Notes under the pieces: generated by a model
Told to the model about the DNA's origin: nothing
The model's database searches: none
The model's input: the letters and a program-made list of their open reading frames with translations, nothing else
Position numbers and translations under genes: made by a program
Source of the DNA: Tepidamorphus gemmatus
GTDB lineage: Bacteria; Pseudomonadota; Alphaproteobacteria; Rhizobiales; Tepidamorphaceae
DNA length: 64,000 nucleotides
Assembly (NCBI RefSeq): GCF_004346195.1
Contig: NZ_SMAK01000010.1
Location: forward strand, 1 to 64,000
Direction of reading: 5' to 3'
Part shown: positions 1 through 64,000 of the stretch, piece after piece
How positions within the stretch are numbered: position 1 is the first letter of the stretch
Layout of the letters: each line of letters starts with the position of its first letter

Positions 1-55
1 GGTGATGGAAATCCCGGGGCGCATGGCCCAGACTCGCATGCGACGCCGCTCGAGG

Positions 56-73
56 GAATCCCTCTCGGGATTC
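56..73. other. Short perfect hairpin downstream of the helicase gene
   Basis: GAATCCC and GGGATTC form a perfect 7-bp stem around a TCTC loop, about 25 bases past the helicase stop codon. There is no T-run on either side, so it is at best a weak transcription end or mRNA-stabilising structure. The rest of 1-97 shows nothing recognisable. Confidence 0.3.
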
Positions 74-97
74 AAATGTCAGACGTGATCCACTAAC

Positions 98-2668
98 TCA
101 TTCTGTTGTCACTTCGAGTTCCTGAAACTCTCCGGTCTCAGGATTCCAAAGTATCCACGACCACTCTTGTCCTGTCGCCTGGATTTGATCATGCGGAACA
201 AGCCCGATCCCGCCACTCACACGATACGAATAGAAAAGCGTTTTAGTACCGGTACCAAATATGTCAGCCAGCTTGGGTTCGACAATCTCTCGCTCTACAA
301 AATTTCCATTGTGCAATATAGAAACGAAGCTGCCCGGCTTATACACTTGCAACCAGCCGTCGGGAGGCGCTGTGATGACGTCCTGCCCACCTTGCCCCGT
401 TCCGAGGGTCTTCGTCCATTCAATCAGTCTTACTGTCGTTTCTTCACCGACTATGGCTTCTTCGCGAGCGAGATCAGCAGCTTTATCGAGTTGAGTGACA
501 TATCGTTCGAACTCCACAAACAGATCTTCCGTCAAACGGAGTCCACCGTATACGCTGTCATATATCACGACAGCATCAGTAAGTCGTTGGGGACCAAATT
601 CCGTAAGTATCGCAATATTCGTATGCGTCGCATCAATATCTCTCGGTGAAATACTCCTGTCACGGCTAATAATACCGAGCAGACCATCTGCCACGCGCTC
701 CCTTACCTTTGCCTGCTGCGTTCCAGAAAACCAAGTATCGCTGATGCGGAGAAGTACACCTGTGGTACGGAAATCCCGCTGCTTGCGCGACATGTTGGGA
801 TTTTCCGCACGCAAATCGCGATACAGATATGCTGTCTTTGCTATTGTGTAGCCCTCTACGCTTTCGTTCACTTGCAGGTGGACTTCAGCTACCAGCCCGT
901 TTTTCGCATGCTTAATTCTGCCATCCACAATTCCGTCTGGCGCCAAGCTGAAAGTTACGGTTTTTTTCAGTATTGGCCTTGTCCGCGCTGGTTCTTTCAA
1001 AGACGTCACACGGATCGAACGATCGAAACTTCGAGTGCTCCATTCCTGTACTTTGTACGCCCGTCCCATGTGGAGATACGTTGCGCCCGGATATGCTTCT
1101 CGAATTGCCTGATTGGTTGCTATATCACCGACCCGCTGCTGGAAGTCTCCTCGTCCCTCCTTTATCTCGAAGTTTGCCTCTCCAACTTGTCTGAGCGGAT
1201 AGTTGAAGTGGGGTGCATCTGCTCCGATCTGAGCAATGAAATCGAATTCACGGGGCCGCCCGCCTCCTGGCTTGGCGAACTTAACAATCTCGCCGAAGCC
1301 CGCCGGCCAGTCTACGCCCGCTGGGAGTGTGGACTGATCGCCCCCAAGCACTTCCACTTCATCGAGCAAACAGCGTGCTTGGGCGAATTGAATAAAACGA
1401 TTGCCAAGGTAAAGATACGACGGCTCTACCGACCCCTCATAGTAGTCCCGAAAAGTCTCACCAAATCTCCGAAAAGCGCCGGGTGGAGCAATGACGAAGA
1501 AAACGCCCGGACCCGAACGGCCAACGCGCCCAATCCGTTGTCTGAAAGCCTTCCGAGACTCAGGCACGCCGAGGTTAACTCCGACTTCCATGTCCGATAT
1601 ATCAATGCCAAGTTCCAGTGCAGATGTGGCTATCACACCGTCAAGACTGCCATCGCGAAGTGCTTTCTCAATTTGCTTACGATCCGCAGCTTCGTAACCG
1701 CTGCGATAGGGCAGCACAGCACGATCGTTCAACCTCCTTACGATCCGCTCGACACCCTGCCGTGAATCCAAAAAGGCAATAAAGCGTCGCCGGGTGGAAA
1801 GTTGTTTTACGCCGCGAACAATATCCGTCAGCGCTTCCTCACCGGCTGGCCCATATTCGGCGCCATTAACGTGAAAAATCATGCGGGGGAAAAAGGGAGC
1901 TCCGTTCTCCGACTCGTCGATGACGGAATAGTGCAAACCGGTTAGACGGTGCAGATGCTCGGCGGGATCTCTAATGGTGGCAGTGGCACCAATGACTTGA
2001 AGCTGACGCGCTTTGGAGTGTTGTTGCGTTGCCCGACGTTTTGCAATGATCATCCTGCGCAGAAGGAATGCAACATTACTGCCAAAGACGGACTCGTAAA
2101 CGTGAGCTTCATCGAGAACAAGAAGCGTTAGCCGTTCCATAAAACGACGGACCAGTCCGCTTCCAACATTTCGCATGAGCCAGGCGTGACACACGTCGGG
2201 GGTCATCAACACGATCCGCGCGGACTCAAGCGCATCACTCCTGTCTGCAACCGGAGTGTCACCATCGATCCTCACCACGCATGACGCATCCAGACCGACA
2301 AGTGTCGCCATGCGTTGCCACCGCTCGTGCTGGTCCGAGGCGAGTGCTTTTAACGGGTAAAAAACCAGTACTCGTGAGGAGTCATCGCCTAGAATTTTGT
2401 GGAAGGCGAGTGTCTGGAATATGAGAGATTTTCCAGACGCAGTGCCAGTAGCGACAACAATATTCTCGCCCCGTAAAAGCTTCTCAAATGCAATAGATTG
2501 GTGATGCCAGACTGTGCCGTCGGCACTTATATCGCGCAGCAACGGACCAACCGGGCCAGACAGGAGAGCCTGGGGAATGGACCTGCGTCGTTCGGCTCTA
2601 CCCGGAAGGTCGATTGTTTCCACTACCTCAAGATTAAGCGAGCTAACCAGCTCCAACGCCATGCTCAT
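98..2668 (-). CDS. DEAD/DEAH superfamily 2 helicase, YprA/DUF1998-like, without zinc cysteines
   Basis: Predicted ATP-dependent DNA helicase of 856 aa. Superfamily 2 motifs are in order: Walker A GTASGKS near residue 75, LDEAH (motif II) near 186, GATAT (motif III), SALELGID (motif V) and QRIGRVGRSG (motif VI). The C-terminal part carries IYDSVYGGLRL, resembling the MZB/DUF1998 region of YprA/MrfA helicases, but the cysteine cluster usual in that region is missing; only a few scattered cysteines exist. The start has a good ribosome site (GGGGGAA). The gene is visibly lower in GC than the genes from 4030 onward. Its upstream neighbour was lost at the IS boundary 95 bp away, and its downstream neighbour is outside the window. 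Family members occur in DNA repair and in phage-defence islands; which applies here is not shown by the sequence. Confidence 0.85.
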   Translation of the reverse strand: MSMALELVSSLNLEVVETIDLPGRAERRRSIPQALLSGPVGPLLRDISADGTVWHHQSIAFEKLLRGENIVVATGTASGKSLIFQTLAFHKILGDDSSRVLVFYPLKALASDQHERWQRMATLVGLDASCVVRIDGDTPVADRSDALESARIVLMTPDVCHAWLMRNVGSGLVRRFMERLTLLVLDEAHVYESVFGSNVAFLLRRMIIAKRRATQQHSKARQLQVIGATATIRDPAEHLHRLTGLHYSVIDESENGAPFFPRMIFHVNGAEYGPAGEEALTDIVRGVKQLSTRRRFIAFLDSRQGVERIVRRLNDRAVLPYRSGYEAADRKQIEKALRDGSLDGVIATSALELGIDISDMEVGVNLGVPESRKAFRQRIGRVGRSGPGVFFVIAPPGAFRRFGETFRDYYEGSVEPSYLYLGNRFIQFAQARCLLDEVEVLGGDQSTLPAGVDWPAGFGEIVKFAKPGGGRPREFDFIAQIGADAPHFNYPLRQVGEANFEIKEGRGDFQQRVGDIATNQAIREAYPGATYLHMGRAYKVQEWSTRSFDRSIRVTSLKEPARTRPILKKTVTFSLAPDGIVDGRIKHAKNGLVAEVHLQVNESVEGYTIAKTAYLYRDLRAENPNMSRKQRDFRTTGVLLRISDTWFSGTQQAKVRERVADGLLGIISRDRSISPRDIDATHTNIAILTEFGPQRLTDAVVIYDSVYGGLRLTEDLFVEFERYVTQLDKAADLAREEAIVGEETTVRLIEWTKTLGTGQGGQDVITAPPDGWLQVYKPGSFVSILHNGNFVEREIVEPKLADIFGTGTKTLFYSYRVSGGIGLVPHDQIQATGQEWSWILWNPETGEFQELEVTTE

Positions 2669-2781
2669 CGCTTCCCCCGAACGATACGGAGATCCCCTTT
2701 CTGCTCATGCGATCCTGCGGCGATGGACAGACGTTTACAACCGTTAGGTGGCCCTCGTCACGTTGGTGTGACCCCGTTTCT

Positions 2782-3711
2782 TCATCCAGCCGGAAGCAGA
2801 GCCGCGGCATGAGTTTGGCGGTTTCCCGCGGTGGGAGCAAGGGGCGCTCGGCGGAGCTGGTCGGGGTTGCGCAGCCGAGCGCCTGTTGCGGTGAAGGTGG
2901 CGGCGTACGCCGCCGGTGAGAGATAGCCGAGCGCCGAATGGGGGCGCGCGGTGTTGTAGTCCTCGATCCAGTCGGCGACGCAGGCACGCGCGTGGTCGAG
3001 GCTGCGGAACAGCGTCTCGTTCAGGAGTTCGTCGCGCATGCGGCCGTTGAAGGCTTCGCAGATGCCGTTCTGCATCGGCTTGCCCGGCGCGATGTAGTGC
3101 CAGGCGATCCCGGTCTGGGCGCACCAGGCGAGGACCGCGTTCGAGGTGAACTCGATGCCGTTGTCGCTGACCATGAGATCCGGTTTGCCGTGTCGGGCAA
3201 CGAGGGCTGTGAGCTCGCGCACGACACGCCGGCCGGAGATCGAGGTGTCGACGACCGCCGCGCGGCAGCGTTTCGTCGCGTCGTCGATGATGTTGAGCAC
3301 GCGAAAGCGCCGCCCGTCCGCGAGCTGGTCGTGAACGAAGTCGAGGGACCAGCGGGCGTTCGGCGCCGCGGCCGCGAGGATCGGCGCCCGCGTCCCGACG
3401 GCGCGCTTGCGTCCCCGTCGTTGGCGGACGGTGAGCCCGAGCTCGCGATAGACCCGCTGCGTGCGCTTGCGATTGATCACGACACCCTCCTGCCGGAGCA
3501 GAATGTGGAGACGCCGGTAGCCGAAGCGCCGACGCGTCTGCGCGAGCGCCCGCATGCGCTCGCGCAGTGCGCTGTCGTCCCGGCTCGAGCGATAGCGGAT
3601 CGTCGTCCGGTCGAACCCGAGAACCCGGCACGCCCGCCGCTCACTCATCCCGTGATCCGCCACGAGACGAGCGACCGTCTGCCGCTTGGCGGCGGGCGTC
3701 AGGGCTTTTTT
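2782..3711 (-). CDS. IS3-family transposase OrfB (DDE integrase core)
   Basis: Catalytic part of the transposase, probably made as an OrfAB fusion. After an HTH_21-like N-terminus ([12 protein letters not shown]) comes the rve integrase core, with the DDE residues visible in [15 protein letters not shown] and NGICEAFNG, followed by the usual [10 protein letters not shown] segment. The frame is entered from OrfA by a -1 shift at the A6G run at 3705-3711. No internal stop or frameshift is visible, so the element may be active. It ends 18 bp from the left inverted repeat, as expected for a compact IS. Confidence 0.88.
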
Positions 3712-3965
3712 CCGAGGATGTCCTTCAGCGCCGCGTTGTCGAGCATCGCGTCGGCGAGGAGCCGCTTCAGGCGGGCATTCTCGTCCTCCAGGCTCTTCAG
3801 CCGCTTGGCCTCCGAAACGTCCATCCCGCCGAACTTCGCCTTCCACGCGTAGAACGTCGCGCTGCTGATCCCGTGACGCCGGCACACCTCCGCCGTCCTC
3901 GCCCCCGCCTCCTGCTCACGCAGGATGCCGATGATCTGTTCCTCGCTGAACCTCGATCGCTTCAT
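3699..3965 (-). CDS. IS3-family transposase OrfA (helix-turn-helix)
   Basis: An 88-residue DNA-binding subunit that starts [12 protein letters not shown] and carries the typical HTH ([16 protein letters not shown]) followed by a leucine-zipper-like coiled coil ([17 protein letters not shown]). It ends in GKKP just after the A6G slippery heptamer through which the ribosome can move -1 into OrfB. Length and layout are standard for the family. Confidence 0.9.
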
Positions 3966-4029
3966 CGTCCGGTCCTCTCGTCAGGCCGGACTCTACCTCA
4001 GCCTGGAGGAAATGGCGGGGGTCTCAGCA

Positions 4030-4612
4030 GGCCTGTTCCAATCGGATGGTCGTTGGCAGGATTGTTCTTGTAGTCAGTCCCCTCGTAAATGTGGCGCGGC
4101 GCAATTGGGGCCGATACAGTCTCGAAGGCATAGATGAACGGCGCGAACGGCGCCTTCAGCTTGAACACCACGGTATGGTCATCGGCTGCGTCGATGCTCT
4201 CACAGCGCTCGAACGAGACACGGGCTCGTGGGTGGAGTTCGATGAGCATCTGGCTGCAGCTGAAGACAACGTCGTGCGCCGTGAACGGTACCCCGTCGTG
4301 CCATTTGGCATTCCTAACGAGGTGGAAGGTATAGGTCAGCCCGTCCTCCGAAATCTCCCAGCTCTCCGCGAGCTGCGGGCGCGGAGACAGGTCGAAGTCG
4401 TAGTCGAGAAGACTCTCGAAGATCTTGGCACCCGCGACGATGGTCGGCTGCTGCTGGTTGAGCGGCAGCATCAGCGTCGGCGGCTCAGGCGCGAGCAAGC
4501 TCGTCAGACCGCCATTCGGGGTCTGCGCATAGGCCATGCCTTCACGCATAAAGCTGATTCCGGGCAGCGCCATCCCCGCCAGCAGCAGCTTGTTGAAGTC
4601 GCGTCGCTTCAT
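4030..4612 (-). pseudogene. Peptide/nickel-type ABC binding protein (SBP family 5), 3' part lost at the IS
   Basis: About 194 native residues remain of a protein family that is normally over 500 aa. The N-terminus has a twin-arginine export signal (KRRDFNKLLLAGMALPG), followed by family 5 hallmarks: PTLMLPL, ESLLDYDF, LAESWEISEDGLTYTFHLR-like text, WHDGVPFTAHDVVFS and NPANDHPIGTG. The reading frame then runs into the IS (LLRPPPFPPG) and stops at 3998. The missing two thirds are not found beyond the IS, so the gene is dead. It was the last gene of the leftward transport operon or had its own promoter in the 392-bp gap upstream. Confidence 0.85.
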
Positions 4613-5004
4613 GTCTTGTTCCCCTGTCGTTGTCGGCTCGACGCCCTCGCCGGAGCCACTGGGGCTTGCGCTTGCGAGCTAGGCGCCGAGGGGGCGTGCC
4701 TGACGCATCGTCAGTTGCACGTCGGGGGAAGGCTATGGAACACCGACCGATGCAACAATATGATGAACTAACAGGGAATCTGCTGAAGTATGTAGACGGA
4801 CCACAATCGCACCGTCGAATCGCATCACCAGCGGCGAATGTCGGGCCGCATCGTTCATCGGCCGGTATCAACCGTGGCCGCATGCCGGCGTCGGCCGCGC
4901 CGTTTGGCGGCATCACGCAGAGTGGGTCTGGCTGAGAAGGCGGCGTCGCCCCATCCGGGAGTTTGTGGAGCCGGGATGCCGCGCACTGGCGTTCCGATCG
5001 CACC
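4613..5004. other. Intergenic region, no convincing gene
   Basis: It separates two leftward genes. It contains an AT-richer stretch around 4736-4790 that could hold a promoter for the truncated binding-protein gene. The string CCGATGCAACAATATG at 4748-4763 (complement ...TTGTTGCATCGG) resembles the TTGTTGCATTCGG next to the first GntR operator at about 17515. Short open frames here (for example a rightward one from 4735) have no recognisable features. Confidence 0.4.
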
Positions 5005-6294
5005 TCAGGCTGGCATCGCCCGCTGCTCGCCTGTGCCGACGCGGCCGGGCGGCAGGGACTGGGGATCGGCTGCGTCGCGGCTCTGCCGGCCAACCAGCTT
5101 GTTCCAGCGGCGGACGAGGTAGTTGTGCTCGTCCATGGTGGTGTTCCAGACGGCGATCCGGCTCGCCCGCTGCCGGTACGAGCCCCCGGCGCGCACTTCG
5201 CCGGCGCGCACCGTGACGATGCCCTGTGGATCCGGCAGGTCGGTGGCCGCGACCTCGCCCTCGTACCAGTAGGCCCATTCCGCCGGCGACAGATGCGCCT
5301 TCACGGTCTCGGTCACCGACATGTAATAGCCCTGCCGGGCCATCATCGCGCCAGCCCAGCCGTCCAGCCACCAGTTCAGATAGTCGTAGGCGACATCGAG
5401 CATTCGCCCGCTGAGGTGCCGGGCAAGGCAGACACCGCCATGCCAGGCCCGATAGCCCTCGATCGGCACCGCCTCGACGACATCGACGCCGCGTTCGCGC
5501 AGTTCGGTGATGCCGGGCGACCACATGCTGGCGATGGCGACCGCGCCGGACGCCATGAAATCGGCCGCCTCGTGCGCGGTGCGCCAGAAGCCGTGGAAGT
5601 GGCCGGCCCGCTTGCGCGTCTCGAGGAGGTCGATCAGCCGGTCGATCTCCTCGATCGTCAGATTGCCGATATCCTCAAACGACATTTCGCCGCGCGCCTG
5701 CGCGGCAAGGGCTGCATCGAAGATGCCGATCGCCGGTTCGTCGACCAGCGCCACGCGGCCGCTCCAGCGCTCGTCCAGCAGGTCCCCCCAGGAAACGGCG
5801 GCCTCCGGCCCGCCGTTCACCGCCGTCGGAAGATAGGCAAAGGAGTCGAAGTTGTGCACGGTCGGCAGCATGCTGATCACATGCGTCGGCGCGGCGCCGA
5901 GCGATCCGTTCGGCTGCACGAACAGGCGTGTGACGGGTGCGTCGCCACTGCCGACAGGTGCATTGGGGCTGATCCTGCCGGTCTTGGTGAGGTCGCTCAC
6001 GGCGTCCCAGCGCGTGATCCGGTCGAGTTCGATCGGCTGGATCGCCCGCCAGAACCAGACGATGTCGAGGTTGTGAAAGCACTGGTCGTAGACGTCATAG
6101 GTCGTCGGTGCGACGGCGGCCTTGTGCTGTGCGCTGAGGAAATCCAGCACTTCGAACTGCAGGTCGATGCCAAGGTCGGCCGCGGCCCGGTCGCGAACGA
6201 TCTCGAGCAGCGTGATTTCCGTCCCCAGAACCCGCAGCCTGGGACGTCCGGCGGTGTTGAGGTTCGGTGATCTGGGCTCGAACGGGCGGGTCAT
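5005..6294 (-). CDS. Putative spermidine/putrescine-type ABC binding protein without signal peptide
   Basis: A 429-residue extracellular solute-binding-protein fold (PotD/PotF-like, SBP family 1 type). It is a clear paralogue of the exported protein at 11486-12718: both share an EGYRAW block, a QGYY block, WYEG before a variable loop, and a C-terminal R.A....W......Y..L..RW.K motif. Unlike that protein it begins MTRPFEPRSPNLNTAGRP and shows no Tat or Sec signal, and no upstream in-frame or frameshifted leader was found. The start has no strong ribosome site. It may be a start-site problem, a decayed leader, or a cytoplasmic sensor form. It lies 151 bp after the CobW gene on the same strand. 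Confidence 0.7.
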   Translation of the reverse strand: MTRPFEPRSPNLNTAGRPRLRVLGTEITLLEIVRDRAAADLGIDLQFEVLDFLSAQHKAAVAPTTYDVYDQCFHNLDIVWFWRAIQPIELDRITRWDAVSDLTKTGRISPNAPVGSGDAPVTRLFVQPNGSLGAAPTHVISMLPTVHNFDSFAYLPTAVNGGPEAAVSWGDLLDERWSGRVALVDEPAIGIFDAALAAQARGEMSFEDIGNLTIEEIDRLIDLLETRKRAGHFHGFWRTAHEAADFMASGAVAIASMWSPGITELRERGVDVVEAVPIEGYRAWHGGVCLARHLSGRMLDVAYDYLNWWLDGWAGAMMARQGYYMSVTETVKAHLSPAEWAYWYEGEVAATDLPDPQGIVTVRAGEVRAGGSYRQRASRIAVWNTTMDEHNYLVRRWNKLVGRQSRDAADPQSLPPGRVGTGEQRAMPA

Positions 6295-6445
6295 ACCGGC
6301 GGCCTTCGCAAGGTATCGTCGAGCCGGCCCGTTGCGCGGTCACGGCGCCGACAACATCGCGAAATCCGCACCTCGGAAAGAACCTGCATGGCTGGAGACC
6401 GATCTGATGCCGAGTTAGGGGCAAGGGCAGGTCCGGTGCAAGCGG

Positions 6446-7471
6446 TCAGCGCCTGCCGGACAGGCGGTTGAACGTGTCGAGCGAGCGGCGGATCAACGCC
6501 GGATCGAGTCCGTCGACGATGAAGACAATGCGCGAGCGCCGGTCGCCGTCCGGCCACGCGCGCATGTGGACCGGTGGGTGCACGACGTGCTGGACTCCGT
6601 GCACCGCGACCGGATTGGGCTCGCCGGCGACGTTGATGATGCCCTTCACCCGCAGGACCTGCCGGCCATGGCGGTTGAGCAGCATGGCAAGCCAGATCCC
6701 GAACGCGGTCCAGTCGATCGGCCGGTCGATGACGACGGCAAAGGCGCGGATGCGATCGTCATGGTGATGGTGGGCATGGTTCCGTCCTGGCGGCGGGATG
6801 TCCGCCCGCGCCGGTCTGTCGAACGGCTCGGCGAGCAGCAGCCGGTCGGCCGTGATCACCTCCTCGGCGGCGAGCGTGACGGTCGCCGCAGGATTGATCG
6901 CGGCAAGGCGCGACAGCAGCCTGTCGATGGTCTCGCGCGTCGTGATGTCGGTCTTGGTGATGACGAGGTGATCGGCCACGGCTGCCTGGCGCAGCGATTC
7001 CTCGTGGGTGTCGAGCTGGCCGAGCCCGTTGGCCGCATCGACCGTGGTGATCACGTTGGCCAGCCGGAAGTGGTGCCGCAGCACCGGATCCGAGCGGACC
7101 GTCGAGACGATCGGGAAGGGATCGGCAAGCCCGGTGCTCTCGATCACCAGACGACGGAACGGTGACACGGCCCCCTGAGCGCGTTTCGAATGCAGTCCGC
7201 GGATCGCCTCGGAGAGTTCGCCGCGGATCGTGCAGCAGACGCAACCCGACTGCAGCAGCACCGTCGTCTCGTCGATCCGGTCGATCAGATGGTGATCGAG
7301 CCCGACTTCCCCGAACTCGTTGATCAGCACCGCCGTGTCGGCGAGCGCGGGGTCGTCGAGCAGACGGCGCAACAGCGTCGTCTTGCCGGAGCCGAGAAAC
7401 CCCGTCAGCAGGCTGACGGGCGTGAAATCCGGGATCGCATCGTCGGGACGTGGCTCAGCCATCGGCAGCAT
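6446..7471 (-). CDS. CobW/COG0523 family G3E GTPase (metallochaperone-like)
   Basis: A GTP-dependent metal-handling protein of 341 aa. Visible motifs are Walker A GFLGSGKTT (residues 24-32), the metal-binding CxCC as GCVCC (Cys77, Cys79, Cys80), ESTGLADP (switch region), TKTD (guanine specificity) and a histidine run NHAHHHHDD in the linker before the C-terminal CobW_C domain. Members deliver Zn, Co or Fe to client enzymes. The client here is plausibly the metal-dependent deacetylase-fold hydrolase in the same operon. An alternative start is the ATG at 7462; the upstream CxxC gene ends at 7455, so the two overlap and are probably translationally coupled. Confidence 0.85.
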   Translation of the reverse strand: MLPMAEPRPDDAIPDFTPVSLLTGFLGSGKTTLLRRLLDDPALADTAVLINEFGEVGLDHHLIDRIDETTVLLQSGCVCCTIRGELSEAIRGLHSKRAQGAVSPFRRLVIESTGLADPFPIVSTVRSDPVLRHHFRLANVITTVDAANGLGQLDTHEESLRQAAVADHLVITKTDITTRETIDRLLSRLAAINPAATVTLAAEEVITADRLLLAEPFDRPARADIPPPGRNHAHHHHDDRIRAFAVVIDRPIDWTAFGIWLAMLLNRHGRQVLRVKGIINVAGEPNPVAVHGVQHVVHPPVHMRAWPDGDRRSRIVFIVDGLDPALIRRSLDTFNRLSGRR

Positions 7472-7784
7472 CCAACGCGTCGAGCACAGCGGGGGAGAGC
7501 GGATCGCAGGGGGCGCCCGTCAGCCGTTCGGCCGCCATCCACAGATGCGCGAGATCCTCGACGATCTCGGTCTTGCCGGTGAGCGTCGACAGCAGGAAGG
7601 CGTTGCCCTGCCAGTCGGAGAGCGTCAGCCGGAACGGGCGGAGTGCCCGGTTTGCGATTCGCACGCGATTGGCCCGTTCGCGGCGGCGGGCCACGCCATC
7701 GGCATTGCGCGTATAGACACCCGGCCGTGGCGCCGCGTCCGTCCAGTGCTCATTGCCGCCGAGCACGCCGCAGAGCGAACACAT
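7455..7784 (-). CDS. Small CxxC protein coupled to the CobW GTPase
   Basis: A 109-residue protein of no recognised named family. It begins MCSLCGVLGG, a CxxC that could bind zinc or iron, followed by an arginine-rich helix, then a conserved-looking core LTLSDWQGNAFLLSTLTGKTEIVEDLAHLW. A good ribosome site (GGAAG) precedes the ATG. Its end overlaps the start of the CobW gene by up to 17 bases, which suggests the two proteins act together. It could be a metal carrier or partner for the downstream GTPase; that is inference from context only. Confidence 0.65.
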   Translation of the reverse strand: MCSLCGVLGGNEHWTDAAPRPGVYTRNADGVARRRERANRVRIANRALRPFRLTLSDWQGNAFLLSTLTGKTEIVEDLAHLWMAAERLTGAPCDPLSPAVLDALDAADG

Positions 7785-8007
7785 CCGATCTTCTTCCTGG
7801 CCTCAAAGGTGACGCGGGTGAATGCCCGTGCCTCCTCCTTGCATCCTCTGTCCGCGATCCTTATCGCTGATCCATCTGCCGTCATCCCGGCCGCAACGAC
7901 GTGGAGAGCCGGGAGAGCCGCCCGCCGCAGACGTCAAGTCCTGCCTCCCGGTCCCGGATCGGCCTGCGGCCGTCCGGGATGGCGGGCGGAAGACACGTGC
8001 CGTCGGC

Positions 8008-8889
8008 TCACTTCTTGCGCGGGAAGCGCCGGGCAAAATCGTCTGCGATCTCGTCCATCGTCACGAACTTGACGCCCGGATGGCTGATCATGTGATTGTA
8101 GAGGCGTTCCAGCATCATCAGTACCTGCGGCCGACCGGAGACGTCGGGATGGATGGTGATCGGGAACACCGCATAATCCATCTCCCGGTAGACCCAGTCG
8201 AACTGGTCGCGCCACATCTCCTCCAGATGGCGCGGGTTGACGAAGCCGTGACTGTTCGGCGCCTTCTTGATGAACATCATCGGCGGCAGATCGTCGAGAT
8301 ACCAGGAGGCCGGGATCTCGATCAGGTCGGTCTCGTGGCCGCGCTTCAGCGGCACCATCCAGTCGGACGGCTTCTTCGAATAGTCGATCTTGGTCCAGGA
8401 ATCGCCCACCCGCACATAGTAGGGCGTGAAGTCGTTATGCATCAGCGAGTGATCGTACTTGATGCCGCGCTCGAGCAGCAGCTCGTTGGTGACATTCGAA
8501 AATTCCCACCAGGGAGCGACGTAGCCGGTCGGCCGGCGACCGGACAGCTTGGTAACCAGCTCGATGCACTTGTCGAGCACCTCGGTTTCCTGCTCGCGGG
8601 TCATCGCGATCGGGTTCTCGTGGCTGTAGCCGTGGATGCCGATCTCATGGCCTGCCTCGGCAACGGCCTTCATCTGTTCGGGGAACGTCTCGATCGAGTG
8701 GCCGGGAATGAACCAGGTGGTCTTGATGCCCCAGCGCTCGAACAGGTTCAGCAGGCGCATCGAGCCTACCTCGCCGGCGAACAGGCCACGCGAGATGTCG
8801 TCGGGCGAGTCCTCGCCGCCATAGGACCCGAGCCAGCCGGCTACGGCGTCGACATCGACGCCGATGCTGCAGAAGATTTCCTTGGCCAT
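8008..8889 (-). CDS. HpPgdA/cyclic-imide-hydrolase-like polysaccharide deacetylase fold enzyme
   Basis: A 293-residue carbohydrate-esterase-4 (NodB-fold) metalloenzyme. From memory it is very close, over its whole length, to the Helicobacter pylori protein PgdA and to bacterial cyclic imide hydrolases of the same subfamily. The metal site is visible as Asp12/Asp14 (GVDVDAV) with His86 and His90 (HGYSHENP). Other signatures are [29 protein letters not shown] and [12 protein letters not shown]. There is no signal peptide, which fits a cytoplasmic hydrolase better than a peptidoglycan deacetylase. A near-perfect AAGGAGG precedes the ATG. Sitting beside an amidase and an uptake system, imide or amide ring hydrolysis is the more likely role, but the substrate is not shown. 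Confidence 0.82.
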
Positions 8890-8930
8890 GTCTGCCTCCT
8901 TGGAGTTTGGGTGGGTTTGGGTGTCGGCTG

Positions 8931-10304
8931 TCAGCCGGGTGTCCCGCGGATCGCCTGCTCGACGTGTCCGGCAAAGGCGAGCAGAGCATCGTCATGCCCG
9001 GACGGCGCGTTGAGCAGGAAACCGGTCGGCATGCCGTCCGCGTCCGTGCCGCAGGGGATCGTGACCCCACACCAGTCGAGGAAGCTCGCCAGCATGGTGT
9101 TGCGCAGCACCCGCGCGTTCACGGCGAAGAAGGTCTCGTCGTCCGCCTCGAGGGGCGCGAGCCTCGGTGCGACGCAGGCGACGGTCGGAAAGGCGATGAG
9201 ACTGCCGGCCGGCACCGCCTGCGCGGCTGCGGCCATCAGCCTCGTGCGACCGGCGATCAGCGCCGCGCGATCCTCCGCGCCGATGCGTCCGCCAAGGCGG
9301 GCGCGGGCGACGACGCGCCGGTCGATCGCCTCGGCGTCGGGACCGGTCACCATGGCGGCGAGCCCGTCATGCGCCTCGGCGGCGACCAGCGTGCCATGTC
9401 GGGCGAACAGGTCGCGGACGTCGTCGAGCACCGGAAGGGCGCGCCGGTCGATGGCGATGCCCGCTGCTGCGAGCCGTTCGAGCGCGGCCTCGAAGGTAGC
9501 GGTGACGGCCGGCTCGGCCTCCTCGAACACGACATTCGTCGGCACCACGATCCTGTGCGGCGCAAGCGCAGCAGGTGCGGGCGGGGGAGCGGCCATGCCC
9601 CGCATCGCCGCATCGACGAGAACCGCGTCCTCGACGCTGCGGCACAGCGGGCCGAGCGTGTCCAGCGACGGTGCGAGGGGATAAACCCCCGCCATCGGGT
9701 AACGGCCGCCGGAGGCCTTGTAGCCGACGAGGCCGTTGAAGGCCGCCGGTATGCGCACCGAGCCGCTGGTGTCGGAGCCCATTGCCACCGGAACCAGACC
9801 CCGGGCGACGGCCACGGCCGATCCCGACGACGATCCGCCGGGAATGCGGGCCTCGCCCGTGCCGTACGGGTTGACGGGCGTGCCGTAGTGAGGGTTGAGA
9901 CCGAGGCCGGAGAAGGCGAACTCGGTCATGTTCGTGCGCCCGACGGTCACCATGCCGGCGGCAGCGAGGCGGGCAACGATCGGAGCGTCCGCCACCGCCG
10001 GCGCTGCGGAGGCAAGCACGCGCGAACCTGCGGTGGTCGGCACGCCGTCGAGGTCGAACAGATCCTTCCAGGCGATCGGCACGCCGTCGAGCGGCCCGGC
10101 CGACGTGCCCGATTGCCGTCGGCGGGCCGCGGCCGCGGCCTCCCGGCGGGCCCGCTCGGGGGTCAGGATCGTGAAGATCGCCCGGTCATCGCACGCGGCG
10201 ATCGCGGCCAGAACCTCCTCGACGAGGTCGCGCGGATCGATCTTGCCGGCCGCGATGGCCCGCCCCAGTTCGGCAGCCGTGCGGGAGTCGCGGGCGCTGC
10301 TCAT
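8931..10304 (-). CDS. Amidase signature family hydrolase
   Basis: A cytoplasmic C-N hydrolase of 457 aa. The Ser-cisSer-Lys triad is visible as Lys in IAWKDLFD, the glycine/serine-rich [10 protein letters not shown], and the nucleophile region [14 protein letters not shown]. The best start is the ATG at 10304, four bases after the stop of the ABC ATPase gene (10309); an upstream TTG at 10319 is possible but overlaps that gene. It is followed 41 bp later by the deacetylase-fold hydrolase. Amidases of this family act on amides, half-amides, carbamates or aminoacyl-tRNA; here context favours a catabolic amide, for example the half-amide released from a cyclic imide. Confidence 0.88.
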
Positions 10305-10308
10305 CGCA

Positions 10309-11415
10309 TCACGCCGCAATCACGGTCGCCTCGTCGGGCGACCAGCTCAGCAGCACCTGCGATTGCGGACGAAACGCGTCGCGCGGGTATTTGTCGACAT
10401 GCCCCTCGAGCAGGATCGACATGCCATTTGCAAGGTCGATGGTCAGATGGGCCAGGTGACCGACGACTTCGCTGCGGCTGACCGCGCCGGTGAGGACGTT
10501 GCCCGAATAGCGCGCCGCGATCGCCTCGCGGTCGGCGCCGTCGATCCGGTGCGCGTCGAGGGCCTCGCCCGGGACGACCAGCTTGGCGCGCGTCTCGGCC
10601 GCAAGGCCGTTCACGGCGTGGCCGGTGAAGCGGCCGAGCGGCGTCTCCACGACGGCCCGTTCGCCGGCGCGCTCGCGGACGATCCCGTCGAGGATCGTGT
10701 TGCGGCCGATGAACTGCGCGACGAACGGCGTCTGCGGCCGCCTATAGAGCACATGCGGCGGGCTGATCTGTTCCACGCGCCCCTGGTTCATCACCACGAT
10801 CCGGTCCGACAGCGCGAGCGCTTCGGACTGCGCATGGGTCACGAACACGAAGGTGATGCCGAGCGTCTTCTGCAGGATCTTGAGTTCGTTCTGGATCGCC
10901 TTGCGCAGATTGGCGTCGAGCGCACCGAGCGGTTCGTCGAGCAGCAGGATCTCGGGTTCCACCACCAGCCCGCGGGCGAGCGCGATGCGCTGCCGCTGGC
11001 CGCCCGACAGCCGGTCGGGCTTCTGGTCGGCGATCGCGGTGAGATCGAGCGTCTCCAGGATGCGCTCGACCCTTGCCTCGCGCTCGGCCCGAGGCATGCC
11101 CTTCACCTCGAGCCCGTAGCCGACGTTGCGGCGCACGCTCATATGCGGGAACAGCGCGTAGTTCTGGAAGATCATCGAGGTCGGCCGCCGCTCCGGTGGC
11201 AGCTCGTTGATCCGCCGGCCGCGGATCAGGATGTCGCCCGACGTGATCGTCTCGAACCCTGCGATCATTCTGAGCGTGGTCGTCTTGCCGCAGCCGGAGG
11301 GGCCGAGAAAGGCGATGAACTCGCCCTTGGAGACGGCAAGATCGAAGTCGATCACGGCAGGCGTGCCGTTGTCGTAGACCTTGCCGACCTTGATCAGTTC
11401 GAGATCGTAGCCCAT
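10309..11415 (-). CDS. ABC transporter ATPase, PotA-like (first copy)
   Basis: ATP-binding subunit of a polyamine/opine/iron-type importer, 368 aa. It has Walker A GPSGCGKTT, the Q-loop IFQNYALFPH, the signature LSGGQRQR, Walker B EILLLDEP, the H-loop VFVTHAQ and a C-terminal TOBE regulatory domain. The start at 11415 is chosen because a strong GGAGAGAGG lies just upstream; a longer frame to 11469 adds an unlikely arginine-rich tail. It directly follows the exported binding-protein gene and is the partner most likely to serve it. A second ATPase of the same class is encoded at 16221-17303. Confidence 0.9.
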   Translation of the reverse strand: MGYDLELIKVGKVYDNGTPAVIDFDLAVSKGEFIAFLGPSGCGKTTTLRMIAGFETITSGDILIRGRRINELPPERRPTSMIFQNYALFPHMSVRRNVGYGLEVKGMPRAEREARVERILETLDLTAIADQKPDRLSGGQRQRIALARGLVVEPEILLLDEPLGALDANLRKAIQNELKILQKTLGITFVFVTHAQSEALALSDRIVVMNQGRVEQISPPHVLYRRPQTPFVAQFIGRNTILDGIVRERAGERAVVETPLGRFTGHAVNGLAAETRAKLVVPGEALDAHRIDGADREAIAARYSGNVLTGAVSRSEVVGHLAHLTIDLANGMSILLEGHVDKYPRDAFRPQSQVLLSWSPDEATVIAA

Positions 11416-11485
11416 CGCCTCTCTCCGTCGGATGGGACGACGGGAGTTCTCGTCCCGCCGTCCAGTCATCCTCTCTCTTCCGCCA

Positions 11486-12718
11486 TCAGGCGCTGAGGAA
11501 CTCGTCCCAGCGCTGGATCAGATGGTCGTACTCGTCCGGCCACTGATGCCAGTAGGCGACGTTGGCAGCGCGTTCCTCGAGCGAGCCGCCGTCGCGCAGG
11601 TCACCTTCCTTGATGCCGCGCTCTTCCGGGCCGACCCAGGGCTTGCCCTCGTACCAGAAGGCATACTTCTCGGGCGGCATCACATCCTTGATGTTGGTGG
11701 TCGGCGAGTAATAGCCCTGCTCGGAGACGGTGATGCCTGGCGGTCCGGACAGCCAGTAGTCGGCGTAGGCGTAGACCGCCTCCTTGTTCGGCGAGCCGGC
11801 AATCAGGCTCGGGCCGATCGCCCATGCGCGGTAGCCCTCCTTCGGAACCGCGTACTTGCACGGCTTGCCCTGCGCCTTCACCGCCATCACCGCCGGCTGC
11901 CAGGCGTCGCACACCACCATCTCGCCGGAAGCGAGCAGGTTGACCAGTTCGCCGAAATCGCCCCACAGCGCCCGGAACTGGCCATCACGCTTCTTCGAGA
12001 TCAGGAACTTGGTCGCCTCGTCGATCTCGGCGACGGACGGATTGCCGGGGTTCTTGACGTCCGACAGGCCGAGCGAGTTCATCGCCATGATGGCCTGGCC
12101 GAAGGCAATCAGCGGATCGGTGTTGAGGCCCGACTTGCCCTTCCACTTCTCGTCGAAGATCGCCGTCCAGGTGTTCGCCTCCTCGTCCGAGACGACCTCT
12201 GGGTTGTAGCCGATCGAGTCGTAATTGTAGACGGCCGGCACCATCCACAGCGACGTCTGGCTTTCGTCGGTCCAGATCTGGCCGACGATCTGCGAGCGGC
12301 GATCCCACTTGTCGCTTGCCTTGGTGAAGGTATCGCGGATGTTGGCCCAGTTCTTCAGCGACGCAACCGGGATCGGCTCGACATTGTTGGTCATGACCAC
12401 CGCCGGCAACCGCTCGGCGATCGTCTCCCAGACGTCGTAGTCGCGCGAGCCGGACAGGATGCGGGTCTGCGCGTCGGGGAAGGTGGCGGCGGTGCCGGAT
12501 GTCGCGCCGACGCCGGACTTCTCCTTGAAGTCGGCGAGGATGCGTTCCTGCACCGTCACCGACAGGCCGATCGTCCGCAGCTGCTGCGACGCCAGGTTGG
12601 TCGCCTGGGCGTAAGCCCGCTGCGACGACAGGAACGGCGTTCCGCCGCCGAGCGCCAGCGCCATAGCGCCGGCCGTCCCCTTCAGCATCCTTCGCCGTGT
12701 CAGTTCCAGCTTGTCCAT
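11486..12718 (-). CDS. Tat-exported ABC binding protein, spermidine/putrescine type
   Basis: Periplasmic substrate-binding protein, 410 aa. The N-terminus has a twin-arginine signal (ELTRRRMLKGTAGAMALALGG) and a cleavage-like AYAQA. The body is the PotD-like fold, with PEVVSDEEANTW, EGYRAWAIGPSLIAG and a C-terminal HQWPDEYDHLIQRWDEF. The start at 12718 has a clear GGAGG ribosome site; a longer frame to 12748 lacks one. It stands between the SDR gene and the first ATPase gene in the operon. The substrate is not predictable from sequence; the enzymes around it suggest a small nitrogenous compound rather than spermidine itself. Confidence 0.9.
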   Translation of the reverse strand: MDKLELTRRRMLKGTAGAMALALGGGTPFLSSQRAYAQATNLASQQLRTIGLSVTVQERILADFKEKSGVGATSGTAATFPDAQTRILSGSRDYDVWETIAERLPAVVMTNNVEPIPVASLKNWANIRDTFTKASDKWDRRSQIVGQIWTDESQTSLWMVPAVYNYDSIGYNPEVVSDEEANTWTAIFDEKWKGKSGLNTDPLIAFGQAIMAMNSLGLSDVKNPGNPSVAEIDEATKFLISKKRDGQFRALWGDFGELVNLLASGEMVVCDAWQPAVMAVKAQGKPCKYAVPKEGYRAWAIGPSLIAGSPNKEAVYAYADYWLSGPPGITVSEQGYYSPTTNIKDVMPPEKYAFWYEGKPWVGPEERGIKEGDLRDGGSLEERAANVAYWHQWPDEYDHLIQRWDEFLSA

Positions 12719-12772
12719 TGTCTCAACCTCCGGAGTTGTCGTTGACATCCTTGCGGCGGTGCGGCCGCGCAG

Positions 12773-13549
12773 TCAGTAGCGGCCGACCAGCAGGCCGCCA
12801 TCCACCACCACGGTCTGTCCGGTCATGTACCGGGCCGCGCTGGAAGCCAGGAAAACGATGACGTCGGCGATCTCCTCGGGCTCGCCGATGCGGCCCATCG
12901 GAATGAAGGCGCCCGCCGCCTCGGCGCCCGCCGGTCCGAGCGAGTGCTCCTCCGAGAGAAGCTGGGCGGTGCGGATGTAGCCGGGCGCGATGCCGTTGAC
13001 GCGGATACCGGAGCGGGCGAGCTCCACCGCGAGCCCCCGGACCAGGCCGACGACGCCGGACTTCGCCGCGGAATAGTGGACGTGCTCGTCCCAACCATAG
13101 GCGACGCCCATGATCGAGGAGACGCAGACGATGGCGCCGGCGCCGCGCGCCTTCATTGCCGCGAGCGCCGGCCGGACCACGCGGATCATGCCCTTCAGGT
13201 CGATGTCGAAGGTCAGATCCCACTTCTCGTCGTCAAGCCGGTCGAGCGGTACCCGGTGGGCGATGCCGGCATTGGCGACGATGACGTCGACCGCCCCGCG
13301 CCGGGCCTCGATCGCAGCGACGACCGCCTCGGCCTCGGCGGTCGAGCGAACGTCGAGCCGCATGAACTCGGCCGAGCCGCCGGCCGCCCGGATCGCCGCG
13401 GCGACCCCCTGCCCCTCGTCCTCCAGGATGTCGGTGACGACGACGTGATCGCCCGACCGCGCGAAGGCTTCGGCGGTCGCCTTGCCGATGCCGATGCCGG
13501 CGCCGGTGATCAGCACGGTGCGGGCGGGATTGGAAGTGCTCGATACCAT
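12773..13549 (-). CDS. Short-chain dehydrogenase/reductase (first SDR)
   Basis: NAD(P)-dependent oxidoreductase of 258 aa, a classical SDR. The cofactor loop is TGAGIGIG near residue 16, the NAG motif is ANAGIA, and the catalytic Ser-Tyr-Lys is in VSSIMG and HYSAAKSG. PGYIRT and MTGQTVVVDGG close the fold. Asp39 in VVTDILED suggests NAD preference. A good AAGGA ribosome site precedes the ATG. It is 17 bp downstream of the second SDR gene, and the two probably act on consecutive hydroxy/keto intermediates or alternative substrates of the operon's pathway. Confidence 0.88.
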   Translation of the reverse strand: MVSSTSNPARTVLITGAGIGIGKATAEAFARSGDHVVVTDILEDEGQGVAAAIRAAGGSAEFMRLDVRSTAEAEAVVAAIEARRGAVDVIVANAGIAHRVPLDRLDDEKWDLTFDIDLKGMIRVVRPALAAMKARGAGAIVCVSSIMGVAYGWDEHVHYSAAKSGVVGLVRGLAVELARSGIRVNGIAPGYIRTAQLLSEEHSLGPAGAEAAGAFIPMGRIGEPEEIADVIVFLASSAARYMTGQTVVVDGGLLVGRY

Positions 13550-13566
13550 GTCGGTGTCCTTGCAGG

Positions 13567-14298
13567 TCAGAGCATCACATCGCCGGAGTTCGGCCCGAGC
13601 GTCTGGCCGACGAACAGGCTCGCGCCGGGCGAGGCGAGGAAGGCAACGGCGGCCGCGACCTCTTCCGGCTCGCCGAAGCGGCCGAGCGGCAGTTCGGCGG
13701 CCTTGCGCTGGCGCCAGTCCTGCGACAGCGCCATCACCAGCGGCGTGTTGATCGGACCGGGCGCGACCGCGTTGACGCGGACGCCGCGGTTCGACACCTC
13801 GCGGGCGAGCGCCTTGGTCATGCCGATGATGCCGGCCTTGGCAGCCGAATAGTGGGTGAGCTCGATGCCACCGATCTGGCCGAGCTGCGAGGCGACGTTG
13901 ACGATGATGCCGGCGCCGCGGTCGAGCATCCCGCCAATCACCGCGCGGGTCATCAGGAAGGTGCCGCGCAGATGGACCGCGATCATCCGGTCGAAGTCGG
14001 CAGTGGCGAGCTGCTCGAACCGTGCCTGGTGCACGTGGCCGGCATTGTTGACGAGAATGCCGACGGCACCGAAGGCGGATTCCGCCGCCGCGACGATCCC
14101 TGCAACGTCCGCTTCCTGCGACACGTCGCCGGCGATGCCGGTCGCCTGGCCGCCGGCGACGCGGATCTCGTCTGCGACGGCCTCGGCACGGACCGGATCG
14201 AGATCGTTGACCGCAACGGCGTGTCCGTCGGCGGCGAGGCGCAGCGCGATGGCGCGTCCGATTCCCGAGCCGGCGCCGGTGACGATCGCGGTGATCAT
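13567..14298 (-). CDS. Short-chain dehydrogenase/reductase (second SDR)
   Basis: A classical SDR of 243 aa beginning MITAIVTGAGSGIGRAIALR. It shows NNAGHVH, the catalytic serine in NVASQLG, YxxxK as HYSAAKAG, and PGPINTPL. The start ATG overlaps the permease stop as ATGA (14295-14298), so it is translationally coupled to the transporter. The long open frame that runs on to 15003 is only the antisense-free shadow of the permease gene. It resembles 3-oxoacyl-ACP reductase (FabG)-like catabolic SDRs; the specific substrate is unknown. Confidence 0.87.
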   Translation of the reverse strand: MITAIVTGAGSGIGRAIALRLAADGHAVAVNDLDPVRAEAVADEIRVAGGQATGIAGDVSQEADVAGIVAAAESAFGAVGILVNNAGHVHQARFEQLATADFDRMIAVHLRGTFLMTRAVIGGMLDRGAGIIVNVASQLGQIGGIELTHYSAAKAGIIGMTKALAREVSNRGVRVNAVAPGPINTPLVMALSQDWRQRKAAELPLGRFGEPEEVAAAVAFLASPGASLFVGQTLGPNSGDVML

Positions 14299-15158
14299 GC
14301 CACGTCCTCCTGGATGGCGAAGCGCCTTGCGCGACGGACCGACAGACCCATCAGCACCGCGTAGACAGCCAGCAGCGCGAAGGAGAACAGCGTCGTCAGC
14401 ACCCCGAAGGCGAAGACATTCGGGTGGATCTCGATCGAGAAGGTGCCGTATATCGCCAGCGGCAGCGTCAGGTCGCGCCCGGACGCGAACAGCGTGCGCG
14501 AGAACTCGTCGTAGGACAGCGTGAAGGCGAACAGCATCGCCGACAGGACGCCCGGGAAGATCAGCGGAAATGTTACCTTGCGGAAGGTGCGCGCCGGCGA
14601 CACCCCGAGCGACCAGGCGGCTTCCTCGACGCTCGCATCGAAGCGGTTGAAGATCGCCAGCATCACCAGGAAGGCGAAGGGCAACGTGTAGACGACATGC
14701 AGGACGAAGGCGGTGCTCCACCAGTGCCGATCGATGCCGAGGAAATTGGCGACCAGCGCCATGCCGAGGCCGACCAGCACGCCCGGCACCATCATGCCGA
14801 GCACGATGAGATAGAACACCAGCCCGGAGCCCTTGAAACGCGACCGGAAGGCCTGGGCGGAGGCGACGCCGAGCACGGTCGAGACGACCATGGTCATGAA
14901 GGCGAGAGTCAGCGATCGCAGCAGTCCTTCGTAGATCGGCAGCGGCGCGACGCGCGAGGGCGGGGTCAGGCCGACCAGGTGGCGGTACCAGTAGGTCGAC
15001 CACTCGATGATCGGAAACTGCGGGCCGCCTTCGGGGCCGGCCTGGAAGGAGAGGATCGTCAGCACCGCGAACGGGCCGTAGAGGAACAGCAGGAACAGCC
15101 CGGTGTAGATGGCGAGGACCGGCTTGATGACGGTGGACTGCATGGCTAGCACCCGCAT
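14295..15158 (-). CDS. ABC transporter permease, PotC-like
   Basis: Inner-membrane permease of 287 aa with about six hydrophobic helices. The EAA loop that contacts the ATPase is visible as VEEAAWSLGVSPARTFRKV followed by FPLIFPG. An alternative start is the ATG at 15143 (MQSTVIKPVL). It pairs with the permease at 15286-16188, and its stop overlaps the SDR start. It belongs to the spermidine/putrescine (CUT1-like) importer family. Confidence 0.9.
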   Translation of the reverse strand: MRVLAMQSTVIKPVLAIYTGLFLLFLYGPFAVLTILSFQAGPEGGPQFPIIEWSTYWYRHLVGLTPPSRVAPLPIYEGLLRSLTLAFMTMVVSTVLGVASAQAFRSRFKGSGLVFYLIVLGMMVPGVLVGLGMALVANFLGIDRHWWSTAFVLHVVYTLPFAFLVMLAIFNRFDASVEEAAWSLGVSPARTFRKVTFPLIFPGVLSAMLFAFTLSYDEFSRTLFASGRDLTLPLAIYGTFSIEIHPNVFAFGVLTTLFSFALLAVYAVLMGLSVRRARRFAIQEDVA

Positions 15159-15285
15159 TCGGAAACGGACGGCGCGGAGGGAGCCCGGCCGCTCTCGCCG
15201 GGACGGGCGCGGCGGGCCGTGATCGGATCGTTCGATCTGCCGGTGAAAACCGATCGCATGTGTCGTCCTCCCCTGATCCCGGCCG

Positions 15286-16188
15286 CTAGAGCTCTTTGCG
15301 GAGGTTGACGATGCGCAGCAGACCGGCGACCACGATGCCCATGATCACCGTCAGCACGACGCCGACCACGGCGGCGAAGGCCCATTTCAGCGAGCCCACC
15401 TGCGTGACGATGATGTTGCCGAGCATGTTGACCTTGCGCCCGGACAGCGCCGCCGAGGTCGCGAACTCGCCGAGCACCATCACCGAGACGAAGATCGAAC
15501 CCACCACGACACCCGGCATCGACAACGGCAGGATGATCGTGCGGAAGATGCGCAGGAAGCCGGCGCCGAGATCGCGCGCTGCCTCGATCACGTTGAGATC
15601 GATGCGGGCGAGCGTGAAGGCGATCGGCCCGACCATGAACACGCAGTAGATCTGCGTCATGCCGATGACCACCGAGAGCTCGGAGAACAGCAGCGCCTCG
15701 ATCGGCTGGGAGGTGATGCCGAGCCCCTGCAGCACGATGTTGATCGCGCCTTCCTTGCCGAGCATCGGCCGCCAGGCCAGCACGCGGATCAGGAAGGAGG
15801 TCCAGAACGGGATGACGCACAGCACGAGTAGCGCCGTCTGCAACGTCCGGTTGCGGACGAACAGGCCGACGAACAGCGCCGCCGGATAGCCGATGAGGAG
15901 TGTCGCCGCCAGCACCGTCAGCCAGATCCGGACCGTCGTCCACAGGGCGGCGAGATAGGTCTCGGACGTGAAGAAGGTGACCCAGCTCTTCACCGTCAGC
16001 GTCGGCTCGATGGTGAAGGTGGTCTGCGTCCAGAACGAGACGTAGACCATCATGGCGATCGGCAGCACCAGGAACAGCACCATCCAGACCACCGCCGGCG
16101 CGATCAGCCAATAGGCGATCCGCTGCCGGTTCGCGGCCGGAGAGGCCGGCCCCTCGTTCGTTGCTTCGCTCATCGTGGTGGTTGTCAT
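15286..16188 (-). CDS. ABC transporter permease, PotB-like
   Basis: Inner-membrane permease of 300 aa with an N-terminal cytoplasmic tail and about six transmembrane segments. The EAA loop is IEAARDLGAGFLRIFRTI followed by LPLSMPG. It is the first of the two permeases in the operon, 32 bp downstream of the second ATPase gene and 127 bp before the PotC-like gene. Its hydrophobic profile and order match the PotB/PotH class. Confidence 0.9.
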   Translation of the reverse strand: MTTTTMSEATNEGPASPAANRQRIAYWLIAPAVVWMVLFLVLPIAMMVYVSFWTQTTFTIEPTLTVKSWVTFFTSETYLAALWTTVRIWLTVLAATLLIGYPAALFVGLFVRNRTLQTALLVLCVIPFWTSFLIRVLAWRPMLGKEGAINIVLQGLGITSQPIEALLFSELSVVIGMTQIYCVFMVGPIAFTLARIDLNVIEAARDLGAGFLRIFRTIILPLSMPGVVVGSIFVSVMVLGEFATSAALSGRKVNMLGNIIVTQVGSLKWAFAAVVGVVLTVIMGIVVAGLLRIVNLRKEL

Positions 16189-16220
16189 CCGGCAACGGAT
16201 CCCTGGTGCGATGCTGGCGC

Positions 16221-17303
16221 TCAGGCGAAGACGATCGCGTCCTGCGGCCGCCAGACGAGGCCGTAGCGCTGTCGTTCGGTGTAGGCCGGCGGGGCCCGAT
16301 GACTGAGATGCGCCTCGACCTCGACCATGCCGCCGGCATCGAGGGCGAAGAACGAGGTGACCGACGCCCCGGTATATTCGCTGGCGACGAAGGTCGCCTC
16401 GATGCGGACTTCGTCGGGCGAGGCCCCGGCCCCGGCGGGTCGGACCTCGATGCGGTCGTACCGCACCGCGTAGGCGCCCTCGCGACGACCGCCGGTCGTC
16501 TGGCGAACCGCGCCGGCGATCGGGAACCGACCGGCCGCCGTGGTGAAGGTGTCGTCGGCGAGCTCGCCGGTGAACAGGTTGTAGCAGCTGAGGAAGCGCG
16601 CCACGTTCGGGCTGGCTGGCCGGTCATAGACGCTGGCGGCGTCGCCCACCTGGGCAATCCGCCCGCGGTCGAGCACGACCACCGTATCGCCCATCGCGAG
16701 CGCCTCGGTCTCGCTGCCGGTGACATGCAGGAAGGTGATGCCGAGCCGCTCCCGGATCGCGCGCAACTCGCTGCGCATGCGAGCGCGCAGATTGGCGTCG
16801 AGCGCACCGAGCGGCTCGTCGAGCAGCACCAGCTTGGGCTCTGTCACCAGCGTGCGGGCCAGCGCCACACGCTGCCGCTGGCCGCCGGAAATCTGGTCGA
16901 TGCGGCGACTCTCGAGTCCGGTCAGGCCGACGAGCGCGATCATGTCCCGCACCCGGGCGTCGGCGAGGCGCGGGGCGAGCGGCGCCTCCTCGCGGTTGAC
17001 GAGGCCAAAACCGATGTTCTCCTTCACCGACAGATGCGGGAACAGCGCGAAATTCTGGAACACAAAGCCGATGCCGCGACGGTGGGCCGGGACGCGGTCC
17101 ATCGGCCGCCCGGCAACCACGACCTGTCCGGCGTCCGGCTCCTCGAAACCGGCGATCACCCGCAGCAGCGTGGTCTTGCCCGAGCCGCTCGGGCCGAGCA
17201 GCGAGACATATCGATCTGCGGCAATGCGCAGCGACACGTCATCGAGGGCGACGACATTGCCATAGGACTTGCTGAGACCGCTGACGAGGAGAGCGTTGGT
17301 CAT
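16221..17303 (-). CDS. ABC transporter ATPase, PotA-like (second copy)
   Basis: First gene of the leftward operon, a 360-residue ATP-binding subunit. Walker A is GPSGSGKTT, the Q-loop is VFQNFALFPH, the signature ISGGQRQR, Walker B KLVLLDEP, and the usual H-loop histidine is retained in LHVTGSETEALA as an altered context (T-G instead of T-H). That change means the switch histidine of the H-loop appears to be replaced by glycine. A C-terminal TOBE domain follows. With the permeases immediately downstream it would form the transporter core, while the other ATPase (10309-11415) keeps a normal VTHAQ. Confidence 0.87.
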   Translation of the reverse strand: MTNALLVSGLSKSYGNVVALDDVSLRIAADRYVSLLGPSGSGKTTLLRVIAGFEEPDAGQVVVAGRPMDRVPAHRRGIGFVFQNFALFPHLSVKENIGFGLVNREEAPLAPRLADARVRDMIALVGLTGLESRRIDQISGGQRQRVALARTLVTEPKLVLLDEPLGALDANLRARMRSELRAIRERLGITFLHVTGSETEALAMGDTVVVLDRGRIAQVGDAASVYDRPASPNVARFLSCYNLFTGELADDTFTTAAGRFPIAGAVRQTTGGRREGAYAVRYDRIEVRPAGAGASPDEVRIEATFVASEYTGASVTSFFALDAGGMVEVEAHLSHRAPPAYTERQRYGLVWRPQDAIVFA

Positions 17304-17498
17304 GGCCGCCCCACGCCGTCAGCGAAACGAGCCGATTGGTGCGGCCGCAACGGCCCGCACAGGTCGACCTTTGGTCGCCATCGTTCCTGTCCCCTCTCGT
17401 TGAGGCCCGCGCCTGCGCGCCCACGACCGTCGCCGCGGGCGGCCCGCCTCGTCCTCCCGGCGGCCTGCCTGTCGATGGGAGGCTAGGATAAATGATTT

Positions 17499-17511
17499 TT
17501 GTATGCAATAG
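17499..17511 (+). promoter_or_regulatory. Candidate GntR operator, copy 1
   Basis: TTGTATGCAATAG, containing the near-palindrome TTG-N4-CAA. It overlaps a longer inverted repeat ATGCAA-N8-TTGCAT at 17503-17522. It lies about 195 bp upstream of the operon's first ATG in an AT-rich promoter-like block. FCD-type GntR regulators commonly bind TTGTA..ACAA-like sites. Confidence 0.6.
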
Positions 17512-17708
17512 TTTTGTTGCATTCGGAGCAACGCGACATGCTGGATGACCCGGAGCCGTGCCGGCAAGGCGCCGGAGAAGGTCGGAGTACTCAGATTATC
17601 CGACAATGCATGATGGGATCGGCATCGTGCCGGCGCCCCACCCTGACAGGGTTGGCGATGCCGATGCCGGGAGCGGATGCCGCCTTTCGCATCAGCATCG
17701 TGATGCAA

Positions 17709-17721
17709 TTGTACGCAATAG
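17709..17721 (+). promoter_or_regulatory. Candidate GntR operator, copy 2
   Basis: TTGTACGCAATAG, identical to copy 1 except for one C/T change, and starting exactly 210 bp after it, which is 20 turns of B-DNA. It lies about 65 bp upstream of the regulator's start, where it could give autoregulation. Confidence 0.6.
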
Positions 17722-17785
17722 CCATTTCATTGGTCCCGGAAACGGGCGTCCGACAGGCTCGCGTGCGGAGGCTACCGGAGGCATG

Positions 17786-18835
17786 ATGGTCGCTCCGAAC
17801 CGCCAGCAGAGGACGCTGCCGTCCATGAGCAAGGGGCCGCCATCAGTGTCGGCGCTGCGCCGCTACGAGATTGTCGAGCGCATCCTGCGCCGCAATATCG
17901 AGAAGGGTCAGCTGCCCCGCGGTCTGGTCCTGCTCGAGGGTCCGATCGCCGAGATCCTGCAGACCAGCCGCGCCCCGGTGCAGCGCGCCCTGCAGCTGCT
18001 CGAGGCGGACGGCCTGATTCACCGCTTCGACGGGCGTGGCTATCTGGTCGGCCCGCCGGGCTGCGGGGCGGAAGCGCTGCGCACCGACATCAAGGCGCTG
18101 GGGCTGGAGATCCCTCACGAGGCGGGGGCAGCCCTGCTCAGCCGCGGTTCGTGGATGCGCATCTACGAGACCGTCGAGACGGATGTCGCGGCCTGTATCG
18201 TGTTCGGCCAGTTCCGGCTGGTCGAGGCGGAGCTCGCCCGGCACTTCAGCGTCAGCCGGACGGTGGTGCGCGACGTGCTCGGCCGCCTGCAGGAGCGCGG
18301 GCTCGTCCGCAAGGATCAGAGCTCGCACTGGGTGGCGGGGCCGCTGACCGCGCGCTCCATCAAGGACCACTTCGCGCTCCGCGGGATCCTCGAACCGCCC
18401 GCGCTGGTCGATGCTGCGCCGCATCTCGACCGCGACCGGCTGGCCCGCCTCCACGCGCAGTTCCGGGCCGCCGAGACAATCGACACGGACGACGAGGATG
18501 ACAGTCTCGAGGCGTTCGAGACGCTGCTTGTCGATACCTGCGTGCTGACCACGCCGAACAACCGCCTGGCGCAGATGATCTGCGACAATCTGCTGCCGGT
18601 CCTCGCCGCCGACCGGGTCTTGCGCCAGCTCGGCCTGCCGGCCGACCGCAGTGCCATCACCGAGCATCGCATGATCGTCGAGCTGCTGTTGCGCGACGCG
18701 GTGGCGGCGGCGGCGGAAATGCTGTCGGCGCACATTGCCGCCGCCGCCGGCCGCAGCCTCGCCCAGATGAAGATCGTCGCCGTGATTCCCGAGCCGGCGC
18801 ATCTGGCGCCTTACCTGACCCGGGAGGCGTCCTGA
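17786..18835 (+). CDS. GntR-type transcription regulator with two winged-helix domains
   Basis: A 349-residue regulator divergent from the transport operon, so probably its controller. Two separate GntR-like winged helices can be read. The first, about residues 25-92, contains GPIAEILQTSRAPVQRALQL, then LEADGLIHRFDGRGYLV. The second, about 128-190, contains EAELARHFSVSRTVVRDVL, then LQERGLVRKDQSSHWV. A mostly helical FCD-like effector domain follows. GGAGG at 17777-17781 supports the ATG at 17786 (or the adjacent one at 17783); the next ATG at 17825 has a weaker site. Most GntR proteins have a single N-terminal HTH, so the double head is unusual. Confidence 0.82.
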   Translation: MVAPNRQQRTLPSMSKGPPSVSALRRYEIVERILRRNIEKGQLPRGLVLLEGPIAEILQTSRAPVQRALQLLEADGLIHRFDGRGYLVGPPGCGAEALRTDIKALGLEIPHEAGAALLSRGSWMRIYETVETDVAACIVFGQFRLVEAELARHFSVSRTVVRDVLGRLQERGLVRKDQSSHWVAGPLTARSIKDHFALRGILEPPALVDAAPHLDRDRLARLHAQFRAAETIDTDDEDDSLEAFETLLVDTCVLTTPNNRLAQMICDNLLPVLAADRVLRQLGLPADRSAITEHRMIVELLLRDAVAAAAEMLSAHIAAAAGRSLAQMKIVAVIPEPAHLAPYLTREAS

Positions 18836-18972
18836 GGTCGGACCATTCAGCTCGGGGCGGGACGAGGCGCCGGGCCGGGACAGGAGCGGTTCATTGTTTC
18901 ACCGGCCCGACGGGCCGCTCCAACCTGCTGTTTCGTCGCACTCTCGGGCGCAGACCCGGAGGCCGGCATCCG

Positions 18973-19150
18973 GTGACCCGACCTCCACCCAACGACATGC
19001 GTGAGCGTGTTGTTGAGGCGGTTTGCCGCAAGGAGAGCTGCCGCGCCGTTGTGACGCGGTTCGGTGCCGCGGTTTCCTGGGGCATGCAGCAGCCGCAGCG
19101 TCGTCGGGTGAGCGGATCGGTCGCGCCAAGCAGGAGGGGCGGGCGCCGCC
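18973..19150 (+). pseudogene. IS630-family transposase N-terminal remnant
   Basis: A rightward frame reads DMRERVVEAVCRKESCRAVV, then TRFGAAVS and RRRVSGSVAPSRRGG. This is the degenerate helix-turn-helix start of an IS630 transposase (compare the usual LRERVV.AV, A..FGVS and GSVAPS..GG). The catalytic part is absent and the usual SVRW of the HTH is corrupted, so it is a relic. Confidence 0.7.
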
Positions 19151-19179
19151 GGCCCATTCCGGAGCCGCACCGCGCCTGC

Positions 19180-19340
19180 GTCGGGTCGAAGGCGTGCCTG
19201 CGCACAGCACCAAGAAGATGCCGTTCGGCACCTTGCGGTCATCGAGCGGCAACCGGCCGTTGCGCACCTCGCCGGCGCCGGGCAGCAGCGGCGCGACGAT
19301 CGCCCTTTCCCCATCTCTGAGATCAAGCCGCGCCAACTCG
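19180..19340 (-). pseudogene. IS5-family transposase N-terminal remnant
   Basis: A leftward frame reads ELARLDLRDGERAIVAPLLP, then DDRKVPNGIFLVLCAGTPS. It matches the N-terminus of IS5-family (IS427-like) transposases (LTDEEW..L.PLLP, DDRR.LNGIFWVLRTGAPW). No DDE domain follows and several key residues have changed. It abuts the IS630 relic, suggesting nested insertions and decay. Confidence 0.7.
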
Positions 19341-19438
19341 GGACCGCCATCGATCGGAAGTCTCGAGTCACTAGCCCGACAAGGCCTCAAGAACGTCGGG
19401 TGCAGAACCCGGATTCCTTCCGGATCAGCGCAGGCCTT

Positions 19439-19460
19439 CCGCCGGAACCGGTTCCTGCGG
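19439..19460. repeat. 22-bp near-perfect palindrome
   Basis: CCGCCGGAACCGGTTCCTGCGG is a palindrome with one mismatch pair. Its GGAACCGGTTCC core resembles the head of the interspersed element found at 19943 and 23731, so it may be a decayed third copy, or a protein-binding site downstream of the small gene at 19489. Confidence 0.4.
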
Positions 19461-19488
19461 CAGGCGCGACCGGACTGCCGGTGCGGAG

Positions 19489-19749
19489 CTACGTGCACTG
19501 CGCCTCGTAGATCATGTCGCCGACCTTGATAAGCCCCTTGAGCACCGCTCCGGCCGTCGCACCGACCCCCGGAATCAAACCGATGAAGCCCGAGACGGTT
19601 TCCAGGATCGGTTTGGCTGCCTTCCAGAGGCTGCAGAAGTCGGATGCCTTGGCGGAGGCCGCCATCGCAACTCCGTCGGGCGCTGCGGCAGCGGCCGCCG
19701 CGACCTCGTCGGTGATCAGCCTGGCGGCCGTTGCCGTATCGAAAGCCAT
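19489..19749 (-). CDS. Small orphan protein with hydrophobic Gly/Val core and two cysteines
   Basis: An 86-residue protein of no recognised family. An alanine-rich helix (residues 1-35) is followed by FCSLWKAAKPILETVSGF, then IGLIPGVGATAGAVLKGLI and VGDMIYEAQCT. Cys39 and Cys85 bracket the hydrophobic segment and could form a disulfide. A strong ribosome site (GGGGAGG, 6 bases upstream) and an AT-rich promoter-like block at about 19786-19830 make it a real gene despite its surroundings of IS relics. The hydrophobic, glycine-spaced helix recalls small membrane-active or holin-like proteins; function unknown. Confidence 0.65.
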   Translation of the reverse strand: MAFDTATAARLITDEVAAAAAAAPDGVAMAASAKASDFCSLWKAAKPILETVSGFIGLIPGVGATAGAVLKGLIKVGDMIYEAQCT

Positions 19750-19942
19750 TGTCGCCTCCCCGTTCCTCTCGCTTTGCGTGCATTAGAGTTAATAGTATCG
19801 TATAAGTTGTTCCTTGTCGCAAGCCCGTCCGGCGCAGCCCTCAGCGTCTGGTCATTCCGGCCCGCACCGCCGCGCACCGTGCATCGCTTCACGGCCTCGA
19901 TGAACCGTGCCCGCCGTCTTGTTCGTCGCGAGTCCAGAAGAC

Positions 19943-19976
19943 GAACCGGTTTCCACGTCCCGGCAAATTGCTCTAG
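19943..19976 (+). repeat. Interspersed rhizobial-type repeat, copy 1
   Basis: GAACCGGTTTCC, then 12 variable bases, then ATTGCTCTAG (34 bases in all). The same 12-base head, spacing and 10-base tail recur at 23731. The reverse complement (CTAGAGCA...GGAAACCGGTTC) looks like the short interspersed element common in Hyphomicrobiales intergenic DNA. Confidence 0.65.
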
Positions 19977-20011
19977 GGTCGCGATCCCTTCCATTCGGAC
20001 TGGCGGCGTCC

Positions 20012-21415
20012 ATGACTCCCGAGCTCATCGATCGGTTCGCCTCTCTCGTCGGCCCTGGCCAGGCGCTGTCCGCGCCCGGCGATATCGAACCGTTCATCGT
20101 CGAACACCGCGACCTGTATCGCGGCGTGACACCGCTGGTGCTGCGGCCGGGTACGGTTGCGGAGGTCTCCGCCATCCTGAGACTGGCCCACGAGACCGGC
20201 ACCGCCATCGTGCCGCAGGGCGGCAATACCGGGCTTGTCGGCGGCCAGATCCCGCACGCCGGCGAGATCGTCCTGTCATTGTCGCGGCTGAACGCGATCC
20301 GGGCGGTCGATCCGGAGGGCGACACCATCACGGTCGAGGCCGGCTGCATCCTCGACCAGGTGCACCGCGCCGCCGAGGCCGTCGACCGGCTGTTTCCGCT
20401 CAGCCTTGGCGCCGAGGGGTCCTGCCAGATCGGCGGCAACCTGTCGACGAATGCCGGCGGCACCGCGGTGCTGGCCTATGGCAATGCGCGCGACCTGGTG
20501 CTCGGCCTCGAGGTCGTGCTGGCCGACGGTCGGGTCTGGAACGGCTTGCGGGCGCTGCGCAAGGACAATACCGGCTACAGCCTCAAGGACCTGTTCATCG
20601 GCGCCGAGGGGACGCTCGGCGTCATCACCGCGGCGGTGCTGAAGCTGTTTCCCCGCCCGCGCGCCCAGGCGACCGCCCTCGCCGGCGTCGCCGACCCCGC
20701 CGCGGCACTCGGCCTGTTCCGGATCGCTCGGGCGAAGGCCGGCGGTCAGCTCACCGCCTGCGAGCTGATCCCGCGGATCGGCATCGACTTCGTTCTGCGC
20801 CATTCGGCCGGAAGCCGCGATCCGCTCGCCGAGCCCCATCCCTGGTATGTGCTCATCGAGCTGTCCTCGCCGCTCGAGGACGCCGACCTTGACGCCCTCA
20901 TGCAGGCAATTCTCGAACATGCCCTCGAGGCCGGGATCGTGGCGGACGCGGCGGTCGCTGCCTCGATCGACCAGGCCCGCGACTTCTGGGGCCTGCGGCT
21001 GAAGATGTCGGAGGTACAACGCGCGGAGGGCGGCTCCATCAAGAACGACGTGTCGGTGCCGGTCGCCAGGGTGCCGGACCTCATCGCGCGGGGCATCGCG
21101 GCCGCCGAGGCGATCGTCCCCGGCATCCGACCGGTTCCGTTCGGCCATCTCGGCGACGGCAACATCCACTTCAACTTCAGCCAGCCACCCGGCGCCGACC
21201 GCGCCGGATTCCTTGCCCAGTGGGGACCGGTCACCGACGCGATCGACGCGATCGTGCTCGATCTCGGCGGCTCGATCTCCGCCGAGCACGGCATCGGCCA
21301 TCTGAAGCGGCATCTCATGGAACGGATCAAGCCGCCGGTCGAGCTCGAGCTGATGCGCACCCTCAAGGCGGCGCTCGATCCGAAGGGGATCCTCAATCCC
21401 GGCAAGGTCGTCTAA
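20012..21415 (+). CDS. FAD-linked 2-hydroxyacid dehydrogenase (GlcD / D-2-hydroxyglutarate dehydrogenase-like)
   Basis: A 467-residue flavoenzyme of the VAO/PCMH family that oxidises a D-2-hydroxy acid and passes electrons to an acceptor. The FAD_binding_4 domain (about residues 35-215) has the pyrophosphate loop PQGGNTGLVGGQ and GGNLSTNAGG. The C-terminal FAD-oxidase_C domain has the metal/substrate histidines in FGHLGDGNIHFN and the signature ISAEHGIGHLK. It ends LDPKGILNPGKVV as family members do. The start at 20012 matches the family N-terminus; the longer frame from 19907 would cover the repeat element and is rejected. Absence of GlcE/GlcF genes nearby favours the single-subunit D2HGDH-like branch. 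Confidence 0.87.
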   Translation: MTPELIDRFASLVGPGQALSAPGDIEPFIVEHRDLYRGVTPLVLRPGTVAEVSAILRLAHETGTAIVPQGGNTGLVGGQIPHAGEIVLSLSRLNAIRAVDPEGDTITVEAGCILDQVHRAAEAVDRLFPLSLGAEGSCQIGGNLSTNAGGTAVLAYGNARDLVLGLEVVLADGRVWNGLRALRKDNTGYSLKDLFIGAEGTLGVITAAVLKLFPRPRAQATALAGVADPAAALGLFRIARAKAGGQLTACELIPRIGIDFVLRHSAGSRDPLAEPHPWYVLIELSSPLEDADLDALMQAILEHALEAGIVADAAVAASIDQARDFWGLRLKMSEVQRAEGGSIKNDVSVPVARVPDLIARGIAAAEAIVPGIRPVPFGHLGDGNIHFNFSQPPGADRAGFLAQWGPVTDAIDAIVLDLGGSISAEHGIGHLKRHLMERIKPPVELELMRTLKAALDPKGILNPGKVV

Positions 21416-21449
21416 ACCGACAGGCCTCGCCGTGAGGACACCCGGCCCG

Positions 21450-21887
21450 ATGTCTCCGCTCCAGATCACCGAATTGACCGACGCCGACATCGAGGCGGTC
21501 GTGTCGCTGTGGACCCGTTGCGGGCTGACGCGGCCGTGGAACGATCCCTACGCCGACATCGCCCTGGCGCGGTCCTCGCCGAACGCGACGGTGCTCGTCG
21601 GCCGCAGCGGCAGTGCGCTCGCCGCCAGCGTCATGGTCGGCCACGACGGTCATCGCGGCGCGGTCTACTATGTCTCGGTGGACCCGGACTTGCAGTCTTG
21701 CGGTTTCGGCCGGCAGATCATGGCGGCAGCGGAAGACTGGCTGCGGTCGCGCGGGATCCGCAAGCTCAACCTGTCGATCCGCCCCGAGAATGCCGGCGTG
21801 ACCGCGTTCTACGAGGCGCTGGGCTATGACCGGCAGGAGCTGATCAGCATGTCCAAGTGGCTCGATCCGGCCCGCACCCCGGCCTGA
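21450..21887 (+). CDS. ypeA: GNAT N-acetyltransferase, YpeA-like
   Basis: A small acetyl-CoA-dependent acetyltransferase of 145 aa. It matches E. coli YpeA along its length: VSLWTRCGLTRPWNDP, then DGHRGAVYYVSVDPD, the acetyl-CoA loop region CGFGRQIM (one residue away from the usual RGxGxG form) and NLSIRPENAGVTAFYEALGY. The physiological substrate of YpeA is not established. It starts 34 bp after the dehydrogenase stop on the same strand; the frame from a GTG at 21432 is a less likely start. It converges with the SRAP gene. Confidence 0.82.
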   Translation: MSPLQITELTDADIEAVVSLWTRCGLTRPWNDPYADIALARSSPNATVLVGRSGSALAASVMVGHDGHRGAVYYVSVDPDLQSCGFGRQIMAAAEDWLRSRGIRKLNLSIRPENAGVTAFYEALGYDRQELISMSKWLDPARTPA

Positions 21888-21899
21888 CGCAGGTTGCCG

Positions 21900-22658
21900 C
21901 TACAGCAGGCGCATCTGCCCGCCTCCGCCGTCACCGGGATCGCGGTCCGGACGCTTGCCGGCGGGCGGGGTCGGCGGCGGCGTGGAGGGGTCGGCGAGCG
22001 GCTCGATCAGGCCGGGATCGTCGTTGGCGACCGAGTTGACCCGCGTCGAGACCGGATAGGCGGTGAAGACGTCATCGGGCGCCGGTACCAGCAGATCGGT
22101 CACCGTTTCGGGCGGATTGGCTGCGGCGTCGAGCCAGCGGTCGAAGTTGTGCGGCTCGATCACCACCGGCATCCGGTCATGCAGCGGCGCGAGTCGCCGG
22201 TTGGCACGCGTCGTGACGATCGCCGTCGTGTCCAGCTGCTCGCCATCCGGGCCTGTCCAGGTTTCCCACAGGCCGGCAAAGGCGAAGGGGCCGCCGCCGG
22301 CGCGGTGAATGAAATACGGCAGCTTCCGCCCCTTGTCGGTCTTCTGCCATTCGTAGAAGCCGTTCGCCGGCACCAGGCAGCGCCGCCGGCGCATCGCCGC
22401 CCGGAAGGCGGGCCTTGTCGCCACGCCCTCGGCGCGGGCATTGATCAGGGTCGGGAAGGCCTTGACGTCCTTGACCCAGGACGGCAGCAGACCCCAGCGC
22501 ATCAGCGCGAAGGAGCGCGCGCCCTGATCGAGCCGCACCACCGCAACCGGCTGGGTCGGGGCGATGTTGTAGCGCGGCGGGAAGTTCGGCTGCTCGCCGA
22601 ACCCCAGGAACACCCGGATCTCCTGCGGTGGCGAGGTAAGGACGAAGCGGCCGCACAT
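21900..22658 (-). CDS. SRAP-domain protein (YedK/HMCES-type abasic-site crosslinker)
   Basis: A 252-residue DNA-damage protein that forms a covalent thiazolidine link with abasic sites in single-stranded DNA. The start must be the ATG at 22658, because the chemistry needs Cys2 (MCGRF) at the N-terminus after Met removal; GGAGA lies five bases upstream. The other active-site residues are visible as Asn73 (INARAE), Glu103 (GFYEW) and His160 (LHDRMP). The C-terminal tail is proline- and aspartate-rich and extends beyond the core. Longer frames running to 23348 are shadows of the opposite-strand Nudix gene. Confidence 0.9.
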
Positions 22659-22763
22659 CGGCGTCTCCAGCATGTCGCTGCGGCCGGGCCGGGGTGGTGC
22701 TTCCGCCCGTTCCGACGCGGCGCCATGATAGGGGCCGCCCGACATCAGGCAAGGGATACCACC

Positions 22764-23285
22764 ATGACGTGGCCCGACCGCATCGAACCGGATCCCGACG
22801 ATCCGCGCAGCTATCCGGCCGCACCGATGCTGGCGGTATCGACGGCGGTGTTCCGGAACGGGCGCGTGCTGCTGGCGCGGCGCGGGCGGGCGCCTCGCGC
22901 CGGCATCTGGAGTCTGCCCGGCGGGCTGGTCGAGCCGGGCGAGCGGCTCGCCGAGGCTGCTCTGCGCGAGCTCCTGGAAGAAACCGGGGTCGAGGCACGG
23001 ATCGTCGGCCCCGCTGCCACTGTCGAGGTGATTCGCCGCGACGCGACGGGGCGTGTCGCGCGGCATTTCGTGGTGGTGTCGTTCGCCGCCACCTGGCTGC
23101 AGGGCGAGCCCCGCGCAACGCCGGAGGCGAGCGAGATCGCCTGGGTCGTTCCCGGCGCCTATGGCGGCCGCGCGATGACCGAGGGACTGGAGGACGTCAT
23201 CGCCCGCGCGGCGGCGGTCGTGGCGGCGGCCGGATCTGCGGCATGCTGCCCGGACCCGCGCGGGGAGAGCACGGCGGAAACGTAG
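22764..23285 (+). CDS. Nudix hydrolase
   Basis: A 173-residue hydrolase of nucleoside-diphosphate-X substrates. The Nudix box is complete: [20 protein letters not shown], then ETG (GX5EX7REUXEEXGU). It lies divergently from the SRAP gene with about 105 bp between them, and 43 bp upstream of the TIGR02301-type gene. The N-terminal [26 protein letters not shown] segment resembles ADP-ribose/NADH pyrophosphatase-like and MutT-like members; the substrate cannot be chosen from sequence. Confidence 0.88.
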
Positions 23286-23328
23286 CCCGCCGGTTGCCCA
23301 CGGCCCCCCGCCGGCGCTAGAAGGTCGC

Positions 23329-23718
23329 ATGCGCCGCTGTGCCCGCACCCTGTCCGCGTTTGCCGTCCTGACACTCCTCGCCGGCGGCGCGCCGGTGTGC
23401 GCCCAGATCCCCTCCGAACCGCCCTACGAGAAGGAAATGCAGCGGCTCGCCGAGATCCTTGGCGCCGTGCACTACCTGCGCGCCCTGTGCGGCGCCGACG
23501 AGGGCCAGACCTGGCGGTCGATGATGCAGCAGCTGATCGACGCCGAGTCCCCGACCGCGGAGCGCCGCGCCCGGCTTGTCGACAGCTTCAATCGCGGCTA
23601 TCGCGGCTTCGAGCAGACCTATCGCACCTGCACCCGCACCGCGGTCTGGGTGATCGACAGCTACATGCAAGAGGGCGCCGACATAGCCCAGCGCATCGCC
23701 TCGCGCTACGGCGAATAG
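23329..23718 (+). CDS. TIGR02301-type secreted protein
   Basis: A 129-residue conserved protein with a Sec signal peptide (MRRCARTLSAFAVLTLLAGG, cleavage near VCAQ). The mature part reads YEKEMQRLAEILGAVHYLRA, then LCGADEGQTWRSMMQ, DSFNRGYRGFEQTYRTCTRT. Two mature cysteines may form a disulfide. I recognise it as the short family (TIGR02301) largely restricted to Hyphomicrobiales and usually found near Nudix or SRAP genes. No function is known. Confidence 0.75.
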   Translation: MRRCARTLSAFAVLTLLAGGAPVCAQIPSEPPYEKEMQRLAEILGAVHYLRALCGADEGQTWRSMMQQLIDAESPTAERRARLVDSFNRGYRGFEQTYRTCTRTAVWVIDSYMQEGADIAQRIASRYGE

Positions 23719-23730
23719 CACAACATCCGG

Positions 23731-23764
23731 GAACCGGTTTCCGAGTCTCCGAACATTGCTCTAG
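23731..23764 (+). repeat. Interspersed rhizobial-type repeat, copy 2
   Basis: GAACCGGTTTCC, 12 variable bases, then ATTGCTCTAG, the same architecture as the copy at 19943. It sits just after the stop of the TIGR02301-type gene and before the convergent end of the cyclase gene. Confidence 0.65.
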
Positions 23765-23802
23765 AACCGCTCGAGAACCGGCTGCGCAACGCCCCGGCGC
23801 GG

Positions 23803-25890
23803 CTATTTCTCCGCCAGCACGCTGACGCCGTCCCATTCGCCCCTGGGCGGGTCCGACAGGTAGCTGCGGCATCGGCGGATCATCAGGCGCGACGGCGCAT
23901 CCTCGCCGCGCATCAGGATCGTCTGCTCGAAGAAGCGGATCGCGGTGGCGAAATCTCCCCAGCTGTAGCAGGCGTATCCCTCCTCATAGGGTTCGACCCA
24001 TGCCGGCATCGTCTCGCCCGCAAGGCCGATCAGTTCGTGGATCTGCATGCCACCGCCACGGCCATAGACCGCGATCTTGTCGATGAGGCGGGTGAGGATC
24101 GCCGATCCGGCCAGTTCGCGGGTGCGCGCGCCGATCAGGATCTCGGTGCCGTACAGCTTGCTGGCGCTCTCGAGCCGGCTCGCGACGTTCACGGCATCGC
24201 CGATGGCCGTATAGTTCAGGCGGCTCTGCGAACCGACATTCCCCACCAGCACCTCGCCGCTGTTGAGTCCGATGCGGATGGCGAGCGGCCGGCCGGAGTC
24301 GTCGCGGAGACCGCTCGCGGCGACGGCCCGGACGGTGGCGAGCGCAGCACGGCAGGCGTGCACGGCATGGTCCGGGTCCTCGGCCGGCGCGCCCCAGAAC
24401 GCCATCACCGCATCGCCGATATACTTGTCGACCGTGCCCCGCTCGGCCTGCACGGTGGTGGTGGCGAGATCGAGATAGCCGCCAAGCAGCGGCACGATCC
24501 GCTCGCCGAGACGTTCGGACAGGCCGGTAAAGCCGGCGACGTCGGCGAACATGATCGTCAGTTCGCGCCGCAGCCCTCCCGGCTTCGCCTCGATGCCCTC
24601 GGCGAGCAGCATGCGCACCACCTCGTCGGGCAGATAGAGCCGAAAGGCCGACAGCCCGCCCGCCATCCGCTGGATGGTCGCGGACAATTCGTCCAGTTCG
24701 GCAAGGCGCGAGGGATGATAGGCGACGCGTTCCAGCTCGAACCGCTCGACATGGGCGATCTCGCCCGCCACCGTGCGCAGCGGTCGGGCGATCAACCGCC
24801 GCCCCAGCCAGGCCGACAGGACCGCTGCGGCGATGACCAGCGCCAGGATGCCGGCGGCCAGGCGAGCCGTGGTCGCCTCGATCTCGCCGAGAAACTCCTT
24901 CTCCGGGATGACGACGGCGAGGATCCAGTCGGCGAAGGCCAGCGGCGACAGCCGCACCGTGTAGGCATCGCCATCATCGTCCATCAACCGCAGGTCCAAC
25001 GGCAGGTCGCGCACCGCGCCAGAGGCGGCGACGGCCCCGGATCCGGCGACGGCGCGGCGGGCGAGGGGCAGCAGCGGATCGCGGTCGAGGCGGGTGCCCA
25101 TCAACTCGTCCGCCTCGGGGTCGGGTACGGCAACCGGCGTGCCGTCTGCGCGCAGGATGAAGGCCGAGCCGCTGCTGGCCACGGTCAGGCCGGCGAGGAA
25201 CCGCGAGAGCCGGTCATGCTCGATCATTACCGCCAGCACGCCCTGCCGGGTCGTATAGAGATCGACGGGGCCGACAAAGGCAAGCGCCGGCCGGTGGCCG
25301 GTCGGATGCACCTCGACCTCCAGCCAGTGCGGCCCATCGCGGTCGATGGTCGCGCGATACCAGGGCTGGTCGGTTGACCGGAACGAGGTAAGCTCGAAGC
25401 GACGCTCGAGAAACTCGATGTCGTTCGGATAGACCTTGTAGACATCGATGCGGCGGGTCAGGGTGCCGCCCATCGGTGCGATCTCCATCATTTCCAGCCG
25501 CTCGTCGCCGAGCTTGTGGGCGGCGAAGACATCGCCGTCGGGCCAGCCGAACACGATCCAGGAAACCGACGGCTGCGCCTGCAGCTGGGACAGAAAGACA
25601 AATTCCCGCTTGTCCGCCTCGCGGGTCTGCAGCACGTTCTGGAAGAACAGCGTTCGGATCGCCCAGAACGCGGAGCGGCCCTGTACGGCGATCTGGCTGA
25701 TCTCGTCCTCGACCTGGGCGACGATCTGCCGGTTTATGGTCTCGGCGAGCAGGCGCGAATTGCCCTGGGCCGTCCGCCACCACAAGAGATGCACGATCGC
25801 CGCCGTGACCGCGATCGAGGCCAGCACCAGCGTGGTGAGCGCAAAGCGGATGCCGACGCGCAAACGGTCCCTCCCGCGACAGGCGGCCAT
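23803..25890 (-). CDS. Membrane-bound class III adenylate/guanylate cyclase with extracytoplasmic sensor
   Basis: A 695-residue signalling enzyme. After an N-terminal transmembrane helix (VGIRFALTTLVLASIAVTAA) comes a large periplasmic dCache-like sensor region. A second helix (GILALVIAAAVLSAWLG) and a HAMP-like linker follow. The cyclase domain, about residues 430-600, has metal aspartates in FADVAGFT and KYIGDAVMAFWG, then GLNSGEVLVGNVG and YTAIGDAVNVASRLE with the catalytic Asn and Arg, so it should be active. A C-terminal extension of about 90 residues follows. The start at 25890 places the first helix near the N-terminus; the frame continues upstream without features. Confidence 0.87.
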   Translation of the reverse strand: MAACRGRDRLRVGIRFALTTLVLASIAVTAAIVHLLWWRTAQGNSRLLAETINRQIVAQVEDEISQIAVQGRSAFWAIRTLFFQNVLQTREADKREFVFLSQLQAQPSVSWIVFGWPDGDVFAAHKLGDERLEMMEIAPMGGTLTRRIDVYKVYPNDIEFLERRFELTSFRSTDQPWYRATIDRDGPHWLEVEVHPTGHRPALAFVGPVDLYTTRQGVLAVMIEHDRLSRFLAGLTVASSGSAFILRADGTPVAVPDPEADELMGTRLDRDPLLPLARRAVAGSGAVAASGAVRDLPLDLRLMDDDGDAYTVRLSPLAFADWILAVVIPEKEFLGEIEATTARLAAGILALVIAAAVLSAWLGRRLIARPLRTVAGEIAHVERFELERVAYHPSRLAELDELSATIQRMAGGLSAFRLYLPDEVVRMLLAEGIEAKPGGLRRELTIMFADVAGFTGLSERLGERIVPLLGGYLDLATTTVQAERGTVDKYIGDAVMAFWGAPAEDPDHAVHACRAALATVRAVAASGLRDDSGRPLAIRIGLNSGEVLVGNVGSQSRLNYTAIGDAVNVASRLESASKLYGTEILIGARTRELAGSAILTRLIDKIAVYGRGGGMQIHELIGLAGETMPAWVEPYEEGYACYSWGDFATAIRFFEQTILMRGEDAPSRLMIRRCRSYLSDPPRGEWDGVSVLAEK

Positions 25891-26082
25891 TGTGCCGCAT
25901 CCCCGGGCGAATGCGAACGCCGTCCGTGCCACAGGTCGGAACGGAACGGCCGCCGGCGCCTGCGGGGCGGGGCTCGCATGGTGGAGGGCAGACCGACCGG
26001 GCACGCGGCGGCGCGGTTCAAGCGGCGTATTCCCGCGAGGCGGACAGGCCGTCACGGCGGGCAAGAGCGCAGGGCCGGGTGG

Positions 26083-26322
26083 TCAGCGTCCGCCATGACC
26101 GGACGCACCGAACCCACGGGCATCCGACGCCGAGGCCTGCATGAGGCAGCGCGACAGACCGATATCGTCCAGCATCCGATCGTCGAGTCGGCTCAGTTCC
26201 TGCAGCGCGCGCCGCATGCGCGAAAATCGGCGGACGCGATCGAACGCCGACCTCGCCGCGGTCATCAGTGCCTCCCCAACACGGGGCGCCGGCCTCTCCG
26301 TAGGCAGGTCTTCCGCGGTCAT
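26083..26322 (-). CDS. DUF1127 small protein
   Basis: A 79-residue protein with the arginine-rich DUF1127 core: RMRRALQELSRLDDRMLDDI, then GLSR. DUF1127 proteins in alphaproteobacteria are small RNA-binding or regulatory proteins linked to phosphate, stress and colony morphology. A strong AAGGAG precedes the ATG at 26322. The longer frame to 26739 has no supporting features. It is divergent from the sit operon across a 461-bp region. Confidence 0.8.
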   Translation of the reverse strand: MTAEDLPTERPAPRVGEALMTAARSAFDRVRRFSRMRRALQELSRLDDRMLDDIGLSRCLMQASASDARGFGASGHGGR

Positions 26323-26710
26323 TCCACGCTCCTTGACGGGTTTGCCTGCGACCGGCGCGACGAGGAACCAACGGCCACGCCATCGCATGGCATCCGGTGT
26401 AGGGAGCCGACATGTCCGGGATACGTCGCGGGCATGTCGCCGACCGCGCCGAAGGTTTCGATCGTATCGGGAGAATTTCAGGAGACCTGCGGTTGCACCT
26501 GGCGCCGGCGATGCCTTCCGCTGCCGCGATAGGTCCGGTCCCGTCCGGCATGGCGATGGCGAACGCGACCCGCCCGCCGGTCGAGGCGACCCGCGACATG
26601 GCTTGATCCGCAGCGTCTGTCTGGAAGTGCGGGCCGCGGCCGATCGGCGCCCAGACGACGGTGCCAGGGCGGCAAGCGCGACAGGGACAGCGGCAGCTGT
26701 CACGTCTAGA

Positions 26711-26727
26711 ATGCGAATGAGTTGCAA
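26711..26727. promoter_or_regulatory. Mur/Fur-like operator 1 of the sit operon
   Basis: ATGCGAATGAGTTGCAA, an imperfect inverted repeat of TGCRA around five bases. It covers the predicted -35 box. It matches 13 of 17 positions of the perfect copy at 26748 and fits the TGCAA-N-TTGCA pattern known for the alphaproteobacterial manganese regulator Mur. Confidence 0.7.
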
Positions 26728-26749
26728 TTGCGGAAGCAAGCGCTATATT
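26722..26749 (+). promoter_or_regulatory. Promoter of the sit operon
   Basis: TTGCAA at 26722-26727 and TATATT at 26744-26749 are separated by 16 bases, a good sigma-70 arrangement. Transcription would begin near 26756, leaving a leader of about 27 bases before the ATG at 26784. Confidence 0.65.
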
Positions 26750-26764
26750 GCGAATGGATCGCAA
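26748..26764. promoter_or_regulatory. Mur/Fur-like operator 2 of the sit operon
   Basis: TTGCGAATGGATCGCAA, a perfect inverted repeat TTGCGA-N5-TCGCAA. It spans the end of the -10 box and the predicted start of transcription, 37 bases from operator 1. Confidence 0.72.
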
Positions 26765-26783
26765 CTGCGTGCGGGATGAGAGC

Positions 26784-27689
26784 ATGGCCTCGCCGTCAAT
26801 GACGTTAGCCGCCCTCGCGCTTGCGGCGGTGATCGCAGCCGCGCCCGGAAGAGCGGGCGCGGCCGAGGACGATCGTTTCAAGGTCATCACCACCTTCACC
26901 GTCATCGCCGACATGGCCCGCAACGTCGCCGGAGATGCGGCGACGGTAGACTCCATCACCAAGCCCGGCGCCGAGATCCACAATTACCAGCCGACGCCCG
27001 GCGACCTTCTCAAGGCGCAGGATGCCGACCTGATCCTCTGGAATGGACTCAACCTGGAACTGTGGTTCGAGAAGTTCTTCCGCAACCTAAGGGACGTGCC
27101 GGCTGCGGTGGTGAGCGAGGGCATCGAGCCACTCGGCATCGCCGAGGGGCCGTATCGGGGCAAGCCCAATCCACATGCCTGGATGTCGCCGAGCGACGCG
27201 CTCGTCTATGTCGACAACATCGCCGCCGCCTTCGCGCGGCACGATCCCGATAATGCGGCGACCTACCGGGCGAATGCGGAGGCCTACAAGCAGACGATCA
27301 CCGAGACCATCGCGCCGATCCGCGCCCGCCTCGATGCGATTCCGCAGGAGCGGCGCTGGCTGGTCACCAGCGAGGGTGCGTTCAGCTATCTGGCACGCGA
27401 CTTCGGGCTGAAGGAACTGTATCTTTGGCCGATCAACGCGGACCAGCAGGGAACCCCGCAACAGGTGCGCAAGGTGATCGACGCGGTGCGGCAGCACGGC
27501 ATTCCGGTGGTGTTCTCCGAGAGCACGGTCTCCGACCGGCCGGCGCGCCAGATCGCCCGCGAGACCGGTGCGGCATATGGTGGCGTGCTCTATGTCGACT
27601 CGCTGAGCGAGCCGGACGGGCCAGTACCGACCTATCTCGACCTGCTGCGGGTCACCACCGAAACGATCGCCGAAGGGCTGACGAAATGA
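26784..27689 (+). CDS. sitA: Mn/Fe ABC transporter substrate-binding protein (SitA/MntA type)
   Basis: Periplasmic metal-binding lipoprotein-class (cluster 9) protein of 301 aa with a Sec signal ([20 protein letters not shown]). The four metal ligands expected for the Mn/Fe branch are visible: His66 (EIHNYQPTP), His131 (NPHAW), Glu197 (SEGAF) and Asp272 (YVDSLS). There is no histidine-rich loop, which argues for Mn/Fe over Zn. The start at 26784 is preferred because the ATG at 26754 would lie at the transcription start within operator 2. It overlaps sitB by ATGA. Confidence 0.92.
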
Positions 27690-28612
27690 CCTGCGCCGCC
27701 ACGCCCGTGACGCTGCGGGCAGATGCGCCGGCGGGCGCATCGGCAGGAGAGCCGGCGCCTGCGCCGGACAGCGGCATAGCGGTCAACGGCGTCACCGTCA
27801 CCTATCGCTCCGGAGTCAGCGCGCTGCGCGATGCGACCTTCGCGATCCCGACCGGCACCATCACCGCGCTGGTTGGCGTCAACGGCTCAGGCAAATCGAC
27901 CCTGTTCAAGGCGATCATGGGCTTCCTGCGCACGGCGCGTGGCAGCATCACGGTGCTCGGCCGGCCGGTCGAGGCAGCGCTGAAGGCCAATCTCGTCGCG
28001 TATGTGCCGCAGGCCGAGGAGGTCGACTGGAGCTTCCCCGTCCTCGTCGAGGATGTGGTGATGATGGGCCGCTACGGGCGCATGAACATGCTGCGCATCC
28101 CCCGGGCGGCAGACCGCGCCGCGGTCGCCGACGCGCTCGACAGGGTCGGCATGACCGAGTTCCGCCGGCGGCAGATCGGCGAACTGTCGGGCGGTCAGAA
28201 GAAGCGGGTGTTCCTCGCCCGTGCGCTGGCCCAGGATGCCCGCGTCATCCTGCTCGACGAGCCGTTCACCGGCGTCGACGTCAAGACCGAGGAGGCGATC
28301 ATCGCGCTCCTGCGCAACCTGCGCGAGGAAGGCCGGGTGATGCTCGTCTCCACCCACAATCTCGGTTCGGTCCCCGATTTCTGCGACCGCACCGTGTTGC
28401 TGCGCAACACGGTGCTGGCCTACGGCCCGACTTCGCAGGTGTTCACCCAGGCCAATCTCGAGCGCGCCTTCGGCGGCGTGCTGCGGCACTTCCCGCTGGG
28501 CGGCACCGATCCCGCCGGCCAGCAGGCGGTGGGGGTCATCACCGACGACGAGCGGCCCTTCGTGGTCTATGGCGAGGGCACGGCCGGGGAGAGAGCGGAG
28601 CGCCCGCGTTGA
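27686..28612 (+). CDS. sitB: Mn/Fe ABC transporter ATPase (SitB type)
   Basis: ATP-binding subunit of 308 aa. Walker A is GVNGSGKST, the Q-loop is [14 protein letters not shown] as typical for SitB/MntB, the signature is LSGGQKKR, Walker B is RVILLDEPF and the H-loop VSTHNLG. The [19 protein letters not shown] text is diagnostic of the Mn/Fe branch. The start overlaps sitA (ATGA). The C-terminal 45 residues are an extension beyond the usual end. Confidence 0.93.
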
Positions 28613-29466
28613 CCGACCTGCTGCTCGAACCGTTCCGCTACGGCTACATGGTCAACGCCATGTGCGTCGGGGCGCTGGTCGGGGCGGTCTGTGCCTTCCT
28701 GTCGGCCTTCCTGATGCTGAAGGGCTGGTCGCTGATCGGCGACGCGCTGTCGCACTCGATCGTGCCCGGCGTCGCCGGGGCCTACATGCTGGGACTGCCC
28801 TTCGCGCTCGGCGCGTTTCTCGCGGGCGGACTGGCGGCCGGTGCCATGCTGTTCCTCAACCAGCGAACCCGGCTCAAGGAGGACGCGATCATCGGGCTGA
28901 TCTTCACCTCCTTCTTCGGTCTTGGCCTGTTCATGGTGTCGCTGTCGCCGGCCTCGGTGAACGTGCAGACCATCGTGCTCGGCAACATCCTGGCGATCAC
29001 GCCGGAGGACACGCTGCAGCTCGTCGTCATCGGCACCATCTCGCTCGCCGTGCTGATCGTGACGTGGAAGGACCTGATGGTCACCTTCTTCGACGAGGGC
29101 CACGCCCGCTCGATCGGTCTCAACCCGCCGCTGCTGAAGACGGTGTTCTTCACGCTGCTGGCAGCCTCGACGGTGGCAGCCTTGCAGACGGTCGGCGCCT
29201 TCCTGGTGATCGCCATGGTGGTGACGCCGGGCGCCACCGCCTACCTGCTCACCGACCGGTTCCCCAGGCTGATCGCCCTCGCCGTGGCGATCGGAGCGGG
29301 GGCCTGCTTCCTGGGGGCCTATCTCAGCTACTTCCTCGACGGGGCGACCGGCGGCATCATCGTCTGTCTGCAGACGGCAGTGTTCCTCGCTGCCTTCTTG
29401 CTCGCTCCCAAGCATGGTCTCCTCGCCGCACGGCGGCGTGCGGCGCGTGTGGCGGCGGCACCATGA
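28609..29466 (+). CDS. sitC: Mn/Fe ABC transporter permease (SitC type)
   Basis: An ABC-3 family permease of 285 aa with about eight hydrophobic segments. It begins [15 protein letters not shown] and has the family motif [20 protein letters not shown]. The reading frame opens with TTG at 28609, which overlaps the sitB stop as TTGA; a purine-rich GGGGAGAGAGCGGAG lies just upstream. An ATG start would cut off the conserved N-terminus, so TTG with translational coupling is likely. It overlaps sitD by ATGA. Confidence 0.9.
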
Positions 29467-30296
29467 CCCAATTCATCGCCGATCCGCTGATGCCGCTGCG
29501 CTTCGAGTTCATGCGCTACGCGCTGGCGATCGCGGTGCTCGTGGCGGTGCCGACAGCGCTGCTGTCCTGCTTCCTCGTGCTCAAGGGCTGGTCGCTGATG
29601 GGCGATGCGGTCTCGCACGCGGTGCTGCCCGGTGTGGTGCTGGCCTATATCGCGGGCCTGCCGCTCGGCGTCGGCGCCTTTGCCGCGGGCATGGGCTGTT
29701 CGCTGCTCACCGGCTGGCTCGACGCCAACAGCCGCATCAAACGCGACACGGTGATGGGCGTCGTGTTCTCCGGCATGTTCGCGCTCGGCCTGGTGCTGTA
29801 CATCCGCATCGAGACCGATGTCCATCTCGACCATATCCTGTTCGGCGACATGCTCGGCGTCGGGCCGGCCGACCTCCTGGAATCGGGGATCATCACGGCA
29901 GTCGTCGCCGGCATCCTTCTGCTCAAGTGGCGCGACTTGCTGCTGCACGCCTTCGACCCGACGCAGGCGCGGGCGATGGGCCTGCCTGTGGGCCTGCTGC
30001 ACTACGGGCTCCTGGCGATCCTGTCGCTGACGATCGTCGGGGCGCTGAAGGCGGTCGGCATCATCCTGGCCATCGCCATGCTGATCGCGCCGGGCGCCAT
30101 CGCCTTCCTCATGATGCGCTCGTTCGGCGCAATGCTGGGCGCGGCGGTCATCGTCGCCGTCGTCTGCTCGCTCGCCGGCGTCTATGCGAGCTTCTTCATC
30201 GATTCGGCCCCCGCGCCGACCATCGTGCTGCTGATGACGGCAGTGTTCGTCGCGGCATTCGTCCGGACGGTCCGCATGGCACAGGCGGCAGGGTGA
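29463..30296 (+). CDS. sitD: Mn/Fe ABC transporter permease (SitD type)
   Basis: The second ABC-3 permease, 277 aa, a paralogue of SitC. The shared motif reads LVLKGWSLMGDAVSHAVLPG, and other hallmarks are IRIETDVHLDHILFGDMLG and LHYGLLAILSLTIVGALKAVG. It ends one base before the stop of the convergent broken gene at 30297. The whole operon should be repressed under Mn (or Fe) sufficiency through the two operator copies upstream of sitA. Confidence 0.92.
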   Translation: MTQFIADPLMPLRFEFMRYALAIAVLVAVPTALLSCFLVLKGWSLMGDAVSHAVLPGVVLAYIAGLPLGVGAFAAGMGCSLLTGWLDANSRIKRDTVMGVVFSGMFALGLVLYIRIETDVHLDHILFGDMLGVGPADLLESGIITAVVAGILLLKWRDLLLHAFDPTQARAMGLPVGLLHYGLLAILSLTIVGALKAVGIILAIAMLIAPGAIAFLMMRSFGAMLGAAVIVAVVCSLAGVYASFFIDSAPAPTIVLLMTAVFVAAFVRTVRMAQAAG

Positions 30297-30582
30297 CTAC
30301 AATCCCAGGAACTTGAAGGGCTCGGCCTCGACGAAGCGGTCCGAGACATCGCCGGAGAAGAGGTCGGTCTGGTCGGGGCCGAGATCGAGGGTCGTCACCT
30401 TGCCGGTCCGCGGCGACAGGTCGACCTTGCTCAGGTCCACCCAGCTCAGGTCCGCCCAGAAGAGGTTCGGCTCAGCGCCGATTCGCAGAAGCAGCGCTTG
30501 CGCTTCAAGTCGGCGACGGTGCGACCGTCGCGGCGAGTGCGATGGCGAGCGCCGTGATGGCGGCGGCCGGACGATGTCGCAT
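30297..30582 (-). pseudogene. Broken small secreted-protein gene (frameshift after the signal peptide)
   Basis: A well-placed ribosome site (GGGAGGG) and ATG at 30582 start a signal-peptide-like frame (MRHRPAAAITALAIALAATV) that stops after 25 codons. Another frame, open from the same region to a stop at 30297, encodes a protein-like tail, TGKVTTLDLGPDQTDLFSGD, ending FVEAEPFKFLGL. The two pieces look like one small secreted protein split by an indel near 30500. A repeated-looking acidic stretch (WADLSWVDLSKVDLS) lies between. No family recognised; a sequencing error is a possible alternative. Confidence 0.35.
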
Positions 30583-30660
30583 GGCTGGCCCTCCCGATCG
30601 TCAGAGCCTATCGCGTCCGGCCGGGCCGGTCCGACATGTATCGCCCGGTCATGACCGCGG

Positions 30661-31803
30661 TCAGCGCTGACCGGGCTTGAGCTGGTAGAAGATGTGGGTG
30701 CCGATCCGTTCGAGACGCTTGAGGTAGCGCCCCCAGCGCGGGTTGACATAGGTGGCGTGGTAGTGGGTCGCCATCCCGACATTGTCGAGGAAGTAGTCAC
30801 CCTTGAGCGCCTCCTCGGCGATGCGCAAGGCCGTCGCCCAGGATTGCTTGTCGCGAATCGTCTCGGGGCGGCCGTCGCAGGCAAAGGAGAACTGGCAGCG
30901 GTTGCGCCATTGGCGATTCTGGTAGATCACCCCGCACACCGTGTTCGGATAGCGGTGATCGAGGACGCGGTTCAGCACCACCTGCGCCACCGCCATCTGC
31001 CCCGCCTCGCTCTCGCCGCGCGCCTCGAAGTAGATGGCGACGGCGAGGCACTGCCGGTCGCGCTCGAAATCCTCGATGTCGATGCGACTGCGCGCGAAGA
31101 TGTCGAACGGCGTGCTGAGCAGCGGCTGGAAGGCGATCGCGTGGTCGAGCCCGATCTGCGGGTCGAGCGAGGCGACCATCACTGGTCTGTCGTCGCGCGG
31201 CGGCGCCTTCGGCTTGAGGAACGCTCCGACCAACGGCCGCTCCTGCGGCGACGGCGGCTCGATGAGCAGCGGCGGAACGCGGATCATGCCGCCGGCGTCC
31301 GGGTCGACATGGTAGCGCGTTCCGGTGCCGGCACGGCTCATCAGGAGATCGCCCTTGGTCTCGCGCACCACCTCGGGAAACGCAACCTTGCCGGTCGAGA
31401 CCGGCGTCACCGAACCGGTGATGTCGGGATCGGCCGGGGCAAGGACGATCGTTTCGGACGGTATGGAGGCGGCGCCGAGCGACACGCCGACGGCGCGGCC
31501 GTCGGTGCCCGGATCGGCCTTCAACGGCAGCACCGGCTGGGCAACATGAACGGAGCCGTAGGGCGCGGCGACCAGGCTCGCCTGCCAGCGCGCGACGGAC
31601 TGTGCCTGCATGTCGACCAGCGCGGCGGCGTCCTGATAGGCGAGTTGCACCGTCGAGAAGAAGAACCAGGCGATGGCATAAGCGTAGGGCCGGTAGTTCC
31701 GGGCCCGTCGCCGACTGACATACCTCGCGCGTCCCCGCACCACGCAGACTCCACACAATCCACATGACGACGGCCGCATCACGGATCCGCGACCGTTACG
31801 CAA
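30661..31803 (-). CDS. SleB-like cell wall hydrolase (Hydrolase_2 domain)
   Basis: A 380-residue protein with one N-terminal membrane anchor (YAYAIAWFFFSTVQLAY), a long low-complexity proline-rich periplasmic region, and a C-terminal Hydrolase_2/SleB domain. That domain reads CLAVAIYFEARGESEAGQMA, then QVVLNRV, CGVIYQNRQW, CQFSFACDG and ATHYHATYVNPRW. The glutamate in YFEARGE is the likely catalytic acid. Such proteins cleave peptidoglycan glycan strands or cross-links during envelope growth. An alternative start is the ATG at 31779. It has its own 122-bp upstream gap. Confidence 0.85.
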   Translation of the reverse strand: MRNGRGSVMRPSSCGLCGVCVVRGRARYVSRRRARNYRPYAYAIAWFFFSTVQLAYQDAAALVDMQAQSVARWQASLVAAPYGSVHVAQPVLPLKADPGTDGRAVGVSLGAASIPSETIVLAPADPDITGSVTPVSTGKVAFPEVVRETKGDLLMSRAGTGTRYHVDPDAGGMIRVPPLLIEPPSPQERPLVGAFLKPKAPPRDDRPVMVASLDPQIGLDHAIAFQPLLSTPFDIFARSRIDIEDFERDRQCLAVAIYFEARGESEAGQMAVAQVVLNRVLDHRYPNTVCGVIYQNRQWRNRCQFSFACDGRPETIRDKQSWATALRIAEEALKGDYFLDNVGMATHYHATYVNPRWGRYLKRLERIGTHIFYQLKPGQR

Positions 31804-31925
31804 TGGCTCTCGCCCGGGGGCAGGGTGACCACATCCCCGCCGCAGGCAGAACTTGGCGGAAAAGTCTTTACAGTGGTTTAACTATGAAGAGAGGTGACGA
31901 GTACCGCGCCGGCGGTGATTCACGA

Positions 31926-32903
31926 TTACGCAATCGGTGCCCGCGGATCGCCTCTCCCCGCCGGTCCGATCCCGAGCCGCGCGGACAGCCGCTCGAGCAG
32001 TGCGCGGCGGCCGGAGAAGGGACGGGTGGGATCGAGCCCGGCCAGATCGGCGGCCACCGCCTGCAGACCCGCCGTGCCGAAGCGGCCGCGCACCGCGTCC
32101 TCGACCCAGGCACGTGCCTGTGCGGCCCGCAACCACCCGGCGCGGCTGCCTTCGGCGAGCCAGCGGCGGTGTGTATCGATCGCTGCCGAGAGAGCAGCAA
32201 GCCCGTCACCGGTCTGTGCCGAGACGGCGAGCACGATCGGCCGCCAGCCGTCGGGGCGAGGGCCAGACAACCCCAGCGCGCCCTCGACATCGGCCACCGC
32301 CCGCCGTGCTGCGGGTCCCGTGTCGGCCTTGGTGATGGCGAGGATGTGCGGCAGCTCCATGATGCCAGCCTTCATGAACTGCAGGCTGTCGCCCGAACCC
32401 GGCTGGATGCACAGCACGACCGTCTCGGCGGCGAACGCGATGTCGGCTTCCGACTGGCCGATCCCGACGCTCTCGATCAGTACCCGGCCGAAGGCGAGCC
32501 GCATCACCACCATCGCCGCCAGCGTGTGCTCGGACAGCCCGCCGAGCCGGTCGCGCGCCGCCATGGAGCGGACGAAGACGCCTTCGTCCTCGGGGTCCTT
32601 GCGGATGCGGGTGCGGTCGCCGAGCAGCGCGCCGCCGGTGGCACGCGAGGAGGGATCGACGGCGATGACCCCGACGCGGTCACCGGCACTGCGCCAGGCC
32701 CCCACCAGCGCATTGGCCAGTGTCGACTTGCCGACGCCCGGCGGGCCGGTCAGGCCGACCACGTGACCAGCACCTGCGGCCAGGGCCGCGTCGAGGAACG
32801 ATGCCACCTCGACGGAGTCCAGAACCTCCGTGGCGGTCAGCGCGGCGGCCACGTGTCGGCGGCGGCCGGCAGCGACCTGTTCGGGGGCGGGCAACCCGGT
32901 CAT
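31926..32903 (-). CDS. meaB: MeaB/ArgK-type G-protein chaperone of methylmalonyl-CoA mutase
   Basis: A 325-residue GTPase that guards and reloads the B12-dependent methylmalonyl-CoA mutase. Motifs are TGPPGVGKST (P-loop), VDPSS and RMGDRTRM-like DRTRIRKDPEDEGVFVRSM, ESVGIGQSE (the switch region of the family), and TKAD. The start at 32903 overlaps the stop of the small membrane-protein gene as ATGA. No mutase gene is in the window, which is usual, since meaB is often unlinked in this order. Confidence 0.88.
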   Translation of the reverse strand: MTGLPAPEQVAAGRRRHVAAALTATEVLDSVEVASFLDAALAAGAGHVVGLTGPPGVGKSTLANALVGAWRSAGDRVGVIAVDPSSRATGGALLGDRTRIRKDPEDEGVFVRSMAARDRLGGLSEHTLAAMVVMRLAFGRVLIESVGIGQSEADIAFAAETVVLCIQPGSGDSLQFMKAGIMELPHILAITKADTGPAARRAVADVEGALGLSGPRPDGWRPIVLAVSAQTGDGLAALSAAIDTHRRWLAEGSRAGWLRAAQARAWVEDAVRGRFGTAGLQAVAADLAGLDPTRPFSGRRALLERLSARLGIGPAGRGDPRAPIA

Positions 32904-33109
32904 GGCAGGATTCCCAGATGCACCAGCGACTTGCAGCCGCCCATGGCGATCAGCACCGCCAGGAGCCCGATCAGGCCCGCCTCGACGGCGGGCATCGGCC
33001 GCTCCATCACCGCCCGCAGGGCGAACGGCGCCGCAAACAGCAGCACGAGCACGAAGGCGCCGTCCAGCGACAGTGCCCAGCCCCAGCAGACGCCTGAGGG
33101 GGTGAACAT
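32900..33109 (-). CDS. Small two-helix membrane protein
   Basis: A 69-residue protein with two hydrophobic segments (LDGAFVLVLLFAAPFALRAV and AVEAGLIGLLAVLIAMGG). It is not a recognised family. It lies 17 bp after ppdK and is coupled to meaB by an ATGA overlap, so it is probably cotranscribed with both. The longer frame up to 33208 would overlap ppdK and is rejected. Confidence 0.55.
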   Translation of the reverse strand: MFTPSGVCWGWALSLDGAFVLVLLFAAPFALRAVMERPMPAVEAGLIGLLAVLIAMGGCKSLVHLGILP

Positions 33110-33126
33110 GCCGCGCCGCCCCGGTG

Positions 33127-35805
<2,679 letters not shown>

Positions 35806-35829
35806 CTGTCAGTTTCTCCGTCAAAATGC

Positions 35830-35848
35830 CCGGCGGCGTCTCCGCCGG
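35830..35848 (-). terminator. Terminator-like hairpin in the ppdK leader
   Basis: Read on the minus strand: CCGGCGG, loop AGACG, CCGCCGG, then GCATTTTG. It ends about 24 bases before the ppdK ATG. It could stop read-through from the DUF3096 gene or act as an attenuator; the T-run is short. Confidence 0.35.
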
Positions 35849-36076
35849 CAGCCCCGGCGCCAGACGTGCCGGCATCCCCATCGCGCAAAATTCCGGCGGT
35901 TTCAATGTTGCGGCGCAAAATACAGCAGACGCGATCGGACGGAACGGCATCCCGAAAGCCTTCGTTAACCACTGTGGCGCAGGCTCGTGCGGAGGCCTGA
36001 CGGAGCGTCCGCGGGCCGCTCGCGCCGGTCCCGCGGCGAGCAGCGCGGAAGCCGGCATGGTGCGGGAGCCGCAGCA

Positions 36077-36397
36077 ATGAAAGGTGTTCTCGCCGTCTCC
36101 ATCATCGTCGCCGGACTGGCGACGCCGCTGGCAGCGACACGTGTGGCCGCCGACGTCTTCGATACCCGGCCGGATCTTAGGTTCTGCATGGCCGCCATGC
36201 TGCGCGGGTTCGGCAACGGACTCGAGGAAAGGGCCTGCGCCAAGCTCTACGACCTGCCGTCGGCCTATCACTTCACCTGTGCGCGCGGCGTCGTGCGCGG
36301 GTTTCGCAGCGACAGCGACCGCGCCGCCTGTGCGTCGTTCTTCGAGCAGCAGGCCTCGGCAGCGAAGGCGGCGCATGTGCGGCCGCAGACGCCCTGA
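36077..36397 (+). CDS. Small secreted cysteine-containing protein
   Basis: A 106-residue protein with a Sec signal peptide (MKGVLAVSIIVAGLATPLAA) and a mature domain with four cysteines (FCMAAML, RACAKLYDL, FTCARG, AACASFF), likely two disulfides. The family is not recognised. The longer upstream frame from 35987 has no features. It is divergent from ppdK and convergent with the DUF3096 gene. Confidence 0.6.
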   Translation: MKGVLAVSIIVAGLATPLAATRVAADVFDTRPDLRFCMAAMLRGFGNGLEERACAKLYDLPSAYHFTCARGVVRGFRSDSDRAACASFFEQQASAAKAAHVRPQTP

Positions 36398-36446
36398 CCG
36401 GTGAAATCCGGAACGCCCGCTTGCCCCCGGTCCGGCGAAACCCGCC

Positions 36447-36584
36447 TCAGCCGACGAGACCGAGGATGCCGATGAGGATCAGGTAGACGGCGACCACGTA
36501 GTTCAGCAACCGCGGCATGATCAGGATGAGCACCCCGGCGATCAGGGCAATCAGCGGCTGGATGGTGATGATGTCGACGGTCAT
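36447..36584 (-). CDS. DUF3096 small membrane protein
   Basis: A 45-residue protein made almost wholly of two hydrophobic helices: IQPLIALIAGVLILIMPR, then LLNYVVAVYLILIGILGLVG. This is the DUF3096 pattern seen widely in proteobacteria; the function is unknown. GGAGATG lies eight bases before the ATG. It is followed on the same strand by ppdK after the opposite-strand gene. Confidence 0.75.
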   Translation of the reverse strand: MTVDIITIQPLIALIAGVLILIMPRLLNYVVAVYLILIGILGLVG

Positions 36585-36800
36585 CGGAAGCATCTCCTGC
36601 GTTGCGGCCCGGACGCCGAATCACGCCGGGGCGGGGCGCCACTCTACGCCCCGCCCATAACGTCCGTGAGGGCCGATCGTTCGCGATGGCGGCGCCGCCG
36701 GAGGGCGGAGACATCGGCGAAACCGGACCGACGTCGGATTGAAACACCGCAGGCGCATACAGGCGCGATCCAACCCCCGTTCCGCAAGAGGAGTCCTGTC

Positions 36801-37223
36801 GTGCCTGTCGCGTTCCGCTTCTTCCGGTCTGCCGTCGCCTTCGCGGTGCTCGGCCTGTCGCTCGGCCTCTACATGGCGCTCGGCCACGACCACGCGCAGA
36901 TCCCGACCCATGTGCACCTTTTGATGATCGGCTGGGTGTCGATGTTCCTGTTCGGCGCCTTCTATGCGCTGGTCCCCGCCGCCGCGGGGCGCGCCGCCCT
37001 CGTCCAGTGGTGGCTTGCCAATACCGGCGTGGCGGTCATGATCCCGGGCCTCTGGCTGATCTTCGCCGGCACGCCGCAGATCGGCGGGCCTGTCGCCACG
37101 CTCGGCGCCTTGGTCGTGTTCGCTGCGATGCTGACCTTCGCCGGCATCGTCTGGTGGATGACGATGGCCCGGCACGGCGCCGCAACCTCCCGCCCCGCCG
37201 GTCCCGGCGCGACGATCCGCTGA
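36801..37223 (+). CDS. Small four-helix membrane protein, heme-copper oxidase subunit I-like/NnrS-related
   Basis: A 140-residue integral membrane protein with four hydrophobic helices. The segment HDHAQIPTHVHLLMIGWVSM carries histidines in the H.H..LLGW-like arrangement seen in short proteins often labelled cytochrome-c-oxidase-like. It begins at the GTG at 36801, with AAGAGGAG upstream; no ATG in frame keeps the first helix. Annotation as an oxidase subunit would be too strong: it lacks the remaining helices and ligands. It may be a heme- or redox-associated membrane protein. Confidence 0.6.
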   Translation: MPVAFRFFRSAVAFAVLGLSLGLYMALGHDHAQIPTHVHLLMIGWVSMFLFGAFYALVPAAAGRAALVQWWLANTGVAVMIPGLWLIFAGTPQIGGPVATLGALVVFAAMLTFAGIVWWMTMARHGAATSRPAGPGATIR

Positions 37224-37271
37224 GCCTGCGCCGGCGCGGGCGGCTTCTCTCGCCGGCGTGGCGCGCCGGCC

Positions 37272-39392
37272 CTATCCGGCGATCTTCGAGAACACCGCCA
37301 CCTGATCCATCGCAGCGCGGATCTGCGAGAGCAGGCGCAGCCTGTTCTCGCGCAGCGTCGGGTCTTCGGCATTCACCGTGACGGTGTCGAAGAACCGGTC
37401 GACAGGGGCGCGCAGGCGGGCGAGCGCGGCCATCGCGGCGGCGAAGTCCTCCCGCTGCAGCGCGCAATCCGATTCGGCCGCAACCTCGGCGATGCGGTCG
37501 AACAGCACCCGCTCCTCGTCCTGCGCGAAGACAGCCGGGTCGGCATGGCCGGCATAGGCGCGGCCATCCTTCTTCTCCTCGATGGCGAGGATGTTGGCGG
37601 CCCGGCGATAGGCGGTGAGCAGGCTCGCCCCGTCCTCGGTGGCGAGGAAGGCCGCCAGCGCCTCGACCCGACGCACGATCATCACGAGATCGTCCTGGGT
37701 CTGCCCCGCCCCTGTCGCACCTGCGGCGCTCCTCGCCTCCTGGCCCAGTGCGAAGACGGCATCGACGAGATCGTGGCGTGCGCCCTCGTCGCGGAGCTGC
37801 ACCTTCAGGCGGTCGGCGAAGAAGGCGAGGAGGTCGGCGGCGACATCACCGACGCCGTCCGCCCCGGCCGAGACGCAGATGCTGCGGATCGGCTGCAGAA
37901 GCCCGACCCGCACTCCGTTCCCCAGCACGATGCGGATCACCCCGAGTGCGGCGCGCCTGAGCCCATAAGGATCCTTCGAACCGGTCGGCTTCTCGCCGAT
38001 CGTCCAGAAGCCGACCAGCATGTCGAGCCGGTCGGCCAGCGCAACGGCGATGGCGACCGGTTCCGTCGGCACCTGATCGCCGGAGCCCGCCGGCCGGTAG
38101 TGGTCGCGGATCGCGTCGGCGACCTCCGGGTCCTCGCCCTGCGCCAGCGCGTAGTAGCGGCCCATGACGCCCTGAAGTTCGGGGAACTCGCCGACCATCT
38201 CGCTGACCAGATCTGCCTTGGCGAGGCGTGCGGCGCGCTCGGCCTTGTCCGGGTCGGCACCGACGAGGGGGGCAAGCTCCCGCGCCAGCCGGGCGATTCG
38301 CTCGACACGCTCGGCCTGAGTTCCGAGCTTCTCGTGGAAGACGATCGACTTCAGCTTGTTCGCATGGACCTCCAGCGGAGTCCTGAGATCCGTCTCGTAG
38401 AAGAAGCGGGCATCCGACAGCCGCGCAGCGATGACGCGGGCATTGCCGGCGACGATCTTCCCACCGCCATCCGCCGCGATCAGGTTGGCGACCGTGATGA
38501 AACGCGGGGCGAGCGCTCCCTCGCCATCGCGCATCACGAAGCACTTCTGGTTGGCGCGGATGGTCAGGCGGATGACCTCGGGCGGAATCTTCAGGAACTC
38601 CGGGTCGAACGAACCCATCAGCGCCACCGGCCATTCGACGAGGCCGGCAACCTCCTCGACCAGCGGCTCGTCCTCGACCAGTTCCAGGCCCTGCGCGAAG
38701 GCGAGCGTGCGGGCATCCGTACGGATGATCTCCCTGCGCCGGTCGGGATCGAGCACCACGAAGGCGCGCTCAAGCTTCTCCACGTAGTCGTCGAACCGGC
38801 GAACGGTAATCGCGCCCGGCTTCATGAAACGGTGACCAAAGGTGACGCGGCCGGATTTCAGCCCATCGACCTCGAAGTCGACGACCTCCGTCTCTTCGGT
38901 CTCCGGCCCGAACACGCAGACGATCGACTTGAGCGGCCGCACCCATCTGAGCGAACCCGAGCCCCAGCGCATCGACTTCGGCCAGGGGAAGCGGCGAATC
39001 ACTTCGGGCACGATCTCGGCGATCACGGCCTTGGCCTCGCGGCCGGGGCGGGACGTTACCGCCACGTAGAAGTCGCCCTTCTTCGGATCGGACTGGATCG
39101 TCGCCTCGTCGATCGAGGCGAGGCCGGCCGCCTTCAGGAAGCCCGCCAGAGCCGCCTCCGGCGCGCCGACGCGCGGCCCCTTGCGCTCCTCGCGCGTATC
39201 GGGGCTACGGACAGGTAGGCCGGTGATGTTCAGCGCCAGGCGTCTGGGCGTCGCGAAGGCGCGCGCGGAGTCGTAGACAAGGCCGCGCTCGACGAGGGCG
39301 TCGGTCACGAGCTTCCTGAGATCCTCTGCCGCCCGGGCCTGCATGCGGGCAGGAATCTCCTCGGAGAACAGTTCGAGCAGCAGGTCAGGCAT
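37272..39392 (-). CDS. glyS: Glycyl-tRNA synthetase, beta subunit
   Basis: A 706-residue subunit of the bacterial alpha2beta2 glycyl-tRNA synthetase, required for tRNA recognition. It starts [18 protein letters not shown] and contains the family text [37 protein letters not shown] and ANQKCF, then [20 protein letters not shown] in the HD-like region. The C-terminal anticodon-binding-like domain ends normally. The start codon at 39392 overlaps the end of a small frame that duplicates the glyS N-terminus (listed separately). glyQ lies upstream across a 177-bp spacer, which is unusually long and structured for this gene pair. Confidence 0.95.
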
Positions 39393-39510
39393 GGACACCA
39401 ATCCCCCCGCAGGCCGTCCGCGGTCTGTCCGTCCTCGCGCCAGCGGCGCCGCGCGCGGGCAGGCGGGCCGGACTCTCCTCGCAGAACAGTTCGAGCAGCA
39501 GGTCAGGCAT
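39385..39510 (-). CDS. Possible 41-residue leader ORF made from a duplicated glyS start
   Basis: The frame begins [20 protein letters not shown], a near copy of the GlyS N-terminus, and ends at a TGA (39385-39387) that overlaps the first codons of glyS. At DNA level 28 bases up to and including the ATG are identical to glyS, and about 60 bases are recognisably duplicated. TGAGGAAGG lies about ten bases upstream of its ATG. It could be a translated leader that couples or tunes glyS translation, or a meaningless duplication scar. Confidence 0.4.
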
Positions 39511-39525
39511 GCCGAGGGCAACCTT

Positions 39526-39555
39526 CCTCACCCTCCCCTGCAGCGGAGGGTGAGG
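39526..39555. repeat. Strong 11-bp hairpin between glyQ and glyS
   Basis: CCTCACCCTCC and GGAGGGTGAGG pair perfectly around an 8-base loop. On the mRNA strand the 3' arm runs directly into the GAGGAAGG that would serve the leader ORF, so folding could hide that ribosome site. It resembles the CCCTCACCCTCC-type interspersed hairpins found in many alphaproteobacterial genomes. No T-run follows. Confidence 0.6.
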
Positions 39556-39569
39556 GATCCTGCGCGGCA

Positions 39570-40505
39570 TCATGACTGAGCCCCGCCGCCCGCGGTCGCG
39601 AGCCAGGCCTCGCCACAGGCCTTGGCCAGGTCGCGCACCCGCAGGATGTAGCTCTGCCGCTCGGTGACGGAGATCACCCCTCGCGCATCGAGCAGGTTGA
39701 AGACGTGGCTTGCCTTGATGCACTGGTCGTAGGCCGGCAGCGCCATGAGATGCCTGCTCCGCCCGACATCCGCCCAGCCCGCCTCGAGATAGCTGCGACA
39801 GGCGGCTTCAGCCATGCGGAACTGTTCGAACAGCATCCCGGTGTCGGCGTGCTCGAAGTTGTGGCGGGAATATTCCTGCTCGGCCTGCAGGAAGACGTCG
39901 CCGTAGGTGACCTTGTCGGCGCCCTCGCGGCCGTTGAAATTGAGGTCGTAGACATTGTCGACACCCTGGACGTACATGGCGAGGCGCTCCAGCCCGTAGG
40001 TCAGCTCGCCGGAGACGGGCGCGCAGTCGAAGCCTGCCACCTGCTGGAAGTAGGTGAACTGGGAGACCTCCATGCCGTCGCACCAGACCTCCCAGCCCAG
40101 CCCCCAGGCCCCCAGCGTCGGGCTCTCCCAATCGTCCTCGACAAAGCGGATGTCGTGGTTCTTCGGGTCGATGCCTATCGCGTGCAGCGAGCCCAGATAG
40201 AGCTCCTGCAGGTCCGGCGGCGAAGGCTTCAGGATCACCTGATACTGGTAATAGTGCTGCAGCCGGTTCGGGTTCTCGCCGTAGCGGCCGTCCTTCGGCC
40301 GACGCGACGGCTGAACATAGGCGGCGTTCCAGTGCCGGGGCCCGAGCGAGCGCAGCGTGGTCGCCGGATGGAAGGTGCCGGCACCGACCTCCATGTCGTA
40401 GGGCTGCAGGATGACGCAGCCATAGGCAGCCCAGTAGCGCTGCAGCGCCAGGATGAGCCCCTGGAAGGAGCGGGTCGGATCGAGCGGATCGGATCGGTCG
40501 GTCAT
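39570..40505 (-). CDS. glyQ: Glycyl-tRNA synthetase, alpha subunit
   Basis: A 311-residue catalytic subunit. Highly conserved segments are visible: [57 protein letters not shown] and [20 protein letters not shown]. It catalyses glycine activation and transfer with GlyS. The start at 40505 is the standard N-terminus; the frame extending to 40577 lacks conservation. Transcription probably begins in the 40506-40721 gap and continues into glyS. Confidence 0.96.
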
Positions 40506-40721
40506 GGCGGCGCGGACCGTATGCGCGGCACACCAGGCGGTCAAGCAGGGGTCGCAGATTGGCCTGCCGGCGACCATCGCGAAATCGGCGCGCGGCGGCG
40601 GTGCGGGTTCGGACGGCCTCAGCTAGCTCAGCCTGTCGGACGCGGGATGGTCGGGGCGAGACTGCCCGCCGCCCGAGGGCCGGGCGACGATCTGGCGGAT
40701 CATCGCCGCTGCCTGCCCGGC

Positions 40722-41555
40722 TCAGCCGTCGAGCGCCTTGCGGATCGCCAGGAAGTCGCGCCAGGCGAGGCGCTTCTGGCCGGGCTGGCGCAGCAGGTAG
40801 GCTGGATGCAGCGTGGGCATTGCCGGGATCGTGCGACGGCCGGTGTCGAAATCGAACCACTTGCCGCGCAGCCTCAGAATGCCCTCCTTGCGATCGAGCA
40901 GCACGCTCGCCGATGCGTTGCCGAGCAGCACGAGGACGTCAGGGTCGGCCAGTTCGATCTGCCGCTCGACGAAGGGCCGGCAGATCTGCGTCTCCTGCGG
41001 TGTCGGTGTGCGGTTGCCTGGCGGGCGCCAGTAGACGACGTTGGTGATGTAGACGCTCGTGCGGTCAAGGCCGATTGCGGCGAGCATGCGGTCGAGCAGC
41101 TTGCCGGCGGGGCCGACGAAGGGTGCCCCCTGGATATCCTCCTCCTGCCCCGGCGCCTCGCCGACGAACATGATGCGCGCCTGCGGATTTCCGTCGGCGA
41201 AGCACAGGTTCCTGGCCGTGAGGCGCAGCGCGCATCCGTCGAAGCCGGCGAGAATGTCGCGCAGCTGCTCGAGCGTCTCCGCCTCCCGGGCACGGGCGCG
41301 CGCGGCCATGACCGCCTCGGAGGGACCCTGCTGGGCAGCCGCGGCGGCCGGTGCCGGCGCGGACCGGGCGGTGGCCGACGACGGCATGGGGCGCGGCGTG
41401 GCGGGCGGACGCCCGCGGATCGATGCAGCACTCTCGAGGCGGTTGACCGGCAGGTTTCCGACCACCTCGTCGACGCCGGCGGCAAGCTGCCAGGCGAGCA
41501 GCGCCAGCGCCGCCCGCCGGTCCTCCTCGCGCCCGCCTGCCATAGCCCTCACCAT
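40722..41555 (-). CDS. Family 4 uracil-DNA glycosylase
   Basis: A 277-residue base-excision repair enzyme that removes uracil from DNA. The core has GEAPGQEEDIQGAPFVGPAG (motif A, with the catalytic-region Glu), VVYWRPPGNRTPTPQE, and the second active-site motif LHPAYLLRQP. Four cysteines expected for the iron-sulfur cluster are present (DGCALRLTARNLCF; QICRPF and more). The N-terminal 85 residues are an alanine/proline-rich extension. GGGAGA precedes the ATG at 41555. It is divergent from the ETF-QO gene. Confidence 0.87.
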   Translation of the reverse strand: MVRAMAGGREEDRRAALALLAWQLAAGVDEVVGNLPVNRLESAASIRGRPPATPRPMPSSATARSAPAPAAAAAQQGPSEAVMAARARAREAETLEQLRDILAGFDGCALRLTARNLCFADGNPQARIMFVGEAPGQEEDIQGAPFVGPAGKLLDRMLAAIGLDRTSVYITNVVYWRPPGNRTPTPQETQICRPFVERQIELADPDVLVLLGNASASVLLDRKEGILRLRGKWFDFDTGRRTIPAMPTLHPAYLLRQPGQKRLAWRDFLAIRKALDG

Positions 41556-41660
41556 CCGTCTCCCGTCGGTCCCATCCTAGGGCCGGCGGCAGGAATTTGC
41601 ACGACGGCGCGCCATGCGTGATAAACCCGGGCGAGTGCGCCCGTCAGCAGGAGGAGACAG

Positions 41661-43334
41661 ATGACCGACACCGAAGACTTGCCCGAACGCGACTCCATGG
41701 AGTTCGACGTCGTCATCGTCGGTGCCGGCCCCGCCGGTCTGTCCGCCGCCATCCGCCTGAAGCAGCTTGCAGCGGAAACCGGGCAGGACATCTCGGTGGT
41801 GGTGCTCGAGAAGGGGTCGGAGGTCGGCGCCCATATCCTGTCGGGCGCCGTCATCGATCCGATCGGCCTCGATCGCCTGCTGCCCGGCTGGCGCCAGGAG
41901 GAGTCGCCGGTCAAGACGCCGGTGACCGCCGATCATTTCCTGTTTCTCGGCCATTCGGGCGCGATCCGGCTGCCGAACCTGCTGATGCCGCCGCTGATGA
42001 ACAATCACGGCAACTTCGTCGTCTCGCTCGGCAATGTGTGCCGCTGGCTGGCACGCAAGGCGGAGGAACTCGGTGTCGAGATCTATCCGGGCTTTGCGGC
42101 GGCCGAGGTGCTCTACGACGATGCCGGTCGGGTGATCGGCGTCGCCACCGGCGACATGGGCGTCGCCCGCGATGGCCACCGCAAGGACAGTTTCATGCGC
42201 GGCATGGCGCTGCTCGGCAAGTATGTGCTGATCGCCGAGGGCGCCCGCGGTTCGCTCGCCAAGATGCTGATCCGCAGGTTCGAGCTCGACAAGGGCCGCG
42301 AGCCACCGAAATTCGGCATTGGCATCAAGGAGCTCTGGGAGGTTCGGCCGGAGAAGCACCGCCCGGGCTTCGTCCAGCATTCCTTCGGATGGCCGCTTGA
42401 TGCGCGGACGGGCGGTGGGTCGTTCCTCTATCACCTCGAGGACAACCAGGTGGCCGTCGGCTTCGTGGTGCATCTCAACTACGAGAACCCCTGGCTGAGC
42501 CCGTTCGAGGAATTCCAGCGCTTCAAGCACCATCCGGCGATCCGCGAGACCTTCGAGGGCGGCAAGCGGCTCGCCTACGGCTCGCGCGCCATCACCGAGG
42601 GCGGCTGGCAGTCGATCCCCGAACTGGCCTTTCCGGGCGGCCTGCTGATCGGCTGCTCGGCCGGCCTCGTCAACGTTCCCCGCATCAAGGGCTCGCACAA
42701 TGCGATGCTGTCGGGAATTCTGGCGGCCGAACATGTCTGCCGTGCGCTGTCGGAGGGCCGGGCACACGACCGCCTCGAGGGCTACGAGCCGGCCCTGAAG
42801 GCCTCGGAGATCGGACGCGACCTGCACAAGGTGCGCAACGTCAAGCCGCTGTGGTCGAAGTTCGGGCTCTACGGCGGCATCGCCCTCGGCGGTCTCGACA
42901 TGTGGACCAACACGCTCGGCTTCTCGCTGTTCGGGACGTTGCCGCACGGCAAGCCGGATCACGCCGCTCTGAAGCCCGCGTCGCAATGCCGGCCGATCGA
43001 CTATCCGAAGCCGGACGGGGTGCTGTCCTTCGACCGGCTGTCGTCGGTGTTCCTGTCCAACACGAACCACGAGGAAGACCAGCCGGTTCATCTCAAGGTT
43101 CTGGACATGGAACTGCAGAAGCGCTCGGAACACGACATCTTTGCCGGCCCGTCGGGGCGCTACTGCCCGGCCGGAGTCTACGAGTGGATCGAGGACGGGC
43201 CGGATGCGCCCCGCTACCAGATCAACGCGCAGAACTGCGTGCACTGCAAGACCTGCGACATCAAGGATCCGAACCAGAACATCAACTGGACGGTGCCGGA
43301 GGGCGGCGGCGGTCCCAACTATCCCAACATGTAG
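41661..43334 (+). CDS. Electron transfer flavoprotein-ubiquinone oxidoreductase
   Basis: A 557-residue inner-membrane-associated enzyme that passes electrons from acyl-CoA dehydrogenases, via ETF, to ubiquinone. The FAD-binding motif is VVIVGAGPAGLSAAIRLKQ near the N-terminus. The C-terminal 4Fe-4S site is CVHCKTCDIKDP with an upstream cysteine in GRYCPAGVYEW. The quinone-binding region and the sequence GGWQSIPELAFPGGLLIGCS are typical. It is of full length, with a purine-rich AGGAGGAG upstream of the ATG. It fits functionally with the acyl-CoA dehydrogenase at 52357. Confidence 0.95.
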   Translation: MTDTEDLPERDSMEFDVVIVGAGPAGLSAAIRLKQLAAETGQDISVVVLEKGSEVGAHILSGAVIDPIGLDRLLPGWRQEESPVKTPVTADHFLFLGHSGAIRLPNLLMPPLMNNHGNFVVSLGNVCRWLARKAEELGVEIYPGFAAAEVLYDDAGRVIGVATGDMGVARDGHRKDSFMRGMALLGKYVLIAEGARGSLAKMLIRRFELDKGREPPKFGIGIKELWEVRPEKHRPGFVQHSFGWPLDARTGGGSFLYHLEDNQVAVGFVVHLNYENPWLSPFEEFQRFKHHPAIRETFEGGKRLAYGSRAITEGGWQSIPELAFPGGLLIGCSAGLVNVPRIKGSHNAMLSGILAAEHVCRALSEGRAHDRLEGYEPALKASEIGRDLHKVRNVKPLWSKFGLYGGIALGGLDMWTNTLGFSLFGTLPHGKPDHAALKPASQCRPIDYPKPDGVLSFDRLSSVFLSNTNHEEDQPVHLKVLDMELQKRSEHDIFAGPSGRYCPAGVYEWIEDGPDAPRYQINAQNCVHCKTCDIKDPNQNINWTVPEGGGGPNYPNM

Positions 43335-43420
43335 CCGTCCCAACATGCGACCGCCGCGCGCCGCCGGGATACTGTTGAGAGCCCGCCGCATTTCGTCCAT
43401 CATGTCATGGCAGGAAGACG

Positions 43421-45208
43421 ATGGACGGCCAATGTCGGCCGAAGGGGGCCAGTGAATTGACAACAGCTCGGGTTGCCACTGCGTCCCGCCTTGCGCGGGC
43501 CGGCCTCGTCGTTGCCGCGCTCGCAGGCGGTGTGGCGATGTCCCCGCCGGCGATGTCGGAGACCAGCCGGATCGACGTCGAACCGAGCTCCTTCGCGGGC
43601 AACTATCTGGCCGGGCGCATGGCCGGACGGTTGAACGATGCCGCAGCCGCCGCACGCTTCTATCGTGAGGCGCTGCGCGACGATCCGACCAATCTCGACC
43701 TGCTCGACCGCAGCTTCGCCCTGTCGCTCGTCGCCGGCGATTATCCGGCCGCCTTCGCCGCGGCACAGAGCCTGTCGGAGCTCGATCCCGAGCACCGGCT
43801 GGCGAATCTGGCGCTCGCCGTCGACGCATTGCGCTCGCGCCAGTACGCCGAGGCGCGCCGGCATCTGGAACGCGCCGGAGACGGGCCGCTGGCGGAGCTG
43901 ACCGCCAGGCTGCTGCTGGCCTGGACGGCCGCGGGCAGCGGCGACACCAAGGGGGCGCTTGCGACCATCCAGTCGCTGAGCGGCCCGGACTGGTACGAGG
44001 TGTTCAAGCCGTATCACTCCGGGCTGATCGCGGCGCTCGCCGGCGACGACACGACGGCGGGGCAGCTGTTCGAGCGCGCCTATGCGACCGACCAGAAGGC
44101 GATCCGGGTCGTGCAGGCCTGGGCTCGCCATCTCGCCCGCACCGGCCGCAGCGCGGAAGCCCAGGAGGTGCTCAGGGGCTTCTCCGACGTCGTCCCGAAC
44201 CATCCGATCATGACGGCCGCACTTGCCGAGATCGCTGCCGGCAGGGTGCCGGCGCCGGTCGTCACGACGGCGCAGGAGGGGGCCGCCGAAGTGCTCTACG
44301 GAATCGGCTCGGCGCTCGGCAGCGAGAACGGCGAGGAGTATTCGGCGATCTATCTCCGGCTCGCCCTGCATCTGGCGCCCGGTCAACCGCTGGCGATCCT
44401 CTCGCTCGCCGACTACTTCGAGAAGGTCGGCGACCGGGAGAGTGCGGTCAACGTCTACGGCTCGGTGCCGGAGACCTCGCCGCTGCGGGTGAACGCCGAC
44501 ATCCACCGGGCCCTCAACCTCGACGATCTCGACCGCACCGAGGAGGCGATCGCGCTGCTCGAGCAGGTGATCGAAGCCAATCCGGATGAAACCGAGGCGA
44601 TCGTCGCGCTGGGCAACATCCTGCGCGGCCGCGAGCAGTTCGCGAAGGCCGCCGAGGTCTATTCGCGCGCCATCGCGAAGATCACGACACCACAGCCGCG
44701 CGACTGGGCGCTCTACTACTTCCGCGGCATGTGCTACGAGCGCGCCAAGCGCTGGCCGCTGGCGGAGATCGACCTCAAGGCGGCGCTGGCACTGTATCCG
44801 GATCAGCCGCACGTGCTGAACTATCTTGGCTATTCCTGGGTTGATCAGGGCGTGCACCTGGACGAGGCGCTGGACATGATCAGCCGCGCCGTCGAGCTGC
44901 GCCCGAACGACGGCTACATCGTCGACAGCCTCGGCTGGGCCTACTACAAGCTCGGCCGCTACGAGGATGCGGTGCGCGAGCTCGAACGGGCGGTGGAACT
45001 GAAGCCGAACGACCCGATCATCAACGATCACCTCGGCGATGCCTACTGGAAGGCAGGGCGGAAGCTCGAGGCGCGATTCCAGTGGACCCACGCCCGCAAT
45101 CTCGACCCGGAGCCCGAAGAACTCGCCAAGATCCTCAAGAAGCTGGAGCACGGTCTGGCCGATCAGCCAGGACGGGCCGCCGTCGAGCTGCGGCGCAACG
45201 ATGGCTGA
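43421..45208 (+). CDS. Secreted tetratricopeptide-repeat protein
   Basis: A 595-residue protein with an N-terminal export signal (ARAGLVVAALAGGVAMSPPA) and many TPR repeats throughout, clearest at 415-580: NPDETEAIVALGNILRGREQ, YPDQPHVLNYLGYSWVDQG, RPNDGYIVDSLGWAYYKLGR and KPNDPIINDHLGDAYWKAGR. It is probably a periplasmic or membrane-associated scaffold. The ATG at 43421 is taken as start; a TTG at 43457 would give a more typical signal peptide and cannot be excluded. It ends 12 bp before ispE on the same strand, a layout conserved in the order. Confidence 0.87.
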   Translation: MDGQCRPKGASELTTARVATASRLARAGLVVAALAGGVAMSPPAMSETSRIDVEPSSFAGNYLAGRMAGRLNDAAAAARFYREALRDDPTNLDLLDRSFALSLVAGDYPAAFAAAQSLSELDPEHRLANLALAVDALRSRQYAEARRHLERAGDGPLAELTARLLLAWTAAGSGDTKGALATIQSLSGPDWYEVFKPYHSGLIAALAGDDTTAGQLFERAYATDQKAIRVVQAWARHLARTGRSAEAQEVLRGFSDVVPNHPIMTAALAEIAAGRVPAPVVTTAQEGAAEVLYGIGSALGSENGEEYSAIYLRLALHLAPGQPLAILSLADYFEKVGDRESAVNVYGSVPETSPLRVNADIHRALNLDDLDRTEEAIALLEQVIEANPDETEAIVALGNILRGREQFAKAAEVYSRAIAKITTPQPRDWALYYFRGMCYERAKRWPLAEIDLKAALALYPDQPHVLNYLGYSWVDQGVHLDEALDMISRAVELRPNDGYIVDSLGWAYYKLGRYEDAVRELERAVELKPNDPIINDHLGDAYWKAGRKLEARFQWTHARNLDPEPEELAKILKKLEHGLADQPGRAAVELRRNDG

Positions 45209-45220
45209 CACCGGGCGGGC

Positions 45221-46099
45221 GTGATCCCGATCGCGGAGTCGGCCCCGGCCAAGATCAACCTCGCGCTCGCCGTCACCGGGCGGCGCGACGACGGATATCA
45301 TCTGCTCGACACGGTCGCGGTATTCGCCGATGCCGGCGATGTCGTCGCTGCCGCTCCCGCGCAGACGCTGAGCCTTGAGACGCGAGGACCGTTCGCCGCC
45401 GGCCTTCCCGCCGATGGCAGCAACCTGGTGCTGCGCGCCGCCCGCGCGCTGCAGGCGGCAGCCCGCGCCGAAGGCCGCACGGTCGGTGGCGCCCGGCTCG
45501 TCCTCGACAAGCGGCTGCCGGTCGCCTCCGGACTCGGCGGCGGATCGGCCGATGCCGCAGCTGCACTGCGCGCGCTCGCCCGGATGTGGGCGCTGGACTG
45601 GCCGCCAGCGCGGCTCGCGGCAATCGGCCTCGCGCTCGGCGCGGATATCCCGATGTGCCTGCAGGCGCGGCCCCTGCGCGCCCGGGGGATCGGCGAGGCG
45701 ATCACGCCGCTGCCGGGTTTTCCGGAGCTCCATCTGGTGCTCGCCAATCCCGGCGCGGCGGTTGCGACGGCGGCGGTGTTTGCCGCCCTGTCCGAACGGT
45801 TCACCGCAGCGCTGCCGGATCCGGCCGGTCTGACCGGTTTCGAGGCGGTCGCTGCCTATGTCGCGGCAACCGGCAACGACCTGCAGGCAGTTGCCTGCCG
45901 GCTCGAGCCGCGCGTCGGCGAGGTCATCGCGGCGCTGGCAGCAAGCCCCGGCTGCCGGGCGGCACGGATGTCGGGCTCGGGGGCGACATGCTTCGGGCTG
46001 TTCGCCTCGGCGGAGGCGGCGACGGCGGCGGCGGCGGCCATTGCGCGCCGGTCGCCGTCCTGGTGGGTCACGGCCTGCCGCACCGGCGCCGGCGGCTGA
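45221..46099 (+). CDS. ispE: 4-diphosphocytidyl-2-C-methyl-D-erythritol kinase
   Basis: A 292-residue GHMP-family kinase of the MEP isoprenoid pathway. Motifs are APAKINLALAVTGRRDDGYH, the phosphate loop LPVASGLGGGSADAAA, and MSGSGATCFGLF near the C-terminus. The start is GTG at 45221, because no in-frame ATG keeps the AKINL motif. It converges with the polyprenyl synthase gene, so two isoprenoid steps are neighbours but transcribed separately. Confidence 0.93.
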   Translation: MIPIAESAPAKINLALAVTGRRDDGYHLLDTVAVFADAGDVVAAAPAQTLSLETRGPFAAGLPADGSNLVLRAARALQAAARAEGRTVGGARLVLDKRLPVASGLGGGSADAAAALRALARMWALDWPPARLAAIGLALGADIPMCLQARPLRARGIGEAITPLPGFPELHLVLANPGAAVATAAVFAALSERFTAALPDPAGLTGFEAVAAYVAATGNDLQAVACRLEPRVGEVIAALAASPGCRAARMSGSGATCFGLFASAEAATAAAAAIARRSPSWWVTACRTGAGG

Positions 46100-46123
46100 T
46101 CCGACCGGACCGGTCGCGACCGG

Positions 46124-47140
46124 TCAGAAGCCGCGATTGACGCAGAAGTCGACGACCTCGAGCAGCGCCGTGCGATGCTCGCTCTTCGGCAGCGTGCCGA
46201 GCGCATCGCGCGCCATCGCGCCGTAGTGGCGGGCCCGGGCAACGGTATCCTCGAGCGCCCGGTGCTCGACCATCAGCGCAATCGCCCGGTCGAGGTCCGC
46301 CTCGCCGGACGCCCGGTCCCGCAGGCAGCGCGTCCAGAATGCACGCTCTTCCTCGTCGCCTCGCCTGTAGGCGAGCAGGACCGGAAGGGTGATCTTGCCG
46401 TCACGGAAATCATCGCCGACGCGCTTGCCCAGATCGGCCTGGACACCGGAATAGTCCAGCGCATCGTCGATCAGCTGGAAGGCAAGGCCGAGATTTGCAC
46501 CGTAGCTGCCCAGTGCGCGGCGCTGCTCCACCCCCTGGCCGGCGACGATCGCGCCGACCTCGCAGGCGGCCGCGAACAGCGCCGCCGTCTTGGCGCGGAT
46601 GACGGCGAGATACTCGTCCTCGGTGGTGGCGGTATTCTGGGCGGTGACGAGCTGCATCACCTCGCCCTCGGCGATGACGGCGGCCGCATCCGAGAGCACG
46701 TCGAGCGCCGGCAGCGATCCGACCTCGACCATCATCTTGAACGCCTGGCCGAGCAGGAAGTCGCCGACCAGCACGCTCGCCTCGTTGCCCCAGACCATGC
46801 GCGCCGCGGCCTTGCCGCGCCGCATGTCGCTCTCGTCGACGACGTCGTCATGCAGCAGCGTTGCGGTGTGCATGAACTCGACGCTGGCGGCGAGCCGTAT
46901 GTGCCCCTCGCCGCCATAGCCGAACATCTGCGCGGCGGCGAGCGTCAGCATGGGCCGCAGCCGCTTGCCGCCGCTCTCGATCAGGTGGCTGGCGACCTCC
47001 GGAATCAGCTTCACGTCCGAGCCGGTCCTGGACAGGATCAGCTCGTTGACCCGGCGCATGTCGTCCGCGACCAGACCTGCCAGTCGTTCGACGCCACTCT
47101 CGGGCCCGGGCTTCTTCTGAAGGGTTGCGACGTTGCCCAC
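46124..47140 (-). CDS. Polyprenyl diphosphate synthase (IspB-like)
   Basis: A 338-residue trans-prenyltransferase making the side chain of ubiquinone. The two aspartate-rich motifs are LLHDDVVDESDMRRG and LAFQLIDDALDYSG; GGKRLRPMLTLAAA is the conserved isopentenyl-diphosphate region. The small residues before the first DDxxD fit a long-chain product (octa- to decaprenyl). The start is GTG at 47140 with GAGGA five bases upstream. The upstream open frame up to 47731 is not coding. Confidence 0.9.
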   Translation of the reverse strand: MGNVATLQKKPGPESGVERLAGLVADDMRRVNELILSRTGSDVKLIPEVASHLIESGGKRLRPMLTLAAAQMFGYGGEGHIRLAASVEFMHTATLLHDDVVDESDMRRGKAAARMVWGNEASVLVGDFLLGQAFKMMVEVGSLPALDVLSDAAAVIAEGEVMQLVTAQNTATTEDEYLAVIRAKTAALFAAACEVGAIVAGQGVEQRRALGSYGANLGLAFQLIDDALDYSGVQADLGKRVGDDFRDGKITLPVLLAYRRGDEEERAFWTRCLRDRASGEADLDRAIALMVEHRALEDTVARARHYGAMARDALGTLPKSEHRTALLEVVDFCVNRGF

Positions 47141-47252
47141 GCGATCCTCGTGCCGATGACTGGCCGAGACATTAGGTTCGAGGCCGGGTCGCGGCAATAG
47201 CCGACCGCGCGACGATTTGCCTGTCCGCTGCAGGGCCGCGTAGAGTGGCGCC

Positions 47253-47471
47253 ATGGAGGAGCTGATCCGCACCAACGATCCGGTCCTGATCTCGTTCGCA
47301 GAGTGTCTGCTGCGCGACGCCGGAATCCCCTGCATGATCACCGACCAGAACATGAGCATCGTCGAAGGCTCGCTCGGCATCCTGCCGCGCCGGCTGATGG
47401 TCGACGGCGAGGATCTCGAGGCGGCGCGCCGCCTCATGACCGATGCCGGTCTCGGTGCGCAGCTCAAGTGA
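47253..47471 (+). CDS. DUF2007 small protein
   Basis: A 72-residue protein of the DUF2007 (putative signal-transducing) family. It reads MEELIRTNDPVLISFAECLL, then GIPCMITDQNMS and LPRRLMVDGEDLEAARRLM. The fold is a ferredoxin-like alpha/beta domain of unknown role. It is divergent from the polyprenyl synthase gene and ends 7 bp before the methyltransferase ATG, which suggests cotranscription with it. Confidence 0.85.
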   Translation: MEELIRTNDPVLISFAECLLRDAGIPCMITDQNMSIVEGSLGILPRRLMVDGEDLEAARRLMTDAGLGAQLK

Positions 47472-47478
47472 CGCGCCG

Positions 47479-48249
47479 ATGGGCAGGACGCGACAGGTTG
47501 CCGCGGACACCAGCGTGGACGGCTTCCTCGGCGAGCGGCTGATGATCGCCCAGCCGCGACACGGGCATCGGTCCGGCATCGAGGCGGTGCTGATTGCCGC
47601 TGCCGCGCCGCTCGAGCCGGGCCAGACGATTGCCGATCTCGGCGCCGGCGCCGGGGTCGCCGGCCTGTGCGCACTCGCCCGGGTCGCCGGCAGCCGCGCT
47701 CTGCTCGTCGAGGCGGATCCTGCGATGACAAGGCTCGCGCGCGCGAATGCCGCGCGCAACGGCCTCGCCGATCGGGTCGAGGTGGTGGAGGCCGACCTCA
47801 CCGCGCGCGGCGCGGCGGCGCGCGCGGGCCTCGCCGGCCTCGCCCACCATGCGATTGCCAACCCGCCCTTCCACGATCCCGCCGCTGCTCGGATCTCGCC
47901 GCGCAAGGCAGCTGCGCACGCCGCCCCGCCTGCCGATCTGGACGGCTGGGTGCGGTTCGCCGCGGCCGTGGTGCGGCCGGGCGGCACGCTGACGCTCATC
48001 CACCGCGCCGATGCGCTGACAGCGGTGCTGGCAGCCTTCGAACGCCGGTTTGGCGCGGTTGCCGTGCTGCCGGTGCATCCGCGCGCCGGCCTTGCCGCCA
48101 CGCGCATCCTGGTCCAGGGCCGGAAGGGCAGCCGCGGGGCGCTTGCGATCCTGCCGGGCCTGATGCTGCACGGGGCGGACGGCCACGGCTTCCTGCCGCC
48201 GGTGGAGGCGGTACTGCGCCACGGCGCCGCCTTGCCGCTGCGGCCATGA
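47479..48249 (+). CDS. tRNA1(Val) A37 N6-methyltransferase-like (YfiC/TrmN6 family)
   Basis: A 256-residue SAM-dependent methyltransferase. The SAM loop is IADLGAGAGVAGLCALAR and the amino-methyltransferase motif is IANPPFHDP (N-P-P-F). The N-terminal FLGERLMIAQPRHGHRSGIE matches the family. The probable substrate is adenine in tRNA or another RNA. The start at 47479 is chosen as the first ATG that keeps the family N-terminus; the frame opens earlier, within the DUF2007 gene. Confidence 0.82.
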   Translation: MGRTRQVAADTSVDGFLGERLMIAQPRHGHRSGIEAVLIAAAAPLEPGQTIADLGAGAGVAGLCALARVAGSRALLVEADPAMTRLARANAARNGLADRVEVVEADLTARGAAARAGLAGLAHHAIANPPFHDPAAARISPRKAAAHAAPPADLDGWVRFAAAVVRPGGTLTLIHRADALTAVLAAFERRFGAVAVLPVHPRAGLAATRILVQGRKGSRGALAILPGLMLHGADGHGFLPPVEAVLRHGAALPLRP

Positions 48250-48304
48250 GGTTGCATCGCAGGGCCGTCCACTCCATTTGTCCCGTCGGGGAGAACACTG
48301 ACGC

Positions 48305-49162
48305 ATGATGATGCTCGAACGCGTGCGCACCCTGATGCCGGCGAGCTGGCATGAACGGCATCCGCTGGTGCCGGTGGTGCGATTGACCGGACCGATCGGC
48401 ATGGCGACCCCGTTGCGGCCGGGCATAACCCTGTCGGGCGTCGCGGCGGCGCTGGAGAGCGCCTTCAGGATGCGGCGCGCAAGCGGGGTTGCGCTGGTGA
48501 TCAATTCACCCGGCGGTTCGCCCGTGCAGAGCCACCTGGTCTACAAGCGGATCCGGGCACTCGCCGAGGAGCACGGCAAGCCGGTGTTCGCCTTCATCGA
48601 GGATGTCGGCGCCTCGGGCGGCTATCTGATCGCGCTGGCCGGCGACGAGATCGTCGCCGACGAAAGTTCGGTCGTCGGCTCCATCGGGGTCGTCGCGGCG
48701 ACCTTCGGCTTCGACAAGGCGATCGAGAAGCTCGGCATCGAGCGACGCATCTACACGGCAGGTGAGCGCAAGGTGATGCTCGACCCCTTCCAGCCGGAAA
48801 AGCCGGAGGACGTGCGGCGACTGAAGGCGCTGCAGAAGGACATTCACCAGATGTTCATCGACCTGGTCAAGGCGCGGCGCGGCAGCACCCTCAACGGCTC
48901 CGACCGGACGCTGTTCTCCGGCGAATTCTGGTCCGGCCGCAAGGCCCTGGAGCTCGGCCTGATCGACCGCATCGGCGACCTGCGCGGCGTCATGCGCGAG
49001 CGCTTCGGCGAGAAGGTGCGGCTCTTGCCGATCGCGAAATCGCGCGCCGGCCTGCTGCGCCGGCTGGTGCCCGGCACCGCGGCAGAGCTTCCCGCCGGGC
49101 TGGCGGACGAGCTCGTGTCGGCGGTCGAGGCGCGCGCGCTGTGGTCACGCTACGGATTGTAG
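48305..49162 (+). CDS. S49 peptidase (SppA/SohB-like)
   Basis: A 285-residue serine peptidase with a Ser-Lys dyad. The nucleophile is in DVGASGGYLIALAGDEIVAD and the general base lysine in AGERKVMLDPFQPEK; VINSPGGSPVQS is the conserved oxyanion region. There is no clear N-terminal membrane anchor, unlike E. coli SppA and SohB. It is thought to clear signal peptides or membrane fragments. It is followed 11 bp later by a small membrane protein gene. Confidence 0.9.
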   Translation: MMMLERVRTLMPASWHERHPLVPVVRLTGPIGMATPLRPGITLSGVAAALESAFRMRRASGVALVINSPGGSPVQSHLVYKRIRALAEEHGKPVFAFIEDVGASGGYLIALAGDEIVADESSVVGSIGVVAATFGFDKAIEKLGIERRIYTAGERKVMLDPFQPEKPEDVRRLKALQKDIHQMFIDLVKARRGSTLNGSDRTLFSGEFWSGRKALELGLIDRIGDLRGVMRERFGEKVRLLPIAKSRAGLLRRLVPGTAAELPAGLADELVSAVEARALWSRYGL

Positions 49163-49173
49163 GGAGGACGGGA

Positions 49174-49365
49174 ATGGCGAATCCGCTCCTTATCGGCGGG
49201 CTGATCGTCGGCGGGGCGCTGGCGGCCTGGCGGGTGGTGCGCGAAGAGCAGCGGCGCCGACGGCTGCTCGAGAGACTGGCTCGGGAAACCGATGCCAAGG
49301 CTCCGATGATCGCGCTCGAACGCGATCCGGTCACCGGCGTCTACCGCCCGCGCCGCGAGAGCTGA
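49174..49365 (+). CDS. Small membrane-anchored basic protein
   Basis: A 63-residue protein with a short N-terminal hydrophobic segment (LLIGGLIVGGALAAW) and a strongly basic tail (REEQRRRRLLERLAR), ending in DPVTGVYRPRRES. GGGAGGAC stands just before the ATG, so it is a real gene, cotranscribed with the S49 peptidase. Family not named. Confidence 0.65.
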   Translation: MANPLLIGGLIVGGALAAWRVVREEQRRRRLLERLARETDAKAPMIALERDPVTGVYRPRRES

Positions 49366-49382
49366 CCCGCACGGCCGTCGAC

Positions 49383-50045
49383 TCACCTCGCGACGGCGCC
49401 GTGATAGAAATAGACACCGAGGCCGGAGGTGAACACGGCGAGCCCGGCAACCGCGTGCAGCGCCCAGGCGAGCAGGAAGGACCGGCGCCAGAGATAGGCC
49501 CACGCGAACACGATACCGCCCGCACCGGTCAGCACGACGGCCGGCCAGTTCCAGTAGAACAGATGGGCCAGCGCGAAGGCCCCGGCATTGACGAGGAGCG
49601 CCAAGCCCCGGGACGGGATCAGCACCCCGTACCTGCCGAAGAACAGCGCTCGGAACACGAGCTCCTGGGGTAGCGCCGACAGGAAGGGATAGGCGAGCAC
49701 GATCGTCAGCCACAGGTCGGAATTGTAGCGCGGCAGGCCGAACAGGGCGTGCGGACGCAGCCACAGCACGAGCCCGACGCTGCCAGCGCCGACCAGCACC
49801 GCGAAGGCCGCGATGACGATCAGATCGAACCGGTTCGGCGGCGACAGCAGGTCGCGCCAGTCGAACCCGTCCGTGACCGACAGCAGCACGACGGCGATCA
49901 GGACCAGGCCGGCGAGTGCGCTCCACATCACCGTCGGCGGCAGATGGAGAGCCATGACCAGCGGCAGGGCACCGAAGATCAAGCAGAACTCGACCCACAG
50001 CCGGAGACGAGGCGGCGACGGGAGGGGCGGGGCGGCGATCGTCAT
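49383..50045 (-). CDS. CPBP-family intramembrane protease-like protein
   Basis: A 220-residue membrane protein with about six hydrophobic helices and the Abi/CPBP motifs. The first reads LPQELVFRALFFGRYG: the usual EExxxR has Gln in place of the first Glu. FxxxH follows as FALAHLFYW, and a third histidine is in ALHAVAG. A Gln-Glu form is seen in some alphaproteobacterial members as I recall, so it may still work. Possible roles are membrane-protein processing or bacteriocin immunity. It converges with the small basic gene and is divergent from moaB. Confidence 0.8.
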   Translation of the reverse strand: MTIAAPPLPSPPRLRLWVEFCLIFGALPLVMALHLPPTVMWSALAGLVLIAVVLLSVTDGFDWRDLLSPPNRFDLIVIAAFAVLVGAGSVGLVLWLRPHALFGLPRYNSDLWLTIVLAYPFLSALPQELVFRALFFGRYGVLIPSRGLALLVNAGAFALAHLFYWNWPAVVLTGAGGIVFAWAYLWRRSFLLAWALHAVAGLAVFTSGLGVYFYHGAVAR

Positions 50046-50232
50046 CGGAGTGCACCGGGGATTGCACCGGCGGGGCAGCTGATCGGGGCCGGACCGCAGA
50101 CCGGCCGTGCCGGCATGGCGAAGCCATGACACCGGCCATCGGTCGTGACGGCGGTCCGCTGGTCGCGTCCATCGCCCCTTCTGGGAGCGGACAGGTCCCG
50201 ATATAGTCCTGCCACCTGCAGGAGACAGCCCC

Positions 50233-50775
50233 ATGACCGCCGATGAGCGCAGCTTCGTGCCCGTTCGCATCGCCGTGCTGACGGTATCGGACACCAGGAC
50301 GCCCGAGACCGACAGGTCCGGGCAGGTTCTCGTCGAGCGGCTGACGGCGGCCGGCCATCATCTCGCGGCGCGGCAGATCGTGCCGGACGAGATCGCGGCG
50401 ATCCGGGAGGTGGTGCGCGCCTGGTCGTTCCAGCCGGACATCGATGTCGTCATCACGACCGGCGGAACCGGGCTGACCGGCCGCGACGTGACGCCGGAAG
50501 CCGTCGAGCCGCTGTTCGAGAAGCGGATGGACGGCTTCGCGTGGGCCTTCCACCATGTCTCCTACGAGAAGATCGGCACCTCGACGGTCCAGAGCCGGGC
50601 AACTGCCGGTGTCGCCAACGCGACCTACATCTTCTGCCTGCCCGGCTCGCCCGGCGCCTGTCGCGACGCCTGGGATCACATCCTTGCCCAGCAGCTCGAC
50701 TACCGCCACATGCCGTGCAACTTCGTCGAGATCCTGCCCCGACTGGACGAACACATGCAGCGTCGGAAGGGATAG
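50233..50775 (+). CDS. moaB: Molybdenum cofactor biosynthesis protein B
   Basis: A 180-residue MoCF/MogA-fold protein that handles molybdopterin (adenylylation). Motifs are LTVSDTRTPETDRSGQ, the substrate loop ITTGGTGLTGRDVTPEAV, and FCLPGSPGACRDAWDHIL. A CAGGAG ribosome site precedes the ATG. It is a monocistronic gene divergent from the CPBP gene. Confidence 0.92.
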   Translation: MTADERSFVPVRIAVLTVSDTRTPETDRSGQVLVERLTAAGHHLAARQIVPDEIAAIREVVRAWSFQPDIDVVITTGGTGLTGRDVTPEAVEPLFEKRMDGFAWAFHHVSYEKIGTSTVQSRATAGVANATYIFCLPGSPGACRDAWDHILAQQLDYRHMPCNFVEILPRLDEHMQRRKG

Positions 50776-50836
50776 AGGCGGTTCGTGTCTTGGGCGAAGC
50801 ATATCCGACATCTGCAAAGTCGTCCCGGCATTCGTG

Positions 50837-50975
50837 GGCCTCAAGGGTCGGGCCGAGGAGGCCGGGTGGCGCCATGCCTTCCCGATCGAGCGCTTGCGCG
50901 AGTGTCCATGACGAGCGGTTCGCCGGCCTCAAGGGTGGGACGGACACCGGCACCACCGGGGACGGTCGAGCGCTT
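50837..50975. repeat. Imperfect 60-bp direct duplication downstream of moaB
   Basis: GGCCTCAAGGGT occurs at 50837 and 50925, and TCGAGCGCTT at 50886 and 50966, in the same order and roughly the same spacing. The intergenic DNA therefore looks like a decayed duplication. The second copy touches the end of the EamA gene. Confidence 0.4.
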
Positions 50976-51901
50976 CAGGCAGTGCCGCGTCGCAACGCCC
51001 GCGACAGGCGCCGTCCGATCCGGCCGTCGATCGCCGTGAGACCCAGCGCGATCAGTGCCATGCCGACACCGGCCCGCGCGTCGAGGCTCTCATCGAGGAC
51101 CACGACGCCGAGCAGCACGGCGGTGACGGGAATGAGCAGCGTGACCAGCGACAGGTTGGTCGCCCCCGCCGACCGGACGATGCGGAACACCAGCAGGTAG
51201 CCGAAGGCGGTCGACAGCAGCGCCAGACAGAGAACCGAGACGATCGTCGGTGGACCGGGCATGGCCGGAGTCCATCCGGGGACGAGGGCAAGCGTGATCG
51301 GGATCATCATCACGGTGGAGGCCACCATCTGGCCGGCAGCGGTGGCGAGCGGCGGCCGGTCGGAGAAGCGCCGCGCCCAGATGCCCGAGAGCGCGTAGCT
51401 CATCGCCGCCGCCAGCAGTGCCGCCTGCGCCCACAGGTCCGCCCTTGCCCCGGCAAGCGCGCTCGGACCGATCAGCACGGCGACGCCGGCAAGGCCGAGC
51501 ACGACGCCGGCGAGCTTGCCGACGGTCATCTTCTCGTCGTCGGTCAGCACCTGCGCCAGCAGCACGGTGAACAGCGGCGTCGCCGCGTTGAAGATCGCCG
51601 CGAGCCCGCTCGGCACCTCGGTCTGTGCCCAGGTGATCAGGTTCCAGGGAATGATGTTGTTGAGGATCGACATCACCGTGATCGGCAGCCACCAGGCGAC
51701 CGTCAGCGGCAACCTCATCCCGGAGAGCCCGGCGACCGCGACGAGGGCGAACCCGCCGATCGCCACGCGCGCCAGCACGATGACCGGCGGCGGCAGCTCC
51801 TGGACGGCGAGGCCGACAAACAGGTAGGAACCGCCCCAGACTACCGACAGCAGCACGAGCTGGCCCCAGTCGGCGAGGCTCATCGAGCGGTGGATGGACA
51901 T
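50975..51901 (-). CDS. EamA-type drug/metabolite transporter
   Basis: A 308-residue inner-membrane exporter with ten predicted helices formed by two EamA repeats. The first starts SLADWGQLVLLSVVWGGSYL, the second ALLAAAMSYALSGIWARRF. Conserved text such as IPWNLITWAQTEVPSGLAAI and LSLVTLLIPVTAVLLG marks the family. The substrate is unknown. The start at 51901 or the ATG at 51883 are both possible. It is divergent from the small acidic protein gene. Confidence 0.88.
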   Translation of the reverse strand: MSIHRSMSLADWGQLVLLSVVWGGSYLFVGLAVQELPPPVIVLARVAIGGFALVAVAGLSGMRLPLTVAWWLPITVMSILNNIIPWNLITWAQTEVPSGLAAIFNAATPLFTVLLAQVLTDDEKMTVGKLAGVVLGLAGVAVLIGPSALAGARADLWAQAALLAAAMSYALSGIWARRFSDRPPLATAAGQMVASTVMMIPITLALVPGWTPAMPGPPTIVSVLCLALLSTAFGYLLVFRIVRSAGATNLSLVTLLIPVTAVLLGVVVLDESLDARAGVGMALIALGLTAIDGRIGRRLSRALRRGTA

Positions 51902-52070
51902 GGGCTGCCGCCTCCGGCGCGGTGACACCGCGCGCGGCGCGGCTGCAGCGCTCTTAGCGCACTTGCCCGCCAGTGTCTGCCTGGCAGATGAAACGCGGAG
52001 CCGCCATCCCGCGTTGTTGCTCCACAGGCCCCGATACGCATTGCGGGGACATCGCAAGGAGCAACGACTG

Positions 52071-52271
52071 ATGAACGCGACCGCGACGCAGCATGCCGAC
52101 ACGGCGAAGAAGCGCAAACTCGACCGCGAACTGGACGAGGAACTGCAGGATTCGTTCCCGGCCAGCGATCCGCCCGCCTTGACCCAGCCACAGCCCGACA
52201 CGGACGATCTGCCGGCCGGCGCGTCGAAGCGGTCGGACAGGCCGAAGCACGCGCGGCCGTCGGGGCGCTGA
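52071..52271 (+). CDS. Small acidic/basic protein with DSFPASDPPA motif
   Basis: A 66-residue soluble, probably disordered protein. It has a charged helix (KKRKLDRELDEELQ) followed by DSFPASDPPALTQPQP, a motif of a short protein family common in Hyphomicrobiales and often near stress genes. AAGGAG stands nine bases upstream of the ATG. Function unknown. Confidence 0.7.
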   Translation: MNATATQHADTAKKRKLDRELDEELQDSFPASDPPALTQPQPDTDDLPAGASKRSDRPKHARPSGR

Positions 52272-52356
52272 CCGGTCCGTTGCTTCGCCGCGCGTTGCCT
52301 GTCGGCGGCTTCAGGTCTATCAACCGTTGCCATGGCTGGCGACGGAGGCACCTTCG

Positions 52357-53508
52357 GTGTTCGAGGCGACGGAAGACCAGGAACTGATCCGCGCGACGGC
52401 GCGGCGGATCGCGACCGAGCGGCTGGCGCCGCTGGCGCCAGTCCTCGACAGGGGCGAAGGGCGCGACGACTTCCTCGCCAACCTGAAACTGCTCGCCGAG
52501 AACGGCTTCATGGGGCTCAACGTCGATCCCGCCTATGGCGGCACCGGCGCGGGCACCGTCGCCTTTGCGGTGGCGATCGAGGAGATCGCGCGCGGCTGCG
52601 CCTCGACGGCAGTGACCACTTCCGTTACCAACATGGTTGCCGGCGTCATCGAGGCCTGCGGCAGCGAGGAGCAGAAGCGGACCTACCTGCCGCGGATCTG
52701 CGACGGCACCTACCCTGCCGCCGGATTCTGCCTCACGGAGGCCAGCGCTGGCTCAGATCCGGCGGCCATGCGCACATCCGCGCGCAGGGACGGCAACGAA
52801 TGGGTGCTGAACGGCTCGAAGAGCTACATCACCAGCGGCGAGTATGCAGGACTGTTCGTGGTGTGGGCAGTCACCGACCCGGAGGCGGGCAAGGGCAAGG
52901 GTATCACCTGCTTTCTCGTCGAGGCCGGCACCCCGGGCGTCCTCATCGGCCCGGCCGAGCGGAAGATGGGCCAGACCGGCTCGGCGACCAACACGATCAT
53001 CTTCGAGAACTGCCGCATTCCGGCGTCGTCGGTGCTCGGCGCCGTCAATGACGGCTTCCGTATTGCGGTCGGCGAACTGGCCGGCGGCCGGATCGGCATC
53101 GCCGCGCTTGCGCTCGGGCTCGCACGCGAAGCGATGAGCCTGGCCATCGCCCATGTGCGCGAGCGCCACCAGTTCGGACGCGCCCTCGCCGAGATGCAGG
53201 GCATCCAGTGGATGATCGCCGACCGGGAGACCGAGCTGGAGGCCGCCCGTCTGCTGATCCTGCAGGCCGCCGCACGCAAGGATGCCGGCAAGCCATTCGC
53301 CCGCCAGGCGTCGATGGCGAAGCTGTATGCGACGGAGGCGGCCCAACGGGCGACCTACACCGCCCTGCAGCTGCATGGCGGCGCCGGCTATATCCGCGAT
53401 CTGCCGCTCGAGCGTCTCGCCCGCGACGCGCGCGTCACGACGATCTACGAGGGAACGTCCGAAATCCAGCGCCTGATCATTGCGCGCGATATCCTGCGCG
53501 ACGGTTGA
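52357..53508 (+). CDS. Acyl-CoA dehydrogenase
   Basis: A 383-residue flavoenzyme that introduces the alpha-beta double bond of acyl-CoA and donates electrons to ETF. It shows FCLTEASAGSDPAAMRT, KMGQTGSATNTIIFENCRIP, RHQFGRALAEMQGIQWM and GGAGYIRDLPLERLARDARV. The catalytic base is Glu365 in IYEGTSEIQR. The start is GTG at 52357, with GGAGG eight bases upstream; a TTG at 52327 gives a longer but less likely product. It matches short/medium or branched-chain members; substrate not predictable. Confidence 0.92.
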   Translation: MFEATEDQELIRATARRIATERLAPLAPVLDRGEGRDDFLANLKLLAENGFMGLNVDPAYGGTGAGTVAFAVAIEEIARGCASTAVTTSVTNMVAGVIEACGSEEQKRTYLPRICDGTYPAAGFCLTEASAGSDPAAMRTSARRDGNEWVLNGSKSYITSGEYAGLFVVWAVTDPEAGKGKGITCFLVEAGTPGVLIGPAERKMGQTGSATNTIIFENCRIPASSVLGAVNDGFRIAVGELAGGRIGIAALALGLAREAMSLAIAHVRERHQFGRALAEMQGIQWMIADRETELEAARLLILQAAARKDAGKPFARQASMAKLYATEAAQRATYTALQLHGGAGYIRDLPLERLARDARVTTIYEGTSEIQRLIIARDILRDG

Positions 53509-53622
53509 CCGGCGGTCCCTCACCGGTCGTGACCGTGATCCCGGTGTTGACCGCGATCAAGGTAGAGGCGCACTCTGCGGGCCATTGGCGGGGGGCGTGC
53601 GCGGCAAACCTCGGAGGTCGTC

Positions 53623-54075
53623 GTGGTTCAGAAGATCGTCACCTGGATCGTCGTGGCCGACGGTGCCCGTGCGCGGGTGTTCGTCAACGAAGGGGTGGGC
53701 AAGGGCGTCACGGAGCGGCTCGATCGGGCCTTCGTCGGCAGCCGGCGGCTGAACCAGGATATCCAGGCCGACCGGCCTGGCCGCGCCTTTGAAAGCACCG
53801 GGCAGGCTCGCCACGCGATGGAACCGCGGACCGATCCGCACCGCCACGCCGAGCGCGAATTCATCCGGGAGTTCGTTGCCTGGCTTGCGGAAGAGGCCCG
53901 GACGAGCCCGATGGACCGCCTCGTGCTCATTGCCGCACCACAGACGCTCGGCGACCTGCGCCAGCTGCTCCCGAAGCCGCTCGCTGCGAAGGTCACCGGC
54001 GAGCTTGCAAAGGACCTGACGCGGGCCACACCCGGCGAGATCGAAGCGCAGATCGGCGGCATCCTCGCCGCCTGA
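53623..54075 (+). CDS. Host attachment family protein (PF10116)
   Basis: A 150-residue protein of the family called 'required for attachment to host cells', first described in Agrobacterium-related bacteria. It reads TWIVVADGARARVFVNEG, then DPHRHAEREFIREFVAWL, LVLIAAPQTLGDLRQLLP and LAKDLTRATPGEIE. The fold resembles release-factor/Dom34-like domains; the biochemical role is not established. The start is GTG at 53623 with GGAGG upstream. It is followed 28 bp later by the UspA gene, and the pair is common in stress-related clusters. Confidence 0.85.
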   Translation: MVQKIVTWIVVADGARARVFVNEGVGKGVTERLDRAFVGSRRLNQDIQADRPGRAFESTGQARHAMEPRTDPHRHAEREFIREFVAWLAEEARTSPMDRLVLIAAPQTLGDLRQLLPKPLAAKVTGELAKDLTRATPGEIEAQIGGILAA

Positions 54076-54103
54076 CGTCACCAACCGAGGGACGGAGGCT
54101 CAC

Positions 54104-54952
54104 ATGGGCTTGAAGGACATTCTCGTACAGATCGACACCGAGGGCGCCGGCGCGGCGAGCGCGCACCGGCAGAGCTTCGCGCTGTCGCTTGCTGCGGCCC
54201 ACGACGCGCACCTGACCGCCGTCGCCTTTGCGCTGGAGCCGACGATTCCGCCGATGATCATGGGCGAGGTGCCCGGAGCGCTGCTCGAAAGCCAGCGCAA
54301 GCGCGCCCTCGATGCGGCCAACGCGGCGGCGGCGGCGTTCACGGCGGCAGCCGACCGCGCCGGCGTGAGGAGCGAGGTTCGGGTGATTTCCTGCACCGAG
54401 TCAGCCGCCCCGCCGACGCTCGCGGTGCATGGCCGCACCGCAGATCTGGTGATCGTCGGCCAGTCGGAGCCGGACGACGTCCTCGCGATCCGTGACCTGA
54501 TGACCGAGGCTGTGCTGTTCGAGTCGGGCCGCCCCGTCCTGGTCGTCCCCTATATCGGACCCGACGAGGCCAGGATCCGCAACGTCATCGTGGCCTGGGA
54601 CGGCCGCCGCGAGGCGAGCCGGGCAGCCAACGAGGCCCTGCCGCTGCTGGTCAAGGCCGACGCCGTGTCGGTGGTCGTCGTCGGCGACAGTGCGCCCTCG
54701 GCGCGGGCGGGCGAACCGGGTGCCGATCTGGCCCTGCATCTGGCCCGGCACGGCATCAATGTCTCGGTGAAGCGGATCCCCGATACGGGTATCGATGTAG
54801 CCGACGCGTTGCTGTCCCATGCCGCGGATACGGAAGCCGACCTGATCGTCATGGGCGGTTACGGCCACTCGCGGCTGAGGGAGTTCGTCCTCGGCGGAGC
54901 CACCCGCGGCATTCTCGCCTCGATGACGCTGCCAGTGCTGATGGCACATTAG
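54104..54952 (+). CDS. Tandem universal stress protein (two UspA domains)
   Basis: A 282-residue protein with two Usp domains. The N-terminal one (about 1-150) has a degenerate nucleotide site; the C-terminal one (about 155-282) keeps the ATP-binding signature GGYGHSRLREFVLGG and starts IRNVIVAWDGRREASRAANE. Such proteins help in adaptation to starvation or oxidative stress. It ends 52 bp before a strong hairpin terminator. Confidence 0.9.
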   Translation: MGLKDILVQIDTEGAGAASAHRQSFALSLAAAHDAHLTAVAFALEPTIPPMIMGEVPGALLESQRKRALDAANAAAAAFTAAADRAGVRSEVRVISCTESAAPPTLAVHGRTADLVIVGQSEPDDVLAIRDLMTEAVLFESGRPVLVVPYIGPDEARIRNVIVAWDGRREASRAANEALPLLVKADAVSVVVVGDSAPSARAGEPGADLALHLARHGINVSVKRIPDTGIDVADALLSHAADTEADLIVMGGYGHSRLREFVLGGATRGILASMTLPVLMAH

Positions 54953-55003
54953 GCCGGCGCGCAGCGGACAGCCCGGCGGCCGCGGCGGTTGGCGGCGGCC
55001 CCC

Positions 55004-55040
55004 GAAGGCGGCGGAACGTCCGCCGCCTTCTTCGTTTCGT
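55004..55040 (+). terminator. Rho-independent terminator after the usp gene
   Basis: GAAGGCGGCGGA and TCCGCCGCCTTC form a perfect 12-bp stem with an ACG loop, followed by TTCGTTTCGT. It separates the stress genes from the acyl-CoA synthetase gene. Confidence 0.7.
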
Positions 55041-55105
55041 CATGCAGTGAGGGCATCACGTTCCGCAGGGCGCGCCCCCGCACAGCAGCCATCGGACCAG
55101 GCGCC

Positions 55106-57805
55106 ATGAGCATCCGGAACCTCGACAAGGCATTCTCGGCCAGATCCGTCGTCCTCGTCGGCGCCAGCCCGCGGCCGGGCTCGGTCAGCGGCGTCATCCT
55201 GCGCAATCTCGCCGACGCCGGGTTCGCCGGCGACATCCACCTCGTCAACCCGCGCTACGGCGAGATCGGCGGGCGCCCTTGCCATCCCGACCCGGGTGCG
55301 CTGCCCGCTCCCGCCGATCTGGCGATCGTCGCAACCCCGCCCGAGGTCGTTCCGGAGGCGGTCGCCGCACTCGGGGCCGCCGGCACCCGTGCCGTGGTCG
55401 TCATCACGGCCGGCCTCGGCGCCGGCCCCGGATCGCTGCGCCAGCAGATGCTGGACGCCGCCCGGCCCCACACGCTGAGGGTGTTCGGACCCAACTGTGT
55501 CGGACTCATGGTCCCGCCGATCGGCCTGAATGGCAGCTTTGCCCATGCCAGCCCGCTCAAGGGAGACCTGGCGCTGGTCTCGCAATCCGGCGCCGTGATC
55601 ACCACCGTCATCGACTGGGCGAACGACCGCGGTATCGGCTTCTCGGCGATGGTCTCGCTCGGCGACATGGCCGACGTCGATTTCGGCGACCTGCTCGACT
55701 GGTTCGCCGCCGATCTGCGGACGCGCGCGATCCTTCTCTATGTCGAAGGCATCACCAACCCGAAGAAGTTCCTGTCGGCAGCGCGCGCGGCGGCGCGATC
55801 GAAGCCCGTCGTCGTGGTGAAGTCGGGCCGGCACGAGGAGGCGGCGAAGGCGGCCGCCTCGCACACCGGCGCGCTGGCCGGCGCCGATGCGGTCTACGAG
55901 GCCGTGTTCCGACGGGCGGGCATGCTGCGGGTCGACGATCTCGACGAACTGTTCGACGCGGCCGAGACACTCAGCCAGATCAAGCCGTTCCGCGGACGGC
56001 GCCTGGCCGTCTTGACGAATGGCGGCGGCCTCGGGGTCATGGCGGTCGACCGGCTGGTCGATTTCGGCGGCACGCTGGCACCGCTGTCCCCTGATACGAT
56101 CGGCCGGCTGAACGCGGTGCTGCCGCCGACGTGGTCGCACGGCAATCCGGTCGACATCATCGGCGATGCGCCGCCGCAGCGCTATCGCGGGGCGCTCGAG
56201 GTGCTGCTCGCCGATGCGAGCACCGATGCGGTGCTGGTGCTGAACTGCCCGACCGCGCTTGCCTCAAGCGCCGAAGCGGCACAGGCAGTGGCGGATGTCA
56301 CACGCGAGCATCATGGCCGGCACTGGCCGCGCAAGCCGATCTTCGCCGCCTGGCTTGGCGGCCGCACGGCGGAAGCGGCAAGGCCGGTGTTCCAGGAGGT
56401 CGGCATCCCCACCTTCGCCTCGACCACGGCGGCCGTGCGCGGCATCCAGCATCTGGTCAAGTATTCCGATGCGCAGGAAGCGCTGCTGCGCACGCCGCCG
56501 AGCCTGCCGTCCGACTTCTCCCCGCGGCCCGAGCAGGCGCGCGCGGTGATCCGCGCCGCCGTGGCGGAGGGACGCGAATGGTTGCGCTCCCCCGAGATCG
56601 CCGCGGTGCTGTCGGCTTACGATATCCCGATCGCGACGGCCCAGTCCGCTGCCGATCCGGCCGCGGCCGCCGAGCTTGCAGCCCCGATCCTTGCCCGGCA
56701 TGGCGCCTGCGCGGTGAAGATCTTCTCGCCCGACATCCTGCACAAGACCGATGTCGGCGGCGTCCGCCTCGACCTGACCACCGCCGCCGACGTGGAAAAG
56801 GCGGCAAGGGAAGTCATTGCCGCGGCCCGTGCGGCACGTCCGGACGCGCGCATCGACGGCGTCACCGTCGAACCGATGATCCGCCGCCCCGGCGCGCGCG
56901 AGCTGATCTGCGGACTCGCCGACGATCCGGTGTTCGGACCGGTGATGCTGTTCGGCCAGGGCGGGATTGCCGTTGAGGTGATTCGCGACAAGGCACTGGC
57001 ACTGCCGCCGCTCGATCTGAGCCTCGCCCGCGACCTGATCTATCAGACACGCATCTCGCGGGTGCTCGAAGCGTTCCGCAACGAGCCGGCCGCAGACATC
57101 GACGCCGTGGCGCTGACGCTGGTCAAGATCTCGCAGCTGTCCGCCGACATCCCGGAGGTCTTCGAGCTCGATCTGAACCCGCTACTCGCCGACGCAGACG
57201 GTGTGATCGCGGTCGACGCCCGCATCCGCGTCGGTCCGGAGCCACGCGTGGGACGGCACGGCGTCAATCCGCGCTTCGCGATCCGTCCCTATCCGAAACA
57301 GCTCGAAGGCCGCATCACGACCCAGGATGGGCTGTCGGCGGTGGTCCGCCCGATCCGCCCGGAGGACGAACGGCTCTACAAGGCGTTCTTCGAGAAAGTC
57401 GACACCGGCGACCTGAGGCTGCGCTTCTTCACCCCCAAGCCCGACCTGTCGCACCGGTTCCTGGCACGCCTGACGCAGATCGACTACGCACGCTCGATGG
57501 CGTTCGTGGCGCTCGACCCGGACAGCGGCGACCTGCTCGGCGTCGTCCGGATCCACGCCGACGCCGATCACGAGACCGCCGAATACGCCATCCTGGTCCG
57601 CTCCGATCTGAAGGGCCGCGGTCTCGGCTGGGCGCTGATGAAGATGATCATCGACTATGCCCGGTCCGACGGGTTGAAGCGGATCCGCGGCGAGGTGCTG
57701 CGGCGCAACACGACGATGCTGGCGATGTGCCACGAGCTCGGCTTCGCCCAGATCCGCTCCGAGGACGACCCGGATATCGTCGAGGTCGAGCTGGATCTGG
57801 CCTAG
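55106..57805 (+). CDS. ADP-forming acyl-CoA synthetase fused to GNAT acetyltransferase (Pat/PatZ-like)
   Basis: An 899-residue fusion. An NDP-forming acyl-CoA synthetase part has the CoA-binding domain (SVVLVGASPRPGSVSG), a ligase domain with VFGPNCVGLM and SQSGAVITTV, and an ATP-grasp domain (about 490-710, KIFSPDILHKTDVGGVRL). The C-terminal GNAT domain (about 740-895) has the acetyl-CoA loop KGRGLGWALMKMII. Proteins of this architecture (Pat, PatZ) acetylate lysines of acyl-CoA synthetases. Unlike my memory of those, His253 in ASHTGALAG, the position of the phosphohistidine of true ADP-forming enzymes, is present here, so the synthetase part may be active. Start at 55106. Confidence 0.9.
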   Translation: MSIRNLDKAFSARSVVLVGASPRPGSVSGVILRNLADAGFAGDIHLVNPRYGEIGGRPCHPDPGALPAPADLAIVATPPEVVPEAVAALGAAGTRAVVVITAGLGAGPGSLRQQMLDAARPHTLRVFGPNCVGLMVPPIGLNGSFAHASPLKGDLALVSQSGAVITTVIDWANDRGIGFSAMVSLGDMADVDFGDLLDWFAADLRTRAILLYVEGITNPKKFLSAARAAARSKPVVVVKSGRHEEAAKAAASHTGALAGADAVYEAVFRRAGMLRVDDLDELFDAAETLSQIKPFRGRRLAVLTNGGGLGVMAVDRLVDFGGTLAPLSPDTIGRLNAVLPPTWSHGNPVDIIGDAPPQRYRGALEVLLADASTDAVLVLNCPTALASSAEAAQAVADVTREHHGRHWPRKPIFAAWLGGRTAEAARPVFQEVGIPTFASTTAAVRGIQHLVKYSDAQEALLRTPPSLPSDFSPRPEQARAVIRAAVAEGREWLRSPEIAAVLSAYDIPIATAQSAADPAAAAELAAPILARHGACAVKIFSPDILHKTDVGGVRLDLTTAADVEKAAREVIAAARAARPDARIDGVTVEPMIRRPGARELICGLADDPVFGPVMLFGQGGIAVEVIRDKALALPPLDLSLARDLIYQTRISRVLEAFRNEPAADIDAVALTLVKISQLSADIPEVFELDLNPLLADADGVIAVDARIRVGPEPRVGRHGVNPRFAIRPYPKQLEGRITTQDGLSAVVRPIRPEDERLYKAFFEKVDTGDLRLRFFTPKPDLSHRFLARLTQIDYARSMAFVALDPDSGDLLGVVRIHADADHETAEYAILVRSDLKGRGLGWALMKMIIDYARSDGLKRIRGEVLRRNTTMLAMCHELGFAQIRSEDDPDIVEVELDLA

Positions 57806-57864
57806 ACCCGCCGCGCAACCCGGTCGATCGGTCCTCTACCGCCCCCAGCAGGCGGCAGGCGGGA

Positions 57865-59550
57865 TCACCCCGCCTCAGCCAGCGCCTTCTGCCGGATCGC
57901 GTCGATGGTCGCGGTCGGCGTGATCGCCTGCGGATCGACCTTGACATGAATCAGCGCCGGCTTGCCGGAGGTCACTGCCCGCTCGAAGGCCGGTGCAAAC
58001 TCCTCGGTCGCCTCGACCGTCTCGCCATGACCGCCATAGGCGCGGGCAAGCATCGCGAAATCGGGATTGGTCAGATCGGTCGCGCTGACGCGGCCGGGAT
58101 ATTCCCGCTCCTGGTGCATGCGGATCGTGCCGTACATGCCGTTGTCGACGACGATGACGAGGATCGCCAGCCCGTACTGAACGGCGGTGGCGAACTCCTG
58201 TCCGTTCATCAGGAAGCAGCCGTCGCCGGCGAACGCGACGACCATGCGGTCGGGATTGAGCCGCTTGGCAGCCACGGCGGCTGGCGTGCCGTAGCCCATC
58301 GAGCCAGAGGTCGGGCCGAGCTGGGTGCCGAATCGCCGGAATCGGTAGAACCGGTGGATCCAGATCGAATAGTTCCCCGCGCCGTTGCAGATGATCGCGT
58401 CCTCCGGCAGCCGGTCGCGCAGCCACGACATGATCCTGCCGTAGTCGGCCCGGCCTGGCAGTGGTGGCGGGGTGTCGCTCCAGGCCCGGTAGGCGGCGTT
58501 GGCGGCCCGCGTCTGCGCCGCCCACGGACGCTCGGCCGGCGCCGTCAGCGCTGTCGCTGCGGCAGCGAACGAGGCCGGATCGGCATGGATGCCGAGCGCG
58601 GGCGCATAGACCCGGCCGATCTCCTCGGCGGAGGGATGGACATGCACCAGCTGCTGGCGCGGCGCGGGGATGTCGAGCAGCGTGTAGCTTGACGACGGCA
58701 TCTCGCTCATGCGCCCGCCGACCAGCAGGAACAGATCGGCCTCGCGCAGGCGTCGGAACAGGGCCGGATTCGGCCCGATGCCGACGTCGCCGAGATAGTT
58801 CGGATGGGTGTTGTCGAACAGCGACTGACGGCGGAACTGGCAGCCGACCGGAAGGTCGAAGGCCTCCGCGAAGCGGCGGATGTCGGCGACCGCCTGCGCG
58901 CTCCAGCGACTGCCACCAAGGACCATGACCGGCCGGCTTGCTCCCGCCAGCATCTCGCCAAGGCGCCGCATGGCGGCCGGCGAAGGGCTTGTCGGCACGG
59001 GCTCGGCCCGCGGCGTTGCCGGTACCTCGGCCAGCTCCGTCAGCACATCCTCGGGCAGCGCCAGGACGACTGGGCCGGGGCGGCCGTTCATCGCCGTCAT
59101 GAAGGCGCGGTGGACGAACTCCGGGATGCGGTGCGGATCGTCGATCTCGGCGGCCCACTTGGTCATGGTGCCGAACACCTGGGCGTAGGCGATCTCCTGG
59201 AACGCCTCGCGGTGGCGCATGCCGCGCTCGACCTGGCCGACGAACACGATCATCGGGGTGGAATCCTGCGAGGCAATGTGGATGCCGGCCGACGCGTTGG
59301 TGACGCCCGGCCCGCGGGTCACGAAGCAGATGCCGGGGCGCCCGGTCAGCTTGCCGTAGGCATCCGCCATCATCGCCGCGCCGCCTTCCTGGCGGCAGAC
59401 CGTCACCGCGATCGGCGCATCGTGCAGGGCGTCGAGAACCGCCAGATAGCTTTCGCCGGGCACGCAGAATATGTGATCGACCCCCTGGGCCAGCAGCGCA
59501 TCGACCAGAATGCGCCCGCCGGGCCGGGCCGCCATGTTTGAACCTGTCAT
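57865..59550 (-). CDS. Thiamine diphosphate-dependent enzyme, acetolactate synthase-like
   Basis: A 561-residue ThDP enzyme with the three domains of the acetohydroxyacid synthase/oxalyl-CoA decarboxylase superfamily. The catalytic glutamate is in [20 protein letters not shown], and the ThDP/Mg motif starts [20 protein letters not shown] and ends VVDN. It is probably not the biosynthetic IlvB: it lacks a neighbouring small subunit (ilvH) and the sequence [12 protein letters not shown] and [15 protein letters not shown] differ from it. It may be a 2-keto-acid decarboxylase or a catabolic carboligase. The start at 59550 has GGGAG seven bases upstream. It is divergent from ilvD. Confidence 0.87.
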
Positions 59551-59696
59551 TTGAGACTCCCTGTGCGCGGCGCCATCATAGTCGGCGTCCGCGATTAGGC
59601 CAGAGACGACGGGCCGGCGCAGGCAAAGCTTGCCGACCCGGTGCTTCCGCCTTAATTGCGCTGCCAGAAGGCCCCGACGCCGCCCAGGAGACGCCC

Positions 59697-61538
59697 ATGC
59701 CCCCGTATCGCTCACGCACCACGACCCACGGCCGCAACATGGCCGGCGCCCGCGGCCTGTGGCGCGCCACCGGCATGAAGGACTCCGATTTCGGCAAGCC
59801 GATCATCGCGGTGGTGAACTCCTTCACCCAGTTCGTGCCGGGACACGTGCACCTCAAGGATCTCGGCCAGCTGGTCGCCCGCGAGATCGAGAAGGCTGGT
59901 GGCGTTGCCAAGGAATTCAACACGATCGCCGTCGACGACGGCATCGCCATGGGTCATGACGGGATGCTCTATTCGCTGCCCTCGCGCGAGATCATCGCCG
60001 ACAGCGTGGAGTACATGGTCAACGCGCACTGCGCGGATGCGATGGTGTGCATCTCCAACTGCGACAAGATCACGCCCGGCATGCTGATGGCTGCCATGCG
60101 GCTCAACATTCCGGCCGTGTTCGTGTCCGGCGGCCCCATGGAGGCGGGCAAGGTCGTCTGGGAGGGGAAGGAGCGCGCGGTCGATCTCGTCGACGCCATG
60201 GTCGTCGCGGCCGACTCCCGCGTCTCCGACGCCGAGGTCGCGGTCGTCGAACGGTCTGCCTGCCCGACCTGCGGCTCGTGCTCGGGCATGTTCACCGCCA
60301 ATTCGATGAACTGCCTCACCGAGGCGCTCGGCCTGGCGCTGCCGGGCAACGGCTCGACACTCGCAACCCACGCCGACCGCAAGCGGCTGTTCGTCGAGGC
60401 AGGGCACCTGATCGTCGATCTGGCGCGCCGCTACTACGAGCAGGACGACGCGCGCGTGCTGCCGCGCTCGATCGCGAACTTCAAGGCCTTCGAGAACGCG
60501 ATGACGCTCGATATCGCCATGGGCGGCTCGACCAACACGGTGCTGCACCTGCTGGCAGCCTCCCACGAAGGCGAGATCGGCTTCACCATGGCCGACATCG
60601 ACCGGCTGTCGCGCCGCGTGCCTGTCCTGTGCAAGGTGGCGCCGTCGGTCGCGAACGTCCACATGGAGGACGTGCACCGGGCCGGCGGCATCATGGGCAT
60701 CCTCGGCGAGCTCGACCGGGCCGGGCTGATCGACACCAGCGTCGGCACCGTGCATTCCGAGACGCTCGGCGATGCGCTGGAGCGCTGGGACATCCGGCGC
60801 ACCAGCAGTCCGTCGGTTCACGAATTCTACCGGGCGGCGCCCGGCGGCGTGCCGACCCAGGTCGCGTTCAGCCAGGACAGGCGCTACGAGACCGTCGACG
60901 ACGACCGCCAGACCGGCGTGATCCGCGACGCCGCCCACGCCTTCTCGAAGGATGGCGGCCTGGCGGTCCTGTACGGCAACCTCGCCGAGGACGGCTGTAT
61001 CGTGAAGACGGCCGGCGTCGACGAGTCGATCCTCAAGTTTGCCGGGCCGGCGCGCATCTTCGAGAGTCAGGACTCGGCCGTCGACGGCATCCTCAACGGC
61101 GGCGTCGCCGCCGGCGACGTGGTGGTGATCCGCTACGAGGGTCCGCGCGGCGGCCCGGGCATGCAGGAGATGCTCTATCCGACCAGCTATCTGAAGTCGA
61201 AGGGGCTCGGAAAGGCCTGTGCGCTGGTCACCGACGGGCGCTTCTCCGGAGGAACGTCCGGCCTGTCCATCGGCCATGTCTCTCCCGAAGCCGCGGAAGG
61301 GGGAACGATTGCCCTCGTCGAGGAGGGTGACCGCATCGAGATCGACATCCCGAACCGACGTATCGAGCTGATGGTGGCGCCGGACGTTCTCGCCGCGCGG
61401 CGCGCCGCCATGGAGGCGCGCGGCGAGGCGGCCTGGAAGCCGGCCGCGCCGCGCAAGCGCAGGATCACGACGGCGCTGAAGGCCTATGCCGCGCTGACGA
61501 CCAGCGCCGCGCATGGCGCCGTCCGGAAGATCGACTGA
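59697..61538 (+). CDS. ilvD: Dihydroxy-acid dehydratase
   Basis: A 613-residue iron-sulfur enzyme of valine, leucine and isoleucine synthesis that turns 2,3-dihydroxy acids into 2-keto acids. The cluster cysteines lie in [12 protein letters not shown] and [20 protein letters not shown]. The N-terminus [16 protein letters not shown] and the signature [20 protein letters not shown] are standard. It is close to the E. coli-type (616 aa) 4Fe-4S form by length. CAGGAG lies seven bases before the ATG. The long antisense frame 59712-62381 is a shadow. Confidence 0.96.
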
Positions 61539-61622
61539 GCGGCCGTCGCCGGCAGCCGGCGGCGCCAGCTGCCGCGCCGACAGGGAAGGCGGCGCGGATG
61601 CTGCCGCATCCGCGTCGCGTCC

Positions 61623-61661
61623 GTCTCGGGCGCAGCGGTCTCGGGCGCAGCGGTCTCGGAC
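61623..61661. repeat. Tandem 15-bp repeat between ilvD and protease gene
   Basis: GTCTCGGGCGCAGCG occurs twice in direct tandem, followed by a partial third unit. It lies just past the stop codons of two convergent genes. An 8-bp hairpin (GCGGATGC...GCATCCGC, about 61597-61616) stands next to it and may help to end transcription. Confidence 0.6.
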
Positions 61662-61668
61662 AAGGCGA

Positions 61669-62922
61669 TCAGCAATAGGCCCTGGTCTGGGCGTTGGTGC
61701 AGGTGTCGCGCACCAGCGCGCCGATGTTGCCGGCCCCGAAGCTGCCGTACTGCGCCGCCGGGTATTCGCGGTTCTGGCCGAAGAACGAGGCACCCTGATT
61801 GTTGACGCCGGGCGTCGTGTAGCCATAGCTGGTGACGCCGACCACGATGTTGGACGCAGCTGACCTGCCGAGCGAGGCCTGGCCGGCCGCCACCCTGGGG
61901 CGCGTGCCGAAATTGACCAGCCACGGGCCGCCGGAGGAACCGCCGGTCTGGGCCGAGCCGATCGAGGTGTTGCGCAGATCACCGTCCTGCACGTACCAGC
62001 CCACCGCATCCGTGCGCTGCATCTGGTAGCCCTGGTCGAAGGCAGCGGGATAGCCGAGCTGGGTGATCTGCACCGTCCGGGCGTTGCCGAGGAACGGCGA
62101 AGCACGGTAGGAATAGCCGTTCCAGGCATAGCCGTACCAGCCGACCAGATCGCCGACGTAACGGCCCCGGCTGTCCGTCTCCAGCACGACGGTGGCGATG
62201 TCGTTGTTGCAGACGATGCCGACGGCCGCCGGATCGCAGGTGTCGGTGCCGTTGACGTAGGGCGTGGGGACGTACATCCGCCGCGCAACCCAGCCGCCAT
62301 AAGGCTGCCTGGCGGTGTCGCCCGAGATGTTGGCCGGATACCAGAGCACCTCGTCGGCCCAGCCCTCGGCCCCCTGCCCATAGTTGAAGACGCAGTGCGC
62401 AGCGGTGATCAGCACGCTCTTCTTGATCAGCGAACCCGTGCAGACATACCAGTTCGACCCCCACCGCGCGTAGATCTTGCCGGTGGCGCGATAGGGGAAG
62501 CTGGTGACCGGGGTGCGCGAGGCCGTGGAGGACGGACCGAGCGTCGAGACAGCGACGCGCGCCGTCGTATAGGGCGCAGTCGAGGTGCCGAAGGCCTCGG
62601 CGCCGGAGTCCGCGACAAGGCGACCGCCCTCTTGCGAGGACGCGACCGCCCCGGGCTTTCCGGTGATCGCGGGCGCGACGCCGCGGCTGCTCCGGGCGCG
62701 AGCGACAGCCTTGTCATACAGCGACCCCGGAGCAAGCGGCATTCGGCTGATGCCGGGTCCGATCGGGCCGCTGAGACCGGCACGCGGGATCAGACCGTCG
62801 GCGGTCCGCAGCGGCGAGTGGCTGATGCCGGCCGAGACCTGTGCCGACGCAAGTGCGGGTATCAGAAGCATCGACGCGGCGAGGCCTAGAGCCAACGCCG
62901 CAGAGCGGGCAAATGGTGCCAT
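61669..62922 (-). CDS. Secreted trypsin-like serine protease with propeptide (copy 1)
   Basis: A 417-residue secreted S1-type protease. A signal peptide (ALGLAASMLLIPALASAQ) is followed by a propeptide of about 90 residues and the protease domain from about 118. The catalytic triad is His176 (LITAAHCVF), Asp241 (CNNDIATVVL) and Ser330 (TGGSSGGPW). The C-terminus ends in CTNAQTRAYC with two cysteines. The start at 62922 has CAGGAAC upstream. It is followed in tandem by a close paralogue; both are on the minus strand, so this gene lies downstream. Confidence 0.88.
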   Translation of the reverse strand: MAPFARSAALALGLAASMLLIPALASAQVSAGISHSPLRTADGLIPRAGLSGPIGPGISRMPLAPGSLYDKAVARARSSRGVAPAITGKPGAVASSQEGGRLVADSGAEAFGTSTAPYTTARVAVSTLGPSSTASRTPVTSFPYRATGKIYARWGSNWYVCTGSLIKKSVLITAAHCVFNYGQGAEGWADEVLWYPANISGDTARQPYGGWVARRMYVPTPYVNGTDTCDPAAVGIVCNNDIATVVLETDSRGRYVGDLVGWYGYAWNGYSYRASPFLGNARTVQITQLGYPAAFDQGYQMQRTDAVGWYVQDGDLRNTSIGSAQTGGSSGGPWLVNFGTRPRVAAGQASLGRSAASNIVVGVTSYGYTTPGVNNQGASFFGQNREYPAAQYGSFGAGNIGALVRDTCTNAQTRAYC

Positions 62923-63111
62923 TTCGAGTTCCTGCAGATGATGATGGTCGAGAACGCGGTCATATCGAGCCGTCCTTCGGGGAGCGATCTCTGACCCCGA
63001 ATACATCCGCGGGAATGACGAATTGATTAAGCATGGCTTGCAAGGGCCGTGCGCGGCCCCCACGGAAACGGCGCGGCCCGCGGGCCGCGCCGTCCGGTCA
63101 CTGGCCAGCGA

Positions 63112-64000
63112 TCAGCAATAGGCCGGCTGCGCCGTGCACGTATCGAGCATCATCTTGCCGATGTTGCCGGCACCATACGAACCATAGGCGGCGTTCGGGA
63201 ACTCCACGTTCTGGCCGAAGTAGGACGAGCCCTGCCGATTGAAGCCTACCGTCGTGGAGCCATAGCTGGTCACGCCGACGACGATGTTGGAGTTGGAATG
63301 GCTGCCGAGCGATGCCGCGCTGGTATCGACGACCGGGCGCGTGCCGAAGTTGACCAGCCACGGGCCTCCCGACGAACCGCCGGTCTGCGCCGAGCCGATC
63401 TGGGTGTTCTTGAGGTTGCCCGACGTATGGTACCAGCCGACAGCGTCGGTGCGGATCATCTGATACCCGCTGTCGAACGCCTTCGGATAGCCGAGCTGGG
63501 TAATCTGCACGGTCGTCTTGTTGCCGAGATACGACGAGGCCTTGTAGGAATAGCCGTTCCAGCCATAGCCGTACCAGCCGACAACCTCGCCGGGATACTT
63601 GCCGTCACGGGTATTCAGCACCACGGTCGCAATGTCGTTGTTGCAGACAACACCGGACTGGGTGCAGGTATCGTTGCCGTTGTAATATGTCGTCGGGACG
63701 CGCAGCTGGCGATGCGTGTAGACCCCGTAGTCGCCGCCCGAGGAGGAGCGGTTTGCCGGATACCAACGCACTTCCTGGGCCCAGCCGTTTGCCTTCTGGC
63801 CATAATTGAAGATGCAATGCGCGGCGGTGATGAGCACGCCCTTCTTCACCAGCGAGGCCGAGCAGATGTACCAGTTCGATCCCCAGCGGGCCCAGAGCTT
63901 GCCGGTCGCGCGGAACGGATAGCTGTTCACCGGCGTCTGCGACGCCTGGCTGGAGGTGCCGAGCACCTGCACGGCGACCCGCGCCGTCGTGTAGGGCGCG
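63112..64000 (-). CDS. Secreted trypsin-like serine protease (copy 2), partial at window end
   Basis: C-terminal 296 residues of a protease closely related to copy 1; the frame is still open at base 64000 (reads PYTTARVAVQVLGTSS there, as copy 1 does). The triad is visible in LITAAHCIF, CNNDIATVVL and TGGSSGGPW. Aligned text such as RWGSNWY, YGYSWNGYSY-like WNGYSYKASSYLG and TQLGYPKAFDSGYQM shows a recent tandem duplication. It ends CTAQPAYC. The N-terminus with signal and propeptide must lie beyond the window. Confidence 0.87.
   Translation of the reverse strand, partial: APYTTARVAVQVLGTSSQASQTPVNSYPFRATGKLWARWGSNWYICSASLVKKGVLITAAHCIFNYGQKANGWAQEVRWYPANRSSSGGDYGVYTHRQLRVPTTYYNGNDTCTQSGVVCNNDIATVVLNTRDGKYPGEVVGWYGYGWNGYSYKASSYLGNKTTVQITQLGYPKAFDSGYQMIRTDAVGWYHTSGNLKNTQIGSAQTGGSSGGPWLVNFGTRPVVDTSAASLGSHSNSNIVVGVTSYGSTTVGFNRQGSSYFGQNVEFPNAAYGSYGAGNIGKMMLDTCTAQPAYC

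What the first reader, a model, noticed from the sequence alone, without database searches (positions are those of the whole stretch)
17499..17721. Paired 13-base operators exactly 210 bp apart in a divergent promoter region
TTGTATGCAATAG and TTGTACGCAATAG start 210 bp apart in the same orientation, which is 20 helical turns, in the 482-bp region between the operon and its likely regulator. This is what DNA looping by one regulator would need.
Basis: partly seen in the sequence, partly recalled or inferred. Interest (0 to 1): 0.6.

Follow-up and report, generated by a model that had tools for sequence, protein, structure and literature searches.

The report
Paired looping operators, spaced by helical turns
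Two copies of a gene switch's docking site flank the start of a transport operon and of its regulator gene in dozens of related species, and the distance between the copies changes by whole turns of the DNA helix, as expected if one protein ties both sites into a loop.

Summary
They belong to a longer operator, about TTTTGTATKCAAWAnnC[AT]TTT, found as a pair in nearly every ortholog of the adjacent regulator that shares at least 54% identity. Site A overlaps the -35 and spacer of the operon promoter (TTGMAT, 17 bp, xATnnT). Site B lies upstream of the regulator gene. Where the regulator gene sits elsewhere, the site stays with the operon. The regulator is a GntR/FCD protein with two winged-helix domains instead of one. 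The 210-bp spacing is not conserved: spacings run from 126 to 320 bp. They are quantised, though. Reconstructed changes cluster at 9-13, 21-24 and 31-35 bp, with a period of 11.35 bp (bootstrap 10.65-11.55), which matches published in vivo loop repeats (11.0-11.6). The signal fades when other landmarks replace either operator. This supports repression by DNA looping over a variable number of whole turns, not an exact 20 turns of 10.5 bp; the window's own pair sits about 0.3 turn off the family grid. Closest precedent: tetrameric Atu1419 of Agrobacterium. Binding, oligomeric state and looping are untested by experiment.

The parts
17491..17517 (+). Operator A (operon side), AATGATTTTTGTATGCAATAGTTTTGT; 13-mer core 17499-17511
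   Evidence: conserved in orthologs, logo; PWM score 27.6
17706..17727 (+). Operator B (regulator side), CAATTGTACGCAATAGCCATTT; 13-mer core 17709-17721
   Evidence: PWM score 16.1; logo
17503..17508 (-). predicted -35 of the operon promoter, TTGCAT, inside operator A
   Evidence: TTGMAT in nearly all 84 distinct site A sequences, 17 bp before a conserved -10
17480..17485 (-). predicted -10 of the operon promoter, TAGCCT
   Evidence: second base A in 80 of 84 and sixth base T in 70 of 84 at this offset
17512..17708 (.). DNA between the two 13-mers, the proposed loop; start-to-start spacing of the sites is 210 bp
   Evidence: sequence scrambled between close relatives while its length moves in about 11-bp steps
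17783..18835 (+). regulator: two GntR winged-helix domains (about residues 27-89 and 112-185) plus a six-helix FCD domain (190-332)
   Evidence: Pfam PF00392 twice and PF07729; AlphaFold2 model, pLDDT 83.5
16221..17303 (-). first operon gene, ABC transporter ATPase of the PotA/PhnT type
   Evidence: PF00005 and TOBE_2
15286..16188 (-). ABC permease (PotB-like)
   Evidence: PF00528
14295..15158 (-). ABC permease (PotC-like)
   Evidence: PF00528
13567..14298 (-). SDR oxidoreductase
   Evidence: PF13561
12773..13549 (-). SDR oxidoreductase
   Evidence: PF13561
11486..12748 (-). extracellular solute-binding protein
   Evidence: PF13416
10309..11469 (-). second ABC ATPase
   Evidence: PF00005
8931..10319 (-). 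amidase
   Evidence: NF004766 above its cut-off
8008..8889 (-). polysaccharide deacetylase family hydrolase
   Evidence: PF01522

Best explanation
The two sites are the operators of the divergently encoded tandem-winged-helix GntR/FCD regulator. Bound at operator A it covers the -35 and the -35/-10 spacer of the ABC-transporter/SDR/amidase operon and blocks RNA polymerase. Bound at operator B it acts near its own promoter. Protein on A and protein on B (a tetramer, or two dimers) touch and close a DNA loop, so both promoters are shut together until a small ligand bound by the FCD domain, probably linked to the transported substrate, releases it. Shown here: conservation and position of both sites, promoter overlap at A, domain make-up of the regulator, and spacing that evolves in helical-turn steps. 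Inferred: that this protein binds, that it represses, that loops form, and the ligand.
For: The motif pair occurs only here in the genome. It is present in nearly all divergent orthologs of at least 54% identity (145 loci, 94 distinct spacers). In the roughly 50%-identity group with regulator and ATPase genes in line, the site lies between them, upstream of the ATPase gene, so it follows the operon. Site A contains TTGMAT, 17 bp, xATnnT in 84 distinct sequences. Spacing periodicity: 49 clusters with no BLAST match between their spacers, R 0.49 at 11.35 bp, jitter p 0.0001 with the period scanned, p 0.01 at 10.5 and 0.0001 at 11.0. Reconstructed changes of 6-38 bp: 25 of 28 within a quarter turn of a whole turn. 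No null tree simulation reached the observed statistic in three settings of 1500; in earlier settings of 500 at most 2 did. Specificity: the mean cosine at 11 bp is 0.48 for A-B, 0.34 for A-to-regulator anchor, -0.06 for WalkerA-to-B and 0.09 for anchor-to-anchor. Published in vivo loop repeats are 11.08 and 11.60 (PMC1762422) and about 11 (PMC8501960).
Against: No binding data. The window's own 210 bp is about 0.3 turn off the family grid, and the Mesorhizobium group (314-317) is nearly half a turn off. Part of the conservation of A is promoter conservation. Spacings are related by descent, the tree is a gene tree, and the 10-11.8 bp scan range was set after the period was seen. Site B of the window scores lower than A. 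No solved relative has two winged-helix domains, so the tetramer idea rests on the single-domain Atu1419.
Confidence: 0.65

Rival explanations
1. Both sites are operators of the regulator but act independently: A represses the operon, B autoregulates the regulator gene, and no loop forms.
For: Each site sits close to its own gene, A at an almost fixed distance. Suvorova et al. 2015 (PMC4494728) read double-site GntR divergons whose spacing grows with the gap as independent sites. Spacing here varies widely.
Against: Independent sites give no reason for spacing changes to fall at whole helical turns, and the signal weakens when either operator is replaced by another landmark.
Confidence: 0.22
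2. The spacing steps come from mutation, such as gain and loss of units of about 11 bp or of phased bent DNA, not from looping.
For: Some sister pairs differ mainly by one block (L047 vs L116, a 12-base gap). Lengths to the ATPase anchor also change by 8-12 bp at times.
Against: In most sister pairs the spacer is rewritten with many gaps of varied size that sum to about one or two turns. Distances to other anchors lack the period.
Confidence: 0.07
3. The sites belong to another protein or are promoter parts only, not operators of this regulator.
For: No binding data. Site A contains the -35.
Against: Conservation extends well outside -35 and -10, site B carries the same long motif, and the motif is confined to the locus with the regulator and operon.
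Confidence: 0.05
4. The pair is a chance repeat.
For: Two short, AT-rich sites.
Against: 0.24 expected in the window with 2 mismatches; conserved in dozens of species.
Confidence: 0.005

Closest known systems
Atu1419 of Agrobacterium fabrum (VanR group of GntR/FCD), PMC7797058, PDB 6z74 and 6za3
   Same: FCD regulator; two sites 190 bp apart in a divergent region with its own gene, sites overlapping core promoter elements; looping proposed by the authors; its winged helix and FCD domain match this protein.
   Different: One winged helix per chain, 10-bp perfect palindrome ATGTATACAT, tetramer shown by structure and SEC-MALS. Here two winged helices, a longer asymmetric operator, oligomeric state unknown.
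AraC araO2-araI1 and LacI loops
   Same: Two distant operators, phase-dependent repression, in vivo repeat of about 11-11.6 bp (PMC1762422, PMC8501960; the AraC details are from memory).
   Different: Unrelated protein families; phase dependence there was measured by experiment, here it is inferred from natural spacing variation.
Double-site GntR divergons of Suvorova et al. 2015 (PMC4494728)
   Same: FadR-subfamily regulator divergent to its operon with two sites whose spacing varies.
   Different: That survey took variable spacing as a sign of independent sites and, in the section read, did not report helical periodicity or tandem winged-helix members.
NanR of E. coli (PMC8012715)
   Same: GntR/FCD repressor using a multi-part operator.
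   Different: Three dimers on adjacent repeats, no distant pair (abstract only).

Membership tests
GntR superfamily, FCD (FadR-C) subfamily | GntR winged-helix DNA-binding domain (PF00392) at the N-terminus | tested here: met
   two matching stretches, E 1.1e-19
GntR superfamily, FCD (FadR-C) subfamily | FCD ligand-binding domain (PF07729) | tested here: met
   33.2 bits against a cut-off of 24.3
GntR superfamily, FCD (FadR-C) subfamily | single winged helix, chain of about 230-250 residues as in the solved relatives (usual layout, not a formal criterion) | tested here: not met
   two winged helices, 350 residues; hence filed as a tandem variant
VanR group of FCD regulators | FCD domain of six helices | tested here: met
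   six helices in 190-332 of the model; match to Atu1419
VanR group of FCD regulators | palindromic operator | tested here: inconclusive
   core TTG-TATK-CAA is an imperfect dyad; outer arms are asymmetric
DNA-looping repressors (LacI, AraC, Atu1419 type) | two operators for one regulator around the promoter | tested here: met
   conserved pair, A over the -35; binding itself not shown
DNA-looping repressors (LacI, AraC, Atu1419 type) | dependence on helical phase | tested here: inconclusive
   met at the level of evolution; not testable as repression here
DNA-looping repressors (LacI, AraC, Atu1419 type) | oligomer able to hold two sites | not testable with these tools
   no oligomer assay or complex prediction available

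The most novel reading that the evidence does not exclude
A tandem-winged-helix GntR/FCD repressor family that loops its divergent promoter region. In it, evolution has rewritten the loop DNA while keeping its length on a grid of whole helical turns, giving a natural record of the in vivo helical repeat of DNA loops (about 11.35 bp) without any experiment.
Probability: 0.5. Interest if true: 0.75.

Novelty: new variant of a known kind. Interest (0 to 1): 0.6.

Why it matters
Looping is usually shown in a few model operons by moving operators in the lab. Here natural variation in dozens of species gives the same answer and an in vivo repeat close to the laboratory values. That suggests comparative genomics can separate looping pairs from independent pairs in the many double-site divergons already catalogued, some of which were read as independent because their spacing varies. 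The tandem winged-helix layout also raises a concrete question of how four winged helices per dimer read an asymmetric operator.

Tried and rejected
A single-sequence scan of genome contigs found no relatives; an alignment query worked. A Brownian null on the tree made too many periods significant and was dropped as too lenient. Clustering by protein identity alone gave weak, unstable results at 10.5 bp. A class-wide search found no further close ortholog. No Rfam family matches the region. The consensus sigma-70 scan found no promoter; the promoter at A came from comparison of orthologs. Literature searches for a tandem-winged-helix GntR/FCD protein found none in the open library.

Full report
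Observation. The two 13-mers are at 17499-17511 and 17709-17721, same strand, starts 210 bp apart. They are the only exact copies in the 3.78-Mb genome; with one mismatch and a looser pattern the other three hits equal background. The divergent genes are an ABC transporter ATPase (start 17303, minus strand) that opens an operon of transport, SDR, amidase and deacetylase genes, and a regulator (17783-18835).

The regulator. Pfam finds two GntR winged-helix domains and an FCD domain. An AlphaFold2 model from 47 orthologs (pLDDT 83.5) shows two winged helices followed by six FCD helices. Foldseek and phmmer match it to single-winged-helix FCD proteins including Atu1419; no solved protein with both winged helices was found.

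Conservation. Nearly all with at least 54% identity and the divergent layout carry two sites with core GTAYKCAA. In all, 145 loci with two sites gave 94 distinct spacers; some species appear in both collections. The logo is about TTTTGTATKCAAWAnnC[AT]TTT; site A also has a left arm AATGAT that mirrors TCATT. Exceptions inform: in the Allorhizobium/A. vitis group site B is inverted, so the shared orientation is not essential. In a group of about 50% identity where the regulator gene precedes the ATPase gene on the same strand, sites lie between the two genes: the operator stays with the operon.

Promoter. Read toward the operon, site A is TTGMAT, 17 bp, then a hexamer with A at position 2 (80 of 84) and T at position 6 (70 of 84). 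In the window these are TTGCAT (17508-17503) and TAGCCT (17485-17480). Much of the spacer between them is as conserved as the hexamers, which fits an operator covering it. A bound protein there would block polymerase (inference). The promoter of the regulator gene could not be placed with confidence.

Spacing. 210 bp is not conserved: spacings are 126 and 194-320 bp. Their distribution is lumpy, near 229-230, 239-243, 250-253, 260-267, 273-278 and 284-290. Three tests follow. (1) Grouping spacers by BLAST similarity leaves 49 groups with no match between them; R is 0.49 at 11.35 bp, and random jitter of 12 bp either way reaches this in 0.0001 of trials with the period scanned over 10-11.8; at a fixed 10.5 bp p is 0.01, at 11.0 it is 0.0001. 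(2) Parsimony on the regulator tree gives changes of 9-13, 21-24 and 31-35 bp and few between; 25 of 28 changes of 6-38 bp lie within a quarter turn of a whole turn. In tree simulations with unphased changes none of three settings of 1500 reached the observed value; in earlier settings of 500, at most 2 did. Removing any one large clade leaves the signal. (3) Distances to other anchors: mean cosine at 11 bp is 0.48 for A-B, 0.34 for A to a regulator anchor, -0.06 for WalkerA to B, 0.09 for anchor to anchor. Sister spacers are mostly rewritten, with many gaps that sum to one or two turns. The bootstrap period is 11.35 (10.65-11.55). Published in vivo loop repeats are 11.08 and 11.60 (PMC1762422) and about 11 (PMC8501960).

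Limits. The groups share ancestry, the tree is of one gene, and the scan range was fixed after the period was seen. The window's 210 lies 3.5 bp off the best grid, and the Mesorhizobium group about 5 bp off. So the family supports looping better than this one pair does.

Known relatives. Atu1419 of A. fabrum is a tetrameric FCD regulator with two palindromes 190 bp apart in a divergent region, and its authors proposed looping (PMC7797058). Suvorova et al. took variable spacing in double-site GntR divergons as independence (PMC4494728). The present case is the Atu1419 kind with a tandem winged-helix protein and a longer operator, plus evolutionary evidence for phasing. The ligand is unknown. 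In R. johnstonii 3841 the same operon lies on pRL12 next to 5-oxoprolinase-like genes, a lead only.

Noticed in passing
G000:C2:135839-136786 and G000:C1:303481-304461: Two paralogs of the tandem GntR/FCD regulator in the same genome, 37-39% identical, without this operator in the fetched surroundings.
   Followed up: partly
L120, L126, L132, L167 (Allorhizobium/A. vitis group): Regulator-side site inverted relative to the other orthologs (in L126 only by eye), at 226-229 bp from site A where measured; a natural test of orientation dependence.
   Followed up: partly
L049, L145, L173: Regulator and ATPase genes in line rather than divergent, with one or two operator-like sites between them (83 bp apart in L049 and L145).
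   Followed up: partly
window 8008-10319 and L223 (pRL12 138000-154500): Amidase, polysaccharide-deacetylase-like hydrolase and, in Rhizobium, 5-oxoprolinase/allophanate-hydrolase-like genes hint at uptake and opening of a cyclic amide or ureide; substrate unknown.
   Followed up: no
window 18998-19200: ORF starting MRERVVEAVCRKESCRAVVTRFG looks like the remnant of an IS630-type transposase N-terminus (by eye).
   Followed up: no
L137 (NZ_VCCH02000005.1): Record titled Mycobacterium sp. KBS0706 carries this locus almost as in Inquilinus limosus (L135), same 126-bp spacing; the name is probably wrong.
   Followed up: no
window 17304-17473: Predicted 5' leader of the operon is about 170 nt long and its length is well kept in relatives; no Rfam match.
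   Followed up: partly

Follow-up and report, generated by a model that had tools for sequence, protein, structure and literature searches.

The 64,000-nucleotide stretch of Tepidamorphus gemmatus DNA analysed here (the window) encodes a SitABCD-like metal transporter preceded by two similar palindromes, and the question raised by this locus is which regulator, responding to which metal, would act at them. The palindromes are very probably the operators (boxes) of the genome's Fur/Mur-type repressor, such that Mn2+-loaded Mur would block the polymerase and keep sitABCD off until Mn2+ falls. The operon has the SitABCD gene order, in which a binding protein and an ATPase are followed by a pair of ABC-3 permeases:

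26784 to 27689, plus strand: sitA, encoding a 301-aa ABC-transporter protein that binds metal (ZnuA/SitA family), with ATG 26784 as the preferred start
27683 to 28612, plus strand: sitB, an ABC ATPase (PF00005)
28609 to 29466, plus strand: sitC, an ABC-3 permease (PF00950)
29460 to 30296, plus strand: sitD, an ABC-3 permease (PF00950), with a start picked by the analyst within a longer open frame

The best NCBIfam matches of SitA are the Mn/Fe protein EfaA and the Zn protein AztC, both under cut-off. The SitABCD cargo may be Mn2+/Fe2+ rather than Zn2+, for which the best argument is the 76% identity to the sitA locus of Rhizobium leguminosarum 3841. Upstream of sit, on the minus strand at 26083-26322, there is a small divergent open frame, a segment of which we take to resemble DUF1127.

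The putative boxes and the promoter elements predicted around them are as follows:

26684 to 26712, plus strand: possible second promoter GGGACA-17-TAGAAT, a consensus match only, whose start would fall in box 1
26711 to 26727, no strand assigned: putative Mur box 1 (operator 1), ATGCGAATGAGTTGCAA, with TTGC directly after it; 28.0 bits with the matrix described below
26722 to 26727, plus strand: predicted -35 hexamer TTGCAA, the right arm of box 1
26744 to 26749, plus strand: predicted -10 hexamer TATATT, its last two bases common to box 2
26748 to 26764, no strand assigned: putative Mur box 2 (operator 2), TTGCGAATGGATCGCAA, a perfect TTGCGA-N5-TCGCAA, 28.9 bits, spanning the predicted transcription start

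An earlier note on this DNA described a perfect and an imperfect 17-base palindrome 37 bp apart, and direct reading of the sequence bears this out: box 2 matches 12/12 arm bases of TTGCGA-N5-TCGCAA and box 1 matches 10/12, with 37 bp from start to start and 20 bp in between. Both boxes are contained in a 27-nt direct repeat, 78% identical, the copies of which lie 37 apart. The promoter TTGCAA-16-TATATT matches the consensus at 9/12 positions with a 16-bp spacer, and would place the transcription start at about 26756, within box 2. The proposal that the boxes lie on the -35 and the -10 therefore holds only in part: box 1 contains the -35, but only two bases of the -10 fall within box 2, which instead spans the expected start.

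The direct repeat could also be taken as a duplicated unit of a -10 and a box, with one promoter per box: P1 (GGGACA-17-TAGAAT) would start in box 1, and P2 (TTGCAA-16-TATATT) in box 2. P1 and P2 are among only three promoter-like sites in 26300-30500 on both strands (0.5 expected), but they are consensus matches only, and just 2/69 relatives' boxes have an abutting -10-like hexamer, so that the feature is not conserved; this arrangement is rather doubtful. Among relatives' promoters more generally, the -10 is less clear by eye in L010 and L011 than in the window, and TTGAC occurs within 16 bp after 18/69 boxes, so that in those relatives the box would immediately precede the -35 rather than sit on it. 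One further locus, L128 (G002:C2:231108), located upstream of a non-orthologous binding protein, has, in this order, a box, TTGACT-18-TATAGT and a second box-like palindrome, which is the same layout around a promoter.

The position of box 2 bears on the start codon of sitA, which the earlier note had placed at 26784 and not at 26754. The in-frame starts are TTG 26748, ATG 26754, GTG 26769, ATG 26784 and ATG 26799, with anti-Shine-Dalgarno duplex energies of -3.5, +0.1, -3.1, -4.1 and -1.5 kcal/mol, respectively. ATG 26754 lies inside box 2, at about the predicted transcription start, and is without a ribosome site. The best ribosome site is that of 26784, yet it is weak beside those of L010 (-6.6 kcal/mol) and L011 (-8.5 kcal/mol). 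In these two loci, which have an orthologous sitA and two boxes, the ATG is located 16-17 bp past box 2, behind GGAG; ATG 26784 is located 19 bp past box 2. A small point against 26784 is the lack of a lysine or arginine ahead of the hydrophobic stretch in the protein begun there. Nevertheless, both the duplex energies (-4.1 versus +0.1 kcal/mol) and the L010/L011 spacing support the placement in the note, and ATG 26784, despite its weak ribosome site, appears to be the better start.

Could palindromes of this kind arise by chance in a GC-rich genome? In the window, a loose consensus (three mismatches or fewer) gives 31 sites where 33 are expected, and there is thus no enrichment. The perfect palindrome has a single occurrence in the 3,775,092-base genome, and an R/Y form with one mismatch finds six places, two of which are the sit pair; the other four (L002, L003, L004 and L119) are within long open frames and were taken as chance. 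Because a reversed control pattern at the same stringency finds eight places in the genome, the site count alone proves nothing, and the real support for the boxes is their position and their conservation.

Conservation was assessed upstream of sitA orthologues, comprising 21 relatives' loci at 65-77% identity besides the window and the best 80 of 587 further matches, 62 of which were classed by the analyst as alphaproteobacterial and 18 as others; the 62 and the 21 together form a set of 83 alphaproteobacterial loci, with the window left out. A match of at least 11/12 to TTGCRA-N5-TYGCAA within 250 bp upstream is found at 41 of the best 80 of 587 loci, where shuffled sequences would give 0.15. 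The 62 alphaproteobacterial loci account for all 41; none of the 18 others reaches 11, and one reaches 10. Across the 83 alphaproteobacterial loci, 53 reach 11/12 and 77 reach 10/12 upstream, compared to zero and three, respectively, in the in-gene control. At the 10/12 level a match is present in 62/62 alphaproteobacterial loci of the best-80 set; however, in L106 it lies only at the gene start, with none in the upstream stretch, and in L099 at -8, and because of these two loci and the 3/83 in-gene stretches that reach 10, this level was not relied on.

A matrix was then built from 62 distinct 21-mer boxes upstream of alphaproteobacterial sitA, each with a match of at least 11/12 and with the window excluded. 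It is not wholly independent or blind, because the relatives' boxes were collected with a consensus taken from the window's box plus R/Y; what it tests is recurrence at orthologous promoters. Box 2 (28.9 bits) and box 1 (28.0 bits) score inside the training range of 20.1-40.6 bits, whereas the next best place in the 64 kb scores 6.9 and a simulated first-order sequence of 3.84 Mb has zero places at 28 bits or more. With leave-one-locus-out matrices at 14 bits, at least one box is detected upstream of the gene in 80/83 alphaproteobacterial loci and at least two in 36/83, and the same matrices give a box inside the gene in 0/83 loci and none in shuffled upstream stretches, so that placement in a metal-transporter promoter is itself conserved. 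When each region's own base composition is used, the corresponding counts are 76/83 and 25/83, and at 18 bits they are 67/83 and 17/83. Neighboring boxes in relatives have spacings of 22 to 66, mostly 29-31, 36-41 and 45-55, and 35/69 relatives' boxes have TTGC directly after them, as box 1 does.

Among the genomes of the window's own family that have an orthologous sitA, L010 and L011 have a box pair at spacings of 40 and 37, respectively, and L021 has one box at 11/12 or better. The three alphaproteobacterial loci with no box detected upstream of sitA are L024, L026 and L028; L026 belongs to the window's family (G001, sitA orthologue at 68%), has no box in 270 bp upstream and comes from a genome that is 74% complete. 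Among the non-alphaproteobacterial loci, 4/18 have one box at 14 bits and 0/18 have two. The four (L083, L084, L089 and L117), with single hits of 17-23 bits, speak against a strict alphaproteobacterial limit and are perhaps ordinary Fur boxes; with own base composition the count becomes 2/18, and at 18 bits 0/18.

The earlier note had also proposed a scan of the genome for the motif. A genome-wide scan with a profile made from the aligned boxes of the matrix, in which 150/304 first-look candidates were scored, returns only the two sit boxes, each on both strands, with E-values (0.08 to 0.35) that are weak because the profile is short. Chance, for which the background-level count of the three-mismatch motif in the window and the equally common reversed R/Y control might speak, is ruled out by how widely the boxes recur ahead of sitA; the matrix scores and the profile scan also stand against it, and its probability is negligible.

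With the palindromes taken as operators, the candidate regulators are the three FUR-family proteins in the genome. One is Irr (217 bits, cut-off 150), and another is nearest to Zur but under cut-off (128 bits versus 167). The third is the single Fur/Mur-type repressor, found on contig C3 (locus L005, 1459-1887). Its best PDB matches are 5fd6 and 5fd5, with 105/141 residues (74%) identical to 5fd6, followed by the 4ray/4raz group (1.2e-59 for 4ray), while its best NCBIfam name is Fur, at 107 bits and under the curated cut-off of 146. The record title of 5fd6 is ferric uptake regulation protein, and we take this entry to be Rhizobium leguminosarum Mur; the 4ray/4raz group presumably represents the Magnetospirillum Fur structures of the PMC4506495 paper. 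A comparison of metal- and DNA-contact residues found 15 of the 16 Fur residues compared to be identical in the C3 repressor, the exception being a minor-groove lysine that is replaced by arginine (K to R). Five of these 16 are E81, H87, H88, D89 and E101. The others, K15, T17, Q19, R20, H33, T54, Y56, R57, H90, E108 and H125, are named in the structural paper (PMC4506495), and the shift of three between its numbering and that of the C3 repressor is the analyst's reading of the alignment. This FUR-family protein is thus close to the Rhizobium protein and keeps the contact residues, in line with membership among the Mur proteins.

There are 0 matches to PF02742 (DtxR/MntR) in the genome at E 0.001, although 11/14 control genomes have a match, and control of sit by a DtxR-family MntR was rejected because the genome is without such a match. 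Similarly, there is no match to PF01566 (Nramp/MntH) in the genome, and a second Mur target at mntH was rejected for that reason. The palindromes might instead be operators of Zur, Irr or an MntR-like protein, given that the genome encodes Irr and a Zur-like protein and that Pfam places SitA in the ZnuA family. However, the boxes match both the co-crystal operator of a close Fur homologue and those of the Mur-regulated R. leguminosarum locus, and there is no PF02742 match, which makes any of these three factors very improbable. The description of the boxes as Mur-like in the earlier note stands, given the relatives' matrix, the conservation upstream of sitA, the presence of one Fur/Mur-type repressor with no PF02742 match and the near identity to the co-crystal operator.

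A more serious alternative leaves the boxes and the protein unchanged, but makes the regulator an iron-sensing or dual-metal Fur, with sit under Fe2+ as much as Mn2+. In the structural study, Magnetospirillum Fur with Mn2+ occupies TTGCAAATCATTTGCAA, which is the feoAB1 operator in slightly changed form, and in that species the same box thus controls an iron gene; furthermore, the repressor is called Fur by NCBIfam (107/146 bits) and 4ray is a close match (1.2e-59). Against this, the profile scan gives sit alone, unlike a global iron regulon, although with 150/304 candidates scored weak boxes may escape, and Irr is present at 217 bits (cut-off 150). Irr usually handles iron in these bacteria. 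Control by iron to the same extent as manganese is possible but unlikely, and Mur may respond to Mn2+ rather than Fe2+, since the hits of the profile scan (150/304 candidates scored) are confined to sit.

The boxes, their conservation and the repressor gene with its conserved contact residues are observed; how a manganese-responsive Mur, the favored regulator, acts on them (its binding, the repression, its use of Mn2+ and where transcription starts) is inferred. When Mn2+ is sufficient in the cytoplasm, one metal-loaded Mur dimer would occupy each box, hiding the -35 at box 1 and the transcription start at box 2, so that RNA polymerase could not bind and sitABCD would be off; a dimer on either box would exclude the polymerase. 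When Mn2+ falls, Mur would lose its metal and leave both boxes, and the transporter would be made. More tentatively, and with no great likelihood, Mur could be a one-target switch, with sitABCD as its sole strong target and no MntH, with duplicated promoters, each made of a -10 plus a Mur box, that between them govern the entire Mn supply, and with the box kept across the order at unrelated metal ABC transporters that replaced Sit.

Profile scans covered all 61 genomes of the relatives' set, with the coordinates linking hits to genes copied by hand; in 22/61 genomes a sitA-like match is preceded by a hit at a distance of 38-226 bp. In 10 of these 22 (G002, G003, G006, G014, G025, G045, G047, G049, G050 and G060), the match is only 26-32% identical to SitA and belongs to another branch of binding proteins, a pattern that looks like a change of transporter behind a retained operator. 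Profile hits at E 10 are found in 7/8 family genomes. Two further hits in family genomes lie away from sit, L134 (G007:C416:29796) and L131 (G003:C72:4868); L134 is directly upstream of an open frame that, judged by eye, begins in TAT-like fashion, contains a His/Met-rich stretch and perhaps encodes a copper oxidase. If the exchanged transporters carry Mn, the operator and regulator would persist through transporter replacement. The locus yields a clean prediction of Mn control for an uncharacterised alphaproteobacterium, and the 62-box matrix is usable across the alphaproteobacterial group.

Several of these features have counterparts in known systems. Two Mur-responsive sites at R. leguminosarum sitA were reportedly footprinted in 2004-2005. 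R. leguminosarum 3841 (Rhizobium johnstonii 3841, L040) has an orthologous sitA (76%) under a Fur-family Mur, and two matrix boxes upstream of it (24.9 and 20.9 bits). However, the boxes are spaced 54 apart there and 37 in the window, where they are of the G/C form (TTGCGA/TCGCAA) and closer to sitA, and the window's genome differs from that of strain 3841 in being without an Nramp/MntH match. In strain 3841, sitA expression is low with Mn2+ and high without it, and in a mur mutant it stays high under both conditions (PMC5575495); according to a review, the Mur corepressor is Mn2+ (PMC3788343). In Magnetospirillum gryphiswaldense, the regulator of feoAB1 is a Fur that is a close homologue of the repressor in the window's genome, and its operator in the Fur-Mn2+-feoAB1 complex, TTGCAAATCATTTGCAA followed by TTGC, fits the relatives' consensus; the DNA in the crystal with Mn2+-Fur includes TTGCAAATCATTTGCAATTGC and departs from the natural site at three base pairs (PMC4506495). 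That system differs in having an iron-transport gene, one box and altered crystallised DNA. Finally, the sitA promoter of Rhodobacter sphaeroides contains a Mur box and is Fur/Mur dependent, but the study describes one almost perfect box between the -35 and the -10, and reports that Fur/Mur is required for strong sitA induction under Mn limitation, which does not fit simple repression (PMC6956336). Twin Mur boxes are a known design, and the pair in the window is an ordinary, well-conserved example of it.
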